A stretch of 64,000 bases of DNA from Streptomyces sioyaensis (GTDB lineage Bacteria; Actinomycetota; Actinomycetes; Streptomycetales; Streptomycetaceae). Location of the stretch: assembly GCF_004122735.1 (NCBI RefSeq), contig NZ_SDIF01000005.1, positions 62,001 to 126,000 on the forward strand. The letters are read 5' to 3'. Positions 1 to 64,000 of this stretch are shown here, piece by piece. Under the pieces are notes generated by a model that did not search any database, was not told where the DNA came from, and worked only from the letters and a program-made list of their open reading frames with translations. The stretch's first letter is position 1; each line of letters starts with the position of its first letter. The translations under genes were made by a program, and so were the position numbers.

Positions 1-1335
1 GTCGCCCCGCTGCTGGCCGCCGACTGCCTGGCCACCGTCTGCACCGCGCCGGCCGTCCTCGGCACCGGCACCGCGCCGATGGCGCTCGGCCCCATGGTCC
101 TGGGCCTGCTGCTGCTCCACTCCCGGGCCGGCCTCTACCGTCCGCATCCCGCCCCGAGCCTCCTCGGCGCGCTGCCGGTGCTGCTCGGCCGGGCCGCCGT
201 CTGCTGGTGCGCGGTGGCCGCGGTGCTCGCCGCCGTACGTCCCGCGCAGGCGCTGCCGCCGGCCCTGCTGGTCGGTGCGGTGGCGCTGCACACCGCGCTG
301 GTCTGCGGCGCCCGGGCCCTGGTCCACCGGGCGCGGCGGGCCGCCGCCCGCCGCCGCCCGCGGGCCACGCTGATCGTCGGCGCCGAACCGGCCGCCCGGC
401 AGCTCGCCGGCGTGCTGCACGCCCGCCCCGGGTACGGGATGCGCCCGGTGGGCGTGGTCGTGACGGGGGCGCCGGCCGGGCCCGAGGCGCCCCCGGAACC
501 CGCCGGACCGCCGCGGCTCACCACCCCGCAGGACATCACCCGGGCCGTCATCCGGCACACGGTGCGGGACGCGGTGTTCACCGTGCCGCCGTACGGCGAT
601 CCGTACACCGCCGCGCTGCTGCGCCGCTTCGTCGACCAGGGCGCGGCGATCTGGCTGGCCGGTGCCGCGGCCGCCCTGGAGGGCCGCCCGCCGCCGCCGG
701 CGTCCGGCCATCTGGGGGGCTTCGCCTGGCGGCGGCTGGAGACCGCGCCGCCGCGGCACGGCGGCGCGGGCAAGCGGGCGCTGGACCTCGTTTTGGCGGT
801 GGTGGCCCTGGTGGTGGCGGCCCCGGTGCTGCTGGGCGGTGCGCTGGCGGTCCGGCTCGCCGACGGCCCGGGGGTGCTCTGCCGGCAGGAACGCGTCGGC
901 CGGGGCGGCCGCGGCTTCCTGCTGCTGACGTTCCGCACCCGGCGCCCGTACGACGGGGACGCGGCGACGCCGCCCGGGGACGCGGCGGACGGCCTCCGGA
1001 CGAGCCGGGTCGGCCGGCTGCTGCGGCGTACCGGGGTGGCGGGGCTGCCGCGGTGGTGGAACGTCCTGCGCGGCGACCTGAGCCTGGTCGGGCCGTGCCC
1101 GGAAGGCCCCCGCACCGTCGAGCGGTGTACCCGGAGCTGCCCGGAGTACGGCGCCCGGCACCGGATGGCGCCGGGCCTCACGGGGCTGGCGCAGGTGCAC
1201 GGGCTGCACGGCGGCTCCCCCGTGGAGGACCGGGCCCGCTTCGACAACCTCTATATCGACAGCTGGTCGTGGGGGCAGGACGTCCGGATCATGCTGCGGG
1301 CCGTGGCCCGGCTGCCGCGGCGGGAGGGCCGATGA
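1..1335 (+). CDS. Polyprenyl-phosphate sugar-1-phosphate transferase, 5' truncated
   Basis: Membrane enzyme expected to move a sugar-1-phosphate from a nucleotide sugar to undecaprenyl phosphate, starting an exopolysaccharide or surface glycan. The frame is open from base 1 with no upstream stop, so the true start and probably some N-terminal membrane spans lie outside the window; an internal ATG is at 79. The C-terminal half is a bacterial sugar transferase domain (PF02397 type): KRALDLVLA, one membrane segment, DLSLVGPCPE at 1075-1104 and GLTGLAQV. The family motif is normally VGPRPE; here the arginine is cysteine (codon 1096-1098), which may affect nucleotide-sugar binding. A GT4 transferase, an ATP-grasp protein and a flavoprotein follow on the same strand, consistent with a glycan cluster. 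The sugar is not predictable. Confidence 0.85.
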   Translation, partial: VAPLLAADCLATVCTAPAVLGTGTAPMALGPMVLGLLLLHSRAGLYRPHPAPSLLGALPVLLGRAAVCWCAVAAVLAAVRPAQALPPALLVGAVALHTALVCGARALVHRARRAAARRRPRATLIVGAEPAARQLAGVLHARPGYGMRPVGVVVTGAPAGPEAPPEPAGPPRLTTPQDITRAVIRHTVRDAVFTVPPYGDPYTAALLRRFVDQGAAIWLAGAAAALEGRPPPPASGHLGGFAWRRLETAPPRHGGAGKRALDLVLAVVALVVAAPVLLGGALAVRLADGPGVLCRQERVGRGGRGFLLLTFRTRRPYDGDAATPPGDAADGLRTSRVGRLLRRTGVAGLPRWWNVLRGDLSLVGPCPEGPRTVERCTRSCPEYGARHRMAPGLTGLAQVHGLHGGSPVEDRARFDNLYIDSWSWGQDVRIMLRAVARLPRREGR

Positions 1336-1487
1336 GCACCCGCGCCGCGCACCCCCTCCGGCGGCCGCACGCCCCGCGCGCGCCGCGGCCGCCGCGCCGC
1401 CGTGCGCTGCCCGCGGGCGGCCCGGCCGGCCCGGCGGCCGCCGACCAGATCACCACCCCGGCCGCTATCCCTGGAGGCATCCGGTGA
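1332..1487 (+). CDS. Small Arg/Pro-rich ORF (51 aa) bridging two glycan genes
   Basis: Not recognised. The ATG overlaps the stop of the upstream transferase (ATGA at 1332-1335) and its TGA overlaps the GTG start of the next glycosyltransferase (GTGA at 1484-1487). A purine-rich GGGAGGG (1322-1328) precedes it, and nearly all codons end in G or C. This geometry fits translational coupling through a short bridging peptide. The composition is low complexity (arginine, proline, alanine), so it may be a translated spacer without function, or chance. Confidence 0.35.
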   Translation: MSTRAAHPLRRPHAPRAPRPPRRRALPAGGPAGPAAADQITTPAAIPGGIR

Positions 1488-2758
1488 AGGTTCTGCATGT
1501 GATCACAGGCCTCGAAGTGGGCGGCGCCGAACAGCAGTTGCGGCTGCTGCTGCGCCGGCTGCCCGCGTACTGCGAGGTCGTCACCCTGACCGGCCCGGGG
1601 CCGATCGCCGAGGGCATCGAGGCCGACGGCACCCGCGTCACCCACCTCGGCATGACCGGCGAGCGGGATCTGTCCGCACTCCCCCGCCTCGCCCGGCTGA
1701 TCCGCGACGGCGGCTACGACCTGGTGCACACCCACCTCTACCGGGCCTGCGTCTACGGCCGGATCGCCGCCCGGATGGCCGGCGTCCGGGCCGTGGTCGC
1801 CACCGAGCACTCCCTGGGCGACGCGGTCATCGAGGGCCGCCGGCTGACCCGTGGCGTGCGGACGCTCTACCGGGCCACCGAGCGGCTGGGGGCGGCGACG
1901 GTCGCCGTTTCGGACACCGTCGCCGCCCGGCTGCGCCGCTGGGGAGTACCGGAGCAGCGGATCCATGTGGTGCCCAACGGGATCGAGGCGCACCGCTTCG
2001 CCTTCGATCCGGCCGCCCGCGCCCTGGTCCGCACCCGGCTGGGGCTGCCGCTGGACGCCTTCGTGGTCGGCGGGGCCGGCCGGCTGGTGCCCGGCAAGCG
2101 GTTCGACGTCCTGGTCCGGGCGGTGACCCAGCTGCCGGGCGTGCATCTGCTGCTGGCGGGCGAGGGGCCGGAGCGGGAGATGCTGCGGCGGATGGCGGAG
2201 CAGTTCGGCTCGGGCGACCGGATCCATCTGCTGGGCACGCGAGGCGGCGCGGTCGACACCGAGGCCGAGGGCCCGGAATCCGCCGGACCCGATATCCCGG
2301 GGCTGCTCTCCGCGGTCGACGTCTTCGTCTCCCCCTCCCCGTCGGAGGCGTTCGGGCTGGCCGTGGTGGAGGCCCTCGCGTCCGGCCTGCCCGTACTCCA
2401 CGGCAGCTGCCCGGCGGTCGACGAACTGCCCGCCGACCAGGCGCCCGGCGCCCGCCACTTCAGCCCGGTCGTCCACGAACTGGCCACCGCACTACGGGAG
2501 TTGCGCCGCCGGGGACCGGACCGGCTGCCGGTCCCGCCGGTGGTGCGGCGCTATGACATCACCCGCAGCGCCGCGGCGCTGATGTCGGTCTACGAGCAGG
2601 TCCTGGCCGGCGCACCGGTACGTCGGCGCGGCCCGGCGCGGGTGTCCCCGGTGCCGGTGCCGCCGCCGCAGGGGCGGGCGGCCGCGCTCCCGGCGGCGAG
2701 CGTGTCCCTGCCGGACCCGGCCCGCTCCCCCGCCCCGTCCCCGCTCTCGAACAGGTAG
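1484..2758 (+). CDS. GT4-family glycosyltransferase
   Basis: Retaining glycosyltransferase that would add a sugar to a lipid-linked intermediate at the cytoplasmic face. It has 424 residues, starting at GTG with GGAGG at 1473-1477. The N-terminal glycine loop GLEVGGAEQQL is typical of GT-B/GT4 enzymes, and the C-terminal domain carries the E-x7-E signature (EAFGLAVVE) that binds the nucleotide sugar. The last 60 or so residues are a low-complexity proline/alanine tail beyond the catalytic core. It follows the polyprenyl sugar transferase directly, so it probably adds a later sugar. Donor and acceptor cannot be told from sequence. Confidence 0.85.
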   Translation: MKVLHVITGLEVGGAEQQLRLLLRRLPAYCEVVTLTGPGPIAEGIEADGTRVTHLGMTGERDLSALPRLARLIRDGGYDLVHTHLYRACVYGRIAARMAGVRAVVATEHSLGDAVIEGRRLTRGVRTLYRATERLGAATVAVSDTVAARLRRWGVPEQRIHVVPNGIEAHRFAFDPAARALVRTRLGLPLDAFVVGGAGRLVPGKRFDVLVRAVTQLPGVHLLLAGEGPEREMLRRMAEQFGSGDRIHLLGTRGGAVDTEAEGPESAGPDIPGLLSAVDVFVSPSPSEAFGLAVVEALASGLPVLHGSCPAVDELPADQAPGARHFSPVVHELATALRELRRRGPDRLPVPPVVRRYDITRSAAALMSVYEQVLAGAPVRRRGPARVSPVPVPPPQGRAAALPAASVSLPDPARSPAPSPLSNR

Positions 2759-2766
2759 GCAGCGCC

Positions 2767-2865
2767 ATGGCCGAGACCGTGCAGCAAGCACCCCCGGAGG
2801 AAGGGCGGGCGGGGGCCGGGGGCGCCGTGGTCCCGCCCGCCCGCACGGTCCGCGGTCGTGGCTGA
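2767..2865 (+). CDS. Tiny ORF (32 aa) before the ATP-grasp gene
   Basis: Unrecognised 32-residue ORF beginning MAETVQQAPPEEG. It starts eight bases after the glycosyltransferase stop and ends 13 bases before the ATG of the next gene, on the same strand. The sequence is glycine/alanine rich and no domain is visible. It may be a leader or coupling peptide, or simply open frame in GC-rich DNA. Confidence 0.2.
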   Translation: MAETVQQAPPEEGRAGAGGAVVPPARTVRGRG

Positions 2866-2878
2866 GGGGCTCCGCGCG

Positions 2879-4039
2879 ATGTCCTCGTTCGACACCGAGG
2901 TGCCCGTCCTGCTGCTCCGGCTCGACCCCGGCCCCTTCCCCCGCGACACCCTCGGCGTGGTCGGCTCACTGGGCCGGGCGGGAATCGAGGTGCACGCGGT
3001 GGCCGCGTCGGCGCGCGGCCCCGTGGCCCGGTCGCGGTATCTGCACCGGATGTACGCCCGGCCCGCAGAGCTGGCCGCGCCGAGCGCGCAGGCCCGGCTG
3101 CTGGACCTGCTGCGCGACCTCTCCGAGGGCATCGGCCGGCCCGCCGTGCTGCTCCCCGTGGACGACCGGGGCGCCCTCGCCGCGGCCCGGCTCGCCGGCC
3201 GGCTGCTGGGCCGCTATCTGCTCCCCGCCCAGCCCCCCGGCCTGCCCGAGCGACTCGCCGACCGGGCCCAACTCGCCCTGCTGTGCCGGGAGCTCGGCCT
3301 GCCGCACCCGGCAACCGTCGTGCCCGCCAGTGCGCGGCAGGCCGCCGACGCGGCAGCCGAGCTCGGGCTGCCGCTGGTCGCCAAGTGGAGCCGGCCGTGG
3401 CTGCTGCCCCCGTCGGCCGGGCTGCCCGGCACCACCCTGGTGCACACCCCCGACGACGCCCGGCGGCTGTACGAGCGGACCGAAAGCGCCGGCAGCGCCC
3501 TGCTGTTGCAGCGCCTGCTGCCCGGCGGACGGGGCACCGACTGGTTCTTCCACGGCTGCTTCACCGGCGACGGCGGGTGCCTGATCGGCGGGCCGGGCCG
3601 CGCGGGCCACGGCCGGCCGTGGGCGGGGCCGGCCGCGGCCGGCCGCCGGCTGCCCAACCCCCAGGTGGAACGGGCCGCGCTGCGGCTGGCCGGGCACCTG
3701 GGCTACCGCGGCCTGCTCGACCTGGACTTCCGCCGGGACGCCCACGGCCGCTACCACCTCCTCGGCGCCGGCGGGCGGCCCGGCGCCCACTTCCGGCTCG
3801 TCACCGACCCGTCCTCGGGACTCGATCCGGTCCGGGCGCTGCACCTGGACCTGACCGGCCGTACGGTGCCGCGCGGCCCCGGCGCCCCCGGGCGGCGGTT
3901 CCGCCCGGGCACGTACCGCAGGCGCACCGCCCCGCCGGACGGCGCCCCGCCGCTGCCCGCCCGCTCCTCCGCGGCGCCGCACGGCATGCCGCGCGGCGTG
4001 CCCCCCGCATGCACGCCCGGGGCGCCGCCCCGGCCTTGA
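2879..4039 (+). CDS. ATP-grasp family protein
   Basis: Likely ATP-dependent carboxylate-amine (or similar) ligase acting on a glycan or small-molecule intermediate. ATG 2879 is preferred because GAGGGGC lies at a good distance; an in-frame GTG at 2858 would add seven residues. Visible parts are an N-terminal pre-ATP-grasp half, LGLPLVAKWSRPWLL (the ATP-binding lysine strand), LLLQRLLPGG, and a C-terminal strand LLGAGGRPGAHFRL where better-known members read DxNPRxGA. The metal-binding Asp/Asn are therefore altered, so activity is uncertain. The last 60 residues are low complexity. It sits between a GT4 transferase and a flavoprotein; the substrate is unknown. Confidence 0.7.
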   Translation: MSSFDTEVPVLLLRLDPGPFPRDTLGVVGSLGRAGIEVHAVAASARGPVARSRYLHRMYARPAELAAPSAQARLLDLLRDLSEGIGRPAVLLPVDDRGALAAARLAGRLLGRYLLPAQPPGLPERLADRAQLALLCRELGLPHPATVVPASARQAADAAAELGLPLVAKWSRPWLLPPSAGLPGTTLVHTPDDARRLYERTESAGSALLLQRLLPGGRGTDWFFHGCFTGDGGCLIGGPGRAGHGRPWAGPAAAGRRLPNPQVERAALRLAGHLGYRGLLDLDFRRDAHGRYHLLGAGGRPGAHFRLVTDPSSGLDPVRALHLDLTGRTVPRGPGAPGRRFRPGTYRRRTAPPDGAPPLPARSSAAPHGMPRGVPPACTPGAPPRP

Positions 4040-4184
4040 GCGGCACGGCACCTGACGACTTGTCGCCGGGGCGGGGCGCTCTCCGGTCCGGAGGGGCGCC
4101 GCCCCCGGGGGCCGCCTCCGGCCCCGGGGCCCCGCCGGCTCGGGGCCCTCCACACCGCACCCAGAGAAAGAGCAGGGACCTTCC

Positions 4185-5438
4185 ATGTACGACCTCGTGG
4201 TGGTGGGCGCCGGCCCCTACGGACTCTCGATCGCCGCACACGCGGCGGCGGCCGGACTGCGGCTGCGGGTCCTGGGCCGGCCGATGGCCTTCTGGCGCGA
4301 CCACATGCCCGACGGCATGTTCCTCACCTCCGAACCCTGGGCTTCCGATCTCTCCGCCCCGGCGGGCGCCCACACCCTCGCCGACTACTGCGCCGCCCAG
4401 GACCTGACCGCCGAGCACGGCGTCCCGCTGCCCCTCGACACCTTCACCGCGTACGGCAGGTGGTTCGGCGAACAGGCGGTACCCCAGGTCGACGAGGTCA
4501 CCGTCACCGCCGTACGCCCCGACGGAGACGGCTTCCACGTCGAGACGGACACCGGCGAGCAGATCGCGACCCGGACCGTGGCCCTCGCCGTCGGCGTGCT
4601 GCCGTTCGTCAACCGCCCCTGGCCGCTGCTCGAACTGCCCCCGGACCTCGCCTCCCACAGCAGCGACCACCGCGATCTGCGCGGCTTCACCGACCGGGAC
4701 GTCACCGTCATCGGCTCCGGGCAGAGCGCGCTGGAGACCGCGGCCCTGCTGGCCGAACACGGCGCCCGGCCCCGCATCGTGGCCCGCGCCGACCGGCTGC
4801 GCTGGCACGCCCCGCCGCCGCCGCTGGCCCGCGGCCGGCTGCGGGCGCTGCGCGAGCCGCACTCCGCGCTGGGCACCGGCTGGCCGAACCGGGTGTGGTC
4901 CCAACTGCCCTGGGCGGTGCGCCGGCTGCCCTCGGCGACCCGGCTGCGGATCGCCGAGCACGCGGTGGGCCCGGCCGGCGCCTGGTGGCTGCGGGAGCGC
5001 TTCGAGCCGGTGGTCCCGGTGCTGCTCAACCACCGGGTCCGGGCCGCGGCCGCCCGGGGCGACGGGGTGCGGCTCCACCTCACCCATACGGAGGGCGGCA
5101 CCGAGACGCTGGACACCCACCACGTGGTGGCGGCCACCGGGTTCACCCCCGACCTCGGGCGGCTGCGGCTGCTCGCGCCCCACGTACGCACCACGCTCTG
5201 GACGGTGGGCGGCAGCCGGGCGCCCGAGCTGAACTCCGGCTTCGAATCGTCCTGGCCCGGGCTGTTCTTCGCGGGGCTGCTCACCGCGCCGTCGTTCGGC
5301 CCGTCGATGCGCTTCGTGCACGGCGCGGCCTTCACCGCGACGCGGCTGGTGCGCGGCGTCCAGCGCCGGCTCGGCGAACGGCGCGGCGCCACCACGATCC
5401 CCCGCCCGGCCAGGGACAGCGAACCGGCCGCCCGCTAG
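4185..5438 (+). CDS. FAD/NAD(P)-dependent oxidoreductase
   Basis: Cytoplasmic flavoprotein of 417 residues related to flavin monooxygenase and SidA-like enzymes. The FAD Rossmann motif VGAGPYGLS is at the N-terminus, a second dinucleotide motif VIGSGQSALETA follows in the middle, and ATGFTPDL is the usual C-terminal FAD-domain signature. GAGCAGGGA before the ATG serves as ribosome binding site. It ends the four-gene glycan-like run, 145 bases after the ATP-grasp gene, and a strong hairpin follows. The substrate is unknown; oxidation of a sugar, amine or lipid in the same pathway would fit. Confidence 0.75.
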   Translation: MYDLVVVGAGPYGLSIAAHAAAAGLRLRVLGRPMAFWRDHMPDGMFLTSEPWASDLSAPAGAHTLADYCAAQDLTAEHGVPLPLDTFTAYGRWFGEQAVPQVDEVTVTAVRPDGDGFHVETDTGEQIATRTVALAVGVLPFVNRPWPLLELPPDLASHSSDHRDLRGFTDRDVTVIGSGQSALETAALLAEHGARPRIVARADRLRWHAPPPPLARGRLRALREPHSALGTGWPNRVWSQLPWAVRRLPSATRLRIAEHAVGPAGAWWLRERFEPVVPVLLNHRVRAAAARGDGVRLHLTHTEGGTETLDTHHVVAATGFTPDLGRLRLLAPHVRTTLWTVGGSRAPELNSGFESSWPGLFFAGLLTAPSFGPSMRFVHGAAFTATRLVRGVQRRLGERRGATTIPRPARDSEPAAR

Positions 5439-5477
5439 GGCCTGTCGTCACATTCCCGCCTGCCCCGGACACACTGC

Positions 5478-5505
5478 GGGCCGCCCGGCACCGGCCGGGC
5501 GGCCC
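5478..5505. terminator. Bidirectional hairpin terminator
   Basis: Perfect 12-bp stem (GGGCCGCCCGGC / GCCGGGCGGCCC) with a four-base loop, followed by a pyrimidine run. It lies between the convergent flavoprotein and minus-strand hypothetical genes and could stop both transcripts. Confidence 0.7.
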
Positions 5506-5539
5506 CTTCCTTCCGTTGTCCTTCTTACCGGCAGCGGTC

Positions 5540-6007
5540 TTACTGGCAGCGGTCGACGGCCTCGATCGTGCGGGCGGCCTCGCCGAGTGCCGCGCGCAGC
5601 ACGACGGGGTCGGTGGCGTCGGCACCCGCGCCCTCCGGGGGCACCAGCCAGCCGGTACCGGTGGCCGGCGGCTCCACCGGGGTCCCCTCCCCGCACAGCG
5701 CGGCCAGATTGATACCCCGTCCGGAGGTCTGGGTACAGGCGCTGCCCGGCACGTCCCAGCCCGCGGCGGTGCCCGCCGGGACCAGAAAACCGAGGGTGTC
5801 GCAGGCGCCGTCGTGCAGCACCGGGCCGACGCCGTCCCGCAGCCGGAGGATGTCCACGGCTTCCAGCCCCTGCCGGGCCGGCACCGTGACGAGGTCACAC
5901 TGCCGCTCCGGTGCCGGCGGTGCCCCGCCCGTGACGACCTGCCCCCGCCGGCCGCCGGCCTGGCTCGCGGACCCCTTGCCGCCCCTGCTCACGCCGGTCT
6001 CCCACAC
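5540..6007 (-). CDS. Conserved hypothetical protein, PrimPol-like fragment
   Basis: Function not recognised. GTG at 6007 is favoured because GGAGGAGG sits at a proper distance; a longer frame opens at GTG 6028. The core (CDLVTVPARQGLEAV, VGPVLHD, DTLGFLVPAGTA, GTGWLVPPE) follows the same order of blocks as the PrimPol-like protein at 13488-14108 (FDVINAPALFG, GPVAAHRG, ILLFATPGAA, SRWLVAPD), so I infer a shared fold. It lacks obvious catalytic acidic motifs. It is divergent from the HTH/TPR regulator at 6253 and shares a palindrome-bearing control region with it, so regulation by that protein is plausible. Confidence 0.55.
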   Translation of the reverse strand: MWETGVSRGGKGSASQAGGRRGQVVTGGAPPAPERQCDLVTVPARQGLEAVDILRLRDGVGPVLHDGACDTLGFLVPAGTAAGWDVPGSACTQTSGRGINLAALCGEGTPVEPPATGTGWLVPPEGAGADATDPVVLRAALGEAARTIEAVDRCQ

Positions 6008-6054
6008 GGAGAACCCCTCCTCCTGCACGCGGTGCGCCCTTTACACCGGGTTCA

Positions 6055-6071
6055 ACGTCCGGACGTGTCAA
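6055..6071 (-). promoter_or_regulatory. 12-bp palindrome abutting a minus-strand -35 box
   Basis: ACGTCCGGACGT (6055-6066) is a perfect palindrome immediately next to TTGACA read on the minus strand (6071-6066). It would sit in the spacer of a promoter for the 5540-6007 gene, a classical repressor position. The -10 box is not clear. The 6029-6252 gap separates divergent genes. Confidence 0.4.
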
Positions 6072-6252
6072 CAGCTACGGCGGCGTAACGCTGCAAAGGA
6101 TGGCAGTTCATGGCAGATCGCGCGTGAGATATCCGATTTGCGGCCAAACTGTGCGTATCGAAGCCATCACAGCCGGTACGGTCGTCCCGCCGCACCGCCA
6201 GGAGGCGGCAACGCCGCAGGATGGCACGGAGAGGGCACGGAGAGGGTCCGCC

Positions 6253-7725
6253 ATGGCGTCGCCAGAAGCAAGATCAGCGTCGTCCCGCACCGTACCCGCC
6301 CGCCCGAACCTCGCTTTCCGACAGCTGCGCGGCCGGCTGTCGCCAGGCGAGTTCGCGGCGGCGGTCCGACGGTCCGCCCGTGAGATCGGCGAACAGGTCT
6401 CGTGTGACGCCCGCTATGTGGGGCGCGTCGAGTCCGGGGAAATCCGGTGTCCGAACTACGCCTACGAGCGGGTCTTCCGGCACATGTTCCCCGGGCTGAC
6501 GCTGCCCGACATGGGGTTCGCGCCGCGCGAGGCGGTACGCGGACGGGGGGCGCGTGCCGCAGCGGTCGGCGCCGCGCCCCTGGCACCCGTTCCCGACCAC
6601 CGCGATACCCGTATCCAGATCTGCGAGGAGAGCGACGTGCTGCGTCGCGCGTTCATCACCGGCGGCCCGGCAGCAGCCCTGGGCATTACCGCCCTGCATC
6701 CCATCGAGGCCGCTGCCGCCGCCGCGTCCGCCCCTGTGCCGGGGCCCCGTACACCGCCGGTCGGACGGGCCGGTGCCGCCGAGGCCGCCGCCGTCGAGGA
6801 GGCGGTCCGGCACATCCGGCTGCTGGACGACCGGCACGGCGCGGAGGGCATCTACCGCCGCGCCGCCCAGCCGCTGCGCGCCGCCTACGAGCTGCTGGAC
6901 GCGGATGTGCAGCGCCGCTCGGTGTCCGACCGGCTGCACGCCGGCGCGGGCGAACTCGCCATCTCCGTCGGCTGGTTGGCGCACGACTCGGGCCGCTTCG
7001 ACGACGCCCGCTCGCACTACGCGGAGGCGCTGGCCACCGCCCGGGTCTGCGGCGACGCCGGCCTGGAGGCGCACGCCTTCTGCAACACGGCCTTTCTGGC
7101 CCGCGACGCCGGCCGGCCGCGCGAGGCGGTGCGTGCCGCGCAGGCCGCGCAGCAGGCCGCCAAGCATCTGGCCTCACCGCGGCTGCTGTCGCTGCTGGCG
7201 CTGCGGGAGGCGGGCGGCTGGGCCGGGCTCGCGGACCGCTCCGGCTGCGAGCAGGCGCTGGCCAGGGCGGAGCGGCTGTTCGCGGGCGGGCCGCGGGACG
7301 GCGACCCGGAGTGGATGACGTTCTACGGCGAGGCCGAACTGGCGGGCCTGGAGGCGCAGTGCTGGTCGGCGCTGGGTGACGCGGAGCGCGCGGTGGAGCA
7401 CGCGCGCCGGGCGGTGGCGCTGCAGAACCCGCACTTCACCCGCAATATCGCCCTGTTCACCGCGGAGCTCGCGGGCGACCTCGCGGACAGCGGGGAGTAC
7501 GAGGAGGCCGCCGTGGCCGGGGTCCGGGTGCTGACGCTGCTGACGCAGGTCCGCTCGGCCCGTATCCGCACGATGCTCGACCGCACCGTCCACACGCTGC
7601 GGGCGCACCGCGACCGGGGTGCGGTCGACGACTTCCTGGCGCGGCACGCGGCATCGGACGCGGCGGCAGCGTCCGGTGCGTCCGGTGCGTCCGGTGGCGG
7701 GACGCCGGACGCGGCGCCCGGATGA
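6253..7725 (+). CDS. HTH (XRE-like) and TPR-like transcriptional regulator
   Basis: Probable DNA-binding regulator of about 490 residues. The N-terminus (LAFRQLRG to YVGRVESGEIRCPNYAYERVFRHMFPG) is an XRE-like helix-turn-helix of a Streptomyces-specific type. A hydrophobic stretch LRRAFITGGPAAALGITAL follows, then alanine-rich helical repeats resembling TPRs, which usually bind a partner or peptide. ATG 6253 is chosen because GGAGAGGG precedes it and family similarity begins just after it; the frame extends to 6100 but that extension does not look coding. The divergent neighbour at 5540-6007 may be a target. Ligand and regulon are unknown. Confidence 0.65.
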   Translation: MASPEARSASSRTVPARPNLAFRQLRGRLSPGEFAAAVRRSAREIGEQVSCDARYVGRVESGEIRCPNYAYERVFRHMFPGLTLPDMGFAPREAVRGRGARAAAVGAAPLAPVPDHRDTRIQICEESDVLRRAFITGGPAAALGITALHPIEAAAAAASAPVPGPRTPPVGRAGAAEAAAVEEAVRHIRLLDDRHGAEGIYRRAAQPLRAAYELLDADVQRRSVSDRLHAGAGELAISVGWLAHDSGRFDDARSHYAEALATARVCGDAGLEAHAFCNTAFLARDAGRPREAVRAAQAAQQAAKHLASPRLLSLLALREAGGWAGLADRSGCEQALARAERLFAGGPRDGDPEWMTFYGEAELAGLEAQCWSALGDAERAVEHARRAVALQNPHFTRNIALFTAELAGDLADSGEYEEAAVAGVRVLTLLTQVRSARIRTMLDRTVHTLRAHRDRGAVDDFLARHAASDAAAASGASGASGGGTPDAAPG

Positions 7726-7758
7726 CGGCCGCGGCCGCCGGGCCGGGGCCCGGGAGCC

Positions 7759-7792
7759 GTCAGCCGAGGTGGCCGGTCAGCCGAGGTGGCCG
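7759..7792. repeat. 17-bp tandem duplication over a stop codon
   Basis: The unit GTCAGCCGAGGTGGCCG occurs twice in tandem (7759-7775, 7776-7792). It covers the last codons and stop of the minus-strand phosphatase gene, leaving a second out-of-frame copy beyond the stop. Confidence 0.85.
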
Positions 7793-8370
7793 GTGTCGTT
7801 CCAGCGCTCGATCGCGGGCTCCCCGTAGGCCCAGCCGAGCACCGACAGGGACGTCGGCTCCAGCCGGATCCGGGCGCCGAAGGAGATGTCCAGGCCCAGC
7901 CAGCGGGCGCCCAGGGCGCGCAGGATGTGGCCGTGCGCGAAGACCAGCACATCGCGGTCGGCCGACCGCGCCCAGTCGATGACCTCGTCCGCCCGGGCGG
8001 TGACTGCGGCGAGCGTCTCGCCCTCCGGCACCCCGTCGCGCCAGATCAGCCAGTCCGGCCGGGCCGCCTTGATCTCGTCCGGCGTCAGGCCCTCGTACGC
8101 GCCGTAGTCGATCTCCATCAGGGCGTCCCACGGCTGTGCCCGGTCGCCGAAACCGGCCAGCTCGCAGGTCTCCTTCGCGCGCACCAGGGGGCTGGTGCGG
8201 ACCTCGACGCCCGGCAGGCCGTCCCAGGGGGCGCGGTGCAGCCGCTCGCCCAGCAGCTTGGCGCCGCGCCGGCCCTCGTCCAACAGCGGGACGTCGGTGC
8301 GGCCGGTGTGCCTGCCGGACAGGGACCACTCGGTCTGTCCGTGCCTGGCCAGGAATATGCGCGGTGCCAT
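7777..8370 (-). CDS. Histidine phosphatase / phosphoglycerate mutase family
   Basis: Cytoplasmic phosphatase or mutase of 197 residues. It has the catalytic RHG motif at the start ([23 protein letters not shown]), a second arginine ([14 protein letters not shown]), the acidic residue in [12 protein letters not shown] and the second histidine in [15 protein letters not shown] 8370 has GAGAGG upstream; longer frames reaching 8949 are read-through. Substrate range in this family is wide (phosphoglycerate, sugar phosphates, alpha-ribazole phosphate). It is convergent with the HTH/TPR regulator and divergent from the nuclease gene at 8564. Confidence 0.85.
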
Positions 8371-8563
8371 GGTCGTACCTCTCGCCGGCTTCTCGGCTGA
8401 TCGTTGCTCGGTGCGGGCGGCGCTGACCGCGGGCCTTCCATCATCGCGCACCGGGTCGTTTTGTCCGCGGCGGGGGAGGCCGGGCCCGGCGGGGAGGGCC
8501 ATCCCGCCGCGCACGGGCGGGCGGACGCCCCGCTTGTCGGTGCCGGATGCGAGACTTCCGCGG

Positions 8564-9823
8564 GTGAACGTTTCACGCGACGGCCGACCCGCGTCGGCCG
8601 CCCCTGTGGCGGGGCGGCCGGCGGCGACACCGAGCCTGCGCCGGAGGCTCACCGAACTGCGCGGCCCCGGTGTCCGCCCCCGCTCCCTCGATGCCCGCGC
8701 GCTCGCCGCGCTGGCCGCCAACCCCGGCTGCCGGCGCCGGGCGCTGCTGGACGGCGCGGGCATCGACAAGGCCGCGCTGGCCCAGGCGCTGGGCTCGCCC
8801 GCGGCGTACGGCCAGTCCCAGTTCGCGATCGTCCGCGGCCATGCCTTCGAGGCCCGGGTGACCTCCGACGGCGGCACGGAACTGCTGCGGCTGCTGCACG
8901 AGCGGCTGCCGCCCGGCACCCCGCCGCCCGCGCCCGACGAGGTCGCCACCCCGGATCTGTCCGCGGCCGGACCCGAGGGCCGTACGGCGCGTACGGCGCT
9001 GGCGCTGCGCGAGGCGACCGCGGCCGGCGGCTGGGCGCTGCTCCGGCACCCGATGCTGGCGGTCGAGGTGGCCGGCTCGCCCGCCTATGTGGAGCCCGAT
9101 GCGGTGGTGGTGCATCCGGACGGCAGCTGGACGGTCGTCGAGATCAAGTCCTTCCCCATGATCGACGGTGCCGCGGACGCCGCCAAGGTGGGCGCCGCCG
9201 CCCGGCAGGCCGCGGTGTACGTCCTGGCCCTGGAGCCGGTCGCCGGCCATGTCGGTGCGTACACGGGCCGCGAGGTGACGGTCCGCGACCGGGTGCTGCT
9301 GGTGTGCCCGAAGGACTTCTCCAACCTCCCCACCGCCGCGGCCGTCGACGTCCGCAAGCAGCTGGCCACGACCCGGCGGCAGCTGGCCCGCCTCACCCGC
9401 GTCGAGGACATCGCCGGCGCGCTCCCCGAGGGGACCACCTTCGACCTCCGCCTCGGGGACGACGGGAAGACCGCCACCCGTCCGCCCGAAGAGCTGGCCG
9501 AGGCCGTCGAGGCGGTCGGCGCGGCCTACGCCCCCGAGTGCCTGGCCGCCTGCGAACTGGCCTTCCACTGCCGCAAGCGGTCCCGCGAGGAGGGCGCGGT
9601 GGAGACGCTGGGGCGCGGCGTACGGGGCGAGTTGGGCGGGCTGCGCACGGTGGCGGAGGTGCTGGCGGCGGCCGGTCCCGGTGCCCCGGAGCCGCCCGTG
9701 GCGCCCGGCGGCCCGGACGACCCGGCCGTCGTCGCGCTGCGCCGGGCCGCCGCGCTGCGCGCCGAGGCACTGTCCCGGACCGTGGTGCCGGGGCCGCGAG
9801 CGGAGGAGCCGGGATGTCACTGA
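8564..9823 (+). CDS. Four-cysteine PD-(D/E)XK nuclease (Cas4/Dna2/AddB-like)
   Basis: Predicted iron-sulfur DNA nuclease of 419 residues (GTG start). The PD-(D/E)XK core is intact: D179 in VEPDAVVV, E193 and K195 in VVEIKS, and Q215 in ARQAAVYVL. One cysteine lies upstream (C56 in NPGCRR) and three downstream (C326, C330, C336 in [12 protein letters not shown]). This 1+3 spacing is the layout that holds a 4Fe-4S cluster in Cas4, AddB and Dna2 nucleases. Its last codons overlap the next gene by ten bases and a superfamily 1 helicase follows, so the products probably form one DNA-processing complex (repair, recombination or defence). Residue numbers assume the GTG at 8564. Confidence 0.75.
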
Positions 9824-11364
9824 TCGACACGCTGGCCCGGATGGAGGCGGTCGCCGCGGGCCGCGCCCAACCGCGGTGCACGGTCCGCCACCGTCATCTG
9901 TCCCGGCGGCCGCTGGTGCTGGTCCCGTTGACGACCGCGGGCGAGGCCGGTGCCCCGCTGGGCGCCCTGGTCGGCACGGACCGCGAGAAGCCGGCGCTGC
10001 TGGCCGTGCCCCAGCCGCGCGACCGTGAGCTGCGGTTCGCGTTCCTCGCCGAGCTGGCCGAGGCGGTGCTGCCGTACACGGACGGCTTCGCGGACGCCGT
10101 CGAGTGGGAGGAGCGCAAGGAGACCGACCCGGAGACCGGCAAGAAGGTCCCGGTGCAGGTCGAACTGTGCGCGGACGCACCGCAGTTGCTCGTGCCCAGC
10201 GGCGCCGGAATCGAGTTCGTACGGCTGCTGGGCCGCTCGATGCGCTTCCGGCGCACGGCCGAGCAGGAGCCGGAGGCGCCGTATCCCGCGCCGCCGCACG
10301 TCCCGCTGCTGGGCCGCTGGCTGACGCATGTCGGCGAGCGGGCGCGGGTCCCGGGCTCCGGTCTGCTGCTGTCCATGACGGACCTGCTCACCCGCCACTG
10401 GGCCACCGGCCAGAGCGCGCTGGAGGACCAGCATCTGGGCGCGCTGCTGTCGTGGATCGACCCGCCGCCGGGGATGTCGGGGCGGGCGGCCGCCGAGCGC
10501 GCGGAGTGCGCGCGGGACGCGGACGGGCAGCTGCTCTGCCCGCCGGCCGGCCCGGCCACCGACCCGGCGTTCGACAACCGGCTGCTCGCGCCCGCGATGG
10601 CCCGCTACGACGCCGGCCTGCCGGGCGCCGAAGAGGCGCTCCGCGCCCTGATCGAGGGCCAGTTGCGGCCGACCTGGGACGCCGTGTGGCACGGCGTCGA
10701 CCTGCTGCGGGCGCTGCCGGAGGGCACGCGGGTCGCCGAGCGCTGGAAGCGCGACCGCTGGTCGTACACCGCACACCGGGACCGGGTACGCGCCGGCGAG
10801 CCTCCGCAGCCCCGGCAGGACGACGCGGTCACCGCCGCACAGAAGTTGTCGGCCCGGGAGAGCGCGCAAGCCCGGCTCGACGCCCAGGAGGCCCTGGACG
10901 ACCCGCTGGTGATGGCGGGGCGCCGGCTGGCCGGCGAAGCGTTCCAGGGCACGGTCACCGCCGTCGAGATGGCGATGTCCGAGGGCAAGCGCCCGATGCC
11001 GCGCCCGCTGGTCACCTTGCGCACGGACGACCGCCCGCAGCTGGCGGAGGGCGTCAGGCTCCACCGCCCGCTGGCGGACGGCCGCACGCAGACCGCCGAG
11101 TTCGTCGCGTTCGAGGGCGACGACGAGGCGGCGCCGGTGGTGCGGCTGACGGGCGGGATGGGGCGCGGGAAGACCCCGGAGCCCGGTTCGGTGCCGGAGC
11201 CGGGCGACACGGTGTGCTGGACGCTGTTCGAGCACTCCCCGCGCGGCGGGCCCGAGCTGCCGGACCCCGAGGACACCCCCTGGACCCACGGCGGCCCGCC
11301 GCCCGGTGCCGCCGGGGCGCCGCCCGACGCCCCCGACCCCGTGACCACGGAGGACTTCCTGTGA
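9814..11364 (+). CDS. Unknown protein between nuclease and helicase
   Basis: 516 residues, no family recognised. ATG 9814 overlaps the nuclease stop by ten bases (CGGAGGAG lies just upstream), so the two are translationally coupled, and the helicase gene begins 41 bases after its stop. The first half is globular and mixed (LVLVPLTTAGEAGAPLG, VELCADAPQLLVPSGAG); the middle carries charged helices (LIEGQLRPTWDAVWHGVDLL, WKRDRWSYTAHRDR). The region with ETVxRTDDRPQL-like texture and VRLTGGMGRGKTPEPG could be a small beta domain. The C-terminus is proline rich. Context suggests a DNA-binding or scaffold subunit of the nuclease-helicase set; this is inference only. Confidence 0.7.
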   Translation: MSLIDTLARMEAVAAGRAQPRCTVRHRHLSRRPLVLVPLTTAGEAGAPLGALVGTDREKPALLAVPQPRDRELRFAFLAELAEAVLPYTDGFADAVEWEERKETDPETGKKVPVQVELCADAPQLLVPSGAGIEFVRLLGRSMRFRRTAEQEPEAPYPAPPHVPLLGRWLTHVGERARVPGSGLLLSMTDLLTRHWATGQSALEDQHLGALLSWIDPPPGMSGRAAAERAECARDADGQLLCPPAGPATDPAFDNRLLAPAMARYDAGLPGAEEALRALIEGQLRPTWDAVWHGVDLLRALPEGTRVAERWKRDRWSYTAHRDRVRAGEPPQPRQDDAVTAAQKLSARESAQARLDAQEALDDPLVMAGRRLAGEAFQGTVTAVEMAMSEGKRPMPRPLVTLRTDDRPQLAEGVRLHRPLADGRTQTAEFVAFEGDDEAAPVVRLTGGMGRGKTPEPGSVPEPGDTVCWTLFEHSPRGGPELPDPEDTPWTHGGPPPGAAGAPPDAPDPVTTEDFL

Positions 11365-11404
11365 CCCGTCCCCGGCCCTCGACAGCCCTGGAGAACACCG
11401 CCGT

Positions 11405-12790
11405 ATGACGGCCACTCAGGCTCACCGTCCCGACCCCGGCCGGCCCTTCGACCCCGCCGCCGAGGCCGCCGCGGCGACCGACCGGATCCTGCACGACACG
11501 CTGCACGGCACCCTGCGCGGGGTGGTCGTGGACTCCCCGCCCGGCGCCGGCAAGTCCACCCTCGTGGTGCGGGCGGCCCGCGAACTCGCCGCCGCCGGAC
11601 GCCCGCTGATGGTGGTGGCGCAGACCAACTCCCAGGTCGACGACCTCGTGCTGCGGCTCGCCGAGAAGGACCCGCGGCTGCCGGTCGGCCGACTGCACAG
11701 CAGCGAGCCCGGGGCCTTCGACCCGGCGCTGGCCGAGCTTCCCGCGGTCCGTACGTCCGCGAAGATCGCCGAGTTGGCCGGGATGGACATCGTGGTCTCC
11801 ACGGCCGCGAAATGGGCGTACACCAAGGTCGACGAGCCCTGGCGGCACGCCATCGTGGACGAGGCCTATCAGATGCGCTCCGACGCGCTGCTGAGCGTCG
11901 CCGGGCTCTTCGAACGGGCGCTGTTCGTCGGCGACCCGGGCCAGCTGGATCCCTTCAGCGTGGTCGGCGCGGAGCAGTGGGCGGGGCTGGCGTACGACCC
12001 GTCGTCGAGCGCGGTGTCCACGCTCCTGGCCCACAACCCCGGTCTGCCGCAGCACCGGCTGCCGGTCTCCTGGCGACTGCCCGCCTCGGCCGCGCCGCTG
12101 GTCTCCCGCGCGTTCTATCCGTACACCCCGTTCCGCAGCGGCACCGGCCCCGGCGACCGCCGGCTGGCGTTCGGGGTGCCGGGCGACGGCTCGGGCGTGG
12201 ACCGCGTGCTGGACGAGGCCGCCGAGTCCGGCTGGGGCCTGCTGGAACTCCCCGCCCGCCACACCCCGCGTACGGACCCGGAAGCGGTGCGCGCGGTGGC
12301 CCACGTCGTACGCCGGCTCCTCGACCGCGGCGGCGCCACCACCAGCGAGGCCTCCCCTGCCGCGGCCGGGGAGGCGCCCGCCCCGGCGCCCCTGACGGCC
12401 GGCCGGATCGCGGTCGGTACGGCCCACCGGGACCAGGCGGCGGCCGTCCGCGCCGCGCTCGCCGGGCTGGGGGTGACCGGCGTCGCGGTCGACACCGCGA
12501 ACCGCCTCCAGGGCCGCGAGTTCGACGTCACGGTCGTGCTGCACCCGCTCTCCGGCCGTCCCGACGCCACCGCCTTCCACCTGGAGACCGGCCGGCTGTG
12601 CGTGCTCGCCTCCCGCCACCGCCACGCCTGCATCGTGGTCTGCCGGGCGGGCGTCGCCGACCTGCTGGACGAACACCCCTCGACCGAACCGGTCAGCCTC
12701 GGCGTCACGGTCAAGTTCCCGGACGGCTGGGAGGCCAACCACGCCGTCCTCGCCCATCTGGCGGAACACCGGGTGGGGTGGCGTCCGTAG
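11405..12790 (+). CDS. Superfamily 1 DNA/RNA helicase-like ATPase
   Basis: 461-residue P-loop ATPase of the SF1 (Upf1/Dna2-like) type. Motif I is SPPGAGKST (K50), motif Ia VVAQTNSQVDDLV, motif II IVDEAYQM (D152-E153), motif III GDPGQLDP near residue 177, then VSWRLP (motif IV area), DTANRLQGREFDVTVV (motif V) and a C-terminal LASRHRHACIVV (motif VI). The motif II variant DEAY is unusual. It is shorter than Dna2 and lacks a nuclease domain, which is supplied by the separate gene two positions upstream. I infer one operon 8564-12790 making a split helicase-nuclease. Confidence 0.75.
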   Translation: MTATQAHRPDPGRPFDPAAEAAAATDRILHDTLHGTLRGVVVDSPPGAGKSTLVVRAARELAAAGRPLMVVAQTNSQVDDLVLRLAEKDPRLPVGRLHSSEPGAFDPALAELPAVRTSAKIAELAGMDIVVSTAAKWAYTKVDEPWRHAIVDEAYQMRSDALLSVAGLFERALFVGDPGQLDPFSVVGAEQWAGLAYDPSSSAVSTLLAHNPGLPQHRLPVSWRLPASAAPLVSRAFYPYTPFRSGTGPGDRRLAFGVPGDGSGVDRVLDEAAESGWGLLELPARHTPRTDPEAVRAVAHVVRRLLDRGGATTSEASPAAAGEAPAPAPLTAGRIAVGTAHRDQAAAVRAALAGLGVTGVAVDTANRLQGREFDVTVVLHPLSGRPDATAFHLETGRLCVLASRHRHACIVVCRAGVADLLDEHPSTEPVSLGVTVKFPDGWEANHAVLAHLAEHRVGWRP

Positions 12791-12914
12791 GCCGGACGGG
12801 CCCCGGTTTCCCGCCGCCGCGGCCGGCCGGTACGTGCCGGCGGACGGTCCTGGGCGGGGCGTACTTGCGCGGGGCGGGACAATGGAATGCGGCACTCGAT
12901 CTGGAGGTAGGTAC

Positions 12915-13298
12915 ATGTCCGAGCCGCAGCCGGCTCCCGACCCGCGTGGTGCGGCACCCGGTCCACGGCGCATGAAGCCCGCGCAGCTGCTCTTCGAGCC
13001 GCCCGAGGCCGCCGCCGATCCCGAGCACTTCTTCGATCTGGAGTCGATGGAGGACCCGCGCGAGCTGCTCAGCCGCGCCACGGAGCTGACCCTCGCCTTC
13101 CGCGCCGCGGCCGACCGCGCCACGGAGTTCCAGGCGCTGGCCGCGGCCCAGCTGGCCGACCCCAGCCGGTTCGACCGGATGCCGCTGGCCGTGCTCGCCG
13201 AGCAGGCGGAGTGGACCGAGGACTACGCCCAGAAAATGATCGAGTTCGGGCGCAGCCTGATGCGCAGCGGCAGCTCGCTGCCCGGAGACATGGACTGA
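12915..13298 (+). CDS. Small conserved-type hypothetical protein
   Basis: 127 residues, function unknown. ATG 12915 has GGAGG at 12903-12907. The sequence is acidic and helical (PRELLSRATELTLAFRAAADRATEFQALAAAQLADPSRFD, then LAVLAEQAEWTEDYAQKMIEFGRSLM), suggesting a helical bundle. It is 124 bases downstream of the helicase on the same strand and could be a late member of that transcription unit, though it has its own ribosome binding site. A hairpin terminator follows. Confidence 0.6.
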   Translation: MSEPQPAPDPRGAAPGPRRMKPAQLLFEPPEAAADPEHFFDLESMEDPRELLSRATELTLAFRAAADRATEFQALAAAQLADPSRFDRMPLAVLAEQAEWTEDYAQKMIEFGRSLMRSGSSLPGDMD

Positions 13299-13312
13299 CC
13301 GCCCCCGCCCTG

Positions 13313-13332
13313 CCCCCGGCCGGCTCCGGGGG
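13313..13332 (+). terminator. Hairpin terminator
   Basis: Seven-bp stem CCCCCGG / CCGGGGG with a six-base loop, 14 bases after the stop of the small gene. There is no U-tract, as is common in Streptomyces terminators. Confidence 0.5.
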
Positions 13333-13368
13333 TGCTGCCCGCCCCAGGCGTCCCCTCCGGCTCATGGT

Positions 13369-13480
13369 CCATGATCATGGGCCGGAGGCATATGCGGGGA
13401 GCGAAAGATACCGGCTCCCACCCCGCCCCGCCCTGATTTCCCGCAATCAGCGAAGACCTGGCGCGCCGGCTGGGTAGACC
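13369..13480 (+). promoter_or_regulatory. Control region of the TTA-containing gene, probably leaderless
   Basis: CCATGATCATGG (13369-13380) is a perfect 12-bp palindrome that could bind a dimeric regulator. A second stem, CTGATT/AATCAG, lies at 13432-13449. TAGACC at 13475-13480 is a possible -10, which would start transcription at or next to ATG 13488; no ribosome binding site is visible there, fitting a leaderless message. No convincing -35 is seen. Confidence 0.35.
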
Positions 13481-13487
13481 TGTCCCC

Positions 13488-14108
13488 ATGAGCGACTGGC
13501 TGCCTGACACCCCGCGCACCCTGGCCTTTCCCACCTCGGCTTATGTCACGCTCGCCGGCGCGGACTGGCTCGCCTCCGCCGGCCCCGACCCGGACGCGGT
13601 ACAGACGGCGTGGGCCGCCCAGCCGGCGGCCCCGAGCGTGCTGCCGTGCGGCACCGCCTTCGACGTCATCAATGCCCCCGCGCTCTTCGGGCGGCGGATG
13701 GTGGACCACTTATGGTCCACCGGCCCCGGTTCGGGGCCGGTGGCCGCGCACCGCGGCCGGATCCTGCTGTTCGCCACCCCGGGCGCGGCCCAGCGGCTGC
13801 CCGCGCTGCTCGTCTGGGAGGAGTGGGCCGCCGCCGTCCCCCCGCTGCTGTGCCACGGCAGCGGCGACGCGGTGACCGTCCCCCCGCTGCACCCCCGCCA
13901 CGGCGCGGCCGAGGTCGCCGCCGCGGCCGCCGAGGACCCGTCCGGTCCGGCCGCCTCCCGCTGGCTGGTGGCACCGGATGTCCGCAACCCCTGGCTGCCG
14001 GGTCCGGACGTCCTGCTGTGGGCGTGCGTCCGCGCCGCCCGCTCGATGGCCGGGCCGGAGCGGGACACCGCAGCTCAGCACCGCGTTTCGGCGCTCACGC
14101 CGGGCTGA
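13488..14108 (+). CDS. PrimPol-like domain protein with a TTA codon
   Basis: 206 residues resembling the N-terminal part of actinobacterial bifunctional primase/polymerase (Prim-Pol) proteins, e.g. LPCGTAFDVINAPALFG and GPVAAHRGRILLFATPG. It is only a fragment-sized domain with no helicase or clear catalytic triad, so polymerase activity is doubtful and a ligand-binding or regulatory role is possible. Codon 75 is TTA (13710-13712, between His and Trp), the only one I found in the coding genes of this window. In Streptomyces TTA needs the bldA tRNA, so translation is probably tied to development. A tRNA-Lys gene follows. Confidence 0.6.
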   Translation: MSDWLPDTPRTLAFPTSAYVTLAGADWLASAGPDPDAVQTAWAAQPAAPSVLPCGTAFDVINAPALFGRRMVDHLWSTGPGSGPVAAHRGRILLFATPGAAQRLPALLVWEEWAAAVPPLLCHGSGDAVTVPPLHPRHGAAEVAAAAAEDPSGPAASRWLVAPDVRNPWLPGPDVLLWACVRAARSMAGPERDTAAQHRVSALTPG

Positions 14109-14121
14109 GACAAACCGATTT

Positions 14122-14149
14122 TTGCCCTCCCCGGCCAGGATGCTAATGT
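14122..14149 (+). promoter_or_regulatory. Promoter of tRNA-Lys copy 1
   Basis: TTGCCC (14122-14127), 16-base spacer, TAATGT (14144-14149), ending 15 bases before the mature tRNA. It is the most canonical of the three tRNA-Lys promoters here. Confidence 0.55.
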
Positions 14150-14164
14150 TTTCCCCGTCAGCAG

Positions 14165-14238
14165 GCGCCGCTAGCTCAGTTGGTTAGAGCAGCTGACTCT
14201 TAATCAGCGGGTCCGGGGTTCGAGTCCCTGGCGGCGCA
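14165..14238 (+). tRNA. tRNA-Lys (CTT), copy 1
   Basis: Complete cloverleaf: acceptor GCGCCGC / GCGGCGC with one G-U pair, D-arm GCTC-GAGC, anticodon stem GCTGA/TCAGC with loop CTCTTAA (anticodon CTT, reads AAG), T-arm with TTCGAGT, discriminator A; no encoded CCA. Two more identical copies lie at 28468 and 32636. Confidence 0.95.
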
Positions 14239-14246
14239 CAGACAGC

Positions 14247-14276
14247 CGAAGGCCTCCACCGTGGTGGGGGCCTTCG
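14247..14276 (+). terminator. Terminator after tRNA-Lys copy 1
   Basis: Near-perfect 14-bp inverted repeat CGAAGGCCTCCACC / GGTGGGGGCCTTCG with one G-U pair, nine bases after the tRNA. Confidence 0.7.
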
Positions 14277-14309
14277 TCGTATGCGCTCCCGCGGCGTGCC
14301 GGGCCGGCG

Positions 14310-15551
14310 TCAGCCGTGCCCGATCTTGACCGCCCAGTCCCCGTCGGTGGTCCGGCCCGCGACCTGGATGCGGATGCCGTCTTTGGCGTCGTCCATGCTC
14401 TCCCCGACGCCCAGCGGCGCGTCCGCGAGCGGCGGATAGACCGAGGTGCCCCAGCAGGCCGAGGTGCCGGGGTGGCCGTCGAGGACCTGCACCGGCCCCG
14501 AGCCGGAGGCGGTGTCGCTGTGCACGCGGTAGACCAAGACGCCCTCGGTGCACAGCGAGCGGTCGTTGCCCGTGGCGCCGCGTGCCTCGATGACGAGGGC
14601 GCTGTCGTGCCCCGTACGCAGCACCAGGAGCCGCGGCCGGCGCCGGCCGCCGGAGTCCCCGGGGGCGGACAGCGTCCGCAGCGAGTGCATGGCCGGGCCG
14701 GCCAGGTCGATGCAGTCGACCTGCCGGTCGGTGATCCAGCCGAGCCGCCACTTGTGCCAGGCGAAGGGGTCGGGCGCCAGGCCGAACTGGCTGCCCATGA
14801 GGTCCCAGTCGCCGACGTAGGTGTCCCAGTCGCCCTTGCCGCCCTCGGGCCGGTGGTAGAGGTCCGGCAGATCGAAGACGTGCCCGGTCTCGTGGGCGAG
14901 GACGTTGCGGTCCGGCGGGCTCTGCTCGAAGACGGTGACGAACCGGCGGAGGTCGCGGTCGTCGGCGTGCATCGGCTGGTCGAGGTTGACGACCTTGGTG
15001 GCGTCCGAGTCGACGCCGGGGGCGTCCGGGTCGGCGACGAAATAGACCACGTCGTAGCGGCTGAAGTCCACGGACGGATCGGCGGCGGCGACCGCGTCGC
15101 GCAGATAGGCCGAGCGCCGGTCGGCGTCCCAGTCACGCTGTATCCCGTACGAGGCGGAGGGGCGCGGCATCCGCACCCAGGAGCGGTGGATGTGCGGCCG
15201 CAGCCGGAACCGGCCGTACGAGGCGCGGGCGAAGAAGCCCGAGGTGGCCGGGAAGTAGTCGTGGGACAGCTCCTGCGGGGTGCTCTCGGGCCGGGCGTCC
15301 GGGAAGGACAGGTAGATCATGACGGCGTCGAGCCGGCGGTCCGGGCGCGGATAGGAGCCGTTCCAGCCGTCGACCCCCTCGGAGTGGTGCGCGTCGGTGC
15401 GTCCCAGGGCGCACGGGAGCACGGCCTCGGAGGCGGTGGCGGGGCCGGCCACGATGGAGGTGGCGATGAGCGCGCTCAGGGACGTGGCGACGGCCGCGAA
15501 GCGCCGCAGACGGCGGCGGTCTCCCCCGTCGGGTGTCCGGGCGCACGGCAC
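14310..15551 (-). CDS. Secreted zinc metalloprotease (M6-like)
   Basis: Exported protease of about 413 residues. The zinc-binding helix HETGHVFDLPDLY matches the HExxH...LPDLY signature of M6 (immune inhibitor A-like) and related metallopeptidases. An arginine-rich n-region and the hydrophobic ATSLSALIATSIVAGPATA form a signal peptide. GTG 15551 is preferred since GGAGG is five bases upstream; an ATG at 15584 adds eleven residues before the signal peptide. Two or more cysteine pairs in the C-terminal half suggest disulfides. It is convergent with tRNA-Lys copy 1 and divergent from the GGDEF-EAL gene. The substrate is unknown. Confidence 0.75.
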   Translation of the reverse strand: MPCARTPDGGDRRRLRRFAAVATSLSALIATSIVAGPATASEAVLPCALGRTDAHHSEGVDGWNGSYPRPDRRLDAVMIYLSFPDARPESTPQELSHDYFPATSGFFARASYGRFRLRPHIHRSWVRMPRPSASYGIQRDWDADRRSAYLRDAVAAADPSVDFSRYDVVYFVADPDAPGVDSDATKVVNLDQPMHADDRDLRRFVTVFEQSPPDRNVLAHETGHVFDLPDLYHRPEGGKGDWDTYVGDWDLMGSQFGLAPDPFAWHKWRLGWITDRQVDCIDLAGPAMHSLRTLSAPGDSGGRRRPRLLVLRTGHDSALVIEARGATGNDRSLCTEGVLVYRVHSDTASGSGPVQVLDGHPGTSACWGTSVYPPLADAPLGVGESMDDAKDGIRIQVAGRTTDGDWAVKIGHG

Positions 15552-15858
15552 ACATACCTCCAGGGACGGATTCGGAGACCTCATCTACCCTGGGGCGATT
15601 TAATGCTATTCGGCCCGTTTTGGAGACCCGGACGGGTGACCGGCGCGTCTTCATTGACTCGTAACGGAAAGTCACAAACGACCAACGGGGCATTCGGCGT
15701 GAACACAGGCGGACAGAAATGGCTGAAGTTCCGTCATGCGGGCGGAGGATCCCGGTTGCGTCGCTGGATCGGCCGTTGCACCAGCCTCTATGATCGCCAC
15801 ACTTTCCAGCGCGAGATCCCCCCTCCATCACGAGACAAGCGCCATGCGGGAGCGAGCA
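15552..15858. other. Divergent intergenic region (protease / GGDEF-EAL)
   Basis: About 300 bases without a gene. It is noticeably less GC-rich around 15600-15720. TAGCAT on the minus strand (15608-15603) could be the -10 for the protease. On the plus strand TTGACT near 15655 is a possible -35, but I see no matching -10. No palindrome stands out. Confidence 0.4.
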
Positions 15859-17727
15859 GTGAGCGGACACCCCGACAGCCCGGGCCGCACGCCCGGGGCG
15901 ACGCTCCCCTCAGTGACGGAGCGTAATGGCACGACCAAAGAACCTGCCGAGACCCGGCCTGCCCCCGCCGGCCGCCGCGACGACGGAGCGGCCTCGCTCG
16001 GCGACTACCGCGCGGCCTTCTACGCGGGCCGGCTGGCGATGGCCGTCCTCAACCGCGACGGCCTGGTGCTCGCCGCCAACCCCGCCTTCGGCGAGCTGCT
16101 CGGCACCGACCCGGACGAGCTGGTCGCCACCAGCGCGGCCGACCTCGCCGACCTCGGCGCCGACCCCCGGGTGTGGACCGCCTACCGCGAGGTGCTGTGC
16201 GGGCGCAGCGAACGGCTGCGCTGCACCCGCCGGCTCAAACACACCGAGGGGCACTCCGTCTGGGTGGAGGTGACCGTCCAGCCGCTCACCCCGGAGCCGC
16301 TCAGCGGCGAGGAGCGGATGCTGCTGTCGGTCGCGGACATCAGCGACCGGCACGATCTGCTGGCCCGGCTGCGGCATCTGCAGATGCACGATCCGGTGAC
16401 CCGGCTGCCCAACCGGGCGCTGTTCTTCGAGCGGCTCTCCACCGCGCTGGAATCCGCCTCCTTCGAGCCGTCCGGCACCGGCCGGATCGGGCTGTGCTAC
16501 CTCGACCTGGACGGCTTCAAGGCCGTCAACGACACCCTCGGGCACCGCGTCGGCGACCGGCTGCTGAGCGCGGTGGCGCAGCGGCTGACGCGCTGTGCGG
16601 AGAGCGCCGCGGACCGCGGGCCGGGCCGCGCCGGGCACCTGGTCGCGCGACTCGGCGGTGACGAGTTCGCTCTTTTGGTGGAAGACTCCACCGGCACCGA
16701 ACAGCTGGCCGAGCTCGCGCAGTGCGTCCTGGACGCGCTGCAGCGCCCGTTCGACCTGGCCGGGCAGCGGCTGTCGGTCTCGGCGAGCATCGGCGTGGTG
16801 GAGCGGGCCGCCGGCGGCACCACCGCCACCGGTCTGATGCAGGCCGCGGACACCACGCTGTACTGGGCGAAGGAGGACGGCAAGGCCCGCTGGACGCTCT
16901 TCGACCCGGAGCGCAACGCCCACCGGATGACCCGGCAGGCGCTCTCCAGCACCCTGCGGCCGGCCGTCGACCGCGGCGAATTCACCCTGGAGTACCAGCC
17001 GTTGGTCGGACTGGGGGACGGCCGGGCGCAGGGCGTGGAGGCGCTGGTGCGCTGGCGGCACCCGCAGTTCGGGACGCTGTCGCCGAATCGGTTCATCGCG
17101 CTGGCGGAGGAGAACGGCGCGATCGTCGAGCTGGGCCGCTGGGTCCTGGAGCGGGCCTGTCACCAGGCGCGCGCCTGGCAGCTGGCGCACCCGGGCCAGC
17201 CGCTGTTCGTCAGCGTCAATGTGGCCGTACGTCAGGTCTGGGACTCCGACCTGGTCGCCGATGTCGCCGGGATCCTCGCCGAGACGGGGCTGCCGCCGCA
17301 TCTGCTGCAGCTGGAGCTGACCGAGTCGGCGGTGATGGGCTCGGCCGGCCGGCCGCTGCAGGCCCTGCAGGCGCTGAGCGACATGGGCGTACGGATCGCC
17401 ATCGACGACTTCGGCACCGGCTACTCCAACCTCGCCTACCTCAGCCGCCTGCCGGTGTCGGTACTGAAGCTGGACGGCTCCTTCGTCCGCGGCTTCCGCT
17501 CGCAGGAGCACCCCAACCCCGCGGACGAGATGATCGTCGAGGCGCTGGTGGCGCTGGCGCACCGGCTCGGCCTCACGGTCACCGCCGAGTGCGTGGAGAG
17601 CGCCGAGCAGGCCGAGCGGCTCCGCCGGATCGGCTGCGACACCGGCCAGGGCTGGCTCTACTCCCGTCCCGTGGCCCCCGACCGCGTCGAGGCCCTCCTC
17701 GACGCGGGTCGCCATACGGGGGCCTAG
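15859..17727 (+). CDS. PAS-GGDEF-EAL cyclic-di-GMP protein
   Basis: Cytoplasmic, 622 residues, making and/or degrading c-di-GMP, which controls development in Streptomyces through BldD and the WhiG anti-sigma RsiG. Order: PAS (about 45-150), GGDEF (G266-F270, with [16 protein letters not shown] and [15 protein letters not shown]) and EAL (E394-L396, with [21 protein letters not shown] and GQGWLYSRP). All metal- and substrate-binding motifs of both domains look intact. The inhibitory RxxD site before GGDEF reads RAGH, so product inhibition may be missing. GTG 15859 is chosen for GGGAG six bases upstream; ATG 15844 is in frame. Confidence 0.85.
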
Positions 17728-18896
17728 CCCCGCGGCAACCCGTACACGTCCGCGATCAGCTCGTACGAGCGCAGCCGGGCCGCGCTGCCGTGGGCGTTGG
17801 CGGTGATCATCAGCTCGTCGGCGCCGGTGCGCTTGGCGAGGTCGTCCAGGCCCTGGCGGACCGCGTCCGGGGTGCCGTGGACGACGTTGCCGAGCCAGCT
17901 GTCGACGAAGTGGCGTTCCGCCTCCTGGAAGGGGTACGCCTCGGCCTCCTCCGGGGTGGGGACCAGTCCGGGGCGGCCGGTGCGCAGCCGGACCATGGAC
18001 AGCGCGCCGGTCATGACCTGGCGGCGGGCCTCGCGCTCCTCCTCGGCGGCCAGCGCCGCGACCCCGATCAGGGCGTACGGCTCCGCGAGCGTCTCGGAGG
18101 GGCGGAAGGAGGCGCGGTAGAGGTCCAGCGCGGGGAGGGTGTGGGCGGCGGAGAAGTGGTGCGCGAAGGCGAACGGCAGGCCGAGCGAGCCGGCCAGCCG
18201 GGCGCTGAAACCGGACGAGCCGAGCAGCCACACGGGCGGCCGGTGGGCGGACCGGACCCCGCCGGGTGAGGTGGCCTGGACCGGGCCGGGGACCGCGTGG
18301 ATCCCGGCGTACGGATGGCCGTCGGGGAAGGAGTCGTCGAGGAAGCGGGTCAACTCGGCCAGCTGCTGGGGGAATTCGTCCCCAGGCTCTCGGCTTCGCT
18401 CCAGCAGGGGAGACCCCAGTGCACCCTCGTGGTGGCGGCCCCTGCGGAGCGCGGCGGCAGTGGCGCCGTCCGTGCCCGGTGCCCGGCCCAGACCCAGGTC
18501 GATGCGGCCGGGAGCCATCGCCTCCAGGGTGCCGAACTGCTCGGCGATGACCAGCGGGGCGTGGTTGGGCAGCATGACGCCGCCCGACCCGAGCCGGATG
18601 CGTGCGGTGTGGGCGGCGAGATGGGCGAGCAGCACCGCGGGCGAGGAGGACGCGACGCCGGGCATGGAGTGGTGCTCGGCGACCCAGTAGCGGTGGAAGC
18701 CGCGGCGTTCGGCCGTACGGGCCAGCTCGACGGCGGTGCGCACCGCACCGGACGCGGTGTGGCCGGCGCCGACCGTCACCAGGTCGAGCACCGACAGCGG
18801 GACCGGGGCGCTGCCCAGGGCGGCGCCCCGTATCCCGTCGCCGCCGTCGTCGATCGTCTCGCTGCTGCCCCGGATCTCGTCCGCTTCACCGCTCAC
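17724..18896 (-). CDS. Luciferase-like (LLM class) flavin-dependent oxidoreductase
   Basis: 390-residue FMNH2- or F420-dependent oxidoreductase of the bacterial luciferase-like fold ([69 protein letters not shown]), closest in texture to the MsnO8/alkanal-monooxygenase-like group. GTG 18896 has GAGGAGG upstream. The 3' end overlaps the convergent GGDEF-EAL gene by four bases. Residues around [16 protein letters not shown] come from an in-frame repetitive insertion (18379-18418) and lie in a loop between conserved blocks. The substrate is unknown. Confidence 0.8.
18379..18418. repeat. Streptomyces REP-like palindromic insert inside a gene
   Basis: 40-bp imperfect palindrome beginning TCCCCAGGCTCTCGG and ending GGGGAGACCCCA, with arms CCCC..GCT / AGC..GGGG. 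I recall very similar sequences scattered through Streptomyces genomes. Here it is in frame within the LLM oxidoreductase and encodes the [11 protein letters not shown] segment. Confidence 0.6.
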
Positions 18897-19014
18897 GGTG
18901 CGGTCCTCCTCGCGTCGCTGGTCTGCCGGGAGGACAACCGGAGAGTATCTCCACTTATTCCCGGGTCAGATCCCGTGCGGAGGACCGCTTGCCGGGCGAA
19001 GGACCGCCTCCCGG

Positions 19015-19046
19015 GCGGGGGCCGGGCCGCAGCGTCCGGCCCCCGC
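19015..19046 (-). terminator. Terminator after the isomerase paralogue
   Basis: Perfect 11-bp stem GCGGGGGCCGG / CCGGCCCCCGC, ten-base loop, seven bases beyond the minus-strand isomerase stop. Confidence 0.65.
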
Positions 19047-19052
19047 CAGGGG

Positions 19053-19778
19053 TCAGACGTGCGAGGTCCGGGAGAAGAGGGTGCCGAGCACCGGGCAGGA
19101 GAGCGTGCGGTCGAGCAGCCGCAGCCCCTCCCAGACCGTCACCTGGTTCGCGGTGAGCACCGGCTTGCGCAGCTCCGCTTCGAGGGCCGGCAGATGGTCG
19201 GCGGTGTGCAGCGCGGTGTCGGGCAGCAGCACCACCTCGGCATCGGGATGGTCGCCGGCGCGGGCCAGCGCCAGCACCTCCGCGCGGCCCCAGGTGCCGA
19301 CCTCGGCGGCGGTGATGATGCCGCTGGCGCGGGTCGAGACGACCTCCGTCCCGGCGGACTTCAAGAACGCGTGGAAGTGCTCGGCGACATCGTCGGGGTA
19401 GGTGGCCGCGATCGCGACCCGCCGTGCCCCGAGCGCCTGGACGGCATGGGCGAAGGCGAAGGACGTACTGGACGCGGGCAGGCCGGCGGTGGCGGACAGC
19501 TCCCGGACCTGTTCGTGGGCGCCTTCCCAGCCGAAGACGAAGCTGGCGCTGGTACAGGACCAGACGACGGCCTCTGCGCCGCGCTCCTTGAGCTCGTCGA
19601 CGCCGGCCGCCAGCCGCGCGGCGGAGCCCATCTCCAGCAGCGCGTCGACGCGGTGGGCGTCCTCGCCGATGTCGGTATGGACCAGCGGCAGGCGGACCGT
19701 GCCGCCCAGGAGCGTTTCGATCCGGGGGTAGTCGTCCTCCGCGGAGTATCCGGGATAGAGGAAGCCGACCGATGCCAT
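19053..19778 (-). CDS. Maleate isomerase/EutA-like protein, second cysteine missing
   Basis: 241 residues of the Asp/Glu racemase, maleate cis-trans isomerase and arylmalonate decarboxylase fold. The first catalytic cysteine is present (C75 in WSCTSASF). The second, which reads SCTNLPTYD in the paralogue at 19916-20821, reads LPDTALHTAD here, giving aspartate (D187) instead of cysteine. Single-cysteine members such as arylmalonate decarboxylase do not racemise or isomerise in the standard way, so this protein may decarboxylate or act one-sidedly. ATG 19778 has GGGAG upstream; an in-frame ATG at 19835 lacks a good site. It lies downstream of its paralogue on the same strand, behind a hairpin. 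Confidence 0.7.
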   Translation of the reverse strand: MASVGFLYPGYSAEDDYPRIETLLGGTVRLPLVHTDIGEDAHRVDALLEMGSAARLAAGVDELKERGAEAVVWSCTSASFVFGWEGAHEQVRELSATAGLPASSTSFAFAHAVQALGARRVAIAATYPDDVAEHFHAFLKSAGTEVVSTRASGIITAAEVGTWGRAEVLALARAGDHPDAEVVLLPDTALHTADHLPALEAELRKPVLTANQVTVWEGLRLLDRTLSCPVLGTLFSRTSHV

Positions 19779-19862
19779 GCAGGTCTCCCTTGCGCGTACG
19801 GCTGCGGATGCAGGGGCGTTCGTGGATGCGTTCACGGGTGGAGCGGTGCGGTACGGACGGAG

Positions 19863-19894
19863 CGCTGCCGGCGAGCGGGGTCACGCCGGCAGCG
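19863..19894 (-). terminator. Hairpin between the two isomerase genes
   Basis: Perfect 11-bp stem CGCTGCCGGCG / CGCCGGCAGCG with a ten-base loop. It may terminate or attenuate transcription from the upstream isomerase, giving unequal expression of the pair. Confidence 0.55.
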
Positions 19895-19915
19895 TCCGGG
19901 ACCGGGGGCGGGCCC

Positions 19916-20821
19916 TCAGACCGGGGGCAGACCTCCGGTGTCCTCGGGTGGGTAGGGCGGCGGTTCGAGGCCGTCGGCCACCTCCCCCTCCGGTGGCACG
20001 GGAGGCCCGGCGAAGGCGGCCTCGGGGGTCGCCCGCGGTCCGGTGTCCACCGGCTCCGATCCGCTCATCGCGGCCGGCCCGCGCCGTGCCACCGGATCGA
20101 GCAGCGCCTGATACGGGCCCACCGCCGCGACGCCGATGGCGCGCAGCGCGGCCCACATCGTGACCTGGTTGGCCGACAGCACCGGCATCCGCAGCTCGGC
20201 CTCCAGCTGCGGGATGACGTCGTACGTCGGCAGGTTCGTACAGCTGATGAAGAGGGCCTCGGTGTCACCGACCACGGCCGCGCGGGCCATGTCGACGACG
20301 TCGCGGTAGGGCACCTTCCAGATGTGCCGGGTCAGCCCGAGATAGGCCCGGCCGGTGACCGTGATGCCCGCCTCGCCGAGGAAGTCCTCCAGGGAGTCGG
20401 TGACCGATTTCGTATACGGCGTGACCACGGCGATGCGCTGTGCGCCGATCTCGCGCACCGCTTCGATCAGCGCGCCCGAGGTGGTGAGGGAGGGCACCTC
20501 CCCCGCCTGGACCATGGCGGCGCACATGGCCCGCTCGCCCGCCACACCCCCGACGAAGCTGCCGGAGGTGCAGGCATAGGAGATGACCTGCGGTGACACC
20601 GCGCACAGCGCCTGGACCGCGGCGTCCAGGGTTTCGTGCTCGCTGACCAGCCGGGCCAGGTCGAGGCTGACCTCGACCGGCACGAAGGGTGTTCGGGTGA
20701 GGTGGAGGGACACGTCGTCGGGCACCCATCGCCACAGCTCTCGGTCGAGCGCGAAGTCGAAGGGAGCGACAACACCCACGCCGAGCTGCGGCTGTGGGCC
20801 ACCCAGAAAAGAGACGTCCAT
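19916..20821 (-). CDS. Maleate cis-trans isomerase / EutA-like protein
   Basis: 301 residues with both catalytic cysteines of the maleate isomerase family: C84 in YACTSGSFVGG and C194 in FISCTNLPTYD. EutA-type members accompany ectoine-catabolic and related gene sets. A proline-rich tail of about 50 residues, absent from the paralogue, extends past the fold. ATG 20821 has AGGGG upstream. It is divergent from the 2-hydroxyacid dehydrogenase, sharing a 200-base control region with a good plus-strand promoter. With the neighbouring dehydrogenase, amidase, DUF3830 protein and importer it looks catabolic; the substrate is not known. Confidence 0.75.
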   Translation of the reverse strand: MDVSFLGGPQPQLGVGVVAPFDFALDRELWRWVPDDVSLHLTRTPFVPVEVSLDLARLVSEHETLDAAVQALCAVSPQVISYACTSGSFVGGVAGERAMCAAMVQAGEVPSLTTSGALIEAVREIGAQRIAVVTPYTKSVTDSLEDFLGEAGITVTGRAYLGLTRHIWKVPYRDVVDMARAAVVGDTEALFISCTNLPTYDVIPQLEAELRMPVLSANQVTMWAALRAIGVAAVGPYQALLDPVARRGPAAMSGSEPVDTGPRATPEAAFAGPPVPPEGEVADGLEPPPYPPEDTGGLPPV

Positions 20822-20920
20822 GAAGGCCCCTAGAACAAAGCGAAGGGCTGGAATGGCCAGGCCAGTGGCCGAGGAGGAGGTGCAGCCGGATCAAGCCGGG
20901 ACGTCGGGACAGTGCCGTTG

Positions 20921-20949
20921 TTGACACGGTAGATACGACTTCTTAGCGT
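20921..20949 (+). promoter_or_regulatory. Sigma-70-type promoter for the dehydrogenase
   Basis: TTGACA (20921-20926), 17-base spacer, TAGCGT (20944-20949). This is close to the HrdB consensus and would leave an untranslated leader of about 75 bases. GCATCT occurs twice in the leader (about 20962 and 20971), a possible protein site. Confidence 0.7.
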
Positions 20950-21029
20950 GGTCAATCCTCGCATCTCAGGCATCTGTCGGCGCCCCCTTTCCATTGAAGG
21001 GGACTCACGTTTCAGAACGGTTTCTGGCT

Positions 21030-21995
21030 ATGTCCGAAAGCACCGTCCTCGTCCTCGGATCCGACCCGCCGCCGAAGCTGGACCGGCTCGCCGGCCGGGC
21101 CCGGGTGATCTTCACCGACGAGGAGTCGCTCGCCGACCGACTCCCCTCCGCCGACGTGTTGTTGGCCTGGGATTTCACCTCCGATGCGATCCGCAGAGCC
21201 TGGCCGGAGGAGGGCCCCAAACCGGGGTGGGTGCACACCGCGAGCGCGGGAGTGGATCAGCTGCTGTGCCCGGCGCTGATCGCCGACGACACCGTGGTGA
21301 CCAATGCCCGCGGCGTTTTCGAGCAGCCGATCGCCGAGTACGTCGCCGGACTGGTGATCGCGATGGCGAAGGACTTCTACGGAAGTTGGGAGCTCCAGCG
21401 GCAGCGGCGCTGGCGGCACCGCGAGACGCTGCGGCTGGCCGGGAGCCGGGCCGTCGTAGTGGGCTCCGGGCCGATCGGCCGGGCCATCGGCAGCACCCTG
21501 CTGGCACTGGGCATCAAGGTCGATCTGGTCGGCCGCCGGGAGCGCCGGGACGATCCGCGCTTCGGCCGGGTGCACCCGAGTGAGGCGCTGGACGGGCTGC
21601 TGCCCCATGCGGACTGGGTGATCTGTGCGGCGCCGCTGACCGACGCCACCCGCGGGCTGTTCGACAAGGCGGCCTTCGAGCGGATGCCGCAGCGGGCCCG
21701 GTTCATCAACGTCGGGCGCGGGCCGCTGGTCGTCGAGGCCGATCTGGTCGCGGCGCTGCGCGCATGGCGGATCGCGGCGGCGGCGCTGGACGTCTTCGAG
21801 CAGGAGCCGCTCACCACGGACAGCCCGCTGTGGGACGTACCGCATCTGATCGTCTCGCCCCACATGAGCGGCGACACCCTGGGCTGGCGGGACGCCCTCG
21901 CCGAGCAGTTCCAGGACAACTTCGACCGGTGGTCGGCGGGCGAGCCGCTGGACAACGTCGTCGACAAACGGCTCGGGTACGTACCGGTGCAGTGA
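21030..21995 (+). CDS. D-2-hydroxyacid dehydrogenase (NAD(P)+)
   Basis: 321 residues that reduce a 2-keto acid or oxidise a 2-hydroxy acid. The Rossmann motif VVGSGPIGRAIG is central. The catalytic triad is visible as Arg in NVGRGPLV, Glu in FEQEPL and His in SPHMSGD. ATG 21030 is used because family similarity starts there (STVLVLGSDPP); no strong ribosome binding site is present, and an in-frame TTG at 20994 is the alternative. It is first in a plus-strand unit and is followed by a strong terminator before the amidase. The role is probably handling a hydroxy/keto acid formed in the same catabolic route as the isomerases. Confidence 0.8.
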   Translation: MSESTVLVLGSDPPPKLDRLAGRARVIFTDEESLADRLPSADVLLAWDFTSDAIRRAWPEEGPKPGWVHTASAGVDQLLCPALIADDTVVTNARGVFEQPIAEYVAGLVIAMAKDFYGSWELQRQRRWRHRETLRLAGSRAVVVGSGPIGRAIGSTLLALGIKVDLVGRRERRDDPRFGRVHPSEALDGLLPHADWVICAAPLTDATRGLFDKAAFERMPQRARFINVGRGPLVVEADLVAALRAWRIAAAALDVFEQEPLTTDSPLWDVPHLIVSPHMSGDTLGWRDALAEQFQDNFDRWSAGEPLDNVVDKRLGYVPVQ

Positions 21996-22019
21996 CGGCG
22001 CCCGGCTGCCGGGCCCGGC

Positions 22020-22057
22020 CAGGGCCTGTCCGACCCTGACCCATCGGACAGGCCCTG
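22020..22057 (+). terminator. Strong hairpin terminator
   Basis: Perfect 14-bp stem CAGGGCCTGTCCGA / TCGGACAGGCCCTG with a ten-base loop between the dehydrogenase and amidase genes. It suggests the amidase needs read-through or its own promoter. Confidence 0.75.
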
Positions 22058-22110
22058 GGCCGTCCCGCTCCCCCACCGCCCCGCCGGGGCGGACGACGCT
22101 CGGAGGACGC

Positions 22111-23535
22111 ATGACCACCGAACCGACCGACCTCGCCGACTTCACCGTCACCCGGCTCACGGCCGGGTACGCGGCCGGCGAATTCTCCCCCGTCGAGGCG
22201 GCCCGGGCGGTGCTGGCGCGCGCCGAGGCCGCCCAGGCCGCGACGAACTGCTTCACCCGGATCGACGCGGACGAGGCGCTGGCGGGCGCCGGGGCAGCGG
22301 AGGAGCGCTGGCGGGCCGGGGCCCCGGCCGGTCCGCTGGACGGGGTACCGGTCACCGTCAAGGATCTGATCCTCACCCGGGGCGCCCCGACGCTGCGCGG
22401 TTCGCGCACGGTGCGGGCCGAGGGCCCCTGGGACGAGGACGCCCCGTCGGTCGCCCGGCTGCGGGAGTCCGGTGCGGTGTTCGTCGGCAAGACCACCACC
22501 CCCGAGTTCGGCTGGAAGGGCGTCACCGACAGTCCGCGGCACGGGGTGACGGGCAATCCCTACGATCCCGAGCGCACCGCGGGCGGCTCCAGCGGCGGCA
22601 GTGCGGCGGCGGTGGCTTCGGGCGCGGGGCCGCTGAGCCTGGGCACGGACGGCGGCGGCTCGGTGCGCATCCCGGCGTCGTTCTGCGGGATCTTCGCGCT
22701 CAAGGCGACCTACGGGCGGGTGCCGCTGTATCCGGCGAGCCCGTTCGGGACGCTGGCGCACGTCGGGCCGATGACCCGGGACGCGGCGGACGCGGCGCTG
22801 GCGATGGACGTGATCTGCGGGGCGGACTGGCGGGACTGGTCCCAGCTCGGTCCGGCGGCCGGCTCGTTCCGTGCGGAGCTGGCCGGCCCGGTGTCCGGAC
22901 TGCGGGTGGCCTACAGCCCGTCGCTCGGCTGGGACGTGCCGGTCGCTCCGGAGGTCGCCGCGGCGGTCCGCCGGGCCGTCGACACCCTCGCCGGGCTCGG
23001 CGCCTCCGTCGAGGAGATCGACCCGGGCATCGCGGACCCCGTGGAGGCCTTCCACACCCTGTGGTTCAGCGGCGCGGCCCGGGTGGTGCAGCATCTGGAC
23101 GACGCGGACCGGGCACTGCTCGACCCGGGGCTCCAGGAGATCTGTGAGCAGGGCGCCCGCTACAGCGCGCTGGACTATCTGGCCGCGGTCGATACGCGGA
23201 TGGCGCTCGGCCAGGCGATGGGCCGCTTCCACAGCGCCTACGACCTGCTGGTGACCCCGACGGAACCGATCACCGCCTTCGAGGCGGGCGCCGAGGTGCC
23301 GTCCGGGTCGGGCCACACCCGCTGGACCGGCTGGACACCGTTCACCTACCCCTTCAACCTCACCCAGCAGCCGGCCGCGACGCTGCCGTGCGGCGTGGAC
23401 GGCGACGGGCTGCCGATCGGCGTCCAGCTGGTCGGGGCGCGGCATGCGGACGCGCTGGTGCTGCGCGCCGCGCATGCCCTCTACGAGGCGGGGACCGCAC
23501 GGATCCCCGCACCTCCTATGCCCGCCGGAAGGTGA
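22111..23535 (+). CDS. Amidase (amidase-signature family)
   Basis: 474-residue amide hydrolase. The Ser-cisSer-Lys triad is complete: Lys in VTVKDLI, then [14 protein letters not shown] and [17 protein letters not shown] holding both serines. ATG 22111 is preceded by CGGAGGA. Amidase-signature enzymes open linear or cyclic amides, so here it may release ammonia or an acid from the imported compound or an intermediate. Its 3' end overlaps the convergent DUF3830 gene by 20 bases. Confidence 0.88.
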
Positions 23536-24016
23536 GGGTCTCCCCCAGCGCCCCGGCCCGCCACAGGTCCTGGCAGGCGTCGGCCATCCGGTCCAGGCCG
23601 TCGACGACGCTGCCCCACACGATGCCCGGCACCCAGCCCGCGTCACCGTTGATCAGCAGATTGTTGCGCTCGTAGAACAGTGCGAGATCGACGACGGTGG
23701 CGCGGCCCTGGTGTGCGGCCTGGCTCTCGTAACCGTAGGACTTCGTCCCCAGTTGTGTGTCCGTGAAGGTGAAGTAACACAGATCGCCGGGGATCGGAGT
23801 GATCGTCGGATTCTCCAGCGGCGGCTCCTCACGAGCGAACGGCGCGAGCAGGGCGTAGATCTCGTTGCGGGCGTATTTGGCGTGGTAGACGTCGCCGCCG
23901 AGCGGGAGTGCGTCCCACACGGCATTGCAGGTGATCGGCGCGCGGTCGTCGAGCAACTTGGCCGTGCAGCTCACGCCGCGCTTGTCCAGGGAGACTTCGA
24001 TGAAGCGATCGGTCAT
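23516..24016 (-). CDS. DUF3830 family protein
   Basis: 166 residues of the DUF3830 family, which has a cyclophilin-like fold and unknown activity; members often sit next to maleate-isomerase/AMDase-type genes and ABC importers, as here. Recognisable blocks are SCTAKLLDDRAPITCNAVWDALPLGG, NEIYALLAPF and YFTFTD. ATG 24016 is chosen because similarity starts at MTDRFIEVSL; an ATG at 24076 adds a non-conserved stretch. It is divergent from ehuB, and the two share a 135-base region with a perfect palindrome, so co-regulation is likely. Confidence 0.7.
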   Translation of the reverse strand: MTDRFIEVSLDKRGVSCTAKLLDDRAPITCNAVWDALPLGGDVYHAKYARNEIYALLAPFAREEPPLENPTITPIPGDLCYFTFTDTQLGTKSYGYESQAAHQGRATVVDLALFYERNNLLINGDAGWVPGIVWGSVVDGLDRMADACQDLWRAGALGETLTFRRA

Positions 24017-24090
24017 GCCCCCGATCGTAGGTGGGCAATACCGGCGTACGGAACAACTCCGCGGCGCTTGCATCAAGGGCCGGAAACGAT

Positions 24091-24104
24091 CGGCATATAT
24101 GCCG
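24091..24104. promoter_or_regulatory. Palindromic operator upstream of ehuB
   Basis: CGGCATATATGCCG is a perfect 14-bp palindrome between the divergent DUF3830 and ehuB genes. TTGCAT (24068-24073) could be a -35 for ehuB, placing the palindrome over the -10 region. It shares GGCAT/ATGCC half-sites with the palindrome at 27404-27417 next to the IclR gene. Confidence 0.5.
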
Positions 24105-24151
24105 GGTGTCCGGGTAGCCGCGCGCCCATGGCTCCACCACAGGAGAACAGA

Positions 24152-25063
24152 ATGATCAATAGAAAATTGACCGGCGGAATCCGACGCCGATCGCTGCTCG
24201 CGGGGGTGGCGGCGCTCGGCGCGGCGGGCGCGATGGGAGCGGGCACGGGCTGCTCACGGGTCGACGTCTCCGGGGCGACCGGCGGCGGACACCAGCTGGA
24301 GGATCTGCGGAAAAAGGGCACCGTCCGCATGGGAATCGCCAGCGAACCGCCCTATGCCTCCATCAACAGCAAAGGCGAACTGACCGGTGAGGCCCCCGCG
24401 GTCGCCAAGACCATCTTCCGGCGGCTGGGCATCAAGAACTTCGAGCCGGTACCCGTCGAATTCGGCGCTCTGGTGCCCGGTCTGCATTCTTTCCAGTACG
24501 ACGTGATCGTCGCGGGCATGTTCATCAACAAGGCGCGCTGTGCGGCCGTCCTCTTCTCCGACCCGGATTACGAGAGCAAGGACGCCTTCCTCGTACTCAA
24601 GGGCAACCCGAAAAATATCCACTCCTATGCGGACATCGCCAAGGGGAATTACCGGATGGGTTCCGGTATCGGCTATGCGGAGATCGACTACGCGGTCGGC
24701 AACGGCGTCAAGAAGAGCACGATCCAGACCTACGGCGACCAGATCGCCGGCATGGAGGCCCTGGAGGCCGGCCGGATCGACGTCTTCGCCGGCACCGCGC
24801 TGACCATGATCGAGGCGTTGAAGACCGGCGCCCACCCCAAGGTGGAGATGACCGCGCCGTTCACGCCGGAGGTCGACGGCAAGCCCCAGCGCGACGGCGG
24901 CGGCTACGGCTTCCGCATCGGCGAGACCAAGCTGCGCGACGCCTTCAACCGCGAGCTCCAGAAGATGAAGAAGAGCGGCGAACTCCTGCGTATCGCCCGG
25001 CCGTACGGCTTCACCAAGGAGTTCCAGACCGACCTCACGGCGAAGGAGCTCTGTAAGAAATGA
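24152..25063 (+). CDS. ehuB: EhuB-like amino-acid/ectoine-type solute-binding lipoprotein
   Basis: 303-residue periplasmic-type binding protein for an ABC importer. The twin-arginine n-region (RRRSLLAG) and a lipobox-like GTGC (C34) suggest an exported lipoprotein. The mature part has the PBP-3 fold: MGIASEPPYASINSKGELTGEAP, DVIVAGMFINKARCAAVLFSDPDY, KGNPKNIHSYADI. These blocks resemble EhuB of the ectoine/hydroxyectoine importer. ATG 24152 has AGGAG upstream. It overlaps the next gene (ATGA at 25060-25063). No ectoine hydrolase or deacetylase gene is visible nearby, so the ligand could be a different zwitterionic compound. Confidence 0.75.
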   Translation: MINRKLTGGIRRRSLLAGVAALGAAGAMGAGTGCSRVDVSGATGGGHQLEDLRKKGTVRMGIASEPPYASINSKGELTGEAPAVAKTIFRRLGIKNFEPVPVEFGALVPGLHSFQYDVIVAGMFINKARCAAVLFSDPDYESKDAFLVLKGNPKNIHSYADIAKGNYRMGSGIGYAEIDYAVGNGVKKSTIQTYGDQIAGMEALEAGRIDVFAGTALTMIEALKTGAHPKVEMTAPFTPEVDGKPQRDGGGYGFRIGETKLRDAFNRELQKMKKSGELLRIARPYGFTKEFQTDLTAKELCKK

Positions 25064-25791
25064 CCGGCGCTTTGTGGGGACTCTTCTTCGAGGGGCTGTG
25101 GATCACCATCCAGTTGATGGTCTACAGCGCCGCCCTGGCCGCGGTCGTCGCCTTCAGCGTCGGCCTCGCCCGCACCTCACGGTTCTGGATCGTCCGCTTC
25201 CTGTCCGGTGTCTATGTGGAATTCTTCCGCGGCACCTCGGCACTGGTGCTGATGTTCTGGCTGTTCTTCGCGCTGCCGCTGCTGGGCTGGCAGTTGGTCG
25301 GCATCTGGGCGGGCACCCTGGCGCTGGGCCTGTCGTACGGCGCGTACGGCTCCGAGATCGTCCGCGGCGCCGTCCAGGCGGTGGCCCCCGCCCAGCGCGA
25401 GGCGGCCATCGCGCTGAGCTTCACGCCCTGGCAGCGGCTGCAGAAGGTGATCCTTCCGCAGGCCGTCCCCGAGATGATGCCGCCGTTCAACAACCTGCTG
25501 ATCGAGCTGCTCAAGGGCACCGCGCTGGCCTCGCTGCTGTCCATCGGCGAACTCACCTTCCAGGCCAAGCTGGCCCGGCTGTCGACCGGTCAGAGCGCCC
25601 AGATCTACGGCATCATCCTCGTCCTCTACTTCGCGGTCGCGTTCGTGCTGACCCGGATCATGCGGGTCCTGGAGCGCCGCGCCAAGGCCTCGATCGGCCG
25701 GGCGGTGCCCAAGGGCGAGGGCTGGTTCTCCCGCAAGCTGCCCGTCGAAAAGCAGGGTCCCGAGGCGCTGGCCACCGGAGGAAAGCCGTGA
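25060..25791 (+). CDS. ehuC: EhuC-like ABC permease
   Basis: 243-residue inner-membrane permease of the HisM/GlnP type with about five membrane segments and the EAA loop (APAQREAAIALSFTPWQRLQKVILPQAVPEMMPPFNN). Start and stop overlap its neighbours by four bases (ATGA, GTGA), so the unit is translationally coupled. It pairs with the next permease to form the translocation channel. Confidence 0.85.
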   Translation: MTGALWGLFFEGLWITIQLMVYSAALAAVVAFSVGLARTSRFWIVRFLSGVYVEFFRGTSALVLMFWLFFALPLLGWQLVGIWAGTLALGLSYGAYGSEIVRGAVQAVAPAQREAAIALSFTPWQRLQKVILPQAVPEMMPPFNNLLIELLKGTALASLLSIGELTFQAKLARLSTGQSAQIYGIILVLYFAVAFVLTRIMRVLERRAKASIGRAVPKGEGWFSRKLPVEKQGPEALATGGKP

Positions 25792-26441
25792 ACAACTGGT
25801 CGTGGAGCTATGTCGGCGAGATCATGCCCGACATCCTCAAGGGGCTGTGGATCACCGTCCAGGCGACGATCTACGGCTCGCTGGTGTCGTTCGCGCTCGG
25901 CCTGGTCTGGGCGCTGGCGCTGCGCGCGCCGAGCCGCTGGGTGACCTGGCCGGTGAGCGTCTTCGTCGAGTTCATCCGCAACACCCCGCTGCTGGTGCAG
26001 CTGTTCTTCCTGTTCTTCGTCCTGCCGGGCTGGGGACTGACCTTCGCGCCGCTGACCACCGGCGTCATCGGCCTGGGCCTGCACTACTCGACGTACACCT
26101 CGGAGGTCTACCGCGCCGGTATCGAGGGGGTCCCGCCCGGCCAGTGGGAGGCCGCGACGGCGCTGAGCCTGCCGGCCCGGCGCACCTGGATCGCGGTGAT
26201 CCTGCCGCAGGCGTTCCGCCGGGTGGTGCCCGCGCTGGGCAACTACGTCATCGCGATGTTCAAGGACACGCCGCTGCTGGCCGGCATCACCGTCGCCGAC
26301 ATGCTCTTCCAGGCGAACAGCATCAGCGCCACCACCTTCGACTACCTGGAGCCGATCACCGTCGTCGGCATCCTCTTCGTGGTCATCTCCTACCCCACCT
26401 CCCTCCTCCTGCGAGCCCTGGAGCGTCGCCTTGTCCGCTGA
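25788..26441 (+). CDS. ehuD: EhuD-like ABC permease
   Basis: 217-residue second permease (HisM/GlnP type). The EAA loop is PPGQWEAATALSLPARRTWIAVILPQAFRRVVPALGN, followed by KDTPLLAGITVADMLFQAN, which is typical of polar amino-acid importers. GTG 25788 overlaps the ehuC stop. Its own end overlaps the start of the ATPase gene by eleven bases. Confidence 0.85.
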   Translation: MNNWSWSYVGEIMPDILKGLWITVQATIYGSLVSFALGLVWALALRAPSRWVTWPVSVFVEFIRNTPLLVQLFFLFFVLPGWGLTFAPLTTGVIGLGLHYSTYTSEVYRAGIEGVPPGQWEAATALSLPARRTWIAVILPQAFRRVVPALGNYVIAMFKDTPLLAGITVADMLFQANSISATTFDYLEPITVVGILFVVISYPTSLLLRALERRLVR

Positions 26442-27264
26442 CAGCAATCACCCGAAGGACCACACCGGAGAAACGACGAGCCCCGCGGAGTCCGGAGGAG
26501 GCGCCGAGCTGATCCGCTTCGACAAGGTCACCAAGCGGTTCGGCACCCACACCGTCCTGGACTCGCTGGACTTCACCGTCTCGTCGGGCAAGCACGTCAC
26601 CCTCATCGGCCCCTCCGGCTCCGGCAAGACCACGATCCTGCGGCTGCTGATGACGCTGCTGAAGCCGGACGAGGGCACGATCAAGGTCGGCGGCCAGTAC
26701 CTGACGCACGAGGAGAAGGGCGGCAAGCTCGTACCGGCCGGGGAGAAGCACACCCGCGAGGTCCGCAAGAAGATCGGCATGGTCTTCCAGCAGTTCAACC
26801 TCTTCCCGAACATGAAGGTGCTGCGGAACATCACCGAGGCGCCGGTGCACGTCCTCGGGATGGACAAGGACGCCGCCGAGGAGCGGGCCCGCGAGCTCCT
26901 CGACCTGGTGGGCCTGACCGAGCATCTCGACAAGTACCCCACCCAGCTCTCCGGCGGCCAGCAGCAGCGGGTCGCCATCGCCCGGGCGCTGGCGATGCGC
27001 CCGCAGGTGCTGCTGCTGGACGAGGTGACGTCGGCGCTCGACCCGGAGCTGGTGGCCGGGGTGCTGGACGTGCTGCGGGACATCGCCCACACCACGGACA
27101 TCACGATGCTGTGCGTGACCCACGAGATGAACTTCGCCCGGGACATCTCCGACGACGTCCTGATGTTCGACGCCGGACGGGTCATCGAGTCCGGCTCCCC
27201 GGAGAAGATCTTCACCGAGCCGGAGCACGAGCGCACCCGGGAGTTCCTGAGCGCCGTGCTGTGA
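26431..27264 (+). CDS. ehuA: EhuA-like ABC transporter ATPase
   Basis: 277-residue ATPase powering the importer. Walker [11 protein letters not shown]-loop VFQQFNLFP, signature LSGGQQQR, Walker [14 protein letters not shown] and switch histidine VTHEM are all intact. The start is TTG 26431 with GGAG upstream, inside the end of ehuD. The first 25 residues are a polar extension beyond the usual start. A 12-bp hairpin terminator follows. Confidence 0.85.
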
Positions 27265-27294
27265 ACGGCACGCCGTAGGCAGTTGGCCAGGGGG

Positions 27295-27327
27295 GCGGGT
27301 GGTGTGTCGTCGGGGCACACCACCCGC
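27295..27327 (+). terminator. Terminator of the importer operon
   Basis: Perfect 12-bp stem GCGGGTGGTGTG / CACACCACCCGC with a nine-base loop, 31 bases after the ehuA stop. Confidence 0.75.
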
Positions 27328-27403
27328 TGTCGTTCCCGCCCCGGTGCGGATGGCCGGATACCCCTCGGGGCCCGGCGGCTCCCGGACGCCCGGCCTTGTG
27401 ACC

Positions 27404-27501
27404 TTGGCATATGCCAACGTCGCGCGCCCCGGTCCGGAAAACCGGGACGCGCTTCATTTCGGTCAAGACCCCCTCCGCCAACGGTCGTTGGCCGCTATCG
27501 T
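27404..27501 (+). promoter_or_regulatory. Two palindromes and a -10 box upstream of the IclR gene
   Basis: TTGGCATATGCCAA (27404-27417, perfect 14 bp) and GCCAACGGTCGTTGGC (27477-27492) share TTGGC/GCCAA half-sites. TATCGT at 27496-27501 is a fair -10 just after the second one, so a protein bound there would block or recruit polymerase. Autoregulation by the IclR protein is a reasonable guess. These lie in the 340-base gap between ehuA and the regulator; nothing else is seen in it besides the terminator. Confidence 0.5.
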
Positions 27502-27604
27502 GAGGGCAGCCCCCGTTGTCCGGGAGCGGCCGGGCCCTGTCCGCCGGCCGTGACCACCGGCGGAGGCCACGACGCAAGCGGTACCAACCTGCTAGGGGGA
27601 CACC

Positions 27605-28363
27605 GTGGCGCTGAAGCCCGAGCCGACCGCGCCGTTCCATTCGGTGCAGTACGCCCTGCGCGTACTCGAAGCGATCTCCAGGCACGCCGGCGGTGTGACC
27701 GACGCGCAGATCGCCCGCGACACCGGCCTGTCCCCCGGCCACCTCGCCCACATGCTGTCGATGCTCCGGCGCGAGGGCTATGTCGAGCAGCTCTCCGACG
27801 GCGCGAATGTCATCGGCGACGCACTGCTGCTCCTGGGCTCGGGCAACAAACGCAACCAGGCCCTGCGCAACAAGCTTCAGGTCACCCTCGACCAGCTGCG
27901 CGACTCGGTCGGCGCGGCGGTGTACATCAGCCGGTACATCGACGGCGAGGTGAAGATCCTCCACTACGCCGACGGGCCGCTGGCTCCCAAGGTCAACGAG
28001 TGGGCCGAATTCCACCGCACCGCGCACGCCAGCGCCGTCGGCAAATGCCTGCTCGCCCAGCTCGACCACGACGGCCGCAAGGACCACCTCTCCCGCCACA
28101 AGACCGCCCGGCTCACCTCCCGGACGATCACCAACGAGAAGGTCCTGTTCCACAAGCTCGACAGCCAGCCGCCCACGGTCCCCGTGCTCGACCTCCAGGA
28201 GTACGCCGTCGGCACGGTCTGTGCGGCCGTACCGATCACCGCCGGTGCGACGGTCGGCTGCCTGGCCCTGTCCATGCCGCTGGAGCACGCCCACCGGCTG
28301 CGCCAGGCCGCCGACGCGCTCAACCGCAAGGCCGCTCCGGTCCTGCTGTCGCTGGCGATCTGA
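27605..28363 (+). CDS. IclR-family transcriptional regulator
   Basis: 252 residues: an N-terminal winged helix-turn-helix (SVQYALRVLEAISRH, TDAQIARDTGLSPGHLAHML, REGYVEQL) and a C-terminal IclR effector domain (VGAAVYISRYIDGE, HASAVGKCLLAQLD, VCAAVPITAGATVGCLALSMP). GTG 27605 has GGGGGA four bases upstream. It could control the adjacent importer and catabolic genes. It also resembles, from memory, SsgR, the IclR-type activator of ssgA in sporulating Streptomyces, and an SsgA-like gene lies 3.4 kb away. Which role holds cannot be decided from sequence alone. Confidence 0.8.
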   Translation: MALKPEPTAPFHSVQYALRVLEAISRHAGGVTDAQIARDTGLSPGHLAHMLSMLRREGYVEQLSDGANVIGDALLLLGSGNKRNQALRNKLQVTLDQLRDSVGAAVYISRYIDGEVKILHYADGPLAPKVNEWAEFHRTAHASAVGKCLLAQLDHDGRKDHLSRHKTARLTSRTITNEKVLFHKLDSQPPTVPVLDLQEYAVGTVCAAVPITAGATVGCLALSMPLEHAHRLRQAADALNRKAAPVLLSLAI

Positions 28364-28422
28364 GCCGGGTCGCGGCCGGACGGTCGGCGGCGGGGACCGT
28401 CGCTCGGTCCTCCCGGCCGTGG

Positions 28423-28452
28423 TCCGGAGCACCCCTCTCGACCAGGTAGTAT
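28423..28452 (+). promoter_or_regulatory. Promoter of tRNA-Lys copy 2
   Basis: TAGTAT (28447-28452) is the -10. The -35 position holds TCCGGAGCACCC rather than TTGACA, 18 bases upstream. The promoter of tRNA-Lys copy 3 has TACGGAGCACCC at the same spacing, so this box is probably a shared element. Confidence 0.5.
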
Positions 28453-28467
28453 TTCTTTCGTCAGCGC

Positions 28468-28541
28468 GCGCCGCTAGCTCAGTTGGTTAGAGCAGCTGAC
28501 TCTTAATCAGCGGGTCCGGGGTTCGAGTCCCTGGCGGCGCA
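28468..28541 (+). tRNA. tRNA-Lys (CTT), copy 2
   Basis: Identical over all 74 bases to the copies at 14165 and 32636: anticodon loop CTCTTAA, acceptor GCGCCGC/GCGGCGC, no encoded CCA. Confidence 0.95.
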
Positions 28542-28547
28542 CGTATC

Positions 28548-28583
28548 GAGTGGGCGTTTCCGGTTCTCCGGGAACGCCCACTC
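28548..28583 (+). terminator. Terminator after tRNA-Lys copy 2
   Basis: 14-bp stem GAGTGGGCGTTTCC / GGGAACGCCCACTC with one wobble pair and an eight-base loop, followed by TGCTGTG. Confidence 0.7.
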
Positions 28584-28630
28584 TGCTGTGTGGGGGCGGG
28601 CGGATGGGGAGCCCGTCGGCGGCCACCGGT

Positions 28631-30397
28631 TCAGCGGTCCAGAAGGTGCGCCCGGTCGTGCTCGCGGTAGAGCGCCAGGAGCGCGGCCCGGTCCCCGGCG
28701 GTGAACGGGCGATAGGCGCTGCCGGCGGGGAGGGCCCGGGCGGCCGGGCCCGTCGGGGTGAGCGGTGACCACCAGACCGGGTCCGGGCACCGGAATCCCT
28801 CCCGCCGCAGGGCGACGCGGTGCACCTTGTTCGTGGCGGTCACCGGCAGCGCGGCCATCGTCCGGACGAAACGGGGCGCCATCTTCGTGCCGAGGTCGGG
28901 CTGGGCGGCGAGAAAGGCCGTGAAATCGTCCGGGTCGAACGCGGCGCCGTCCGGCACCGCGAGGGCCGCCATGACCTGGTCGCCGGCGACGGGATCGGGC
29001 ACCGCGTAGACGGCGGCGCCGGCGGCCGGGGCGTAACGGGCGAGGATGTTCTCGATCATCGCGGCGGCCAGGTTCTCGCTGTCCACCCGCAGCCGGTCGT
29101 CCGTCCGCCCGGCGAAGTGGAAGAAGCCCGCGGCGTCCCGGAAGAAGAGGTCGCCGGTCCAGTACCAGCCGGCGCCGGTCCGGCCGTCGCCCCGGCCGCG
29201 GGTACGGGCGGCGGTCGCCTCGGGGTTGCGCCAGTAGCCCTCGAAGGAGCTGCGGCCGCGGTTGACCAGCTCGCCTATCGCCTCCGCGCCGTTCAGCAGC
29301 CGGCCGGCCGGATCGAGCCGGGCGCGCGGCAGCTCGGCTCCGGTCTCCGGGTCGACGACGGCGAGATCGTCGCCGGGCGCGGGCCGGCCGACGGCGCCGG
29401 GCGGGGTGTCCGGGGTGCGCTGGAGCGCGGCGCCGCCCTCGGAGGAGCCGTACCCCTCCGTCAGGCGGACGCCGAACCGTGCGGCGAAGCGGGCGGCGTC
29501 GACGGCGCCCGCCTCGGTGCCGAACCCGCGGCGCAGCGGATGGTCCCGGTCGTCGGGGGCGGGCGGGGTGGCGAGCAGATACTGCACGGCCCGGCCGACA
29601 TAGGTGAAGTAGGTGGCCCCGTAGCGGCGGACGTCGGGGAGGAAGGCGGAGGCCGAGAAGCGGCGGCACAGCGCCACGGCCGCGCCGCCGGCGAGCGCCG
29701 GGGCCCAGCCGGCGATCACCGCGTTGCCGTGGAACATCGGCATGCAGAGGTAGTGGACGTCGTCCCGGCGCAGCCCGAGATGGCCGGCCAGCGACCGCCC
29801 GGCGGCGGCCAGCCGGCCCTGGGAGCAGACGGCGGCCTTGGGGGCGCCGGTGGAGCCGGAGGTGAAGGTGAGCAGCATCCGGGTGGCGGGTGCCGGGGTG
29901 CCGCCCGGGCCGGAGGTGATCTCGTCGGGCGTCGTGCCCTCGTACGGCGCGAGCAGCTGCCGGTAGGCCGGGTCGTCCACGACGAGGATCCGCTCGGGCG
30001 GGAGCGGGAGGTCCAGGCCGGCCAGCAGCGGCAGCCGGGCGCGCTCGGTGATCAGCAGCGCGCAGTCGGTGTGGGCGAGGTCGCGGGCGAGCTCCGGGCC
30101 GCGGCGGGTGGGGTTGAGCCCGGCGACGGCTGCCGCGGCGAGCGCCGCCGCACTCAGCCACAGCGGATACTCCGGGACGTTGTCGAGCAGCACCCCCAGG
30201 TGCGGCGGCACACCACGGGGCAGCAGCTCCCGCAGCAACGCGGCCCGCGCCGCGGCGCCGCCGGCCAGCTGATGATGGCTGAGCCGCAGCTCCCCGTACA
30301 TCGCCCCCACCCGGTGATCGCCCCACTGCGCACGGACGAGCTCCGCGAGGGGGGCGGCGCCGGAACTGCCGCTGGGGCCGGGGCCGTTGGCTGACAT
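28631..30397 (-). CDS. Acyl-CoA ligase / AMP-dependent synthetase
   Basis: 588-residue adenylate-forming enzyme that would activate a fatty or other carboxylic acid as AMP ester and CoA thioester. Motifs: A3 TFTSGSTGAPKAA, A5 YGSSEGG, A7 YWTGDLFF, A8 GRTDDRLRVDSENL and the C-terminal lysine in TATNKVHRVALR. It resembles the FadD17/FATP-like branch by texture. ATG 30397 is the best start; the frame continues upstream to 30571 but through the operator-like repeat. It is monocistronic, convergent with tRNA-Lys copy 2. Confidence 0.8.
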   Translation of the reverse strand: MSANGPGPSGSSGAAPLAELVRAQWGDHRVGAMYGELRLSHHQLAGGAAARAALLRELLPRGVPPHLGVLLDNVPEYPLWLSAAALAAAAVAGLNPTRRGPELARDLAHTDCALLITERARLPLLAGLDLPLPPERILVVDDPAYRQLLAPYEGTTPDEITSGPGGTPAPATRMLLTFTSGSTGAPKAAVCSQGRLAAAGRSLAGHLGLRRDDVHYLCMPMFHGNAVIAGWAPALAGGAAVALCRRFSASAFLPDVRRYGATYFTYVGRAVQYLLATPPAPDDRDHPLRRGFGTEAGAVDAARFAARFGVRLTEGYGSSEGGAALQRTPDTPPGAVGRPAPGDDLAVVDPETGAELPRARLDPAGRLLNGAEAIGELVNRGRSSFEGYWRNPEATAARTRGRGDGRTGAGWYWTGDLFFRDAAGFFHFAGRTDDRLRVDSENLAAAMIENILARYAPAAGAAVYAVPDPVAGDQVMAALAVPDGAAFDPDDFTAFLAAQPDLGTKMAPRFVRTMAALPVTATNKVHRVALRREGFRCPDPVWWSPLTPTGPAARALPAGSAYRPFTAGDRAALLALYREHDRAHLLDR

Positions 30398-30412
30398 GGC
30401 GCCAGAGGGTAG

Positions 30413-30427
30413 CTGACGCGACGTCAG
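30413..30427 (-). promoter_or_regulatory. Inverted repeat upstream of the acyl-CoA ligase
   Basis: CTGACG-CGA-CGTCAG, a perfect 6-3-6 inverted repeat 15 bases before the ligase ATG; a plausible repressor (for example TetR-type) site. Confidence 0.4.
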
Positions 30428-30509
30428 ATTTGCAGGGTGCGTACGCCCCTGCGGCCGCCGCCGGGGTCCGCGGCGGCCGGGCGCGGCGGGACGGGGGCCG
30501 GGGCGGGGG

Positions 30510-31754
30510 TCAGGCGGCCACCGTGAGCGGGGCCGTGCCGGGGCGGGCGGCCGCCTGCACCAGGGCCGCATACGTACGGCGGAGGGCGATCAGCGACTCC
30601 TGGGCCTCGCGGTAGACGGCGGCGTCCGGGCCGCCGCGGTGGGCGAGGGTCCGTACGGGTGCGCAGTGGCGGTCCATCGCACTGAGCCAGGCGCGCTGCT
30701 GCGCCGGGAGATGTCGCCGCAGGAGCTGGCGCCGGCCCTCGCCCAGCCGGCGGCCGCCGATGCCCAGCACCGCGTCGGCCGCCTGGAGGACCGGCGGTTC
30801 CAGGGCGCCCTGTTCGGCGAGCGCACCGAGCACCGCGCGCTGCTGCGGTGTGGCCGGGGCCGCCGCCAGCTCCGCCGCCTCGGCGAGGAGCTGGGCGCGC
30901 AGTGCGTGCTGGACGCGTACCAGCCGGCGCAGCGCCGTCGGGGTGGAGGAGTCGTCGGGCGAGCGGCCCGCGAGGGTCTCGGCGAGCCGGAAGAGCCAGA
31001 TCCCGTGGGCCTCCAGCCGGGTCGCGGCCAGCATCAGCCGGTCGAGACGGCTGAGCGGCTGCCCCTCGGGGGCCCAGCGGACGATCGGCACCAGGGTTTC
31101 GGTGCGGGCCAGTTGGTCGATGGGGATGTGGCGGCGCGGTTTGCGCTCGGGGGCCCAGTTGTGGAGCGCGAGGGTGGGCAGGGCGACGAACTGGTCGTGG
31201 TCGATACGGTGCGCGATCGCCGCCCACAGGTCGAGAAAGGCCTCGTCGGCGACCTCGCGTGCGGCCGGCGCCTGCGGATCGAGTCCGCACCAGCCGCAGG
31301 ACACCGCGATCACCGCGATCCGCATGGCGGCGGCTTCCGCGTTCCGCAGCGAGAGGCGGGAGACGCGCTGCCGCAGGGCGGCCAACTCACCGGCCCGGCG
31401 GGCCCGTTCCACGAGCGCGACGGCCGCCTCCCGATCGGGTGCGGTCGCGGCCGCCCGCGCCATGGCGTCCAGCCGGGTCCAGGTGCCGATCATGGAACGG
31501 ACCGGGGGCCGCTCGGGCAGGAAGCCGTGCGTGCGGGGGTCGTGCGAAGCGGCCGCGGCGGGTTCGCCGGCTGTCGCCTCGGGACCGCCGCCCTCCGCCC
31601 GGCCCGGTGGCGCGGCCTGCCGCGCGGCGGGTATGGGGGAGGCGGCGGGCTCGGCCGCTCCCGCCTCCGGAGTAGCAGCCCCGTTCACAGTCACCCCCAT
31701 GGGCTCGGCCCCGGTCGGGGGCCCGGTCGTGGTCGTGATCGTCGTCTCCCCCAT
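30510..31754 (-). CDS. Unknown protein coupled to the SsgA-like gene
   Basis: Not recognised; 414 residues. After a low-complexity alanine/proline N-terminus of about 85 residues, the rest is arginine- and alanine-rich helix (VERARRAGELAALRQRVSRLSLRN, RRLVRVQHALRAQLLAEAAEL, LLRRHLPAQQRAWLSAMDRH). One conserved-looking block holds a cysteine pair (VSCGWCGLDP) and LALHNWAPERKPRRHIPIDQLAR. ATG 31754 overlaps the stop of the SsgA-like gene as TGATG, indicating translational coupling and probably joint function in development. No signal peptide or membrane segment is evident. Confidence 0.65.
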   Translation of the reverse strand: MGETTITTTTGPPTGAEPMGVTVNGAATPEAGAAEPAASPIPAARQAAPPGRAEGGGPEATAGEPAAAASHDPRTHGFLPERPPVRSMIGTWTRLDAMARAAATAPDREAAVALVERARRAGELAALRQRVSRLSLRNAEAAAMRIAVIAVSCGWCGLDPQAPAAREVADEAFLDLWAAIAHRIDHDQFVALPTLALHNWAPERKPRRHIPIDQLARTETLVPIVRWAPEGQPLSRLDRLMLAATRLEAHGIWLFRLAETLAGRSPDDSSTPTALRRLVRVQHALRAQLLAEAAELAAAPATPQQRAVLGALAEQGALEPPVLQAADAVLGIGGRRLGEGRRQLLRRHLPAQQRAWLSAMDRHCAPVRTLAHRGGPDAAVYREAQESLIALRRTYAALVQAAARPGTAPLTVAA

Positions 31755-32173
31755 CAGCACTTCCCCGCGAGCAGCCGGGTCAGGTGGGTGTCCAGGTCGA
31801 GGTAGCGGCCCTCATGACCGGGCGGCACGATCGCCGCGGTCTGCTCCAGCCAGGGGGTCAGCTCACTCGCCCGTACCGACAGCTCGCAGATGCTGTCGTC
31901 GGTGGACAGCTCGATGTGCACCCGCCGCGGTTCGCCCGGCCGGCGGAAGGGCCACACCCGTACGTCCCCCTCCCCCGCCTCGCCGCACAGCCCGGCCAGC
32001 AGCAGCTCACGGGCGAACAGCCAGGTGGCGACCGTCCGGCCGCGACTGATGAAGGCGACCTCGACCTCGTACGGGCGGTCACTGCGATAGCTGAACCGGC
32101 CGGCCACCGGAACCGCTTCGTCCGGCCCGAGGAGGAGCTGCATCTCAAGGGTGCGCTTGGCTGTCGACACCAC
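31754..32173 (-). CDS. SsgA-like protein (SALP), sporulation regulator family
   Basis: About 139 residues of the SsgA/SsgB family, found only in morphologically complex actinobacteria, where members guide septum placement and cell-wall remodelling during sporulation. Family blocks: FSYRSDRPYEVEVAF, VATWLFARELLLAGL, GDVRVWPF, TAAIVPPGHEGRYLDLD, HLTRLL. GTG 32173 fits AAAGG at nine bases; a TTG at 32182 is too close to it. Which of the SsgA-G groups it belongs to is not clear. It is the first gene of a two-gene coupled unit. Confidence 0.85.
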   Translation of the reverse strand: MVSTAKRTLEMQLLLGPDEAVPVAGRFSYRSDRPYEVEVAFISRGRTVATWLFARELLLAGLCGEAGEGDVRVWPFRRPGEPRRVHIELSTDDSICELSVRASELTPWLEQTAAIVPPGHEGRYLDLDTHLTRLLAGKC

Positions 32174-32635
32174 GACGATCAACCTTTCCGACGGAGGGGC
32201 GAGTCCCGGGGACCCGTGTCCGGGGCGCGCGTCCTGGCAGACGTTGCTGTGGAGGGTGGGGTTGCAGGAGGTGGAAAAGGAGTGACGGACGCCATGGCCG
32301 GCGCCCCTTCGGGCGTGTGCGGTTCTTTCGTCCTGTCGGTCGCCTCAGCCTCTCAACCATCGGTCGATATCGCATGTTGACGGGGCAACTGATGATCTAC
32401 CGGCCCATCCGTCCCCTACTCTCGATCCTCACAGAGCAATGCGGGCGGACGAGCGGTCGAAGGTCCCAAGATCGCGGGACTTTCGACCGCGGCGCGGCGA
32501 CCGCCGGCGGGGTAGGGGAGGCGGAACGAACGCCACGACGGGAGTGGCGTGGATCACAGCTCCCGGGTGCGTCAGCAGCGCGGACGGGGGTACGGAGCAC
32601 CCTCCGAGTTCGTGTAAAGTTCTTCAGGTCAGCGC
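32174..32635. other. Gene-free region with a strong hairpin
   Basis: About 460 bases between the SsgA-like gene (minus) and tRNA-Lys copy 3 (plus). Its main feature is a 15-bp inverted repeat, GCGGTCGAAGGTCCC (32453-32467) and GGGACTTTCGACCGC (32476-32490), one wobble pair, eight-base loop. This could end a transcript, be part of a small RNA or bind protein. AT-richer patches around 32330-32400 may hold the promoter for the SsgA-like gene. No ORF here looks coding. Confidence 0.6.
32591..32620 (+). promoter_or_regulatory. Promoter of tRNA-Lys copy 3
   Basis: TAAAGT (32615-32620) as -10, with TACGGAGCACCC starting at 32591, at the same 18-base distance as the matching box before copy 2. Confidence 0.5.
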
Positions 32636-32709
32636 GCGCCGCTAGCTCAGTTGGTTAGAGCAGCTGACTCTTAATCAGCGGGTCCGGGGTTCGAGTCCCT
32701 GGCGGCGCA
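32636..32709 (+). tRNA. tRNA-Lys (CTT), copy 3
   Basis: Identical to the other two copies; anticodon CTT, complete cloverleaf, no encoded CCA. Confidence 0.95.
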
Positions 32710-32716
32710 CGTCACA

Positions 32717-32747
32717 CTGAGGCCCCTCGCCATGCGGGGGGCCTCAG
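32717..32747 (+). terminator. Terminator after tRNA-Lys copy 3
   Basis: Perfect 10-bp stem CTGAGGCCCC / GGGGCCTCAG with an eleven-base loop. Confidence 0.7.
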
Positions 32748-33568
32748 TCATGGGTTGGGTCGGGTCGGCCGGATGGAGGAGTGCCTCCGTCGGCCGAGGC
32801 CCCTTATCGCACCGGGCCGGATGTCGAACGGCGTAGACGAGAGCCTCGGGCCGAAATTTTTGCGGTCACAAACGGTAATTGCCTGATCGCTCAGGGATTC
32901 GGAAGCCGGGATTGCCATTCTTATTCCGCTGCCCCCGGGCGCCCTGCGGATTTCGCGGTGCCCCGGATCCGCCATGACGGATAGCAGCCGTCGCGGTGAT
33001 GGGGGGGCGGGGCGATGCCGGCGCCACGACGGCCACCGCCCGAAATCCCGGCGGCACTGTCCACGGATTGGACGCTCCGACACCTTCTCCGCCGCCTTCT
33101 CCGCTGCCGCCCCCGGCACCTTCTCCGCCAGCGCGCCGTCGACCGGCCGAGAACTGGGGGATTCCCGGAGGATGGCTCACACCTTCGGCCAAATCGCCGT
33201 ACGCGGAGGTAACTTCGACGAAGTCGCCAAACGGGCCCGACCCGGCACGGACCCGTCCTCCGCCCGCTTTGTCAGAGAATTCCGCCAGCTGCCGCCCCCT
33301 GCCGCACGCGGGGCGCTCCAACTCCCTTGAGCAGGCGGTTCCTTCGCATCGGAGCGATATCCGCACCACCCCGCCGCGACGACCCGGAATCCCGCGGCGG
33401 GGTCCTGTTCTTCAGCGGCCGACGACCGATCGGCGGTGGACTTCACCGGTGCGGAACACGGCCCTTTGCTCGCCGACACGTGCGCGACCCACGAGCGGGG
33501 CAGGGCTCGGCCATTGCCCTGATATCCGTCGACAGCGGGAAAATCAGCAGCAGTTCCGGATCAAATGA
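32748..33568. other. Gene-poor stretch with AT-richer patches
   Basis: About 820 bases in which no ORF has convincing codon bias. The best candidate is a 52-residue frame at 33172-33330 (MAHTFGQIAVRGGNFDEVAK...), plus strand, with mediocre third-position GC and no clear ribosome binding site. A 10-bp hairpin CCCCGCCGCG / CGCGGCGGGG (33369-33378, 33393-33402) after it looks like a plus-strand terminator, so a small transcript is possible. The sequence near 32850-32940 is clearly less GC-rich than its surroundings. Confidence 0.4.
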
Positions 33569-33584
33569 TGTGCGATGCATCACA
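33569..33584. promoter_or_regulatory. CRP-like palindrome upstream of cslA
   Basis: TGTGCGATGCATCACA matches the CRP pattern TGTGA-N6-TCACA in nine of ten half-site bases. Streptomyces Crp uses similar sites, so cAMP-Crp control of the csl genes is possible; it lies about 340 bases before cslA. Confidence 0.4.
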
Positions 33585-33672
33585 CCAAACCCCGAATTAC
33601 GCATTCTGTGAGCACATTTGGAGTGACTCTTGCCACCATGACGGCGGTTAGGTAACCCTGGCCTGGTCCCTC

Positions 33673-33872
33673 GGCGGAAAACAGGCGGGTTCCGCCACGG
33701 GGGAACAGCGGGGGTACGCCAGGTGGCGTGATGTGAACACGGGGAACTCTCCGCTTGGCAAGATCACGGAAGTGTTTACACACGCAACCGGAGATGGTCG
33801 CCACCATCCGACGGTGCAGGTCGCCGACATTTCAGGGCGCCCGGGTCGGCCGCGGGGAACCGCGGACCCGGG
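33673..33872 (+). promoter_or_regulatory. Structured 5' leader of cslA
   Basis: Three strong hairpins lie in the 320 bases before cslA: GGCGGAA/TTCCGCC (33673-33696), GATGGT-CGCC-ACCATC (33793-33808), and a long stem at 33840-33872 with CCCGGGT/ACCCGGG below and CCGCGG-GGAA-CCGCGG above a three-base bulge. No coding ORF fits. It could be a regulatory RNA leader or attenuator. I could not match it to the ydaO (c-di-AMP) or GEMM (c-di-GMP) consensus. Confidence 0.4.
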
Positions 33873-33922
33873 CCATCAGCAGAAGGGCACGCAGCCGGAG
33901 TTGCGTGCGGGGGGATGGATTC

Positions 33923-35905
33923 ATGACATCGCCGCCTGAGGGCGCCGGGACGCAGCAGCCGTACGACCCCTCCGCCACGACACGCCTGCGCATGCCACGC
34001 CATCGCCGGCAGCGGCAGATCGCGCGCAAGCCGCTGCCGCGCTATGACTACGAGCACTACAGCAGGCTGGCCGGCCCGCTCACCCGGCCCGACCCGGACC
34101 AGCCCTACACGGTCCGCTACCGCTCGCTGCTCGCCGGCGAACCGCACCGGATCCGGGCCGCCGTGCTGCTCGGCGCCGCGCCGCTGCTCTCGTTCGGGCT
34201 GCTGATCTGGCTGATGCTGCCGGAGCACTGGACCGAACGCGACTACCCCGCCTACGACTTCCTTCCGACGCTGGACGTCGTCATGCTGGTCTCGATCGGG
34301 CTGATCGAGTTCTTCCGGTGCATGAACGTGCTGTCCAACGCGCACGCCACCCTTGTCGCCCGCGACCCCATACCCGTCATACCGGAGAGCGGCACCCGCG
34401 TCGCCTTCCTCACGTCCTTCGTGCCCGGCAAGGAACCCCTGGCCATGGTGACGAAGACGCTGGAGGCGGCGGTCAAGCTGCGCCATCGCGGGCTGCTGCA
34501 CATCTGGCTGCTGGACGAGGGCGACGACCCCGAGGTCAAGGAGGTCTGCCGGCGGCTGGGCGTCCACCACTTCACCCGTAAGGGCGTCCCGGAGTGGAAC
34601 CTCCCCAAGGGCCCGCACCGCGCCAAGACCAAGCACGGCAACTACAACGCCTGGCTGCAGGCGCACGGCGACGACTACGACTACTTCGCCTCCGTCGACA
34701 CCGACCACGTCCCGCTGCCCAACTACCTGGAGCGGATGCTGGGCTTCTTCCGCGACCCGGACGTGGGGTTCGTCATCGGCCCCCAGGTGTACGGCAATTA
34801 CGACACCTTCGTCACCAAGGCCGCCGAGTCCCAGCAGTTCCTCTTCCATGCGCTGATCCAGCGGGCCGGCAACCGCTACGGCGCCCCGATGTTCGTCGGC
34901 ACGTCCAACGCCGTACGCATCAGCGCGCTCAAGCAGATCGGCGGGCTGTACGACTCGATCACCGAGGACATGGCGACCGGTTTCGAGATGCACCGGCACC
35001 GGAACCCGGCCACCGGGAAGAAGTGGCGTTCGGTCTACACGCCCGATGTGCTCGCGGTCGGCGAGGGGCCGACGGCCTGGACGGATTTCTTCACCCAGCA
35101 GCTGCGCTGGTCGCGCGGGACGTACGAGACGATCCTCAAGCAGTTCTGGAAGGCGCCGTTCACCCTGCCTGCGGGCCGGCTCTTCAACTACTCGATGATG
35201 GTCATCTTCTACCCGATGTCCGCCCTGAACTGGATTCTGGCGGCCCTCAGCTGTGCGCTGTTCCTGGGGCTGGGCGCATCGGGCGTGGAGATCGACCCGG
35301 CGGTGTGGATGATGCTGTACGGCAATGCCTCGGCGTTGCAGATCGGGCTGTACATCTGGAACCGGCGGCACAACGTCTCGCCGCACGAGCCGGAGGGCTC
35401 CGGCGGCATCGCGGGCATGGTGATGTCCGCACTGTCGGCGCCGATCTATGCGCGTTCGCTGTTCGATGCCGTGCTACGCCGCAAGAGCAAGTTCGTGGTG
35501 ACGCCGAAGGGCGACTCGTCCAGTCCGGACACCCTCTTCGGCACCTTCCGGGTGCATCTGTTCTTCCTGCTCGTCTTCGGCGGCTCGCTGGCGGCCTCGT
35601 TCGTACTGGGCCACAGCCATCCGGCGATGGTCACCTGGGCCGTGCTCGCCATGCTGATCACCGCCGCACCGATCGTCGCCTGGCGGATGAGCGTGCGCGA
35701 GGAAAAGCGTAAGGAGGGGGCGGCGGCCGCGGCGGGAGCCTCCGCGGGAGCCGCCGCGGATGAGGCCGCGGCCACCGGCCGGACCCGCGAGGTGTCCGAC
35801 GCGGCGAGCACCGGCCGGGCCGGCGACCGCGATCGCGACCGGACCACCGACCCGGCCCCCGCCGAACAGACCATGCAGATCGCCCTTGGGGGACGTCACA
35901 CATGA
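33923..35905 (+). CDS. cslA: Cellulose synthase-like GT2 membrane glycosyltransferase
   Basis: 660 residues. Makes the beta-glucan-type polymer found at Streptomyces hyphal tips, needed for aerial growth and attachment. Catalytic signature is complete: D198 (LLDEGDD), DxD at 259-261 (VDTDH), TED at 347-349 and QQLRW at 392-396. Two N-terminal membrane spans (about 79-99 and 115-135) and several C-terminal spans frame the cytosolic GT2 domain. ATG 33923 follows a G-rich ribosome binding site; the frame opens upstream into non-coding leader. The stop overlaps the glxA ATG (ATGA), the conserved cslA-glxA arrangement. The C-terminal 60 residues are a low-complexity tail. Confidence 0.9.
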   Translation: MTSPPEGAGTQQPYDPSATTRLRMPRHRRQRQIARKPLPRYDYEHYSRLAGPLTRPDPDQPYTVRYRSLLAGEPHRIRAAVLLGAAPLLSFGLLIWLMLPEHWTERDYPAYDFLPTLDVVMLVSIGLIEFFRCMNVLSNAHATLVARDPIPVIPESGTRVAFLTSFVPGKEPLAMVTKTLEAAVKLRHRGLLHIWLLDEGDDPEVKEVCRRLGVHHFTRKGVPEWNLPKGPHRAKTKHGNYNAWLQAHGDDYDYFASVDTDHVPLPNYLERMLGFFRDPDVGFVIGPQVYGNYDTFVTKAAESQQFLFHALIQRAGNRYGAPMFVGTSNAVRISALKQIGGLYDSITEDMATGFEMHRHRNPATGKKWRSVYTPDVLAVGEGPTAWTDFFTQQLRWSRGTYETILKQFWKAPFTLPAGRLFNYSMMVIFYPMSALNWILAALSCALFLGLGASGVEIDPAVWMMLYGNASALQIGLYIWNRRHNVSPHEPEGSGGIAGMVMSALSAPIYARSLFDAVLRRKSKFVVTPKGDSSSPDTLFGTFRVHLFFLLVFGGSLAASFVLGHSHPAMVTWAVLAMLITAAPIVAWRMSVREEKRKEGAAAAAGASAGAAADEAAATGRTREVSDAASTGRAGDRDRDRTTDPAPAEQTMQIALGGRHT

Positions 35906-37854
35906 AGTACCGTCCGAGCCGTCGCACCCGCCGAGTGACGATAGCGACGGCAGTGGTGCTTGCGCTGGCCGCGATGAACGGGCCGGCGCTCTACAGCTTC
36001 GCCTCGGCGCAGTACCACCAGTACGAGATCAACAAGCCCGAGTACAAGGCGGCGAACGGCCACTGGGACGTCGTCGACGTCCCGCAGAAGTACCGCATCA
36101 ACACCATCCACGCGGCCCTGCTGCACACGGGGAAGGTGCTGCTGGTCGCGGGCTCCGGCAACAACGCGGCGAACTTCAGGGCGAAGTCGTTCCGTACGGT
36201 CCTGTGGGACCCGGAGAAGAACACCTTCAAGAACATCCCCACGCCCAAGGACCTCTTCTGTGCCGGGCACACCCAACTCCCGGACGGCAAGCTCCTGGTG
36301 GCCGGCGGTACCCAGCGCTACGAGAAGCTGAACGGCGATGTGAAGAAGGCCGGCGGCCTCATGATCGTCTACAACGAGAACCCGGACGGCCCCAAGACGT
36401 TCCCGGCCGGCACGCTCTTCACGGGCAAGCAGAACGGCAAGACCTTCGCCTCCAAGGACCCGGTCGTGGTACCGCGGGCGAAGAAGAAGACCGACCCGAG
36501 GACCGGCAAGGTCACAGTCGTGCACAGCGAGGCCCGGGTCTACGTCGAGGCCCTCAAGGACGGCCGCGGCTACTCCACCGGCTCCCAGGACAACTACCGC
36601 ATCCACGGCCTGACCGGCGCGGACGCCCGCAACTTCTACGGCATCGCGCAGAAGCTGTCCTTCGACAAGAAGGACTTCCAGGGGATCAAGGACTCCTTCG
36701 AGTTCGACCCGGTGGCCGAGCGCTACATACCCGTCAATCCGATGAACGAGGCCCGCTGGTACCCCACACTGACGTCCCTGCAGGACGGCAAGGTGCTCTC
36801 GGTCTCCGGCCTCGACGAGATCGGGCAGGTCGTCCCCGGCAAGCAGGAGATCTACGACCCGAAGACGAAGAAGTGGCGCTATCTGCCCAAGCGGCGCTTC
36901 TTCCCGACCTACCCGGCGCTCTTCCTCACCGACAAGGGCCGGATCTTCTACACCGGCTCCAACGCCGGCTACGGCCCGGACAACATCGGCCGCAAGCCCG
37001 GCATCTGGGACCTCAAGTCCAACAAGTTCCAGGTGGTGCCCGGGATGAGCGACCCGAACATCCTGGAGACCTCGATGTCGGTGCTGCTGCCGCCGGCCCA
37101 GCAGCAGCGGTACATGGTGCTGGGCGGGGGCGGTGTCGGCGAGGACCCGAGGTCCACCGACAAGACCCGGATCGTGGATCTGCACTCCCCCTCACCTCGC
37201 TTCAAGGACGGACCGCCGCTCTACGCGAAGGCCCGCTACCCGAGCAGCGTGATCATGCCGGACGACACGGTGCTGACCACCAACGGCTCCGGTGACTACC
37301 GCGGGCGCAGCGACTCCAACGTCCTCAAGGCGGAGCTGTACGACCCGGCGGCCAACTCGGCCCGGCAGGTGGCCGACCCGCTGGTGGGCCGCAACTACCA
37401 CTCGGGTGCGCTGCTGCTGCCCGACGGACGGGTGATGACCTTCGGCTCCGACTCGCTCTACGCCGACAAGGACAACACCAAGCCGGGCGTCTTCCAGCAG
37501 CAGATCGACCTCTACACCCCGCCGTACCTCTACCGGAACTCCCGTCCCGAGCTGACGGACCGCGGACCCACGACGGTCCCGCTCGGCGGCAGCGCCACCT
37601 TCGGCGCCCCGCACGCCTCCGCCGTCAAGAAGATGCGGCTGATGCGCCCCGGGTCCTTCACCCATGTCACCAACGTCGAACAGCGCTCGATCGCGGTGGA
37701 CTTCACGGCGACCAAGGACGGGAACGGGGTGCGGGTCACCCTGCCCAAGGACCCGTCCCTGGTGCCGCCCGGGTGGTACATGCTGACCGCGGTCGACGGC
37801 GCGGGAACGCCGTCGAAGGCGGTGTGGGTGAAGGTGCCGGCGGCGCAGGGATAG
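35902..37854 (+). CDS. glxA: GlxA copper radical oxidase (galactose oxidase-like)
   Basis: 650 residues, membrane-anchored through an N-terminal hydrophobic segment (about 12-28) and acting outside the cell on the CslA-made glycan, oxidising primary alcohols to aldehydes. The active site is visible: C120 (DLFCAGHT) for the Tyr-Cys cofactor, W286-Y287 (ARWYPTLTS), Y499-H500 (NYHSGALLLPDG) and H588 (FTHVTN). Kelch-like repeats form the propeller and a C-terminal beta domain (DUF1929 type) ends the protein. It is translationally coupled to cslA and convergent with the GH6 gene. Confidence 0.9.
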   Translation: MKYRPSRRTRRVTIATAVVLALAAMNGPALYSFASAQYHQYEINKPEYKAANGHWDVVDVPQKYRINTIHAALLHTGKVLLVAGSGNNAANFRAKSFRTVLWDPEKNTFKNIPTPKDLFCAGHTQLPDGKLLVAGGTQRYEKLNGDVKKAGGLMIVYNENPDGPKTFPAGTLFTGKQNGKTFASKDPVVVPRAKKKTDPRTGKVTVVHSEARVYVEALKDGRGYSTGSQDNYRIHGLTGADARNFYGIAQKLSFDKKDFQGIKDSFEFDPVAERYIPVNPMNEARWYPTLTSLQDGKVLSVSGLDEIGQVVPGKQEIYDPKTKKWRYLPKRRFFPTYPALFLTDKGRIFYTGSNAGYGPDNIGRKPGIWDLKSNKFQVVPGMSDPNILETSMSVLLPPAQQQRYMVLGGGGVGEDPRSTDKTRIVDLHSPSPRFKDGPPLYAKARYPSSVIMPDDTVLTTNGSGDYRGRSDSNVLKAELYDPAANSARQVADPLVGRNYHSGALLLPDGRVMTFGSDSLYADKDNTKPGVFQQQIDLYTPPYLYRNSRPELTDRGPTTVPLGGSATFGAPHASAVKKMRLMRPGSFTHVTNVEQRSIAVDFTATKDGNGVRVTLPKDPSLVPPGWYMLTAVDGAGTPSKAVWVKVPAAQG

Positions 37855-37859
37855 GCGTC

Positions 37860-37901
37860 GTGGTGTCCCGTCGCCGTCCCAGGCCGGCGACGGGGCACCA
37901 C
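37860..37901. terminator. Bidirectional terminator between glxA and the GH6 gene
   Basis: 16-bp stem GTGGTGTCCCGTCGCC / GGCGACGGGGCACCAC with one wobble pair and a ten-base loop between convergent genes. Confidence 0.75.
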
Positions 37902-37929
37902 ACCCGGCCCAGGCCCGCCGGCCCGTCCG

Positions 37930-39003
37930 CTACTTCGCGCCGCGCGCCAGGCCCAAGGCGTACGCGGGCCACCAGGCGCCTGCCTTCGGGCCGCCCTTGC
38001 AGGTGCCGTCCGACTCGCCCGGGCGCTTGATCCACAGGTAATCGGCCACCAAAGGATCGGCGGTCTTGGTCGTCGGTGGCGTACCCAGGGCACGCCCCGG
38101 CGGGTTGCACCAGTTCTCCGGGTCGTCGCCCCCGGGCGCCGGACCGTTGCCGTTGCGGCTGGTGTCGATGACGAAGCGCTTGCCGCCGACCATGGCGGAC
38201 AGCCGCTTGCCGTACTTCGTGTTCTCCGCGGTGGTCTGGTAGTTGGAGATGTTCAGCGCGAAGCCGTCGGCCCGGTCGATACCGGCCCGCTTGAGGGGGT
38301 CGACCATCCGGCCCGGGTCCTTGATCCAGTGCGGGTTGCCGGCGTCCAGATAGACCTTGGTGTGCGGCAGCGCCTTGAGCTTGCCGACCGCCTCCGTCAG
38401 CAGCGCGTACCGCTCCTCCTGGAACTTCTGCGGGGTGCACTTGTCCGCGAGGTGCGGCAGCGCGTCGGGCTCCAGGATGACGGTGGTGGGACGGTCGCCG
38501 ATGCCCTTGAGCACACCGTCCAGCCACGCCCGGTAGGCATTGCCGTCGGCGGCGCCGCCCTGGGAATAGCTGCCGCAGTCGCGGTGCGGGATGTTGTAGA
38601 GGACCAGCAGCGCCTCACGGCCGGCCTTGGCGGCCGCCTCGGTGAAGCCGCTGGCCTCCCCCTGCGGGTCGTCGACCCCTATCCATTCGGCAACCGGCTG
38701 CGCCGCGATCTTGTTGACCAGGCGGGCGTCCGCGGCTCTGTCGTCCTTGCGGTACGCGGACATCTGACGGGCTGCCTTGGTGTCCGGGTTGACCCAGAAC
38801 GGCGTGACGGACTTGGGGCGTTGGCCCGGCTCGGCCGGCAGACCGTCATCCTTGCCGCCGTCGGACGAGGAACAGCCGGCGAGCAGCAGCAGAGCCACCG
38901 CTCCCGCCGCTGCCGCACCGGGCCGCGCGATACGCCGCCAACCGGCACCGGACCGGCCCGTCGGCAGCCCGGCCCCGGCCGTCCGCCGCAGATTGCCGTC
39001 CAT
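37930..39003 (-). CDS. cslZ: GH6 endoglucanase-type lipoprotein (CslZ-like)
   Basis: 357 residues. A lipobox LLAGC (C44) after a hydrophobic stretch predicts a surface lipoprotein. The mature part is a glycoside hydrolase family 6 barrel: WVNPDTKAARQM, LVLYNIPHRDCGSYSQGGA, VILEPDALP (acid/base region), GFALNISNYQTT, VIDTSRNGNGP. In Streptomyces a GH6 enzyme (CslZ) accompanies CslA and GlxA and is thought to trim the glycan. ATG 39003 has a purine-rich site just before it. Here it lies convergent to cslA-glxA rather than in line; gene symbol is by context. Confidence 0.8.
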   Translation of the reverse strand: MDGNLRRTAGAGLPTGRSGAGWRRIARPGAAAAGAVALLLLAGCSSSDGGKDDGLPAEPGQRPKSVTPFWVNPDTKAARQMSAYRKDDRAADARLVNKIAAQPVAEWIGVDDPQGEASGFTEAAAKAGREALLVLYNIPHRDCGSYSQGGAADGNAYRAWLDGVLKGIGDRPTTVILEPDALPHLADKCTPQKFQEERYALLTEAVGKLKALPHTKVYLDAGNPHWIKDPGRMVDPLKRAGIDRADGFALNISNYQTTAENTKYGKRLSAMVGGKRFVIDTSRNGNGPAPGGDDPENWCNPPGRALGTPPTTKTADPLVADYLWIKRPGESDGTCKGGPKAGAWWPAYALGLARGAK

Positions 39004-39141
39004 CCACTCCCCCTCGGAGCACGGAACAGACCGGCTGGAGATCACCGGCCGCCCCCATCGTGGCACACGGCCCCCCGCCCGGGGCGCCCTGTGGACGGGC
39101 CATGCACCGTCCTCGCTAAGGCACTTGACGAAGCGGGCCCG

Positions 39142-40056
39142 TCATGGTTGCCGGCTCTCCCCCGCATGCCCTGCCTGGAACGACGTCAGGTACGCCGAGA
39201 CCACGACCACCTTCGCGGGACCCCCCTCGCGCCGTGCCGAGGCACCGCCGTGGCGGCCGTCATCGACGATCAGCCGCAATTCGGAGCGGCCCGGGTCGTG
39301 CGGGGCGTAGACCTTGTGCGGGGCCAAGCGGTCGCGGTCGTAGAGCCGGACGTCCTCGACGGTGAAGCGCGCGGTGCTGCCGTCGGCCCGCCGGACGTCC
39401 ACCCGCTGGCCCGGCTTGAGCCCGGTCAGACGCCGGAAGACGATCCGCCCGGCACCGGAGCCGCGGTCGGCACCGGCCCGGCCCACGAGCAGCGCCGCAC
39501 CCGTCTCGCCCGGTTGCGGCCCTCCGGCGTACCAGCCGACGGCATCCGGAGAGGCGGGCGGGGGCGGGGCGAGGAGGCCGTTCGCGTCGAGATCGCGTGC
39601 GGCGATGCCGGCCGCCCGTACACCGAGCGCTTCGATGGTGAGCCCTACAGGGTCCGCGGCCGCGGCGGCCGGTACCGGGGCATGCGCATGCGCGGGCCCC
39701 TGACGCCCCAACGGGCGGCCGACCGCGGCCACATCACCCGTCGTGGCCAGCTGCGCGGCCACCCCGTCCGCCAGATCACGCCCCCACAACCACAGCCCCA
39801 GCAACAACACCGCCCAGGCCACACCCGCGACGAGCCGGCCCGGACGGTGGGAGTAGGCATTCCATGGAGTGGTGGTGGCATGGGTAGTGGCAGTGGCAGT
39901 GGCAGCCGTACGTGCCGCCGCGGGCTTTTCGGGCCGGGCACCGGACCTGGTTCCCGGAGGGGCCGCGACGCCGGCTCCCGTACCGATGCCGGGGCTCGCG
40001 ACGGGCAGCTTCAGCGGCTGCAGCGTGGCCGTCCGCCCTTCCTCGTCAGTGCTCAT
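39142..40056 (-). CDS. Sortase-like protein lacking catalytic residues
   Basis: 304 residues with one membrane span (about 75-93) and a C-terminal class F/E-type sortase barrel: LTIEALGVRAAGI, GWYAGGPQPGETGAALLVG, GQRVDVRRADGSTARFTVEDVRLYDRD, SELRLI, AKVVVVSAYL. In active sortases GAALLVG is followed by His and SELRLI by T-Cys. Here these are R193 and V264-D265, so His and Cys of the triad are both gone. It probably does not catalyse transpeptidation and may be a binding or scaffold protein. ATG 40056 overlaps the upstream small gene by eleven bases. Confidence 0.7.
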   Translation of the reverse strand: MSTDEEGRTATLQPLKLPVASPGIGTGAGVAAPPGTRSGARPEKPAAARTAATATATTHATTTPWNAYSHRPGRLVAGVAWAVLLLGLWLWGRDLADGVAAQLATTGDVAAVGRPLGRQGPAHAHAPVPAAAAADPVGLTIEALGVRAAGIAARDLDANGLLAPPPPASPDAVGWYAGGPQPGETGAALLVGRAGADRGSGAGRIVFRRLTGLKPGQRVDVRRADGSTARFTVEDVRLYDRDRLAPHKVYAPHDPGRSELRLIVDDGRHGGASARREGGPAKVVVVSAYLTSFQAGHAGESRQP

Positions 40057-40432
40057 CGACGTCGCCCCGTCGCGTTCGGCGCAACCGCAGCCGGAGGCGG
40101 AGCAGCTGTCCCGCGATGACCAGGACGGCGCCGCCGGCCAGCACCAGGCCGACGGCCGAGGTGCTGCTCAGCTCGCGGCGCGGGCCGGCGTCGGCGGCCG
40201 GCCGGGAGTCGGCGGGGGAAGCCGGGGCGGCGGTGACCTGCCGGGCGGCCGCGCTGCCCGGGGCGGACGAGACGTACGGGGCGTGCATGGCGTACGTGGC
40301 GTACGGGGCCGCCGCGACAAGGGGCCGGCCGGTACCGGCGCCGGTGCCGCGTGCGCCCACGCCGTAGGCGGGCGCCGTCGTCACCGCGCACGCCGCGACC
40401 GCGGCACAGAGAGCGAGTTGCCGTGAGCGCAT
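40046..40432 (-). CDS. Small exported, C-terminally anchored protein
   Basis: 128 residues: signal peptide (MRSRQLALCAAVAACAVTTAPAYG), a low-complexity Ala/Pro/Tyr middle and a C-terminal hydrophobic span followed by arginines (GLVLAGGAVLVIAGQLLRLRLRL). This is the layout of a sortase substrate, but no LPXTG or LAXTG motif precedes the span (it reads RRELSSTSA), so it is probably membrane-held. ATG 40432 has GGAGG at six bases. It is translationally coupled to the inactive-looking sortase, so the two likely work together at the cell surface. Confidence 0.6.
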   Translation of the reverse strand: MRSRQLALCAAVAACAVTTAPAYGVGARGTGAGTGRPLVAAAPYATYAMHAPYVSSAPGSAAARQVTAAPASPADSRPAADAGPRRELSSTSAVGLVLAGGAVLVIAGQLLRLRLRLRRTRRGDVDEH

Positions 40433-40573
40433 GGTGAACCTCCGATACCTCCGAAGGTCCGCCCGAGCGAGCCCGCCCGCATCCGGTGCGGTCCGTAGCT
40501 GCGCCGTTCGGGTGGGGCCGGGGCCCCGGGCCGGCGCCGGCGGCACCGGCAGCCACCGCTACCGCGGCAGCGA

Positions 40574-41353
40574 TCAGACCAGGTCGATGAGGTCCGCGAT
40601 CGAGTCCACCACGCGGGAGGGGCGGAACGGATGCCGCTCGACCTCCTCGGGACGGGTCAGCCCCGTCAGGACCAGGAAGGTTTCCATGCCCGCTTCCAGC
40701 CCGGCCAGCACATCGGTGTCCATCCGGTCGCCGATCATCGCGGAGGTCTCGGAGTGGGCGCCGATGACGTTGAGGGCGTGCCGCATCATCAGCGGGTTGG
40801 GCTTGCCGACGAAGTACGGCTCGACGCCCGTGGCCTTGGTGATCAGGGCGGCCACCGAGCCGGTGGCGGGCAGCGGGCCCTGCGGCGAGGGGCCGGTCTC
40901 GTCGGGGTTGGTCGCGATGAACCGGGCGCCCTCGTTGATCAGCCGGATCGCCTTGGTCAGCGCCTCGAAGCTGTACGTGCGCGTTTCTCCGAGCACGACA
41001 TAAGAAGGGGAATGGTCGGTCAGCACGTATCCGATGTCGTGCAGGGCGGTGGTCAGCCCCGCCTCGCCGATGACGTACGCGGTGCCGCCGGGCCGCTGCT
41101 CGTCCAGGAACTGGGCGGTGGCCAGCGCGGACGTCCAGATGCACTCCCACGGCACGTCCAGCCCGATGCGGCTCAGCCGGGCGTGGAGATCACGCGGGGT
41201 GTAGATGGAGTTGTTGGTCAGCACGAGAAAGGGCCGGCCCGATTCGCGCAGCCGCTTGATGAAGGCGTCCGCCCCGGGGACCGGAATGCCCTCGTGCATC
41301 AGGACGCCATCCATATCGGTGAGCCATGACTCGATCGGCTTGCGCTCTGCCAC
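40574..41353 (-). CDS. HAD-IIA (NagD-like) phosphatase
   Basis: 259-residue cytoplasmic phosphatase. HAD motifs: DMDGVL (nucleophile Asp), LTNNS (motif II), K in VGKPNPLMM (motif III) and GDRMDTDVLAG (motif IV). NagD-like enzymes dephosphorylate nucleotides and sugar phosphates. GTG 41353 has AGGAG upstream. It is monocistronic and separated from the phosphonate operon by a strong terminator, so no link to phosphonates is implied. Confidence 0.88.
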   Translation of the reverse strand: MAERKPIESWLTDMDGVLMHEGIPVPGADAFIKRLRESGRPFLVLTNNSIYTPRDLHARLSRIGLDVPWECIWTSALATAQFLDEQRPGGTAYVIGEAGLTTALHDIGYVLTDHSPSYVVLGETRTYSFEALTKAIRLINEGARFIATNPDETGPSPQGPLPATGSVAALITKATGVEPYFVGKPNPLMMRHALNVIGAHSETSAMIGDRMDTDVLAGLEAGMETFLVLTGLTRPEEVERHPFRPSRVVDSIADLIDLV

Positions 41354-41504
41354 TGCCGGACTCCTGACGTGCGTGAGGACCAGGGGCGCCGACCGCCTCC
41401 CGCACGCGCCGTGGACCGCGAGGCTGCTCCCCGGACGTACGTACGGCCGACGCCCCCACCCTAAGTCAGCCGGCGTTGACCCCGACCCGGCGAAGACGGC
41501 TGAT

Positions 41505-41534
41505 CTTCGGCAGCGGCCGGAGCCGCTGCCGAAG
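41505..41534 (-). terminator. Terminator of the phosphonate operon
   Basis: Perfect 13-bp stem CTTCGGCAGCGGC / GCCGCTGCCGAAG with a CGGA tetraloop, 74 bases beyond the binding-protein stop. It may also insulate the NagD-like gene. Confidence 0.8.
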
Positions 41535-41607
41535 AGGCATCTGCCGGGTGGACCCCCGCTTGATCTCGGGGCCGTTCACACCGGGGGCCGTATCGCTCGC
41601 CGGCGGG

Positions 41608-42687
41608 TCAGCTCCCCGTGGCCGTCCGCCACGCGTCGACGTACGACGTCAGGTTCTTGTCGATGTCCTGCCAGTCCGGCCGGAAGATCTCGACGTTCTT
41701 CATGATCGCGGCGAGCTGGGTGGCGTGGGCGTCGGTGGGCTTGATGTCCTTGCGGGAGGTGAAGCCGCCGCCGACGGCGGAGACCTGCCGCTGGACCTCG
41801 GGGGACAGCAGGTAGTCGAGGAACTTCTGGGCGTTGGCGCGGTGCGGGGCGTTCTTGACCAGGCCGGCGGCGTACGGCAGGGCGAAGGTGGTGGGCTTGG
41901 CGCCGGGCCGGGCGGCGGGGAAGAAGATGCCCTGGTTCGGCATCGACTTCAGGTTGGCGTAGTTCATCTGGACATCGCCGTTGGCGGCCAGGAGTTCGCC
42001 CTTGTCGGTCTTGGGGGCGAGCTGGCCGGTGGAGGAGGACGGGCCGACGTTGTTGGCCTGGAGCTTCTTGAGGAAGGCCATGGCCGGGTCCTGGCCGCCG
42101 AAGTCGTGCAGGGCCTTGATGAGCACGGCGGTGCCGTCGCCGGCGACGCCGGGCGTGGAGTACTGGAGCTTGTTCCTGAACTTCGCGTCCAGCAGGTCCT
42201 GCCAGGTGGCGGGGGCCTGCTTCAGCTGCTTCTTGTTGTAGATGAAGCAGAAGTAATTGTTGACGATCGAGGTCCACTTGCCGGCGGGGTCCTTGTCCGC
42301 GGCGGCGACCTGATCGGCGCCCTTGGGGCGGTAGGTGTCCAGCAGGCCCTTGCCGTCGGCCTGCTGGATGAACGGCGGGAGGGTGACGACGACGTCCGCC
42401 TTGGTGTTGGCGCGCTCGCGGGCCAGGCGCTGGACGGCCGCGCCGGAGCCGGACTCGACGTAGTTGACCTTGATGCCGGTCTTCTTCCGGAAGTCCTGGA
42501 AGACCTTGTCGTAGAAGCCGTCGCCCTTCTCGCTCTTGAGGCCGTCGGCGCTGTAGACGGTGATCTCCTTGGCGTCGGGGTCGGCGGTGGAGGCGCCGCC
42601 GCAGGCGGTGAGCGGGGCGCCGAGGGCGAGGGCGGCGCAGCAGGCGGCGAGCGGCTTGCGGAAGGGGCGGATGCCGGGCACGGACAT
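41608..42687 (-). CDS. 2-Aminoethylphosphonate-type ABC binding lipoprotein
   Basis: 359 residues. Signal peptide with lipobox LTAC (C29), then a PBP-2 type binding protein (EITVYSADGLKSEKG, VNYVESGSGAAVQRLARER, KADVVVTLPPFIQQA, NNYFCFIYNKKQL, LPYAAGLVKNAPH) resembling the PhnS component of 2-aminoethylphosphonate importers; Fe(3+)-binding proteins are related. It is the last gene of a minus-strand operon behind two permeases, an ATPase, a phosphonatase-like HAD and a FAD oxidase, which together support a phosphonate ligand. Confidence 0.8.
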   Translation of the reverse strand: MSVPGIRPFRKPLAACCAALALGAPLTACGGASTADPDAKEITVYSADGLKSEKGDGFYDKVFQDFRKKTGIKVNYVESGSGAAVQRLARERANTKADVVVTLPPFIQQADGKGLLDTYRPKGADQVAAADKDPAGKWTSIVNNYFCFIYNKKQLKQAPATWQDLLDAKFRNKLQYSTPGVAGDGTAVLIKALHDFGGQDPAMAFLKKLQANNVGPSSSTGQLAPKTDKGELLAANGDVQMNYANLKSMPNQGIFFPAARPGAKPTTFALPYAAGLVKNAPHRANAQKFLDYLLSPEVQRQVSAVGGGFTSRKDIKPTDAHATQLAAIMKNVEIFRPDWQDIDKNLTSYVDAWRTATGS

Positions 42688-42757
42688 GGCGGGGTAACTC
42701 CTGGTGAGTGCAAGGGGGTGCGTGCGAGGGGAGGAGAGGGCAAGGGATACGGCGGGG

Positions 42758-43555
42758 TCAGCGGTAGGAGGCCTTGGTGCGGAGGCGGGAGAGGCCGAGG
42801 AGGACCAGCAGGGTGGTGGCCATCAGGGCGACGGCCAGTGCGGCCCCGGTGAAGAGGGAGCCGCGGTCGGTGGCGGCGAAGATCTGGACCGGCAGCGGCA
42901 GCCAGTCCGGGGGATAGATCATCATCGTGGCGCTCAGCTCACCCATGGACAGCGCGAAGCACAGGCCGGCGGCCGCGGTGAGGGACGGCAGGAGCAGGGG
43001 GAGCTTGACCCGCCACAGGACGTGGACGGGGCGGGCGCCGAGGCCGGCCGCGCACTGTTCGTACGCCGGGTCGAGGCGGGTCAGTGCGGCGGTCACGGAC
43101 TGGTAGGCGAAGGCGGTGACCAGCACGGTGTGGGCGAGGATCACGATCTGCGGGGTGCCGTTGAGCAGGAGCGGCGGCCGGGAGAAGGCCACGAGGAGGG
43201 AGAGGCCGACGACCACGGAGGGGACGGCGACGGGGAGAAGGAAGAGGGCGTCGATGATCCGGCGGGTGCGGCGGGTGCGCTTCTCGGCGGCCAGGGCGGC
43301 CCAGGTGCCGGCGGTGAGCGCGGTGAGGCTCGCGGCGAGTGCGGTCAGCACGCTGGTGAGCAGCGCGTCGAGTGCGTCGCCGTGGGCGATGTCCCGGTAG
43401 TGCGCCAGGGTCGCGCCGGAGGGGAGGGCTCCGCTCCAGCCGGTGGCGAAGGAGGCGGCGACGATCACCAGCAGGGGCAGCGCGAAGACGGGGACGAAGA
43501 GGGCGAAGAAGAGGAGGTGGACGGCCCGGCGGGCGGACTTGCTAGGCACCAGCAC
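42758..43555 (-). CDS. ABC permease, PhnV-like
   Basis: 265 residues, about six membrane segments, with the EAA loop AYEQCAAGLGARPVHVLWRVKLPLLLPSL. GTG 43555 is preferred because GGAGG is eight bases upstream; GTG 43564 overlaps that site. Its start overlaps the previous permease gene by 14 bases. It forms the channel of the aminoethylphosphonate-type importer with the next permease. Confidence 0.8.
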   Translation of the reverse strand: MLVPSKSARRAVHLLFFALFVPVFALPLLVIVAASFATGWSGALPSGATLAHYRDIAHGDALDALLTSVLTALAASLTALTAGTWAALAAEKRTRRTRRIIDALFLLPVAVPSVVVGLSLLVAFSRPPLLLNGTPQIVILAHTVLVTAFAYQSVTAALTRLDPAYEQCAAGLGARPVHVLWRVKLPLLLPSLTAAAGLCFALSMGELSATMMIYPPDWLPLPVQIFAATDRGSLFTGAALAVALMATTLLVLLGLSRLRTKASYR

Positions 43556-44582
43556 GGTCAGCACCTCCGGTGCGGCGGGCGGGGCTGCCGCCCGTACGGG
43601 ACATCGCCGTCCGGTAGAGGGCGTAGAGCGCGACGGACAGCGCGACGTTGACGACGGCGACGACGCAGGCTCCGGTGTAGTCGCCGTCCAGAAGTGCCTT
43701 GGTGTAGACGAGCATCGGCAGGGTGACGACGTCCTTGGCGCCGGTGAAGAGCACGATGCCGAATTCGTTGAGGCCGAGGACCAGGACGAGTGCGCCGCCC
43801 GCCGCCAGCGAGGGCAGCGCCTCGGGCAGGATCACCGTCCGTACGATCCGCCACGGCCGGGCGCCCAGCGAGGCGGCGGCCTCCAGCTGTCCGGTGTCCA
43901 CCTGGGAGAAGGCGGCGAGCAGTGGACGCATCACGAACGGGGTGAAGTAGGTGACCTCGGCCAGCAGGACGCCCCAGGGGGTGTGGAGGAAGTCGAGCGG
44001 TCCGTGGGCGGCGCCGGTCACGTCCGTCCAGAGGCCGTTGGCCATGCCGACGGTGCCGTAGAGGAACAGCAGCGCGAGGGTGATCAGGAAGGAGGGAAAG
44101 GCGAGGAAGAGGTCGATGAAGCGGCTGAGCACCTTGCCGCCGGGGAACGGGACGAAGGCGATGACGAGGGAGAGCGCGAGGCCGAGGAGGAGTGCGCCGA
44201 CGGTGGCGCCGGCCGCGAGGAGCACGGTGTTCGTCAGGGCCGCCCGGAAGGAGGCCTGGGCGAAGACCGCGGTGTACGGGGCGGTGGAGTGGCCGCCGTC
44301 CTCCGGGGTGAAGGACTGCCACACCACCAGGGCCAGGGGGTAGAGGAAGACCAGGCCGAGGGCGGCGATCGGGGGCAGGGTCCACAGGGCGGCGGCGCCG
44401 GTGCGGCGGGAGCGGGTGCCGAAACGCGTACGGGGGCTCGCCGCGGCCCGGACCGGCGGGGCCGCCGTGACCGCCGCCCCCGTCCCGGTCCTGGCCGCGG
44501 CCGATTCGGTCCTCGCCGCCACCATTTCCGTCCCGGCCGCCCCCGTCCCGGTCCCGGCCGCGCCCGATTCCGTCCTAGGCAT
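43542..44582 (-). CDS. ABC permease, PhnU-like
   Basis: 346 residues. After a 50-residue N-terminal tail made of degenerate GTGAA/AART repeats come six membrane segments and the EAA loop QLEAAASLGARPWRIVRTVILPEALPSL. ATG 44582 overlaps the ATPase stop by eight bases. The repetitive N-terminus is coded by near-tandem GGCCGGGACGG-type DNA and is unlikely to be functional. It is a partner of the next permease in the same importer. Confidence 0.8.
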   Translation of the reverse strand: MPRTESGAAGTGTGAAGTEMVAARTESAAARTGTGAAVTAAPPVRAAASPRTRFGTRSRRTGAAALWTLPPIAALGLVFLYPLALVVWQSFTPEDGGHSTAPYTAVFAQASFRAALTNTVLLAAGATVGALLLGLALSLVIAFVPFPGGKVLSRFIDLFLAFPSFLITLALLFLYGTVGMANGLWTDVTGAAHGPLDFLHTPWGVLLAEVTYFTPFVMRPLLAAFSQVDTGQLEAAASLGARPWRIVRTVILPEALPSLAAGGALVLVLGLNEFGIVLFTGAKDVVTLPMLVYTKALLDGDYTGACVVAVVNVALSVALYALYRTAMSRTGGSPARRTGGADRAGA

Positions 44583-45735
44583 GGTGCGCACCGTCCTCCG
44601 TGAGCCCCGCCGGGATGAGCACCGCGTCCTCGGGCGCGAAGTGCAGGGCGATGTCCTCGCCCGGTGCGGGCGTCCGGCGCCGTTCGGGTACGTCGGCCAG
44701 GACGCGGTGGCCGTCGACGGAGACGTACAGCCGGTGGGTGGCGCCGCGCCACTGCACTTCGGTGATCGTGCCGCGCAGCGTGTTGCCGGGGCCGCCGTCG
44801 TGCGGGCGCTCGCCGAGGCCGACGAGGTGCGGGCGCAGGCAGAGGGTGGCGGCGGCGCCCCCGGCCAGGCCGTCGCCGACCGGAACCGTCAGCTGCCGCC
44901 CGGCGAAGTCGACGCCGCCACGGTCCGCCCGCACCGTCACCGGCAGCAGATTGGCGGTGCCGACGAAGGAGGCGGTGAACTCGGTGCGCGGGCGCCGGTA
45001 GAGCTCCTGCGGTGTCCCGCAGTCCTGCAGCCGGGCCCGGTCCAGGACGGCGATCCGGTCGGCCAGGGTCAGGGCCTCGATCTGGTCGTGGGTGACGTAG
45101 AGGATCGAGACGTCGGGCAACTCGCGGTGCAGCCGAGCGAGTTCGGCGAGCATGCCGGAGCGCAGCTGGGCGTCGAGCGCGGACAGCGGTTCGTCCAGCA
45201 GCAGGACGCCGGGGCGGATCGCGAGTGCCCGCGCGAGGGCGACCCGCTGCTGCTGGCCGCCGGACAGCTCCCGGGGGTGCCGGCCGGCGTACGCGGCCAT
45301 CCCGGTCATCTCCAGCGCCTCGGCGACCCGGCCGGGGATCTCGGCGCGCGGTGTCCTGCGCGCCCGGAGGCCGAAGGCGACGTTCTCGGCGACCTTCATG
45401 TGCGGGAAGAGCGCGTACTGCTGGACGACCATGCCGATGCCGCGCCGGTGCGGCGGCAGCCCGGTCACGTCGCGGTCGCCGATCAACACCCGCCCGGCGG
45501 CCGGCTGGACGAATCCGGCGACCGTCCGCAGTGCGGTGGTCTTGCCGGAGCCGGACGGGCCGAGCAGCGCCAGCACCTCGCCCGGTGCGACGGTCAGGTC
45601 GAGGGAGTCCAGGACGGTGTGCTCGCCGCGCCTGCCATAGGTGACACGGACGCCGTCGAAGCGGATGCCCGACGCGGGGCCCGGAGCCGCGGGGGCTTCC
45701 TTCCGGGTGGGTGCCGTGGCGGCGGGGGCGGGCAT
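44575..45735 (-). CDS. ABC transporter ATPase, PhnT-like
   Basis: 386 residues: Walker [11 protein letters not shown]-loop VVQQYALFP, signature LSGGQQQR, Walker B VLLLDEPLSALD, switch VTHDQ and a C-terminal TOBE-like domain (GTITEVQWRGATHRLYVSVDG). Such CUT-type ATPases serve aminoethylphosphonate, spermidine and iron importers; the operon context favours phosphonate. ATG 45735 follows the stop of the HAD gene by one base, so translation is coupled. Confidence 0.85.
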   Translation of the reverse strand: MPAPAATAPTRKEAPAAPGPASGIRFDGVRVTYGRRGEHTVLDSLDLTVAPGEVLALLGPSGSGKTTALRTVAGFVQPAAGRVLIGDRDVTGLPPHRRGIGMVVQQYALFPHMKVAENVAFGLRARRTPRAEIPGRVAEALEMTGMAAYAGRHPRELSGGQQQRVALARALAIRPGVLLLDEPLSALDAQLRSGMLAELARLHRELPDVSILYVTHDQIEALTLADRIAVLDRARLQDCGTPQELYRRPRTEFTASFVGTANLLPVTVRADRGGVDFAGRQLTVPVGDGLAGGAAATLCLRPHLVGLGERPHDGGPGNTLRGTITEVQWRGATHRLYVSVDGHRVLADVPERRRTPAPGEDIALHFAPEDAVLIPAGLTEDGAHHA

Positions 45736-45736
45736 C

Positions 45737-46459
45737 TCACACCACTCCCAGCAGCGCGGGCAGTTCGGCGACGGAGCCGAGGACGTGGGTGGCGCCGGCC
45801 GACTCCAGCTGCGCGCGGTCGTGCGCCCCGGTCAGCACGCCGGCGACGATCCCGGCGCCGGCCCGCCGCCCGGAGAGCATGTCGTACGAGGTGTCGCCGG
45901 CCACCGCGATCCGCCGGACGGAGTCGGTGGCACGGGTGCGCAGCAGCGCGGTGAGCACCATGTCGGGGTAGGGGCGGCCGCGGCCGCCCGCGTCGGCCGG
46001 GCAGAGGGTGAGGTCGGCCAGGTCCTGCCAGCCGAGCGCGGCGAGCAGGGCGTCCTGGGTGACCCGGGCGAAGCCGGTGGAGAGCACCACGGTGCGGCCG
46101 GCGGCCCGCAGTGCCTCGATCGCCTCGCGGGCGCCGGCGACCGGCGCGATCCGGCCGCCGTCGACCAGCTCCCCGTAGGCCGTCTCGAAGGCGGCGTTGG
46201 CACGCCGGGCGGCCGGCTCGTCACCGAAGAGATGACGGAAGACGGAGATCTTGGATTCGCCCATGGTGGCCCGTACGTAGGCGAGTTGCCGGGCGTGCTC
46301 GGCGCTGCCCGGCTCCACGCCCAGGCTGCGGGCGGCGGCGTCGAAGGCCTGCTCCACCAGGCCGCCGTCGGCAACGGTGGTGCCGGCCATGTCGAGGACG
46401 ACCAGCTGGATGTCGTCGGGGGCCGGGGTGTGGTCGGGGTGCGTCAACGGTCTCACCAT
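45737..46459 (-). CDS. Phosphonatase-like HAD hydrolase
   Basis: 240 residues. The nucleophile motif DMAGTT is that of phosphonoacetaldehyde hydrolase (PhnX) rather than general HADs. The cap holds MGESK, whose lysine aligns in position with the Schiff-base lysine of PhnX, and the acidic motif is GDTSYD. It probably cleaves the carbon-phosphorus bond of phosphonoacetaldehyde or a close analogue produced by the FAD oxidase encoded upstream. The ATG lies inside the end of the oxidase gene (ATGGTGA), giving translational coupling. Confidence 0.75.
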   Translation of the reverse strand: MVRPLTHPDHTPAPDDIQLVVLDMAGTTVADGGLVEQAFDAAARSLGVEPGSAEHARQLAYVRATMGESKISVFRHLFGDEPAARRANAAFETAYGELVDGGRIAPVAGAREAIEALRAAGRTVVLSTGFARVTQDALLAALGWQDLADLTLCPADAGGRGRPYPDMVLTALLRTRATDSVRRIAVAGDTSYDMLSGRRAGAGIVAGVLTGAHDRAQLESAGATHVLGSVAELPALLGVV

Positions 46460-47574
46460 CCCAGTTCGTTCGCGGTGGTCTCGGCGATTGCCGGGGAGCA
46501 GGTCATGCCGCGGCCGCCGGGCCCGGTGACCAGCCAGACGCCGTCGCGGGCCCGCTGGCGGTGCACAACGCGGGCGGTGTCGGTGCACTGTGCGTAGACC
46601 CCGGCCCAGCGGCGCCGGATACGGGGCAGCGGGCGGCCGAGGATCGACTCGACGACCCCGGTCAGGTGCTCGTAGGGCTCCTCGACGGTGTCGAAGGCGA
46701 ACGGCGCCTCGTACTCGTGGGTGTCGCCGATGGTCAGTCCGCCGTCGGCGCGCTGGACCATCAGCAGCTGCATCTTGTGTGCGGCGGCGGTCGGCGTCTG
46801 GGCCTGGCCGGCCTGGAGCGCGTCCAGGGCGTCGCCGCGGTAGGCCGGGTAGTAGCGGAAGCTGTCGGCGTCGGCGACGGAGGTGGTCAGCGGCTCGCCG
46901 AGCGGGTCGGTCTGCATCATCTGCAGCCGTACGCGGCGCACCGGCAGATCGGGGATCAGCTCCCGGACCAGCCCGCCGAGCCAGGCGCCGGTGCACAGGA
47001 GCACGGCGTCGCCGTGGTGGATCTCGCCGTGATCGTCGCGCACCGCACGCTCCCCCACCACCTCACGCACCTCCCGGCCGCCGAGGTAGCGGTACCGCCC
47101 GGACCCCAACAGCTCTTCCTTCAGGGCACGTTGGGCGATCCGCGGCTCGACGGCGGCGTCCCGCTCGCACCACAGCGCGCCGGTGAACCCGCCGCGCAGC
47201 GCGGGGTTGATCTCCCGCGCCTGCTCGGCGTCCAGCAGCCGGTACCCGCGGGCGGCGGCGTCCGGGCGGCGGGTGGCGGCCTCGGCGACCGCCCGCTCGG
47301 CGGCGTTCTTGACGACGGTCAGCGAGCCGATGGCACGGAACCCGAGCCCGGGCACCCGGGCACCGATCTCCTCCCACAACTCGCGGGCCCGCAGCGCGGT
47401 GGCCAGCTCCGCTCCCCCGGCGCGGCCGCTGACCCAGATCTGCCCGAAGTTACGCACCGAGGCACCACGGGCCTCGGCCTCCCGCTCGATGTGCAGGACG
47501 TCATGACCCCGCTCGACCGCCTGCCAGGCATGCATGGTCCCCAGCACACCGGCTCCGACAACTATGACTCGCAT
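46453..47574 (-). CDS. FAD-dependent amine oxidoreductase (TIGR03364-like)
   Basis: 373 residues of the DAO/glycine-oxidase fold: FAD motif VVGAGVLGTMHAW, GASVRNFGQIWVSG, then WLVTGPGGRGMTCSPAIAE at the C-terminus. This matches the TIGR03364-type flavoproteins found beside aminoethylphosphonate importers and phosphonatase-like HADs; relatives oxidise N-methylated or other aminoalkylphosphonates to the aldehyde. No PhnW transaminase is present in the window, so this oxidase would replace it. ATG 47574; ribosome binding site is weak. First gene of the operon. Confidence 0.75.
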   Translation of the reverse strand: MRVIVVGAGVLGTMHAWQAVERGHDVLHIEREAEARGASVRNFGQIWVSGRAGGAELATALRARELWEEIGARVPGLGFRAIGSLTVVKNAAERAVAEAATRRPDAAARGYRLLDAEQAREINPALRGGFTGALWCERDAAVEPRIAQRALKEELLGSGRYRYLGGREVREVVGERAVRDDHGEIHHGDAVLLCTGAWLGGLVRELIPDLPVRRVRLQMMQTDPLGEPLTTSVADADSFRYYPAYRGDALDALQAGQAQTPTAAAHKMQLLMVQRADGGLTIGDTHEYEAPFAFDTVEEPYEHLTGVVESILGRPLPRIRRRWAGVYAQCTDTARVVHRQRARDGVWLVTGPGGRGMTCSPAIAETTANELGW

Positions 47575-47648
47575 GCCCCAGACGGTCGCGACGGCGGGTG
47601 GCCCGCCAGTGGCCCGTTGGCGACGCGATGGTGAACGGGGCGGCAAGT

Positions 47649-47691
47649 TTGGCCTAGACCCGTTATCTTCTCGTGACATTGACGGGTCGAG
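47649..47691. promoter_or_regulatory. PhnF-like operator upstream of the phosphonate operon
   Basis: TTGGCCTAGACC (47649-47660) fits the TGGTCTAGACCA-like operators of PhnF-type GntR regulators, with a near-palindromic GGCCTAGACC core. A second inverted pair, GACCCGT (47657-47663) and ACGGGTC (47682-47688), overlaps it. The divergent regulator gene reads the other way across the next kilobase. Confidence 0.45.
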
Positions 47692-47738
47692 AGGGGTCGA
47701 GTGAGCCGGCTGTACGGCGCCGCGGCGGACGGGCCGCG

Positions 47739-48509
47739 TCAGCCCCCCGCCGGCGTCCCCAGATGCGTGGTGAAGGAGAAGCGGTCGCCCCGGTAGAGCG
47801 AGCGGACCCGTTCCAGGGGGTGGCCTTCGGCGTCCCGTGACAGCCGGTGGATCAGCAGCATGGGCAGGGCGCCCGGGGTGCCGATCAGCAGGGCCTCGCG
47901 CGGGGTGGCGAGGACGGTCTCCAGGCGCTCGTCGGCGTCGCCGAAGCCGATGCCGAGGCGCTGGTGGAGGTAGGCGTAGAAGGAGGAGTCCGGGTTGAAG
48001 TCGGTGGCCAGGTCCGGGACCCGGGCGACCGCGACGTAGGTGCTCTCCAGCCCGACCCGCTCCTCGTCGGCGAGCAGCACCCGCTCCATGTGCCATACGG
48101 CGTCGCCGACCGCCAGCCCCAGATCGGCGGCGAGCGCGGGCGGGCAGGGGAAGCGGTCGAGGGAGACGAGGCGCCGGCCGGGCTCGCGGCCCTGGTCCCG
48201 TACGCCTTCGGTGTAGCTCGCCAGGGACAGCGGCTGCGCCATCTTGGGGCCCGCGACGACCGTGCCGCGCCCCGCCCGCTGCAGCCGCCCCTCCAGGATC
48301 AGCTCCCGCAGCGCCTGGCGCAGCGTCTCGCGGGACACCGCGAAGCGCACCGCCAGCTCACGCTCGGCGGGCAACACCTCACCCTCGCCCAACTCCTCCA
48401 GCAGTGCGGCGATTTCGACCTTGGCCGCGTAGTACTTGGGAATGCGTCCGTGCTCGGGGATGCCGGACCGGATGGGTGCGCCAGGATCCTGGCCGTACGG
48501 GAACTCCAC
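47739..48509 (-). CDS. GntR/HutC-family regulator (PhnF-like)
   Basis: 256 residues. N-terminal GntR winged helix (LPAERELAVRFAVSRETLRQALRELILEGRLQRAGRGTVV) and a C-terminal UTRA ligand-binding domain (FYAYLHQRLGIGFGDADERLETVLATPREALLIGTPGALPMLLIHRLSRD). GTG 48509 has GAGGAT upstream. HutC-type regulators next to phosphonate genes (PhnF, PhnR) repress them until the substrate or phosphate state changes. It is followed by the phosphonate operon on the same strand, with the operator-like site between. Confidence 0.82.
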   Translation of the reverse strand: MEFPYGQDPGAPIRSGIPEHGRIPKYYAAKVEIAALLEELGEGEVLPAERELAVRFAVSRETLRQALRELILEGRLQRAGRGTVVAGPKMAQPLSLASYTEGVRDQGREPGRRLVSLDRFPCPPALAADLGLAVGDAVWHMERVLLADEERVGLESTYVAVARVPDLATDFNPDSSFYAYLHQRLGIGFGDADERLETVLATPREALLIGTPGALPMLLIHRLSRDAEGHPLERVRSLYRGDRFSFTTHLGTPAGG

Positions 48510-48563
48510 GCGGTGATCCTCGCACTACGGGCCAGTGAGCCGGGTGTGCGGGTGCGGGTTGGA

Positions 48564-48827
48564 CTAACCGTCGGCGTCCTCGCCGGGTGGCGTCGGCGGC
48601 TTCTTGGAGACGAAGGAGCCGAGGCCGGGCTCGGTGTAGATCAGGCCCTCGGCGCGCAGCCCGCGATGGACCTTCTGACCGGTGGACGTGGCGATGCCGA
48701 ATTCCTCCAGCAGCTCGACCACCGAAGGGACGCGGGTCCCGGGCTGATAGGTGCCGTCGTCGATGCGCTGGCGAATGATTCTGGCGACCTGGCGCCAGCG
48801 GGGCTCGTCGGGGGCAAATTCGATCAC
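48564..48827 (-). CDS. Small GntR-type DNA-binding protein
   Basis: 87 residues, essentially only a winged helix-turn-helix of the GntR/YtrA type (WRQVARIIRQRIDDGTYQPGTRVPSVVELLEEFGIATSTGQKVHRGLRAEGLIYTEPGLGSFV) without an effector domain. Such small GntR proteins are common in Streptomyces. GTG 48827 lacks a ribosome binding site; TACTTT on the minus strand just upstream may give a leaderless message. It is divergent from the small plus-strand genes at 48980 and 49051 and may bind the palindrome at 48876-48891. Confidence 0.75.
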   Translation of the reverse strand: MIEFAPDEPRWRQVARIIRQRIDDGTYQPGTRVPSVVELLEEFGIATSTGQKVHRGLRAEGLIYTEPGLGSFVSKKPPTPPGEDADG

Positions 48828-48875
48828 CTGACCAAAGTAAGCAGGGTGTCGCGTGCCAGGCGAGATGCAGCATGG

Positions 48876-48906
48876 GGTACCTAGGGGTACCAGGGTGCAG
48901 TAGAGT
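48876..48906 (+). promoter_or_regulatory. GGTACC repeat operator and -10 box
   Basis: GGTACC-TAGG-GGTACC (48876-48891) is an inverted repeat between divergent genes. TAGAGT (48901-48906) is a good -10 for the plus-strand unit; the repeat covers its -35 region, so a bound protein such as the neighbouring small GntR would repress. Confidence 0.45.
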
Positions 48907-48979
48907 CAGAGAAGGAAGAGCCCCGGCGGGTGGGCCAACACCCCCGGGGCGTGGCCAACGCTGCCCAAGGAGCGTCGAC

Positions 48980-49054
48980 ATGCCTCACCGTATCGCCCAC
49001 GCCATCGCCCGGTCAGGGGCACCGCTCCCCTCCCCCCTGGAGGCCGCCTCATGA
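48980..49054 (+). CDS. 24-residue leader ORF
   Basis: Short ORF (MPHRIAHAIARSGAPLPS...) with a strong ribosome binding site AAGGAG (48968-48973). Its stop overlaps the ATG of the next gene (ATGA at 49051-49054), giving textbook coupling. No family is known to me; it may set translation of the 111-residue protein. Confidence 0.45.
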   Translation: MPHRIAHAIARSGAPLPSPLEAAS

Positions 49055-49386
49055 GCGACCTCCTGCGACTTCTCCCCTGGTCAGGACCGGACGGCCGGCG
49101 CTGCTACGTATCGGCGGACTCCGGCGGGGGCCCGGTCTCGCGGCTCGCCGACCGGCTGGAAGAGCTTCAGCTCGACACCGGGGCGGAACTGCTCGACCAC
49201 GTCGAGGAACTCCTCCGCGCGCACCGGGTATCGGGCGATGAACTGCGGTTCTGCGTCCACAGGTTGGCCGAGGCGCTGCGGGACGCGTTACGCGTCGCCG
49301 AGAGCCGGGGCAGGCGGATTCCCGTGCCGGAAGACGAAATGGAGGACGAAATGGAAGGGCACCCCGAGCCGCCTGGCCTCTGCTGA
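49051..49386 (+). CDS. Small hypothetical protein
   Basis: 111 residues, not recognised. The N-terminal half is short strands (LLRLLPWSGPDGRRCYVSADS), the rest an amphipathic helical region (LADRLEELQLDTGAELLDHVEELLRAHRVSGDELRFCVHRLAEALRDALRVAESRG) and an acidic end. GGAGG lies before the ATG. Likely expressed with the 24-residue leader under a promoter at 48901; convergent with the ROK gene. Confidence 0.6.
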   Translation: MSDLLRLLPWSGPDGRRCYVSADSGGGPVSRLADRLEELQLDTGAELLDHVEELLRAHRVSGDELRFCVHRLAEALRDALRVAESRGRRIPVPEDEMEDEMEGHPEPPGLC

Positions 49387-49393
49387 CGCGGCC

Positions 49394-50554
49394 TCAGGAA
49401 GCGCCGGGCCCGCCCGCGGGGCCGGGCCCCCGCGCCCCGAACAGCGGCGCCAGCACCAACTCGGCCGCGCCGTCCGCGACCGCCCGCGCGCCACCCCGGG
49501 CGAGTGCCACCGGCACCGCTCCCCCGGCCCCCGTCCCGCCGCGGGTGCGGGCCAGGTCGGTCAGTGCCTCGGTCACGCCGTCGAGGAACGGCTCGGGGTG
49601 GTCCAGTACGGTGCGGCCGCCGAGCAGCACCCGGTCGATGTCGAGGAGTTCGACCAGGTTGGCGGCGCCCACGCCCAGTGCGCGGGCCGCGGCCGGCAGG
49701 TCGCCGCGGGCCACCGCCGCCAGGCACAGCGCCTCGATGCAGCCGCGCCGGCCGCAGCCGCAGCGCGGCCCGTCCCACTGCACCGTCTGGTGGCCGAATT
49801 CGCCGGCGCCGGTGCGGGGGCCGCGGTAGAGGCTGCCGCCCAGTACGAGTCCGGCGCCGAGCCCGGTGCCCAGGTGGAGGTAGCCGAAGGAGCCGGCGGC
49901 CCGGGGCAGGTCCTGGGCCAGGCCGAGGGCCGCCGCGTTGGTGTCCTTGTCGAGGACGACGGGCAGACCGAGGCGGGCGGCGAGCGCGTCGCGCAGGGGG
50001 AAGCCGTCCCAGTGGGGGGCGCCGGTGACCCGGTGCAGCACCCCGGTGGTGTGGTCCAGCGGGCCGGGGCAGGCCACCCCGACGCCCAGGACCGGGGACC
50101 CGTCGGCCCCCGCGCGCAGCGCCGTGACCTCCCGGGCGGCGGTGGTGAGTACCTGCTCGGCGCCCGCCTCGAAGTCCAGCGGCGCGCGGCGTACGGCGAC
50201 CGCCTCGCCCGCCAGATCGGTGAGCACGGCGGTGAGTTCGTCGCGGTCCAGGTGCAGGCCGACGGCGTGCCGGGCGCCGGGGACCAGCCGCAGGACGGTG
50301 GCGGGCTTGCCGCCCGTGGAGGCGCGGCGGCCCGCCTCGGCGGCCAGGCCCTCGGCCCGCAGCCGGGCGGTGATCTTGCTGACGGCCTGCGGGGTCAGGC
50401 CGGTGTGCGCGGCGAGCTCCAGCCGGCTGACGCCCTCCTCGCCGGCCGCACGCAACAGCCCGAGCACCAGGGCGGTGTTGTGGCCGCGCAGTGCGGGGAG
50501 ATTGGCGCCCGGGCTGCCGGAGAAACCGGCGAAGGAGAGATCGTTGCTGCTCAC
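49394..50554 (-). CDS. ROK-family transcriptional regulator
   Basis: 386 residues: N-terminal MarR-like winged helix (VSRLELAAHTGLTPQAVSKITARLRAEGLAAEAG) followed by a ROK sugar-kinase-like domain with GVGVACPGPLD, LDKDTNAAALG, the ExGH-type TGAGEFGHQTV and the zinc motif CGCGRRGCIE. ROK repressors sense sugars and control catabolic genes. GTG 50554. It is divergent from the Gfo/Idh/MocA dehydrogenase gene, 56 bases away, with a GCAAC/GTTGC repeat in the shared promoter, so that gene is the likely target. Confidence 0.85.
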   Translation of the reverse strand: MSSNDLSFAGFSGSPGANLPALRGHNTALVLGLLRAAGEEGVSRLELAAHTGLTPQAVSKITARLRAEGLAAEAGRRASTGGKPATVLRLVPGARHAVGLHLDRDELTAVLTDLAGEAVAVRRAPLDFEAGAEQVLTTAAREVTALRAGADGSPVLGVGVACPGPLDHTTGVLHRVTGAPHWDGFPLRDALAARLGLPVVLDKDTNAAALGLAQDLPRAAGSFGYLHLGTGLGAGLVLGGSLYRGPRTGAGEFGHQTVQWDGPRCGCGRRGCIEALCLAAVARGDLPAAARALGVGAANLVELLDIDRVLLGGRTVLDHPEPFLDGVTEALTDLARTRGGTGAGGAVPVALARGGARAVADGAAELVLAPLFGARGPGPAGGPGAS

Positions 50555-50574
50555 CCGTCCATTGTCCGCATCGC

Positions 50575-50603
50575 TTGCACTTTGGCAACAGCGTTGCTTA
50601 AGT
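50575..50603 (+). promoter_or_regulatory. Promoter with ROK-type operator in its spacer
   Basis: TTGCAC (50575-50580), 17-base spacer, TTAAGT (50598-50603). The spacer contains GCAAC-AGC-GTTGC (50585-50597), a perfect inverted repeat. Transcription would begin at or next to ATG 50611, and no ribosome binding site is present, so the message is probably leaderless. Confidence 0.55.
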
Positions 50604-50610
50604 GGTCCCC

Positions 50611-51780
50611 ATGAGCGCGAAGAGTGAGATGGGTGAGATGGGTGGGATGGGAGAGATGGGCGCGACGAGTGCGAGGGGCGGGGGCGGCGCGGCCCATGAC
50701 CGTCCGCTCCGTGTCGGGCTCCTCGGCTACGGGCTGGCGGGCTCGGTCTTCCATGCCCCGCTGATCGCGGCGACCGAGGGCCTGCGGCTCGACCTCGTGT
50801 CGACCGCCAGCCCCGAGCGGCAGGCGCAGGCCCGCGCCGAACATCCGCAGGTGCGTACGGCCGACACGGCGGAGGAGGTGCTCGCGCGCGCCGAGGACCT
50901 CGACCTGATCGTGATCGCGACGCCGAACAAGACCCATGTGCCGCTCGCCGCCGCCGCGTTGGAGGCCGGTCTGCCGGTGGTCGTCGACAAGCCGCTGGCC
51001 GCCACCGCCGCCGAGGCCGAGAAGCTCGCCGCGCTCGCCGAGGACCGCGGACTGCTGCTGTCCGTCTTCCAGAACCGCCGCTGGGACAACGACTTCCGCA
51101 CGGTCCGCAAGCTCATCGAGGACGGCGCGCTCGGCGACGTCTGGCGCTTCGAGTCCCGCTTCGAGCGCTGGCGGCCCACCCCCAAGGGCGGCTGGCGGGA
51201 GTCCGGCGACCCGGCGGAGATCGGCGGACTGCTCTACGACCTCGGCAGCCACCTCGCCGACCAGGCGCTGACCCTGTTCGGCCCGGTCGTCTCGGTCTAC
51301 GCCGAGTCCGATGTCCGCCGCCCGGGCGCGGAGGCCGACGACGACACCTTCCTCGCCCTCACCCACGCCAACGGGGTCCGCTCCCATCTGTGGGTGAGCG
51401 CCACCGCCGCCCTCCTGGGCCCCCGCTTCCGGGTGTTGGGAAACCGCGCCGGCTACACCAAGCACGGCCTGGATCCGCAGGAGGCCGCGCTGCGCGAGGG
51501 CCGGCGCCCCGGCGACGAGGGCGTGGAGTGGGGCGTGGAGCCGAGGTCCGGCTGGGGCCGGCTCGGCGCCGGGGCGTCCCCGCGCATGGGCGGCGGCGAG
51601 CCGGTACCGACGCTGCCGGGCGACTACCCCGCGTACTACGCCGCGATCGAGCGGGCCCTGCGCGAGGGCGGGCAGCCGCCGGTGACGGCCCGGGAGGCCG
51701 CGGCCGCGCTGCGCGTACTGGAGGCCGCGAAGCTCTCCGCCGCCGAGGGCCGTACGGTCCGGATCGGGGCGGAGGGATGA
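50611..51780 (+). CDS. Gfo/Idh/MocA-family oxidoreductase
   Basis: 389-residue NAD(P)-dependent sugar or inositol dehydrogenase. Rossmann motif VGLLGYGLAGSVFHAPLI, catalytic lysine in VVDKPLAAT, and GGLLYDLGSHLADQAL carrying the DxGxH substrate motif. The N-terminus has a short tandem repeat (SEMGEMGGMGEMG) from a 9-base DNA repeat, with several in-frame ATG codons. Conserved sequence begins near residue 31. It is divergent from and probably repressed by the ROK regulator. Substrate unknown. Confidence 0.85.
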   Translation: MSAKSEMGEMGGMGEMGATSARGGGGAAHDRPLRVGLLGYGLAGSVFHAPLIAATEGLRLDLVSTASPERQAQARAEHPQVRTADTAEEVLARAEDLDLIVIATPNKTHVPLAAAALEAGLPVVVDKPLAATAAEAEKLAALAEDRGLLLSVFQNRRWDNDFRTVRKLIEDGALGDVWRFESRFERWRPTPKGGWRESGDPAEIGGLLYDLGSHLADQALTLFGPVVSVYAESDVRRPGAEADDDTFLALTHANGVRSHLWVSATAALLGPRFRVLGNRAGYTKHGLDPQEAALREGRRPGDEGVEWGVEPRSGWGRLGAGASPRMGGGEPVPTLPGDYPAYYAAIERALREGGQPPVTAREAAAALRVLEAAKLSAAEGRTVRIGAEG

Positions 51781-51786
51781 GCCGGG

Positions 51787-52533
51787 TCAGGGACGGCGGT
51801 GGTGGGTGCCGGGCGTGTAGCCGAAATTCCTGCGGAAGACGTCGATGAAGGCGCTGGTCGAAGCCCAGCCGCAGTGGTGGGCGACGGTGGTGACCTGCTC
51901 GCCGTCGGCCAGCATCCGCAGGGCGTGGTACAGGCGGAGTTGAGTGCGCCACTGCGGGAAGGTGATGCCCAGTTCGCGGCGGAAGAGGCGGCTGAGGGTG
52001 CGTTCCCCGGCTCCCGCCTCGGTCCCCAGTGCGGCCAGGGTGCGGGGGTCGGCCGGGTTGCGGTACAGGAGGTCGCAAACCGCGCGCAGCCGCGGGTCGG
52101 CGGGGGTCGGCAGCTGAACGGGCTGCTGCGGGGAGGCCCGTAGCTGGTCGAGGAGGACGGCGCGCAGACGTCGCCGCTCGGCGCTGTCGTCGTCGGGGTC
52201 ACGGGTGCAGGCGAGGATCAGTTCGCGGAGCAGGGGGCTGACGGTCAACGCGGTGGGGGCGTCGAGGCCGAGGGGGTTGACGGTGGCGGGCAGGCCCAGC
52301 AGGTGCAGGTCGAGGCGGCCGTGCGCGCGGTGGGAATGGACGCATCCGGCCGGCACCCACAGGGCGCGGGTGCCGGGCGCGAACCAGGTGCCCGCGTCGG
52401 TGGTGACCGCCAGGACGCCCGTTCCCGCGTAGAGGATCTGGTGGTCGTCGTGCCGGTGCGCGTCAATGCGGTCCCCCGGGGCCAGCGTCCGTGCGCTGGT
52501 CGCCGCCTGCGGGGTGTGGCGGATATCCGGCAT
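51787..52533 (-). CDS. AraC-family regulator with cupin sensor
   Basis: 248 residues: N-terminal cupin (HRHDDHQILYAGTGVLAV, WVPAGCVHSH) and C-terminal AraC DNA-binding domain (SRLFRRELGITFPQWRTQLRLYHALRML, VAHHCGWASTSAFIDVFRRNFGYTPG). ATG 52533 is probably leaderless: TAAACT lies just upstream on this strand and there is no ribosome binding site. It is divergent from the MFS exporter 54 bases away, the usual arrangement for a regulator and the exporter it controls. Confidence 0.85.
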   Translation of the reverse strand: MPDIRHTPQAATSARTLAPGDRIDAHRHDDHQILYAGTGVLAVTTDAGTWFAPGTRALWVPAGCVHSHRAHGRLDLHLLGLPATVNPLGLDAPTALTVSPLLRELILACTRDPDDDSAERRRLRAVLLDQLRASPQQPVQLPTPADPRLRAVCDLLYRNPADPRTLAALGTEAGAGERTLSRLFRRELGITFPQWRTQLRLYHALRMLADGEQVTTVAHHCGWASTSAFIDVFRRNFGYTPGTHHRRP

Positions 52534-52540
52534 ATGTCGG
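52527..52540. promoter_or_regulatory. Near-palindrome over the AraC start codon
   Basis: CCGGCATATGTCGG is palindromic except for one base pair and contains the AraC-gene start. Its GGCATATG core resembles the palindromes at 24091 and 27404. It lies in the shared 54-base promoter region of araC-type and MFS genes. Confidence 0.3.
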
Positions 52541-52587
52541 CAGTTTATCGGAAGCGCGACGCCGTGACCCGAGCCGACGATCGAGAC

Positions 52588-53811
52588 ATGCCAACGAACC
52601 ACCTCGCCTCATCCGCCCCACCCCGGGCTCCGCGCACCGGGCCGCTCACCCTGCTGTCCCTGGGACACGCCTGCGTGGACATCTATCAGGGAGCGGTGGC
52701 CGCCCTGGTGCCGTTCTTCGTCGCGGAGCGGGCCTACACCTACGCCGCGGCCTCCGGGATCGTGCTGGCCGCCGCCCTGCTGTCCTCCGTCGTGCAGCCG
52801 CTGTTCGGAGCACTCACCGACCGCTGGACCATGCCGTGGCTGCTGCCCGTGAGCACGGTGCTGGGCGGGACCGGCGTCGCGCTGGCCGGAATCATGCATT
52901 CCTACCCCCTCACCCTGCTGGTGGTGGCCCTGTCCGGCATCGGCGTCGCCGCCTACCACCCGGAGGCGGCACGGGTGGCCCGCCGCGCGAGCCGGGGCAG
53001 CCACACCGCGATGGGCTGGTTCTCCCTGGGCGGCAACCTCGGCTTCGCCGCCGCGCCCCTGATGGTCTCCGCCGTCGTCGCCACGGGCGGCCTGCACGCC
53101 TCTCCCCTACTGGTCGTCCCCGCCCTGGCCGGAGCCGCCCTGTGCCTCGCCGCCTTGCGGTCGGCCACGCTCTCTTCTCCGCCGGCGAATACGGCAGGGA
53201 GCGCCGGCCGGGCCGGCACGGACGACTGGCCGTCGTTCCTCCGCCTGACCGGGGCCATCGTCTGCCGGTCCGTCGTCTTCGTCGGCCTGAGCACGTTCAT
53301 CTCGCTGTACGTGCGCCAGCGGACCGGGGGCGACCAGGTCTCCGGGACGGCCGCCCTGTTCGTGCTCTACCTCGGCGGCGCGGTGGGCACCGTGGCCGGC
53401 GGCAGACTCGCCCGCCGCTTCGGCCGGGTCGCGGTCGCGCGGTGGTCCTACGCGCTGAGCGTCCCGGCCGTCGCGGGGGTCGTGTACGTACCCGGCCCAC
53501 TGCTCTACCTGTGCGTCGCGCTCACCTCGGCCGGCCTGTACGTCCCCTTCTCCCTGCACGTCACCCTCGGCCAGGACTACCTGCCCCGGCGCGTGGGCAC
53601 CGCCAGCGGCGTCACCCTCGGCCTCGCCGTCAGCGTCGGAGGGATCGCCAGTCCCCTCGTCGGCACACTCGCCGACGCCACCACCCTGCAGACCGGCCTC
53701 GCCCCGCTCATCGTCCTGCCCGCGCTGGGGTGGCTCCTTCTGCGCCGCCTGCAGGAGCCCGTCCAGCTTGAGACTGCCCCTCCGCTGCGGCACTCCGCTG
53801 CGCGGGGCTGA
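52588..53811 (+). CDS. MFS transporter (fosmidomycin-resistance/Fsr-like)
   Basis: 407 residues, about twelve membrane segments. LLSLGHACVDIYQGAVAALVPFF at the start and GVAAYHPEAARVARRAS in the first half are typical of the Fsr/fosmidomycin-resistance-type exporters. ATG 52588 begins the conserved N-terminus (MPTNHLASSA). Probably a drug or metabolite exporter controlled by the divergent AraC regulator. The 3' end abuts the long palindromic element. Confidence 0.82.
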   Translation: MPTNHLASSAPPRAPRTGPLTLLSLGHACVDIYQGAVAALVPFFVAERAYTYAAASGIVLAAALLSSVVQPLFGALTDRWTMPWLLPVSTVLGGTGVALAGIMHSYPLTLLVVALSGIGVAAYHPEAARVARRASRGSHTAMGWFSLGGNLGFAAAPLMVSAVVATGGLHASPLLVVPALAGAALCLAALRSATLSSPPANTAGSAGRAGTDDWPSFLRLTGAIVCRSVVFVGLSTFISLYVRQRTGGDQVSGTAALFVLYLGGAVGTVAGGRLARRFGRVAVARWSYALSVPAVAGVVYVPGPLLYLCVALTSAGLYVPFSLHVTLGQDYLPRRVGTASGVTLGLAVSVGGIASPLVGTLADATTLQTGLAPLIVLPALGWLLLRRLQEPVQLETAPPLRHSAARG

Positions 53812-53813
53812 TT

Positions 53814-54220
53814 CCCACGTTGTCGGCTTTCCCGCCGTGGTGGTTTTTCGCCGTTGCGCCTGGCGGCGGGCGTGGGTGGTCGGGTGCGGTGCCGCTCCTC
53901 CGGACTCCGTCCTGCGGCGCGGCCCCTCCCGTGAGTGGGTGGGAACAGGCCGGTGGGGGCGAGCCCCGGCCGTCGTCTGCGTGCAGTCGAGGGAAGAGGC
54001 TCGCCCCCACCGGTCTTCTCCCACCCCCAACGGGAGGGGCCGGACCGCAGGACGAAGTCCGGAGGGCCGGTCCCGCAGCCGAACAGCCAGCGCAGCGGCA
54101 ACCAGCCCGCCGCAGGCGCAACGGCGAGAAACAACCACGGCGGGACAGCCGACAACGTACGGCGCGCCGCAAAGCGCAACGGCGAGAAACAACCACGGCG
54201 GGAAAGCCGACAACGTGGGA
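53814..54220. repeat. Long imperfect palindrome with repeated arm
   Basis: About 400 bases between convergent genes that fold back on themselves. The left arm 53817-53859 (ACGTTGTCGGCTTTCCC...) is the inverse complement of two direct copies on the right, 54116-54158 and 54174-54216, 15 bases apart. Inner parts also pair (GGTGGGGGCGAG with CTCGCCCCCACC near the centre). I recall the GTTGTCGGCTTTCCCGCCGTGG sequence family from other Streptomyces genomes. It may act as a bidirectional terminator or be a non-autonomous mobile remnant; no ORF inside is real. Confidence 0.7.
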
Positions 54221-54222
54221 AG

Positions 54223-55080
54223 TCACGCCGCGCGCAGCGCCTGTCGTTGGCGCCCCAACCCGTCGATCTCCAGCTCCACGACGTCGCCGGCCCGCAGATA
54301 CGGCTTGGGGTCCGGGCGGCCCATGGCGACGCCGGCCGGGGTGCCGGTGTTGAGGACGTCGCCGGGGTACAGGGTCATGAACCGGCTGACGTAGCGGACC
54401 ACTTCGGCCACCGGGAAGATCTGCTCGGCGGTCGTCCCGTCCTGCTTCAGCTCGCCGTTGACCCACAGTCGCAGGCCGAGATCCTGCGGATCGGGCACCT
54501 CGTCGGCGGTGACCAGCCACGGGCCCAGCGGGTTGAACGTCTCGCAGTTCTTGCCCTTGTCCCACTGGCCGCCGCGCTCGATCTGGAACGCGCGCTCGGA
54601 GACGTCGTTCGCCACGGCATAGCCGGCGACCGCCGCCAGCGCCTGCTCGTCGGTCTCCAGGTAGCGGGCCGTGCGGCCGATGACGACCGCCAGCTCCACC
54701 TCCCAGTCGGTCTTCACGCTGCCCCGCGGCACCAGCACGGTGTCGTCGGGGCCGACGACCGTGTCCGGGGCCTTCAGGAAGAGGATCGGCTCCTCGGGGG
54801 GCGTGGCCCCGGTCTCCCGGGCGTGATCGTGGTAGTTCAGCCCGATGCAGACGATCTTGCCGATCCGGGCCAGCGGCGGACCGGTGCGCAGCCCGGCCGC
54901 GTCGAGCCGCGGCAGCTCACCGGACGCGGCGGCGGCACGCAGGGCCGCCAGCTTCCGCTCGTCCGCGAGCAACGTCCCGTCGATGTCCGGGACCAGGCCC
55001 GACAGGTCCCGCAGGACCCCGGACCCGTCGAGCAGCGCCGGGCGTTCCGCCCCCACCGTGCCGACACGCAGCAGCTTCAT
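54223..55080 (-). CDS. Fumarylacetoacetate hydrolase-family protein
   Basis: 285 residues of the FAH fold used in carbon-carbon hydrolysis or decarboxylation in aromatic and sugar-acid catabolism. Metal-binding motif KTDWEVELAVVIG with an upstream GLNYHDHARE and FLKAPDTVVGPDD, and GDVLNTGTPAGVAMGRPDPKPYLRAGD at the end are all typical. ATG 55080 has GGGGA upstream. It is monocistronic with a palindrome just before it. The substrate is not clear; homologues act on 2-keto-3-deoxy sugar acids or acylpyruvates. Confidence 0.87.
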   Translation of the reverse strand: MKLLRVGTVGAERPALLDGSGVLRDLSGLVPDIDGTLLADERKLAALRAAAASGELPRLDAAGLRTGPPLARIGKIVCIGLNYHDHARETGATPPEEPILFLKAPDTVVGPDDTVLVPRGSVKTDWEVELAVVIGRTARYLETDEQALAAVAGYAVANDVSERAFQIERGGQWDKGKNCETFNPLGPWLVTADEVPDPQDLGLRLWVNGELKQDGTTAEQIFPVAEVVRYVSRFMTLYPGDVLNTGTPAGVAMGRPDPKPYLRAGDVVELEIDGLGRQRQALRAA

Positions 55081-55108
55081 CGGTTCCCCACTCCCGTGGT
55101 CGTAGGTC

Positions 55109-55131
55109 GGCCGGGAAGGGCCTTCCCGGCC
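55109..55131 (-). promoter_or_regulatory. 23-bp palindrome upstream of the FAH gene
   Basis: GGCCGGGAAGG-G-CCTTCCCGGCC, two perfect 11-bp arms around one base, 28 bases before the ATG. Best read as an operator, though a stem-loop in the leader is possible. Confidence 0.45.
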
Positions 55132-55175
55132 GGCCGATGGGGGACGGCCATCGAGCGATTCGGCCGATCGTCCAA

Positions 55176-55205
55176 GAACGGGGTCCGGTCCGCAAGACCC
55201 CGTTC
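55176..55205 (-). terminator. Terminator of the YidC-paralogue unit
   Basis: Perfect 10-bp stem GAACGGGGTC / GACCCCGTTC with a ten-base loop, just beyond the minus-strand yidC-like stop. Confidence 0.65.
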
Positions 55206-55243
55206 ACGGACTGGACCGCTGGGCCGCTGTCACGCGGTGGCCG

Positions 55244-56269
55244 CTATCCCGCGGTGGGAACGGTGGCCTCGCCGGCGCCGCCCGCGCGCGGCGCACCGTC
55301 GGCTGCCGGGCGGGCGCCGACCCGGGAGTCGGCCGGGGCGTCGGCCTTGGAGTTGGCCCGGGAGTTGGCCCTGGCCCGGGCCGCCCGCTGCCGGGCCGCG
55401 CGGCTCTTCGGCGCGCGCTGCGGCGCCGTGCGGCGGGCCGGGGTGTGCGCGTCCGGGGTGGCGGAGTTCCCCTCGGCCGCGGCCGTCCGGCCCGTCACGG
55501 GAGCCGCCGCAGCCCCCGGCTGCCGCGCCGCCCCCGCGTCACTGTCCCCGCGGTCGCGATGCAGCAGCGCCCGCTCGCACGCCGTCCAGGCGGTCGTCGT
55601 GACCATGTAGAGCCCGGCGGCCAGCGGCACCACGGCGACCGTGATCAGCGTGCCGAAGGACAGCAGCGGCATCACCTTGGCCATGGAGGCCATGCCGGGC
55701 AGTGCGGCGTTCGTCCCGCTGGCGCCCGCGGCCGGGGCGGGGGCCTTCGCCATCGTGGCGCGGGCCCGCCGGAAGTTCCAGGTGGCGACCGCCGCGATCA
55801 GGGCGAACAGCGCGAGGTAGACCAGGCCCTGCGGGCCGAGGACACCGCCGTCGGCGAGCGCCTGACTCCAGTGGCCGCCGAGCGGAGCGCCCAGCAGGGT
55901 GTGGTCCAGGAGACCGCCCCCGCCGGTGGAGAACAGGTGGTACATCACGAAGAAGACGGGCAGTTGGAGCAGCGTCGGCAGACAGCCGGCCAGCGGCGTG
56001 GAGCCGGTCTTCGCGTACAGGCCGGAGATCTCCTTCTGCAGCCGCTCCGGGTCGCCCTTGTGCGTGCGCTGGAGTGCGGCCAGCTCCGGGGCGAGCGCCG
56101 AGCGGGCCTTCTCGCCGCGGGCCGCGGCCCGGGCGAGCGGGTGCAGCGCGGCGCGGACGGCCAGGGTGCACAGGACGATGGTGACGGCCATGGCCGCGGT
56201 GCCGAAGAGCGGGGTGAGCGCCTCGGCGCCGTGCGCCAGCGCGTCGCCGAGGAAGCCGAACATGGACAT
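55244..56269 (-). CDS. YidC/Oxa1-family membrane insertase paralogue
   Basis: 341 residues with about five membrane segments. YidC signatures: ALHPLARAAARGEKARSALAPELAALQRTHKGDPERLQKEISGLYAKTGSTPLAGCLPTLLQLPVFFVMYHLF, which includes the hydrophilic-groove arginine region. The C-terminal 90 residues are basic and low complexity, typical of ribosome-contacting tails. ATG 56269 has GGAGGG upstream. The essential yidC of Streptomyces normally sits beside rnpA and rpmH near oriC, so this isolated copy is probably a second insertase. A small membrane protein gene precedes it. Confidence 0.82.
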   Translation of the reverse strand: MSMFGFLGDALAHGAEALTPLFGTAAMAVTIVLCTLAVRAALHPLARAAARGEKARSALAPELAALQRTHKGDPERLQKEISGLYAKTGSTPLAGCLPTLLQLPVFFVMYHLFSTGGGGLLDHTLLGAPLGGHWSQALADGGVLGPQGLVYLALFALIAAVATWNFRRARATMAKAPAPAAGASGTNAALPGMASMAKVMPLLSFGTLITVAVVPLAAGLYMVTTTAWTACERALLHRDRGDSDAGAARQPGAAAAPVTGRTAAAEGNSATPDAHTPARRTAPQRAPKSRAARQRAARARANSRANSKADAPADSRVGARPAADGAPRAGGAGEATVPTAG

Positions 56270-56366
56270 GGGTGAGCCCTCCACGGGTCTCGTCGTGCCG
56301 GGATGAGGAATCGGCGTGACGAGCCGCGCGGACGCGGAGTGCGGTGCGGTGACCGGACCGGTGCGC

Positions 56367-56672
56367 CTACGCGGCCGTCGGGAGGGGACGGCCCGGTGCT
56401 CGGGGGCGCGGGCGGCCGGCCGCGTCGGGATCGCGCTGGGGCAGGAAGGCCGTACGCCGCTCGCGGTCGCGCAGGGCGGTTCGGATCCGGCCCGGGGGCA
56501 GCGGCCGGGCGGCGGCCGCGACCAGGAAGGCGCTGCACAGCAGCAGCATCGCGGCGGTGGTCGCGGCGGCGGTCAGGGCCGTGGTGAGGCCGGTCTGCGA
56601 GAGCAGGAGACCGGCCAGGAGGAAGAACAGGGCCGAGGTGTACAGGCGCCAAGCATCGACGATGCGGGGCAT
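56367..56672 (-). CDS. Small two-helix membrane protein (DUF6412-like)
   Basis: 101 residues with two hydrophobic helices (LYTSALFFLLAGLLLSQTGL and TAAMLLLCSAFLVAAAA) and a basic, cytosolic tail. It matches from memory the DUF6412 proteins encoded beside YidC paralogues in Streptomyces. Same strand as and 97 bases upstream of the yidC-like gene, so they likely form an operon. Confidence 0.65.
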   Translation of the reverse strand: MPRIVDAWRLYTSALFFLLAGLLLSQTGLTTALTAAATTAAMLLLCSAFLVAAAARPLPPGRIRTALRDRERRTAFLPQRDPDAAGRPRPRAPGRPLPTAA

Positions 56673-56837
56673 CCGGCGTCCTCCTCAGGTGGTCCGCTGC
56701 TCAAGACTTGTCGTCTTCCGCTCAAGAGTAGCCATAGATCTGGGCAGCCGGGACACCTGCCGGTAACTTGCCCTGCCTGCCGTCGGGACGTCGGCAGGAC
56801 CAGGGGGAATTACAAGGGGGAACACCAAGGAGGTGCT

Positions 56838-58733
56838 GTGCGCGACATCAGCGTTCCGGCCCTGGCGGCTCCACTGCGGACCGGCGGTCTGGCCGATTCC
56901 GTTTTCGACACCGCCACCCACCAGCCGGACTTCGCGCAGCTCGCCCGTCGCGATCCCATGGCCGGCGGCGGCTGGCAGGAGGTGTCGGCGGCGGAATTCC
57001 GGGACGAGGTCCTGGCGCTGGCCAGGGGGCTGCTGGCGGACGGCGTCCGGCCCGGCACCCGGGTCGCCCTGATGGCCCGGACCCGGTACGAGTGGACGCT
57101 GTTCAGCTATGCGCTGTGGGCGATCGGCGGGCAGCTGGTGCCGGTCTATCCGACCGCCTCGGCCGAGCAGCTGCGCGCCATCCTGACCGGGGCGAAGGTC
57201 ACCGCGATCATCGTGGAGAACGAGGCACAGGCCATGACCGTGGCCGAGGCCTGCGACGAACGGGTGCTGCGCCGGCTGTGGCAGCTGGACCTGGACTGTG
57301 TGGAGCGACTACGGGAGGAGGGCACCCGGCTGCCCGAGGCGGATGTCCACCGGCTGCGTCATGCGGTCGACCCGGAGGACATCGCGGCGATCGTCTACAC
57401 CTCGGGGACCACCGGCCGCCCGCGCGGCTGTGTGATCACCCATGCCAACCTCGCCGCCGAGTGCGACACCCTGTACGCGGGCTGGGGCGGGCTGCTGGCC
57501 GCGCCCGGCGAGCGTCCGTCGCTGCTGGCCTTCTTGCCGTTCGCGCACGTCTACGGGCTGATGGTGCAGGTGGCGTGCCTGCGCGGCGGGGTCAAGCTGG
57601 CCCATCAGCCCGATGTGTCGTCGAGCGAACTGCTGCCGGCCCTGGCCTCGTTCCGTCCGACGTTCCTGTTCGCGGTGCCGTACGTCTTCGAGAAGATCTG
57701 CACCCGCGCCCGGCAGGCCGCGGAACGGGCGGGCCGGCAGCGGACGTTCGACGCGGCGATGACGGTGGCGGTGCGCTACGCGGAGGCGCTCGCGGAGCAG
57801 GAAGCGGGCACCGGGCGCGGCCCCGACCCGTTCCTGCGCGCCCGCCACGCGCTCTACGACCGGCTGGTGTACTCGCGCATCCGCGAGATGCTGGGCGGCC
57901 GGGTGCGCACGGCCGTCTCCGGCGGCTCACCGCTGCTGCGGGAGCTGGGGCTGCTCTTCGCCGGTATGGGGATCACCGTCTACGACGGGTACGGCCTGAC
58001 CGAGACCTGCGGCGCGATCACCGTACAGCCGCCCGGCAGGGTGCGGTTCGGGACGGTGGGCCTGCCGCTGCCGGGCAGTGCGGTGCATCTGGCGCTGGAC
58101 GGCGAGGTGTGGGTGCGGGGTGCGGTGGTGTTCGCCGGCTACCTCGACGAGAGCGGCGGCCCGGGCGGCGGGCTGTACGACGGCTGGCTGGCGACCGGTG
58201 ACCTCGGGCACCTGGACGAGCAGGGCTATCTCGTCATCACCGGCCGCAAGAAGGACGTCATCATCACCAGCAACGGCAAGAGCGTGGCGCCGCAGGGGCT
58301 GGAGCAGCGGCTGTCCGCCCATCCGCTGATCTCGCAGTGCGTGGTCGTCGGCGACAACCGGCCCTATGTGACCGCGCTGATCACCCTGGACCCGGACGCG
58401 CTGGCGCACTGGCGCAAGCTGCGGGACGAGCCGAGCCCGGGCAGCACGGCGCCCTCGCCGGAGGAGCAGTTGCAGGCGGAGGTGCGGCGGGCGGTGTCGC
58501 GGGCGAACGCCTCGGTGTCGCGGGCCGAGTCGATCCGCGCCTTCCGGGTGCTGCCGGGCGAGTTCAGCCAGGAGTCCGGGCTGGTGACGCCGTCGCTGAA
58601 GCTGCGGCGGGCGGCCATCGTCGGGGCGTACGCGGCGGAGATCGAGGCGCTGTACGCCCAGGGCCGCAGCGAGGAGCCCGAGTCGCGGCGGGAGCGCCGC
58701 CGCTGGGCGGCGGCGAGCCTGTACGCACGCTGA
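56838..58733 (+). CDS. Long-chain acyl-CoA synthetase (FadD15-like)
   Basis: 631-residue adenylating enzyme activating fatty acids with CoA. Motifs: YTSGTTGRPRGCVITHAN (A3), GYGLTETCG (A5), WLATGDLGHLDEQGYL (A7), GRKKDVIITSNGKSVAPQGLE (A8). The GYGLTETCG and GKSVAPQGLE forms are those of FadD15/ACSL-type synthetases. GTG 56838 follows AAGGAGG; the frame is open further upstream but without coding character. Divergent from the YidC-paralogue operon. Confidence 0.87.
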   Translation: MRDISVPALAAPLRTGGLADSVFDTATHQPDFAQLARRDPMAGGGWQEVSAAEFRDEVLALARGLLADGVRPGTRVALMARTRYEWTLFSYALWAIGGQLVPVYPTASAEQLRAILTGAKVTAIIVENEAQAMTVAEACDERVLRRLWQLDLDCVERLREEGTRLPEADVHRLRHAVDPEDIAAIVYTSGTTGRPRGCVITHANLAAECDTLYAGWGGLLAAPGERPSLLAFLPFAHVYGLMVQVACLRGGVKLAHQPDVSSSELLPALASFRPTFLFAVPYVFEKICTRARQAAERAGRQRTFDAAMTVAVRYAEALAEQEAGTGRGPDPFLRARHALYDRLVYSRIREMLGGRVRTAVSGGSPLLRELGLLFAGMGITVYDGYGLTETCGAITVQPPGRVRFGTVGLPLPGSAVHLALDGEVWVRGAVVFAGYLDESGGPGGGLYDGWLATGDLGHLDEQGYLVITGRKKDVIITSNGKSVAPQGLEQRLSAHPLISQCVVVGDNRPYVTALITLDPDALAHWRKLRDEPSPGSTAPSPEEQLQAEVRRAVSRANASVSRAESIRAFRVLPGEFSQESGLVTPSLKLRRAAIVGAYAAEIEALYAQGRSEEPESRRERRRWAAASLYAR

Positions 58734-58945
58734 GCGCGCAGGGCGGAGCGCTGGTGCGGGCCCGAACCGGGCATACGGCATCCGGCGCACGTCACCCGTT
58801 CACCCGGTCGGGCCCGCACGCGGCACCGTAGCAGTGCCGCGGCGGGCCCGGCCGTTATTTGTCCAGGGGTGAGGACCCACGACCGTGGGGCCCGCGCGGC
58901 ATTTAGCGTCCGGTGGCATTCCAGTAAGACGAACCGGGAGGCCGT

Positions 58946-59590
58946 GTGCGGATCCTCAGCAACTCCGCAACATCCGGGCGGGCCATCGCCACCGGACTGG
59001 TGGTAGCCGCGCTCGTGGCGACACTGGCGGCACTGCTGCTGCCCGTCCAGCTCTTCGGCGAGACCGCAGCCGCGGCGACCACCACGCTCACGTACGACGA
59101 CGACGGCGGGGGCACGGTCACCACCCGCTACGGTCCGCTCACCGCGATGGACCGGGACTTCGTACGCAAGGTCAAGCTGGCCGGGCTGTGGGAGCTGCCC
59201 TCCGGCCGGATGGCGCAGCAGCGCGGGACGACCGCCGCCGTCCGCACGGCCGGCAACCACCTCGTGGCGGGACACACCGAGCTGGACCAGCGGTCGAACG
59301 AGGCCGGGCGGGCACTGGGCATCGACCTGCCCACCGAGCCCAACGTCGCCCAGCAGGGCTGGCTCGGGCAGCTCAAGGCCGCCCAGGGCAAGGAGTTCGA
59401 CGCGACGCTGGCCGAGTTGCTGCGCCGGGCCCACGGCAAGGTCTTCGGGCTGGTGGCCCTGGTGCGTGACCAGACCAAGAACACGATGGTGCGTGCTCTG
59501 GCGGACCGCGCCAACGACGTCGTGCTGGACCACATCACGGTCCTGGAGAAGACCGGTCGGGTCGACTTCAACACCCTGCACCACAGCTGA
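58946..59590 (+). CDS. DUF4142-family exported protein
   Basis: 214 residues. An N-terminal hydrophobic segment (IATGLVVAALVATLAALLLPVQ) is a signal peptide or anchor. The rest is the helical, ferritin-like DUF4142 domain (GPLTAMDRDFVRKVKLAGLWELPSGRMAQQRG, VRTAGNHLVAGHTELDQRSNEAGRALGIDLP). Function of the family is unknown. GTG 58946 has GGGAGG close upstream. The next gene, also exported, follows 100 bases later. Confidence 0.75.
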   Translation: MRILSNSATSGRAIATGLVVAALVATLAALLLPVQLFGETAAAATTTLTYDDDGGGTVTTRYGPLTAMDRDFVRKVKLAGLWELPSGRMAQQRGTTAAVRTAGNHLVAGHTELDQRSNEAGRALGIDLPTEPNVAQQGWLGQLKAAQGKEFDATLAELLRRAHGKVFGLVALVRDQTKNTMVRALADRANDVVLDHITVLEKTGRVDFNTLHHS

Positions 59591-59690
59591 CCTTGCGCAG
59601 GCACCCGCACCGGGAGGCGCCCGTCACGCCCCTCTGTGAAACGAAACAGGACGACGACACCCCTCACATCGGACGAAGCGAAGTGATCTC

Positions 59691-61205
59691 ATGAGGCAAC
59701 GGCAACAAGCCCATAAACGCTCGCGTTTGACGAACAGAATGCTCGTGGGGGCCAGCGCGCTCCTGCTCGGCGGCGGCGGTCTGGCCGTGGTCGCCACGAC
59801 CGCGCTGGCCGGCAACTCCCACCCGGAAGCGGGCTCCGGCCACCAGCACACGGTTTCCGCCTCCTACACCATCTCCTGCCCCGATGTGGGCGAGCGGCTG
59901 CGCAAGGTGCCGCACAGCGCCCAGCTCCCGGTCTCCAAGGGGCTCTCCTCGCTCGACCGGCAGGTGCACGACGCCTACCACAAGATGATGGGCGGCAGCG
60001 GCAGCAACGTCCTCAGCGGGCTCAAGGCGCAGCGCCAGAAGACCATCAACATGATGGTCACGGCGATCGCCAAGAACACCAAGCGGCCGAGCTACCTGCT
60101 CAAGATGAGCGGCTGCACCATGAAGCCCATCAGTGAGGGCGCGGGCGCGGGCGGCAACGACTCCACGAAGTCCGTGAAGGACGGCTGGTACCAGGGGCAG
60201 ACGCAGAACCAGACCCAGGGCCAGACCCAGGACCAGACCCAGGGGCAGGACCCGAACCAGAGCGGCCAGCAGCAGAGCCAGGACCCGAACCAGAACGGCG
60301 GCCAGCAGCAGGGCCAGCAGGGCGGTCCCTCCCCCGACGACTTCGTCGACATCACCACGGTCCAGCCGAACGCGGACGCCCCGCCGTTCGCCGCCCCCAA
60401 GGGAGGCAACGCCACCACGGGCAGCTTCACCACCGAGTGCGGCCGCAATGAGGACGGCCACTTCAACTCCGACAACGTCATCGTGACGCCGGGCGTGAGC
60501 AACGGCGCCCACCACACCCACGACTACGTCGGCAACAAGGCCACCGACGCCTTCGCCGACGACAACAAGCTCGCGGCTTCCGACACCACCTGCACCAACG
60601 GCGACCAGTCCACCCACTACTGGCCGGTGCTGCGCAAGCTGGACGGGGCCGCGGAGCAGAAGCCGGGAGCGGCGCAGGACGCCAACGTCGGCACGACGCT
60701 GACGCCGGCCACGGTGACCCTGAAGTTCCGGGGCAGCCAGGCCGGCCAGGTGACCGCGATGCCGCGCTTCCTGCGGATCATCACCGGTGACGCCAAGGCG
60801 TTCACCAACGGCACGAAGAACGCCAACGCCTCGTGGAGCTGCACCGGGTTCGAGGACCGGCAGCTGAAGGACAAGTACCCGCTGTGCCCCCAGGGCTCGC
60901 AGGTCGTGCGCACCTTCGCGTTCCAGAACTGCTGGGACGGCCGGGACATCGACAGCGGCAACCACCGCGACCACGTGGCGTTCTCCGACCAGAACGGCAC
61001 CTGCCCCAACGGCTTCAAGGCGATCCCGCAGCTCACCCAGCGGATCACCTACGACGTCCCGCAGGGCGACAGCTTCGCGGTGGACAGCTTCCCCGAGCAG
61101 CTGCACAAACCCGTCACCGACCACGGTGACTTCATCAACGTGATGCCGGACGACCTGATGAGCAAGGCCGTCGACTGCATCAACGGTGGCCGTAACTGCA
61201 CCTGA
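59691..61205 (+). CDS. Secreted DUF1996 protein with Gln/Asn-rich linker
   Basis: 504 residues. Signal peptide (SALLLGGGGLAVVATTALA). A first domain of about 130 residues (ISCPDVGERLRKVPHSAQLPVSKGLSSLDRQVHDAYHKM), then a repetitive Q/N/G-rich linker of about 45 residues (QTQGQTQDQTQGQDPNQSGQQQ), then a C-terminal DUF1996 domain with paired cysteines (TECGRNEDGHFNSDNVIVTPGVSNGAHHTHDYVGN, SSYW-type YWPVLRKLDG, GNHRDHVAF). DUF1996 is found in actinobacteria and fungi as secreted, possibly carbohydrate-acting proteins. A strong terminator follows. Confidence 0.82.
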   Translation: MRQRQQAHKRSRLTNRMLVGASALLLGGGGLAVVATTALAGNSHPEAGSGHQHTVSASYTISCPDVGERLRKVPHSAQLPVSKGLSSLDRQVHDAYHKMMGGSGSNVLSGLKAQRQKTINMMVTAIAKNTKRPSYLLKMSGCTMKPISEGAGAGGNDSTKSVKDGWYQGQTQNQTQGQTQDQTQGQDPNQSGQQQSQDPNQNGGQQQGQQGGPSPDDFVDITTVQPNADAPPFAAPKGGNATTGSFTTECGRNEDGHFNSDNVIVTPGVSNGAHHTHDYVGNKATDAFADDNKLAASDTTCTNGDQSTHYWPVLRKLDGAAEQKPGAAQDANVGTTLTPATVTLKFRGSQAGQVTAMPRFLRIITGDAKAFTNGTKNANASWSCTGFEDRQLKDKYPLCPQGSQVVRTFAFQNCWDGRDIDSGNHRDHVAFSDQNGTCPNGFKAIPQLTQRITYDVPQGDSFAVDSFPEQLHKPVTDHGDFINVMPDDLMSKAVDCINGGRNCT

Positions 61206-61220
61206 GTGAGGCAGGCAGGA

Positions 61221-61255
61221 GGTGCCCCTCAGGGAGAGCTTCCCTGGGGGGCGCC
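61221..61255 (+). terminator. Terminator after the DUF1996 gene
   Basis: 15-bp stem GGTGCCCCTCAGGGA / TCCCTGGGGGGCGCC with two wobble pairs and a five-base loop, followed by TTCTG. Confidence 0.75.
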
Positions 61256-61750
61256 TTCTGCGTGGCGCCTCCTGGTGGCGCCTTCTGCGCTCCGGGGGTG
61301 CAACGGCGGCAGGGGGAGTCGGGTTCCGGGCCCGGCGGCGGGGCCTGGTTCCGCCGGCGTGGGGGCCGGGATCCACTGGCGCGGCGGCCCGGGAACTCCG
61401 GCGCCGCGGCGGCCGGGAAGCCAGGACCGGAGCGGTGGCCCGCAAGCCCCACGCCGGAGCGACGGTCGTCCGTCCGGGAAGCAACGACAGAGAGCGGCGG
61501 TCCGCACGGCATGACGGAGCAGCCCCCCGGAAGAAGCCACAGCCATGACGCACATGACGCACATGACGCAGATGGCGCAGATGGCGCACGTGACGTGTAT
61601 GACGCACACGACGAAGCAGCGGCCCCGACCCCGGTGTTCCGGGATGCGGGACCGCTGCGTTGCGCCGGGTGGCGGGCGGTGGGCCGGTGGGCTCTCGCCG
61701 GGCCGGACGGCTGTCAGCTCAAGGGACGTGGTGCGTCGTCAGCCGGTATG
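61256..61750. other. Gene-free stretch with 9-base tandem repeats
   Basis: About 500 bases between the DUF1996 gene and the PucR gene, reading as non-coding on both strands. Repeats of GGCGCC-TTCTGCG type lie at 61250-61290. A degenerate tandem array of the 9-mer ATGACGCAC runs over 61545-61614, giving repeats such as MTHMTHMTQ or HDAHDAHDA in different frames. No promoter or RNA gene is evident. Confidence 0.5.
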
Positions 61751-62806
61751 TCAAAGGCCGTTGACGCGGGCCTCGCGGGCCATGCCCAGCGGGCGGATGG
61801 AGGACGCGACCGCCCTGGCACGGCGGCCGGCCCGTGCGCGGTAACTGCGGACGTGCGCCATCAGGCGACGGCTGCGCAGCGCCATCTCCAGCTCGAAGCG
61901 GGTCCGCGGATCGCGCAGCACCGGGCCGAAGAGCTTCTCTATCTGACGCAGGCGGTAGCGGACCGTCTGCGGGTGCACATGCAGCAGCTTGGCGGCCTCG
62001 GGGGCGCCGCCGCCCTCCAGCCAGGCCAGCAGCGTGACTTCGAGGCGTTCGCTCTGCCGGGGCGTCAGCTCCTCCAGCGGGCCGAGCCAGCGGGACGTCA
62101 GCGCGTCCGCCAGCGACTCGTCCTGGAGCAGCAGCAGCGCCGAGAGGTGGTCGTCGACGAACGCCGGCCGCGTCTCCGGGCCGACCCGGCCGGGAGCCAG
62201 CGTGAGCAGATAGCGGGCCCAACGCAGCGACGAGGCGGTGTCGGTGGCGGGCACCACGTGTCCGACCGCCGCCGGCCGTCCCTTGAGCGCCGCCTCCAGG
62301 CGGCCCCTGGTCTGGGTGGCCGGGTCGGGGACGAACAGACAGGTGTAGCCGTCGACACTGCCGATGAGGGCGTGCCCCAGTGCCGCGGCCAACTGCGGGG
62401 CCTCGGCGGGGGTGGCAAGCACAACGGCCTGGAGGGTGTCGGGGATGGGCCAGCCGGCCGCGCGGGACAGCTCGGTCAACCCCTCCTCCGGTACCTCGCG
62501 TTGTCCGGCGAGCACGTCGAACAGGTCCTGGCGAGCCCGGGCCACGGGCATCGGGGTCACCACAGAAGGTCCTGCCGGAGGTTTACTCTCCGACTCTTTT
62601 TGGTACCCAAGAACTGTCAGCAAGGCCTGTTCAAGCGCCCAATGTGCCTCTTCTACGGGAGTATCCCCGAGAAGTGCGGACAATGCGGGAAATCCGCGTT
62701 GCAACTCCGCGACCAACTTCTCGGCGAGATCCGGGAGTTCATTTCTGACTACCCGGGTCCACTCGCCTCGGGGACGCGACCAGATGCGGTTCAGGAGATC
62801 ACACAT
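61751..62806 (-). CDS. PucR/CdaR-family transcriptional regulator
   Basis: 351 residues. The C-terminus is the PucR-type helix-turn-helix (LLAWLEGGGAPEAAKLLHVHPQTVRYRLRQIEKLFGPVLRDPRTRFELEMALR); the middle is a GGDEF-like/CdaR sensor region (DTLQAVVLATPAEAPQLAAALG). ATG 62806 has GAGG upstream. Members respond to purines or sugar acids or to fatty-acid signals. It is divergent from the b-type membrane protein gene at 63128, which may be a target. Confidence 0.82.
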   Translation of the reverse strand: MCDLLNRIWSRPRGEWTRVVRNELPDLAEKLVAELQRGFPALSALLGDTPVEEAHWALEQALLTVLGYQKESESKPPAGPSVVTPMPVARARQDLFDVLAGQREVPEEGLTELSRAAGWPIPDTLQAVVLATPAEAPQLAAALGHALIGSVDGYTCLFVPDPATQTRGRLEAALKGRPAAVGHVVPATDTASSLRWARYLLTLAPGRVGPETRPAFVDDHLSALLLLQDESLADALTSRWLGPLEELTPRQSERLEVTLLAWLEGGGAPEAAKLLHVHPQTVRYRLRQIEKLFGPVLRDPRTRFELEMALRSRRLMAHVRSYRARAGRRARAVASSIRPLGMAREARVNGL

Positions 62807-63127
62807 CGCTACCTCGATCCTGGCGGGGATGCGGCTGTTACGGGGGGTGGCGCACCCCGTGCGCCTGATTGGGCATCATCCGGAGTCGTGCCGCGCGCCC
62901 GCGATGCCACTGCAGGAATTTGTCACAGCGCGATAAACCTTACGAAATCCTGAACACGTTCGTAGATGCTTTTGACATCCGGATTACGGCCCTGCGTATC
63001 CACCCGGTTACAGAATGTTTAGTGTTACCGGGGGTCACCCGAACAAAAGCCCCGGGGCAAATACCGCCGCTGGGAGATTTCATGGAAATTCGCATCCCGT
63101 ACCCGTGCCCGAACACCGGGAGGATCG
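62807..63127 (+). promoter_or_regulatory. Divergent control region of PucR and heme-b-like genes
   Basis: 320 bases, clearly AT-richer than the flanks. TTGACA at 62972-62977 is a good -35; TATCCA at 62997 is a spaced but weak -10. GGTTACAGAATGTTTAGTGTTACC (63006-63029) is close to an inverted repeat (GGTTACA / TGTTACC, one mismatch), just downstream of that promoter, and could be an operator. No ORF is convincing. Confidence 0.45.
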
Positions 63128-63883
63128 ATGTCGACTCCGCGTCTGCAGACCCGTCAGGGCCGCCGCGCACACCGTGCCCGGTCCTCGCCACTCGTGCCTC
63201 GTCCCCGGCGCCCTCCGAACGAACCCGGGCCGCCGGCCCGCCGACCGGCCGGCGGCTTCGCCGGAACCGCCGTACTCCGCCCGGCGCTTCCGGCCGCACT
63301 GCTGCTCTTCCTCGCCGTCCTCATGCGCTCCGGCGCGATGGACGGCTTGCTCAACTTCCTTGACTACGGCGCCGGGGTGCTCGCGCTGGTCTCGCTCTCG
63401 GTCACGGTGTTGTGGGGCCTGGCCGCCACCGACCGCATGGTGCTGCACTCCGGCCACCGGCTGCTCGCCCAGGCCGTGCACCGCGGCACCGGCGTCGCCG
63501 GCCTCGGCTTCCTGGGCCTGCACATCTGGGTCAAAGTCACCGAGGGCCACACCGATGCGACGGCCGCCGCGGTGCCGTTCACCGATGGCGCCCGCCCCGG
63601 ACTCATCGGCCTCGGCAGCCTCGCCGCCTACGTGTTCATCGCCGTGGCGGTGACCGGCGCGGTGCGCGGCGCCTTCACCGGCATCACCGCTTCCCGGTGG
63701 TGGCGGGCGCTGCACATGAGCGCGTACGTCGCCTGGGGGCTGGCCCTGGTGCACGGCCTCAGGGCGGGCCGCCCCGCGACCGGCTATGCCCTCGTCGGCT
63801 ACGCCATCTGCCTCACCGCGGTGGCCGTACGACTCGCGCTGCGGCTGCGCGACACCCGCAGGAACTCAGGAGAACTCCCATGA
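63128..63883 (+). CDS. Heme-b-like integral membrane protein
   Basis: 251 residues. A basic, proline-rich N-terminus of about 45 residues precedes six hydrophobic segments (PALPAALLLFLAVLMRSG, GAGVLALVSLSVTVLWGL, GVAGLGFLGLHIWVK, GLGSLAAYVFIAVAVTGAV, YVAWGLALVHGLRAG, YAICLTAVAVRLAL). Histidines fall in or near them (HRGTGVAGLGFLGLHIW, WWRALHMSAY, LVHGLR), the pattern of ferric-reductase-like and cytochrome b membrane anchors. ATG 63128 has GGGAGG. The stop overlaps the next ATG (ATGA), so it likely works with that redox protein. Confidence 0.65.
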   Translation: MSTPRLQTRQGRRAHRARSSPLVPRPRRPPNEPGPPARRPAGGFAGTAVLRPALPAALLLFLAVLMRSGAMDGLLNFLDYGAGVLALVSLSVTVLWGLAATDRMVLHSGHRLLAQAVHRGTGVAGLGFLGLHIWVKVTEGHTDATAAAVPFTDGARPGLIGLGSLAAYVFIAVAVTGAVRGAFTGITASRWWRALHMSAYVAWGLALVHGLRAGRPATGYALVGYAICLTAVAVRLALRLRDTRRNSGELP

Positions 63884-64000
63884 CCGCCCCCGCCCCCACC
63901 CGCATGCTGCCGGCCGTCACGGGCCCGGAGCCCGTCCCCACGCTGGCGTCGCTGGGCCCGCCCCGGCTGCTGGCCGGGCTGGACGAGATGCCCCGCATGG
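63880..64000 (+). CDS. Start of a redox protein gene, truncated by the window
   Basis: Only the first 40 codons are visible: MTAPAPTRMLPAVTG, then PTLASLGPPRLLAGLDEMPRM. The ATG overlaps the preceding stop (ATGA at 63880-63883). Genes of NuoF/Fe-S flavoprotein-like proteins commonly follow such cytochrome-b-like anchors in Streptomyces and begin similarly (RLLAGLD), so I suggest an electron-input subunit; the fragment is too short to prove it. Confidence 0.4.
   Translation, partial: MTAPAPTRMLPAVTGPEPVPTLASLGPPRLLAGLDEMPRM

Follow-up and report, generated by a model that had tools for sequence, protein, structure and literature searches.

Gene organization of the locus

The window, a 64-kb stretch of Streptomyces sioyaensis DNA, contains three consecutive genes, P1, P2 and P3, which a first-pass annotation made from the sequence letters had read as a split Dna2-like machine (an Fe-S nuclease, an unrecognised protein and an SF1 helicase). 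All three open reading frames were found at the coordinates given there. The features are as follows:

8564..9823, + strand: P1, predicted Fe-S PD-(D/E)XK nuclease subunit, 419 aa; N-terminal start uncertain
8729..8731, + strand: P1 C56, first cysteine of the predicted 4Fe-4S site; 99 of 100 P1 rows, one gap
9098..9220, + strand: P1 D179, E193, K195, Q215 and Y219, predicted nuclease active site; row conservation in the text
9539..9571, + strand: P1 C326, C330 and C336, the remaining three cysteines; each in 100 of 100 P1 rows
9814..11364, + strand: P2, putative scaffold subunit, 516 aa; N-terminal part alpha/beta and helical, C-terminal part long helices and beta-barrel
10732..10929, + strand: P2 long helices 307-372 (stalk-like), from the secondary structure of the model; the Dna2 alignment starts at 353
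10939..11229, + strand: P2 predicted beta-barrel 376-472, aligned with IGHMBP2 36-139 and Dna2 460-567
11405..12790, + strand: P3, predicted SF1B (Upf1/Dna2-like) helicase motor, 461 aa; Walker A preceded by 43 residues
11534..11557, + strand: P3 motif I (Walker A), SPPGAGKS; G47, G49 and K50 in 110 of 110 rows
11858..11872, + strand: P3 motif II, DEAYQ; D, E and Q in 110 of 110 rows
11927..11944, + strand: P3 motif III, VGDPGQ; G176, D177 and Q180 in 110 of 110 rows
12590..12622, + strand: P3 motif VI region, GRLCVLASRHR; R397 in 110 and R404 in 109 of 110 rows (one gap)

The start codon of P1 is uncertain, the gene caller having favoured 8606 over 8564. The ten-base overlap of P1 and P2 reported previously is borne out by the ORF coordinates (P2 starts at 9814 and the P1 stop ends at 9823), and 40 bases separate the P2 stop from the P3 start. 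In the Streptomyces core locus, P3 is followed by P4 (12906-13298) and P5 (13488-14108). These two genes were considered as parts of the machine and set aside; other genes are inserted between P3 and this pair in loci L063 and L064, and L125 carries an inversion.

Distribution of the gene set

All three genes are present, in order, in 34 of the 38 loci of a first set. Among the best 80 of at least 511 candidate relatives (tblastn, E 1e-3; the other 431 may include other helicases), 69 loci contain all three; of the remaining 11, nine are truncated at a contig boundary, whereas two have P1-P2 elsewhere in the genome. The first-pass annotation would have abandoned its reading had the homologues rarely co-occurred; they are in fact usually found together. 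The gene set ranges from Streptomyces to Alphaproteobacteria; of 37 genomes of the genus, 36 have P1 and all 37 have P2. Overlaps of 4-11 bases couple P1 to P2 in 45 of 60 loci and P2 to P3 in 42 of 63. P3 lies apart from P1-P2 in three genomes (G261, at a distance of about 36 kb, plus two Micromonospora), which retain both parts.

Alignments of P1 and P3 compared against viral contigs gave no confirmed relative, and no relative of P3 was found in phages, so these searches point to no viral source for the genes. A literature search, with most subscription journals and preprints outside its coverage, found no published description of this gene set.

Conservation and predicted structures

Residue conservation was counted in 100 rows for P1, 103 for P2 and 110 for P3 (63, 66 and 74 of them, respectively, from the best-80 loci), after exclusion of contig cuts, broken frames and rows with no start codon in range. 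The SF1 motifs I, II, III and VI previously noted in the third protein are confirmed, with G47, G49, K50, D152, E153, Q156, G176, D177, R224, Q369, G370 and R397 identical in all 110 rows; by our reading, motifs Ia, IV and V are also present. P3 matches the Pfam models AAA_11 and AAA_12, and in PDB sequence searches it matches Dna2 (best) and IGHMBP2; no UvrD model is among its Pfam matches. PADLOC-DB 2.0.0 gave general helicase matches, including weak ones to a Mokosh helicase (E 2e-6) and GajB (E 0.003). By its sequence, P3 is classified as a predicted Upf1-like SF1B helicase core. With 43 residues before Walker A, it has too few to form a barrel of its own.

In P1, C56, D179, E193, K195, Q215, C326, C330 and C336 lie at the positions first assigned to them and are conserved across the 100 rows, the active-site residues being retained in 98 (D179), 93 (E193), 97 (K195), 98 (Q215) and 97 (Y219). 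The predicted nuclease activity is not universal, since 7 of the 100 rows have altered catalytic residues while retaining the cysteines, and P1 is broken in L088. Conservation of the P1 and P3 residues to this degree excludes chance.

An AlphaFold2 model of P1 (pLDDT 87.8, alignment of 41) is closest in structure to PD-(D/E)XK nucleases, of types related to Cas4, EXO5 and lambda exonuclease. The nuclease core, on whose presence the first-pass reading had been made to depend, is thus found in the model. A Foldseek search of the PDB with the model gave no match under E 0.001, and PDB sequence searches with P1 and its profile gave nothing useful. The window P1 had no Pfam match; across P1 members, PDDEXK_1 was matched by 4 of 41 (best E 0.0018). 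Taken by motif, conservation and predicted fold, P1 is assigned as a putative Fe-S nuclease with a 1+3 cysteine layout.

The predicted structure of P2 (pLDDT 89.6) shows long helices followed by a beta-barrel in the C-terminal part. In structural alignments the barrel matched IGHMBP2 best (Z 9.8, rmsd 2.2, 85 aligned), followed by SETX (Z 8.2) and Sen1 (Z 7.7), with Dna2 at Z 7.5 (rmsd 2.7, 91 aligned). Unrelated reductase-type barrels scored 7.6-7.8, level with Dna2, so the case for the barrel rests on IGHMBP2, SETX and its position. By Foldseek, Upf1 was the first match to the P2 model, and no PDB match fell under E 0.001. A P2 profile searched against PDB sequences gave nothing useful, and Pfam on P2 members nothing convincing. 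Against a viral fold library there was one match below 0.001, to a functionally uncharacterised phage protein (E 5.6e-4, rmsd 27), the rest being scattered. The model points to a Upf1/Dna2-type beta-barrel on stalk helices, located between nuclease and helicase. The earlier description of P2 as an unrecognised 516-residue protein does not hold for its C-terminal stalk and barrel, which are recognisable in the model; fold assignment is confined to this part and does not extend to residues 1-300. The idea of a wholly unrecognisable protein was rejected.

Colinearity with Dna2 and comparison with known systems

In mouse Dna2 (PDB 5eax/5eaw/5ean), PMC4716839 describes an Fe-S RecB-family nuclease, a beta-barrel on two stalk helices and a Upf1-like SF1B helicase in this order, the barrel lying between nuclease and helicase; the same paper describes the other SF1B branch (RecD2) as having no such barrel and stalk. 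Structural alignment of the models places P1 15-342 on Dna2 20-409 (Z 6.8) and P2 353-473 on Dna2 460-567 (Z 7.5), and the PDB sequence search places P3 43-190 on Dna2 648-800 (E 3.4e-8). The fold matches of the P1 and P2 models are moderate. P2 appears to bear a stalk/barrel region like the one linking the nuclease to the helicase in Dna2. The gene order is thus colinear with a single Dna2 chain, and the annotation as a split Dna2-like machine stands as anatomy. The gene set differs from eukaryotic DNA2 in comprising three genes, in being bacterial, in the ~300-residue N-terminal extra in P2 and in the location of some copies in defence islands. It would work in the manner of Dna2, but because it is encoded by separate genes we do not file it as a Dna2 protein.

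A characterised single-chain bacterial DNA2-like helicase-nuclease, Bad from Geobacillus stearothermophilus, likewise has an Fe-S nuclease and an SF1B helicase, with a central part presented as uncharacterised in PMC7430649; it is one polypeptide rather than three genes, and is likened here by description, not by sequence. According to the same paper, Bad genes adjoin a Type III-like methyltransferase, as do some relatives here. Single-chain actinobacterial relatives of 1100-1450 aa comprise RecB-like, RNase H-like (by our reading) and SF1B parts. They show clear homology to P3 (hhalign 99.8%, E 2.6e-30), although their best E with the P3 profile is 4e-16, compared to 2e-164 or better for cassette P3s, and a weak match to the C-terminal part of P1 (37.5%, E 3.5e-4). 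Their middle has no sequence match to P2 by hhalign, and the equation of the P2 N-terminal part with their RNase H-like part is not supported.

AddAB, AdnAB and RecBCD also pair a nuclease with an SF1 helicase for DNA ends, and the AddB nuclease is an Fe-S enzyme. These systems have UvrD-like SF1A motors, unlike P3, and a single chain holds both their nuclease and their motor-type domains. Cas4 and the Argonaute-associated Cas4 (ACE1) share with P1 the predicted fold and the arrangement of cysteines, but P1 is linked to P2-P3; by eye, no cas genes (including Cas1-Cas2) or classical Argonaute were recognised among the neighbour clusters read, most of them unscanned.

Genome neighbourhoods

Neighbouring genes were predicted with our gene caller and grouped by BLAST clusters. 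The window copy belongs to a syntenic Streptomyces group of 42 rows, which we label core (rows with two or more of six neighbour clusters in common). Many copies outside this group have a fourth gene, c5, which the caller missed at least in L028, where it was later found. PADLOC or Pfam was run on selected representatives of the neighbours (one methyltransferase of three Alphaproteobacteria, one SbcD, one SbcC; JetC of type 2 in L034 only). SbcCD adjoins 14 loci, Wadjet lies closely behind P3 in nine and pPIWI-RE adjoins three copies; Hma, Type III methyltransferases and a Type II-like methyltransferase neighbour some others, and copies are carried on two Streptomyces plasmids. The tracked SbcCD, Wadjet, pPIWI-RE and methyltransferase clusters are absent from all 42 core rows (0 of 42 for SbcCD), whose other neighbours lay outside the PADLOC scan. 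The c5-bearing copies of Actinomadura, Nocardia and Nonomuraea have neighbours common to several species and no tracked defence cluster. PADLOC-DB 2.0.0 contains no model matching P1, P2 or the one c5 scanned.

The SbcCD/Wadjet loci, part of a non-random sample, are mostly close relatives within one 12-row group, and Wadjet is widespread in this phylum. The tree was built with FastTree, which gave long-branch warnings; of the over-long P3 row of L064, the final 460 residues were used.

Proposed function and alternatives

We propose, with a probability of about 0.6, that P1, P2 and P3 together make up a single Dna2-type helicase-nuclease, with its domains divided among three genes that follow the order of the single chain. 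We infer the complex, its polarity, its substrate and its biological role as follows. P3 (RecA domains 1A and 2A) would be a 5'-to-3' single-stranded DNA (ssDNA) motor, to which P2 would give the missing stalk and beta-barrel while docking it on the nuclease, and P1, a nuclease stapled by iron, would cleave the strand threaded through to it. Loading would take place at a free end or flap of ssDNA, after which the complex would move along one strand, cutting it. In the Streptomyces core locus, the three genes would encode an enzyme that processes DNA ends or flaps and has been inherited vertically. Other copies, many with c5, would in part have been recruited into defence islands, there to degrade or resect DNA that SbcCD or Wadjet has opened, or to act with methyltransferases. 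The role would be ssDNA end processing, recruited for defence. Gene order and neighbourhoods suggest a DNA-end-processing machine that may serve both repair and defence, and the first-pass guess of "repair, end-processing or anti-phage" fits the neighbourhoods found.

If this is true, a large bacterial genus carries the Dna2 domain plan in separable subunits, what the nuclease, the barrel and the motor each do can be tested gene by gene, and Streptomyces has a candidate DNA-end processing machine. Plasmid immunity might also be connected with Mre11-Rad50 and Dna2-type processing, and P2 may help to explain the central domain of Bad.

A more tentative extension, which we consider doubtful, is that SbcCD with c5-P1-P2-P3, often with Wadjet, is an immune counterpart of eukaryotic MRN-DNA2 resection. 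Wadjet would open foreign circular DNA, SbcCD would clear the ends, and the split Dna2 would then unwind and destroy the strands; nuclease-changed P1 would keep its Fe-S fold as a DNA gauge, with cutting left to another nuclease.

It is unlikely that the system is primarily anti-plasmid or anti-phage, with c5 recognising foreign DNA or acting as a regulator, P1-P2-P3 degrading it, and the core Streptomyces copy being a domesticated relic and not a repair enzyme. The defence neighbours of some copies, the two plasmids and the methyltransferase beside the Bad genes (PMC7430649) are consistent with this, but the window copy lies in a syntenic locus common to 42 core rows, none with tracked defence clusters, the c5-bearing copies of three genera have species-shared neighbours, and neither P1 nor P2 has a PADLOC model.

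It is very improbable that P3 is a Upf1/Senataxin-like RNA or RNA-DNA hybrid helicase in a machine that clears R-loops or transcripts instead of resecting DNA. The P2 barrel does fit IGHMBP2, SETX and Sen1 no less well than Dna2, and P3 has its weak Mokosh match. However, P1 resembles Cas4, EXO5, AddA/AddB and Dna2, enzymes known to act on DNA, the best PDB sequence match of P3 is Dna2, and the neighbours SbcCD and Wadjet act on DNA.

Equally remote is a shared operon whose products work independently, P1 as a nuclease alone, P3 as a helicase alone and P2 with another partner: the separate P3 of three genomes and the P2 pieces and P3 without P1 in G010 would agree with it, but almost all loci read have P1 next to P2, those three genomes still hold both parts, and P2 appears to bear a kind of domain that P3 lacks. 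The G010 locus (L046) was considered as a true P2-P3 fusion and rejected; it looks decayed, because the P2 matches span two frames and P1 is missing. Throughout the intact loci read, the three genes are separate, as in the window.

Organization and distribution of the cassette

The three genes were confirmed as ORFs at the places assigned by the first-pass annotation, with a 10-base overlap between P1 and P2 and 40 bases from the end of P2 to the start of P3:

8564–9823, + strand, P1, predicted Fe-S PD-(D/E)XK nuclease
9814–11364, + strand, P2, middle protein (516 aa)
11405–12790, + strand, P3, SF1B helicase

Because the gene upstream of P1, which we read as a histidine-phosphatase-like ORF, is divergent, P1 is probably the operon's first gene. 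The genome carrying the window is 7.85 Mb, and its closest named relatives in the P3 tree are Streptomyces. P5 (13488–14108), conserved adjoining the core cassette, matches a Prim-Pol domain (E = 5.4e-6) and, below the cut-off, the SCO3374 family.

Homologues of the three genes, which had been proposed to form one split Dna2-like machine, do occur together. P1 was found in 43/61 relatives (36/37 within the genus) and in 14/296 genomes sampled phylum-wide, including a marginal match with nothing behind it (G211, locus L045); P2 was found in 44/61 and 11/296. The window and 34 of the 38 loci of a first set keep the order P1–P2–P3, the exceptions being L042 (P3 ~36 kb off), L062 (contig end), L045 (the marginal P1 hit) and L046 (P1 missing, P2 matches in two frames). 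L046 (7165–9966 in genome G010) belongs to the sole genus member without P1, where the cassette seems to be decaying.

A second set comprised the best 80 of at least 511 candidate P3 relatives from a scan across named genomes, and includes Alphaproteobacteria, one Chloroflexi genome and Acidimicrobiia. The trio is present in 69 of these 80 loci, a count that takes in partial or broken copies such as L088, the Chloroflexi locus, where P1 is broken, and L108, where an extra gene separates P2 from P3. Of the remainder, 9 are truncated by the end of a contig, and two, both Micromonospora, have P1–P2 ~9 kb from P3 or on different contigs. Micromonospora musae (G353) carries two P1–P2 pairs (C10:35057–37695 and C17:6668–9273) and a P3 at a separate genomic site. 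Overlaps of 4–11 bases join P1 to P2 in 45 of 60 loci and P2 to P3 in 42 of 63. Among 246 genomes sampled from the phylum, the P3s of cassettes all score E = 2e-164 or better, against 4e-16 at best for the next helicases, so the family is clearly delimited. Neither P1 nor P3 alignments confirmed a relative in a viral contig collection, and the P3 search confirmed none in phages. Three plasmid records contain P1 or P2 (two Streptomyces plasmids and one 11.85 Mb Nonomuraea record); 44 match P3, with query coverage of at least 80% in 3.

Sequence and structural comparisons

The assignment of P3 as an SF1 helicase was borne out: Pfam AAA_11 and AAA_12 exceed their cut-offs, and the ATPase residues show no variation across 110 aligned relatives. 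Below cut-offs, P3 matches the NCBIfam PLuB helicase (E = 4.6e-14) and IGHMBP2 family (E = 3.5e-7) models. Its best PDB sequence match is mouse Dna2 (E = 3.4e-8, P3 43–190 versus 648–800). In Dna2 and IGHMBP2 a barrel stands ahead of the Walker A motif; in P3 that motif begins at residue 44, which leaves no space for one.

No Pfam, PADLOC or NCBIfam model matches the window P1 at E = 1 or better, and PDDEXK_1 weakly matches 4 of 41 relatives (best E = 0.0018). The AlphaFold2 model of P1 (pLDDT 87.8, 41 aligned sequences) has as top Foldseek matches MGME1, RecE, EXO5, Cas4 (SSO0001) and ACE1 (E = 0.0012–0.0033, probability 0.94–1.00), with none under E = 0.001. By VIA, Cas4–Cas1 ranks first (Z 10.5, rmsd 4.6, 197 aligned), followed by EXO5 (9.0), LHK-Exo and RecE (8.8) and AddA (8.5); AddB (7.2) and Dna2 (6.8) fall below these. 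All 100 aligned P1 sequences have C326, C330 and C336, and 99 have C56, the other showing a gap at that site; the counts are 98 for D179, 93 for E193, 97 for K195, 98 for Q215 and 97 for Y219. The 1+3 cysteine layout and PD-(D/E)XK residues first picked out in the window are thus conserved, and the model matches nucleases of this fold.

Seven sequences in three lineages have changed catalytic residues, and the cysteines are retained in them. Three copies beside pPIWI-RE genes (L030:8967–10082, L031:8829–9989, L032:10019–11134) have E to L and K to R with all four cysteines; their sister L105 retains both Glu and Lys. The adjoining pPIWI-RE supplies its own PD-(D/E)XK protein. The alphaproteobacterial copies L078, L087 and L093 (Sphingopyxis, Novosphingobium) have E to V and Y to G (the Tyr of QxxxY); Q is also replaced by E in two of them (L078 and L087), and D by N in L078. 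L102 has D to S and E to V. In such sequences the acid may have migrated.

P2, described at first pass as unrecognised, indeed has no family match and no convincing PDB sequence match, but its C-terminal barrel matches the IGHMBP2-type barrel in predicted structure. The AlphaFold2 model (pLDDT 89.6, pTM 0.85, 37 sequences) shows an alpha/beta part at the N terminus, then a helical stretch in the middle, followed by long helices (307–372) and a barrel (376–470). Human Upf1 helicase cores are the top Foldseek matches (E = 0.02–0.03, probability 0.98), with none under 0.001. By VIA, P2 366–472 aligns with IGHMBP2 36–139 (Z 9.8, rmsd 2.2, 85 aligned), followed by SETX (8.2), Sen1 (7.7) and, from P2 residue 353, Dna2 460–567 (7.5); unrelated reductase-type barrels score 7.6–7.8. 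According to PMC4716839, Dna2 has between its nuclease and its helicase a beta-barrel carried by two stalk helices, and the other SF1B branch lacks such a barrel. Together, the structure and sequence alignments place the predicted P1, P2 and P3 on Dna2 20–409, 460–567 and 648–800, in the same order as the genes.

A proposed split Dna2-like plan

The nearest characterised bacterial enzyme, Bad, is described in PMC7430649 as a single chain that joins an Fe-S nuclease to an SF1B helicase through a central part that is uncharacterised, adjoining a Type III-like methyltransferase in Geobacilli. Bad pairs the two activities in one chain, whereas the cassette would pair its predicted Fe-S nuclease and SF1B helicase across three genes. 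Against single-chain actinobacterial relatives, hhalign finds P3 homologous (99.8%), P1 weakly so (37.5%) and no match for P2. From these comparisons, we read the window system as a variant of the Dna2-like plan split into three pieces, with a region of P2 (residues 1–300) to which searches with the whole-protein model assigned no fold, and with a four-gene form elsewhere. No description of the split cassette was found in the literature searched.

The best explanation, to which we give a probability of about 0.6, is that P1–P2–P3 is one Dna2-type helicase–nuclease split in three, with the core copy processing DNA ends or flaps and some others drawn into defence. By analogy with Dna2 and from the modelled colinearity, P3 would probably translocate 5' to 3' along single-stranded DNA after loading at a free end, P2 would hold and couple the motor to the nuclease, and P1 would cleave the threaded strand. 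Gene neighbourhoods suggest that the core copy would act in replication or repair, and that island copies would complete the destruction of DNA opened by their partners.

Core copies and defence-type neighbours

In a FastTree P3 tree of 110 sequences, the 42 core copies (Streptomyces and one Kitasatospora, with neighbours in common with the window) form one group (support 100). The fourth gene of the longer form, c5 (~281 aa), occurs in 0/42 core copies and was called in 37/68 non-core copies. It lies directly ahead of P1, in the same orientation, in 39/39 loci where called, overlapping P1 by 4 bases in 20. It was found in 7/61 genomes, always at a non-core cassette, plus one marginal match in G010, and was not seen in a deep branch (L043, L044, L066–L076) or at the G040, G044, G045 and G047 cassettes. 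The copies scanned have no Pfam or PADLOC match; that the conserved region is a winged helix is only a guess. Carrying c5 does not mark a copy as mobile, since c5-bearing Actinomadura, Nocardia and Nonomuraea copies share neighbours among species.

SbcD and SbcC adjoin the cassette in 14 loci, two of which (L029, L119) were counted on an SbcD piece or gene only, and in 0/42 core loci. One of each was scanned (Pfam Metallophos and weak SbcD_C; SMC_N and SbcC_Walker_B). In 12 loci they lie upstream in divergent orientation; in Kibdelosporangium (L135) and Virgisporangium (L131) they run with the cassette, ~35–120 bases downstream of it. These loci occupy three positions in the tree: a group in which they make up 11/12 members, L033, and L131 together with L135.

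Behind P3, and co-directional with it, lie Wadjet genes: jetABCD type 1 at ~150 bases in five loci and type 2 at ~260–280 bases in three (JetA1–D1 and JetA2–B2 representatives scanned); L034 has JetA2-B2-C2 after P3. Wadjet follows P3 in 9/12 members of the SbcCD-rich group, several near-identical. As PMC10482375 reports Wadjet in 42% of Actinobacteria, finding it somewhere in a genome is to be expected; that it recurs directly after P3 is more than that, albeit in few, related loci.

L030–L032 adjoin PprPIWI, PprDinG, PprRE and PprPDDEXK (identified from L031 and L032), and L032 additionally HmaA-HmaB. A methyltransferase-like gene (c81; MTase_II in the L093 copy, E = 1.3e-16) lies directly upstream of c5 in L078, L087 and L093. 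In the deep branch, L043 and L068 adjoin Type III methyltransferases and UvrD-like helicases, that of L068 with a PD-(D/E)XK part. We read a gene near the L043 cassette, on the P1 side (11377–12557), as tyrosine-recombinase-like. The P3 of L070, doubtfully titled a Bifidobacterium breve MAG, clusters with those of Acidimicrobiia and of further Actinomycetota MAGs. In L044, L069–L075 and L077, of a deep branch, P3 is followed by c29, a protein of mostly ~560–650 aa; the scanned copy, from L077, has an RNase_H_2 domain, and we read the N-terminal part as cysteine-rich and RecB-like.
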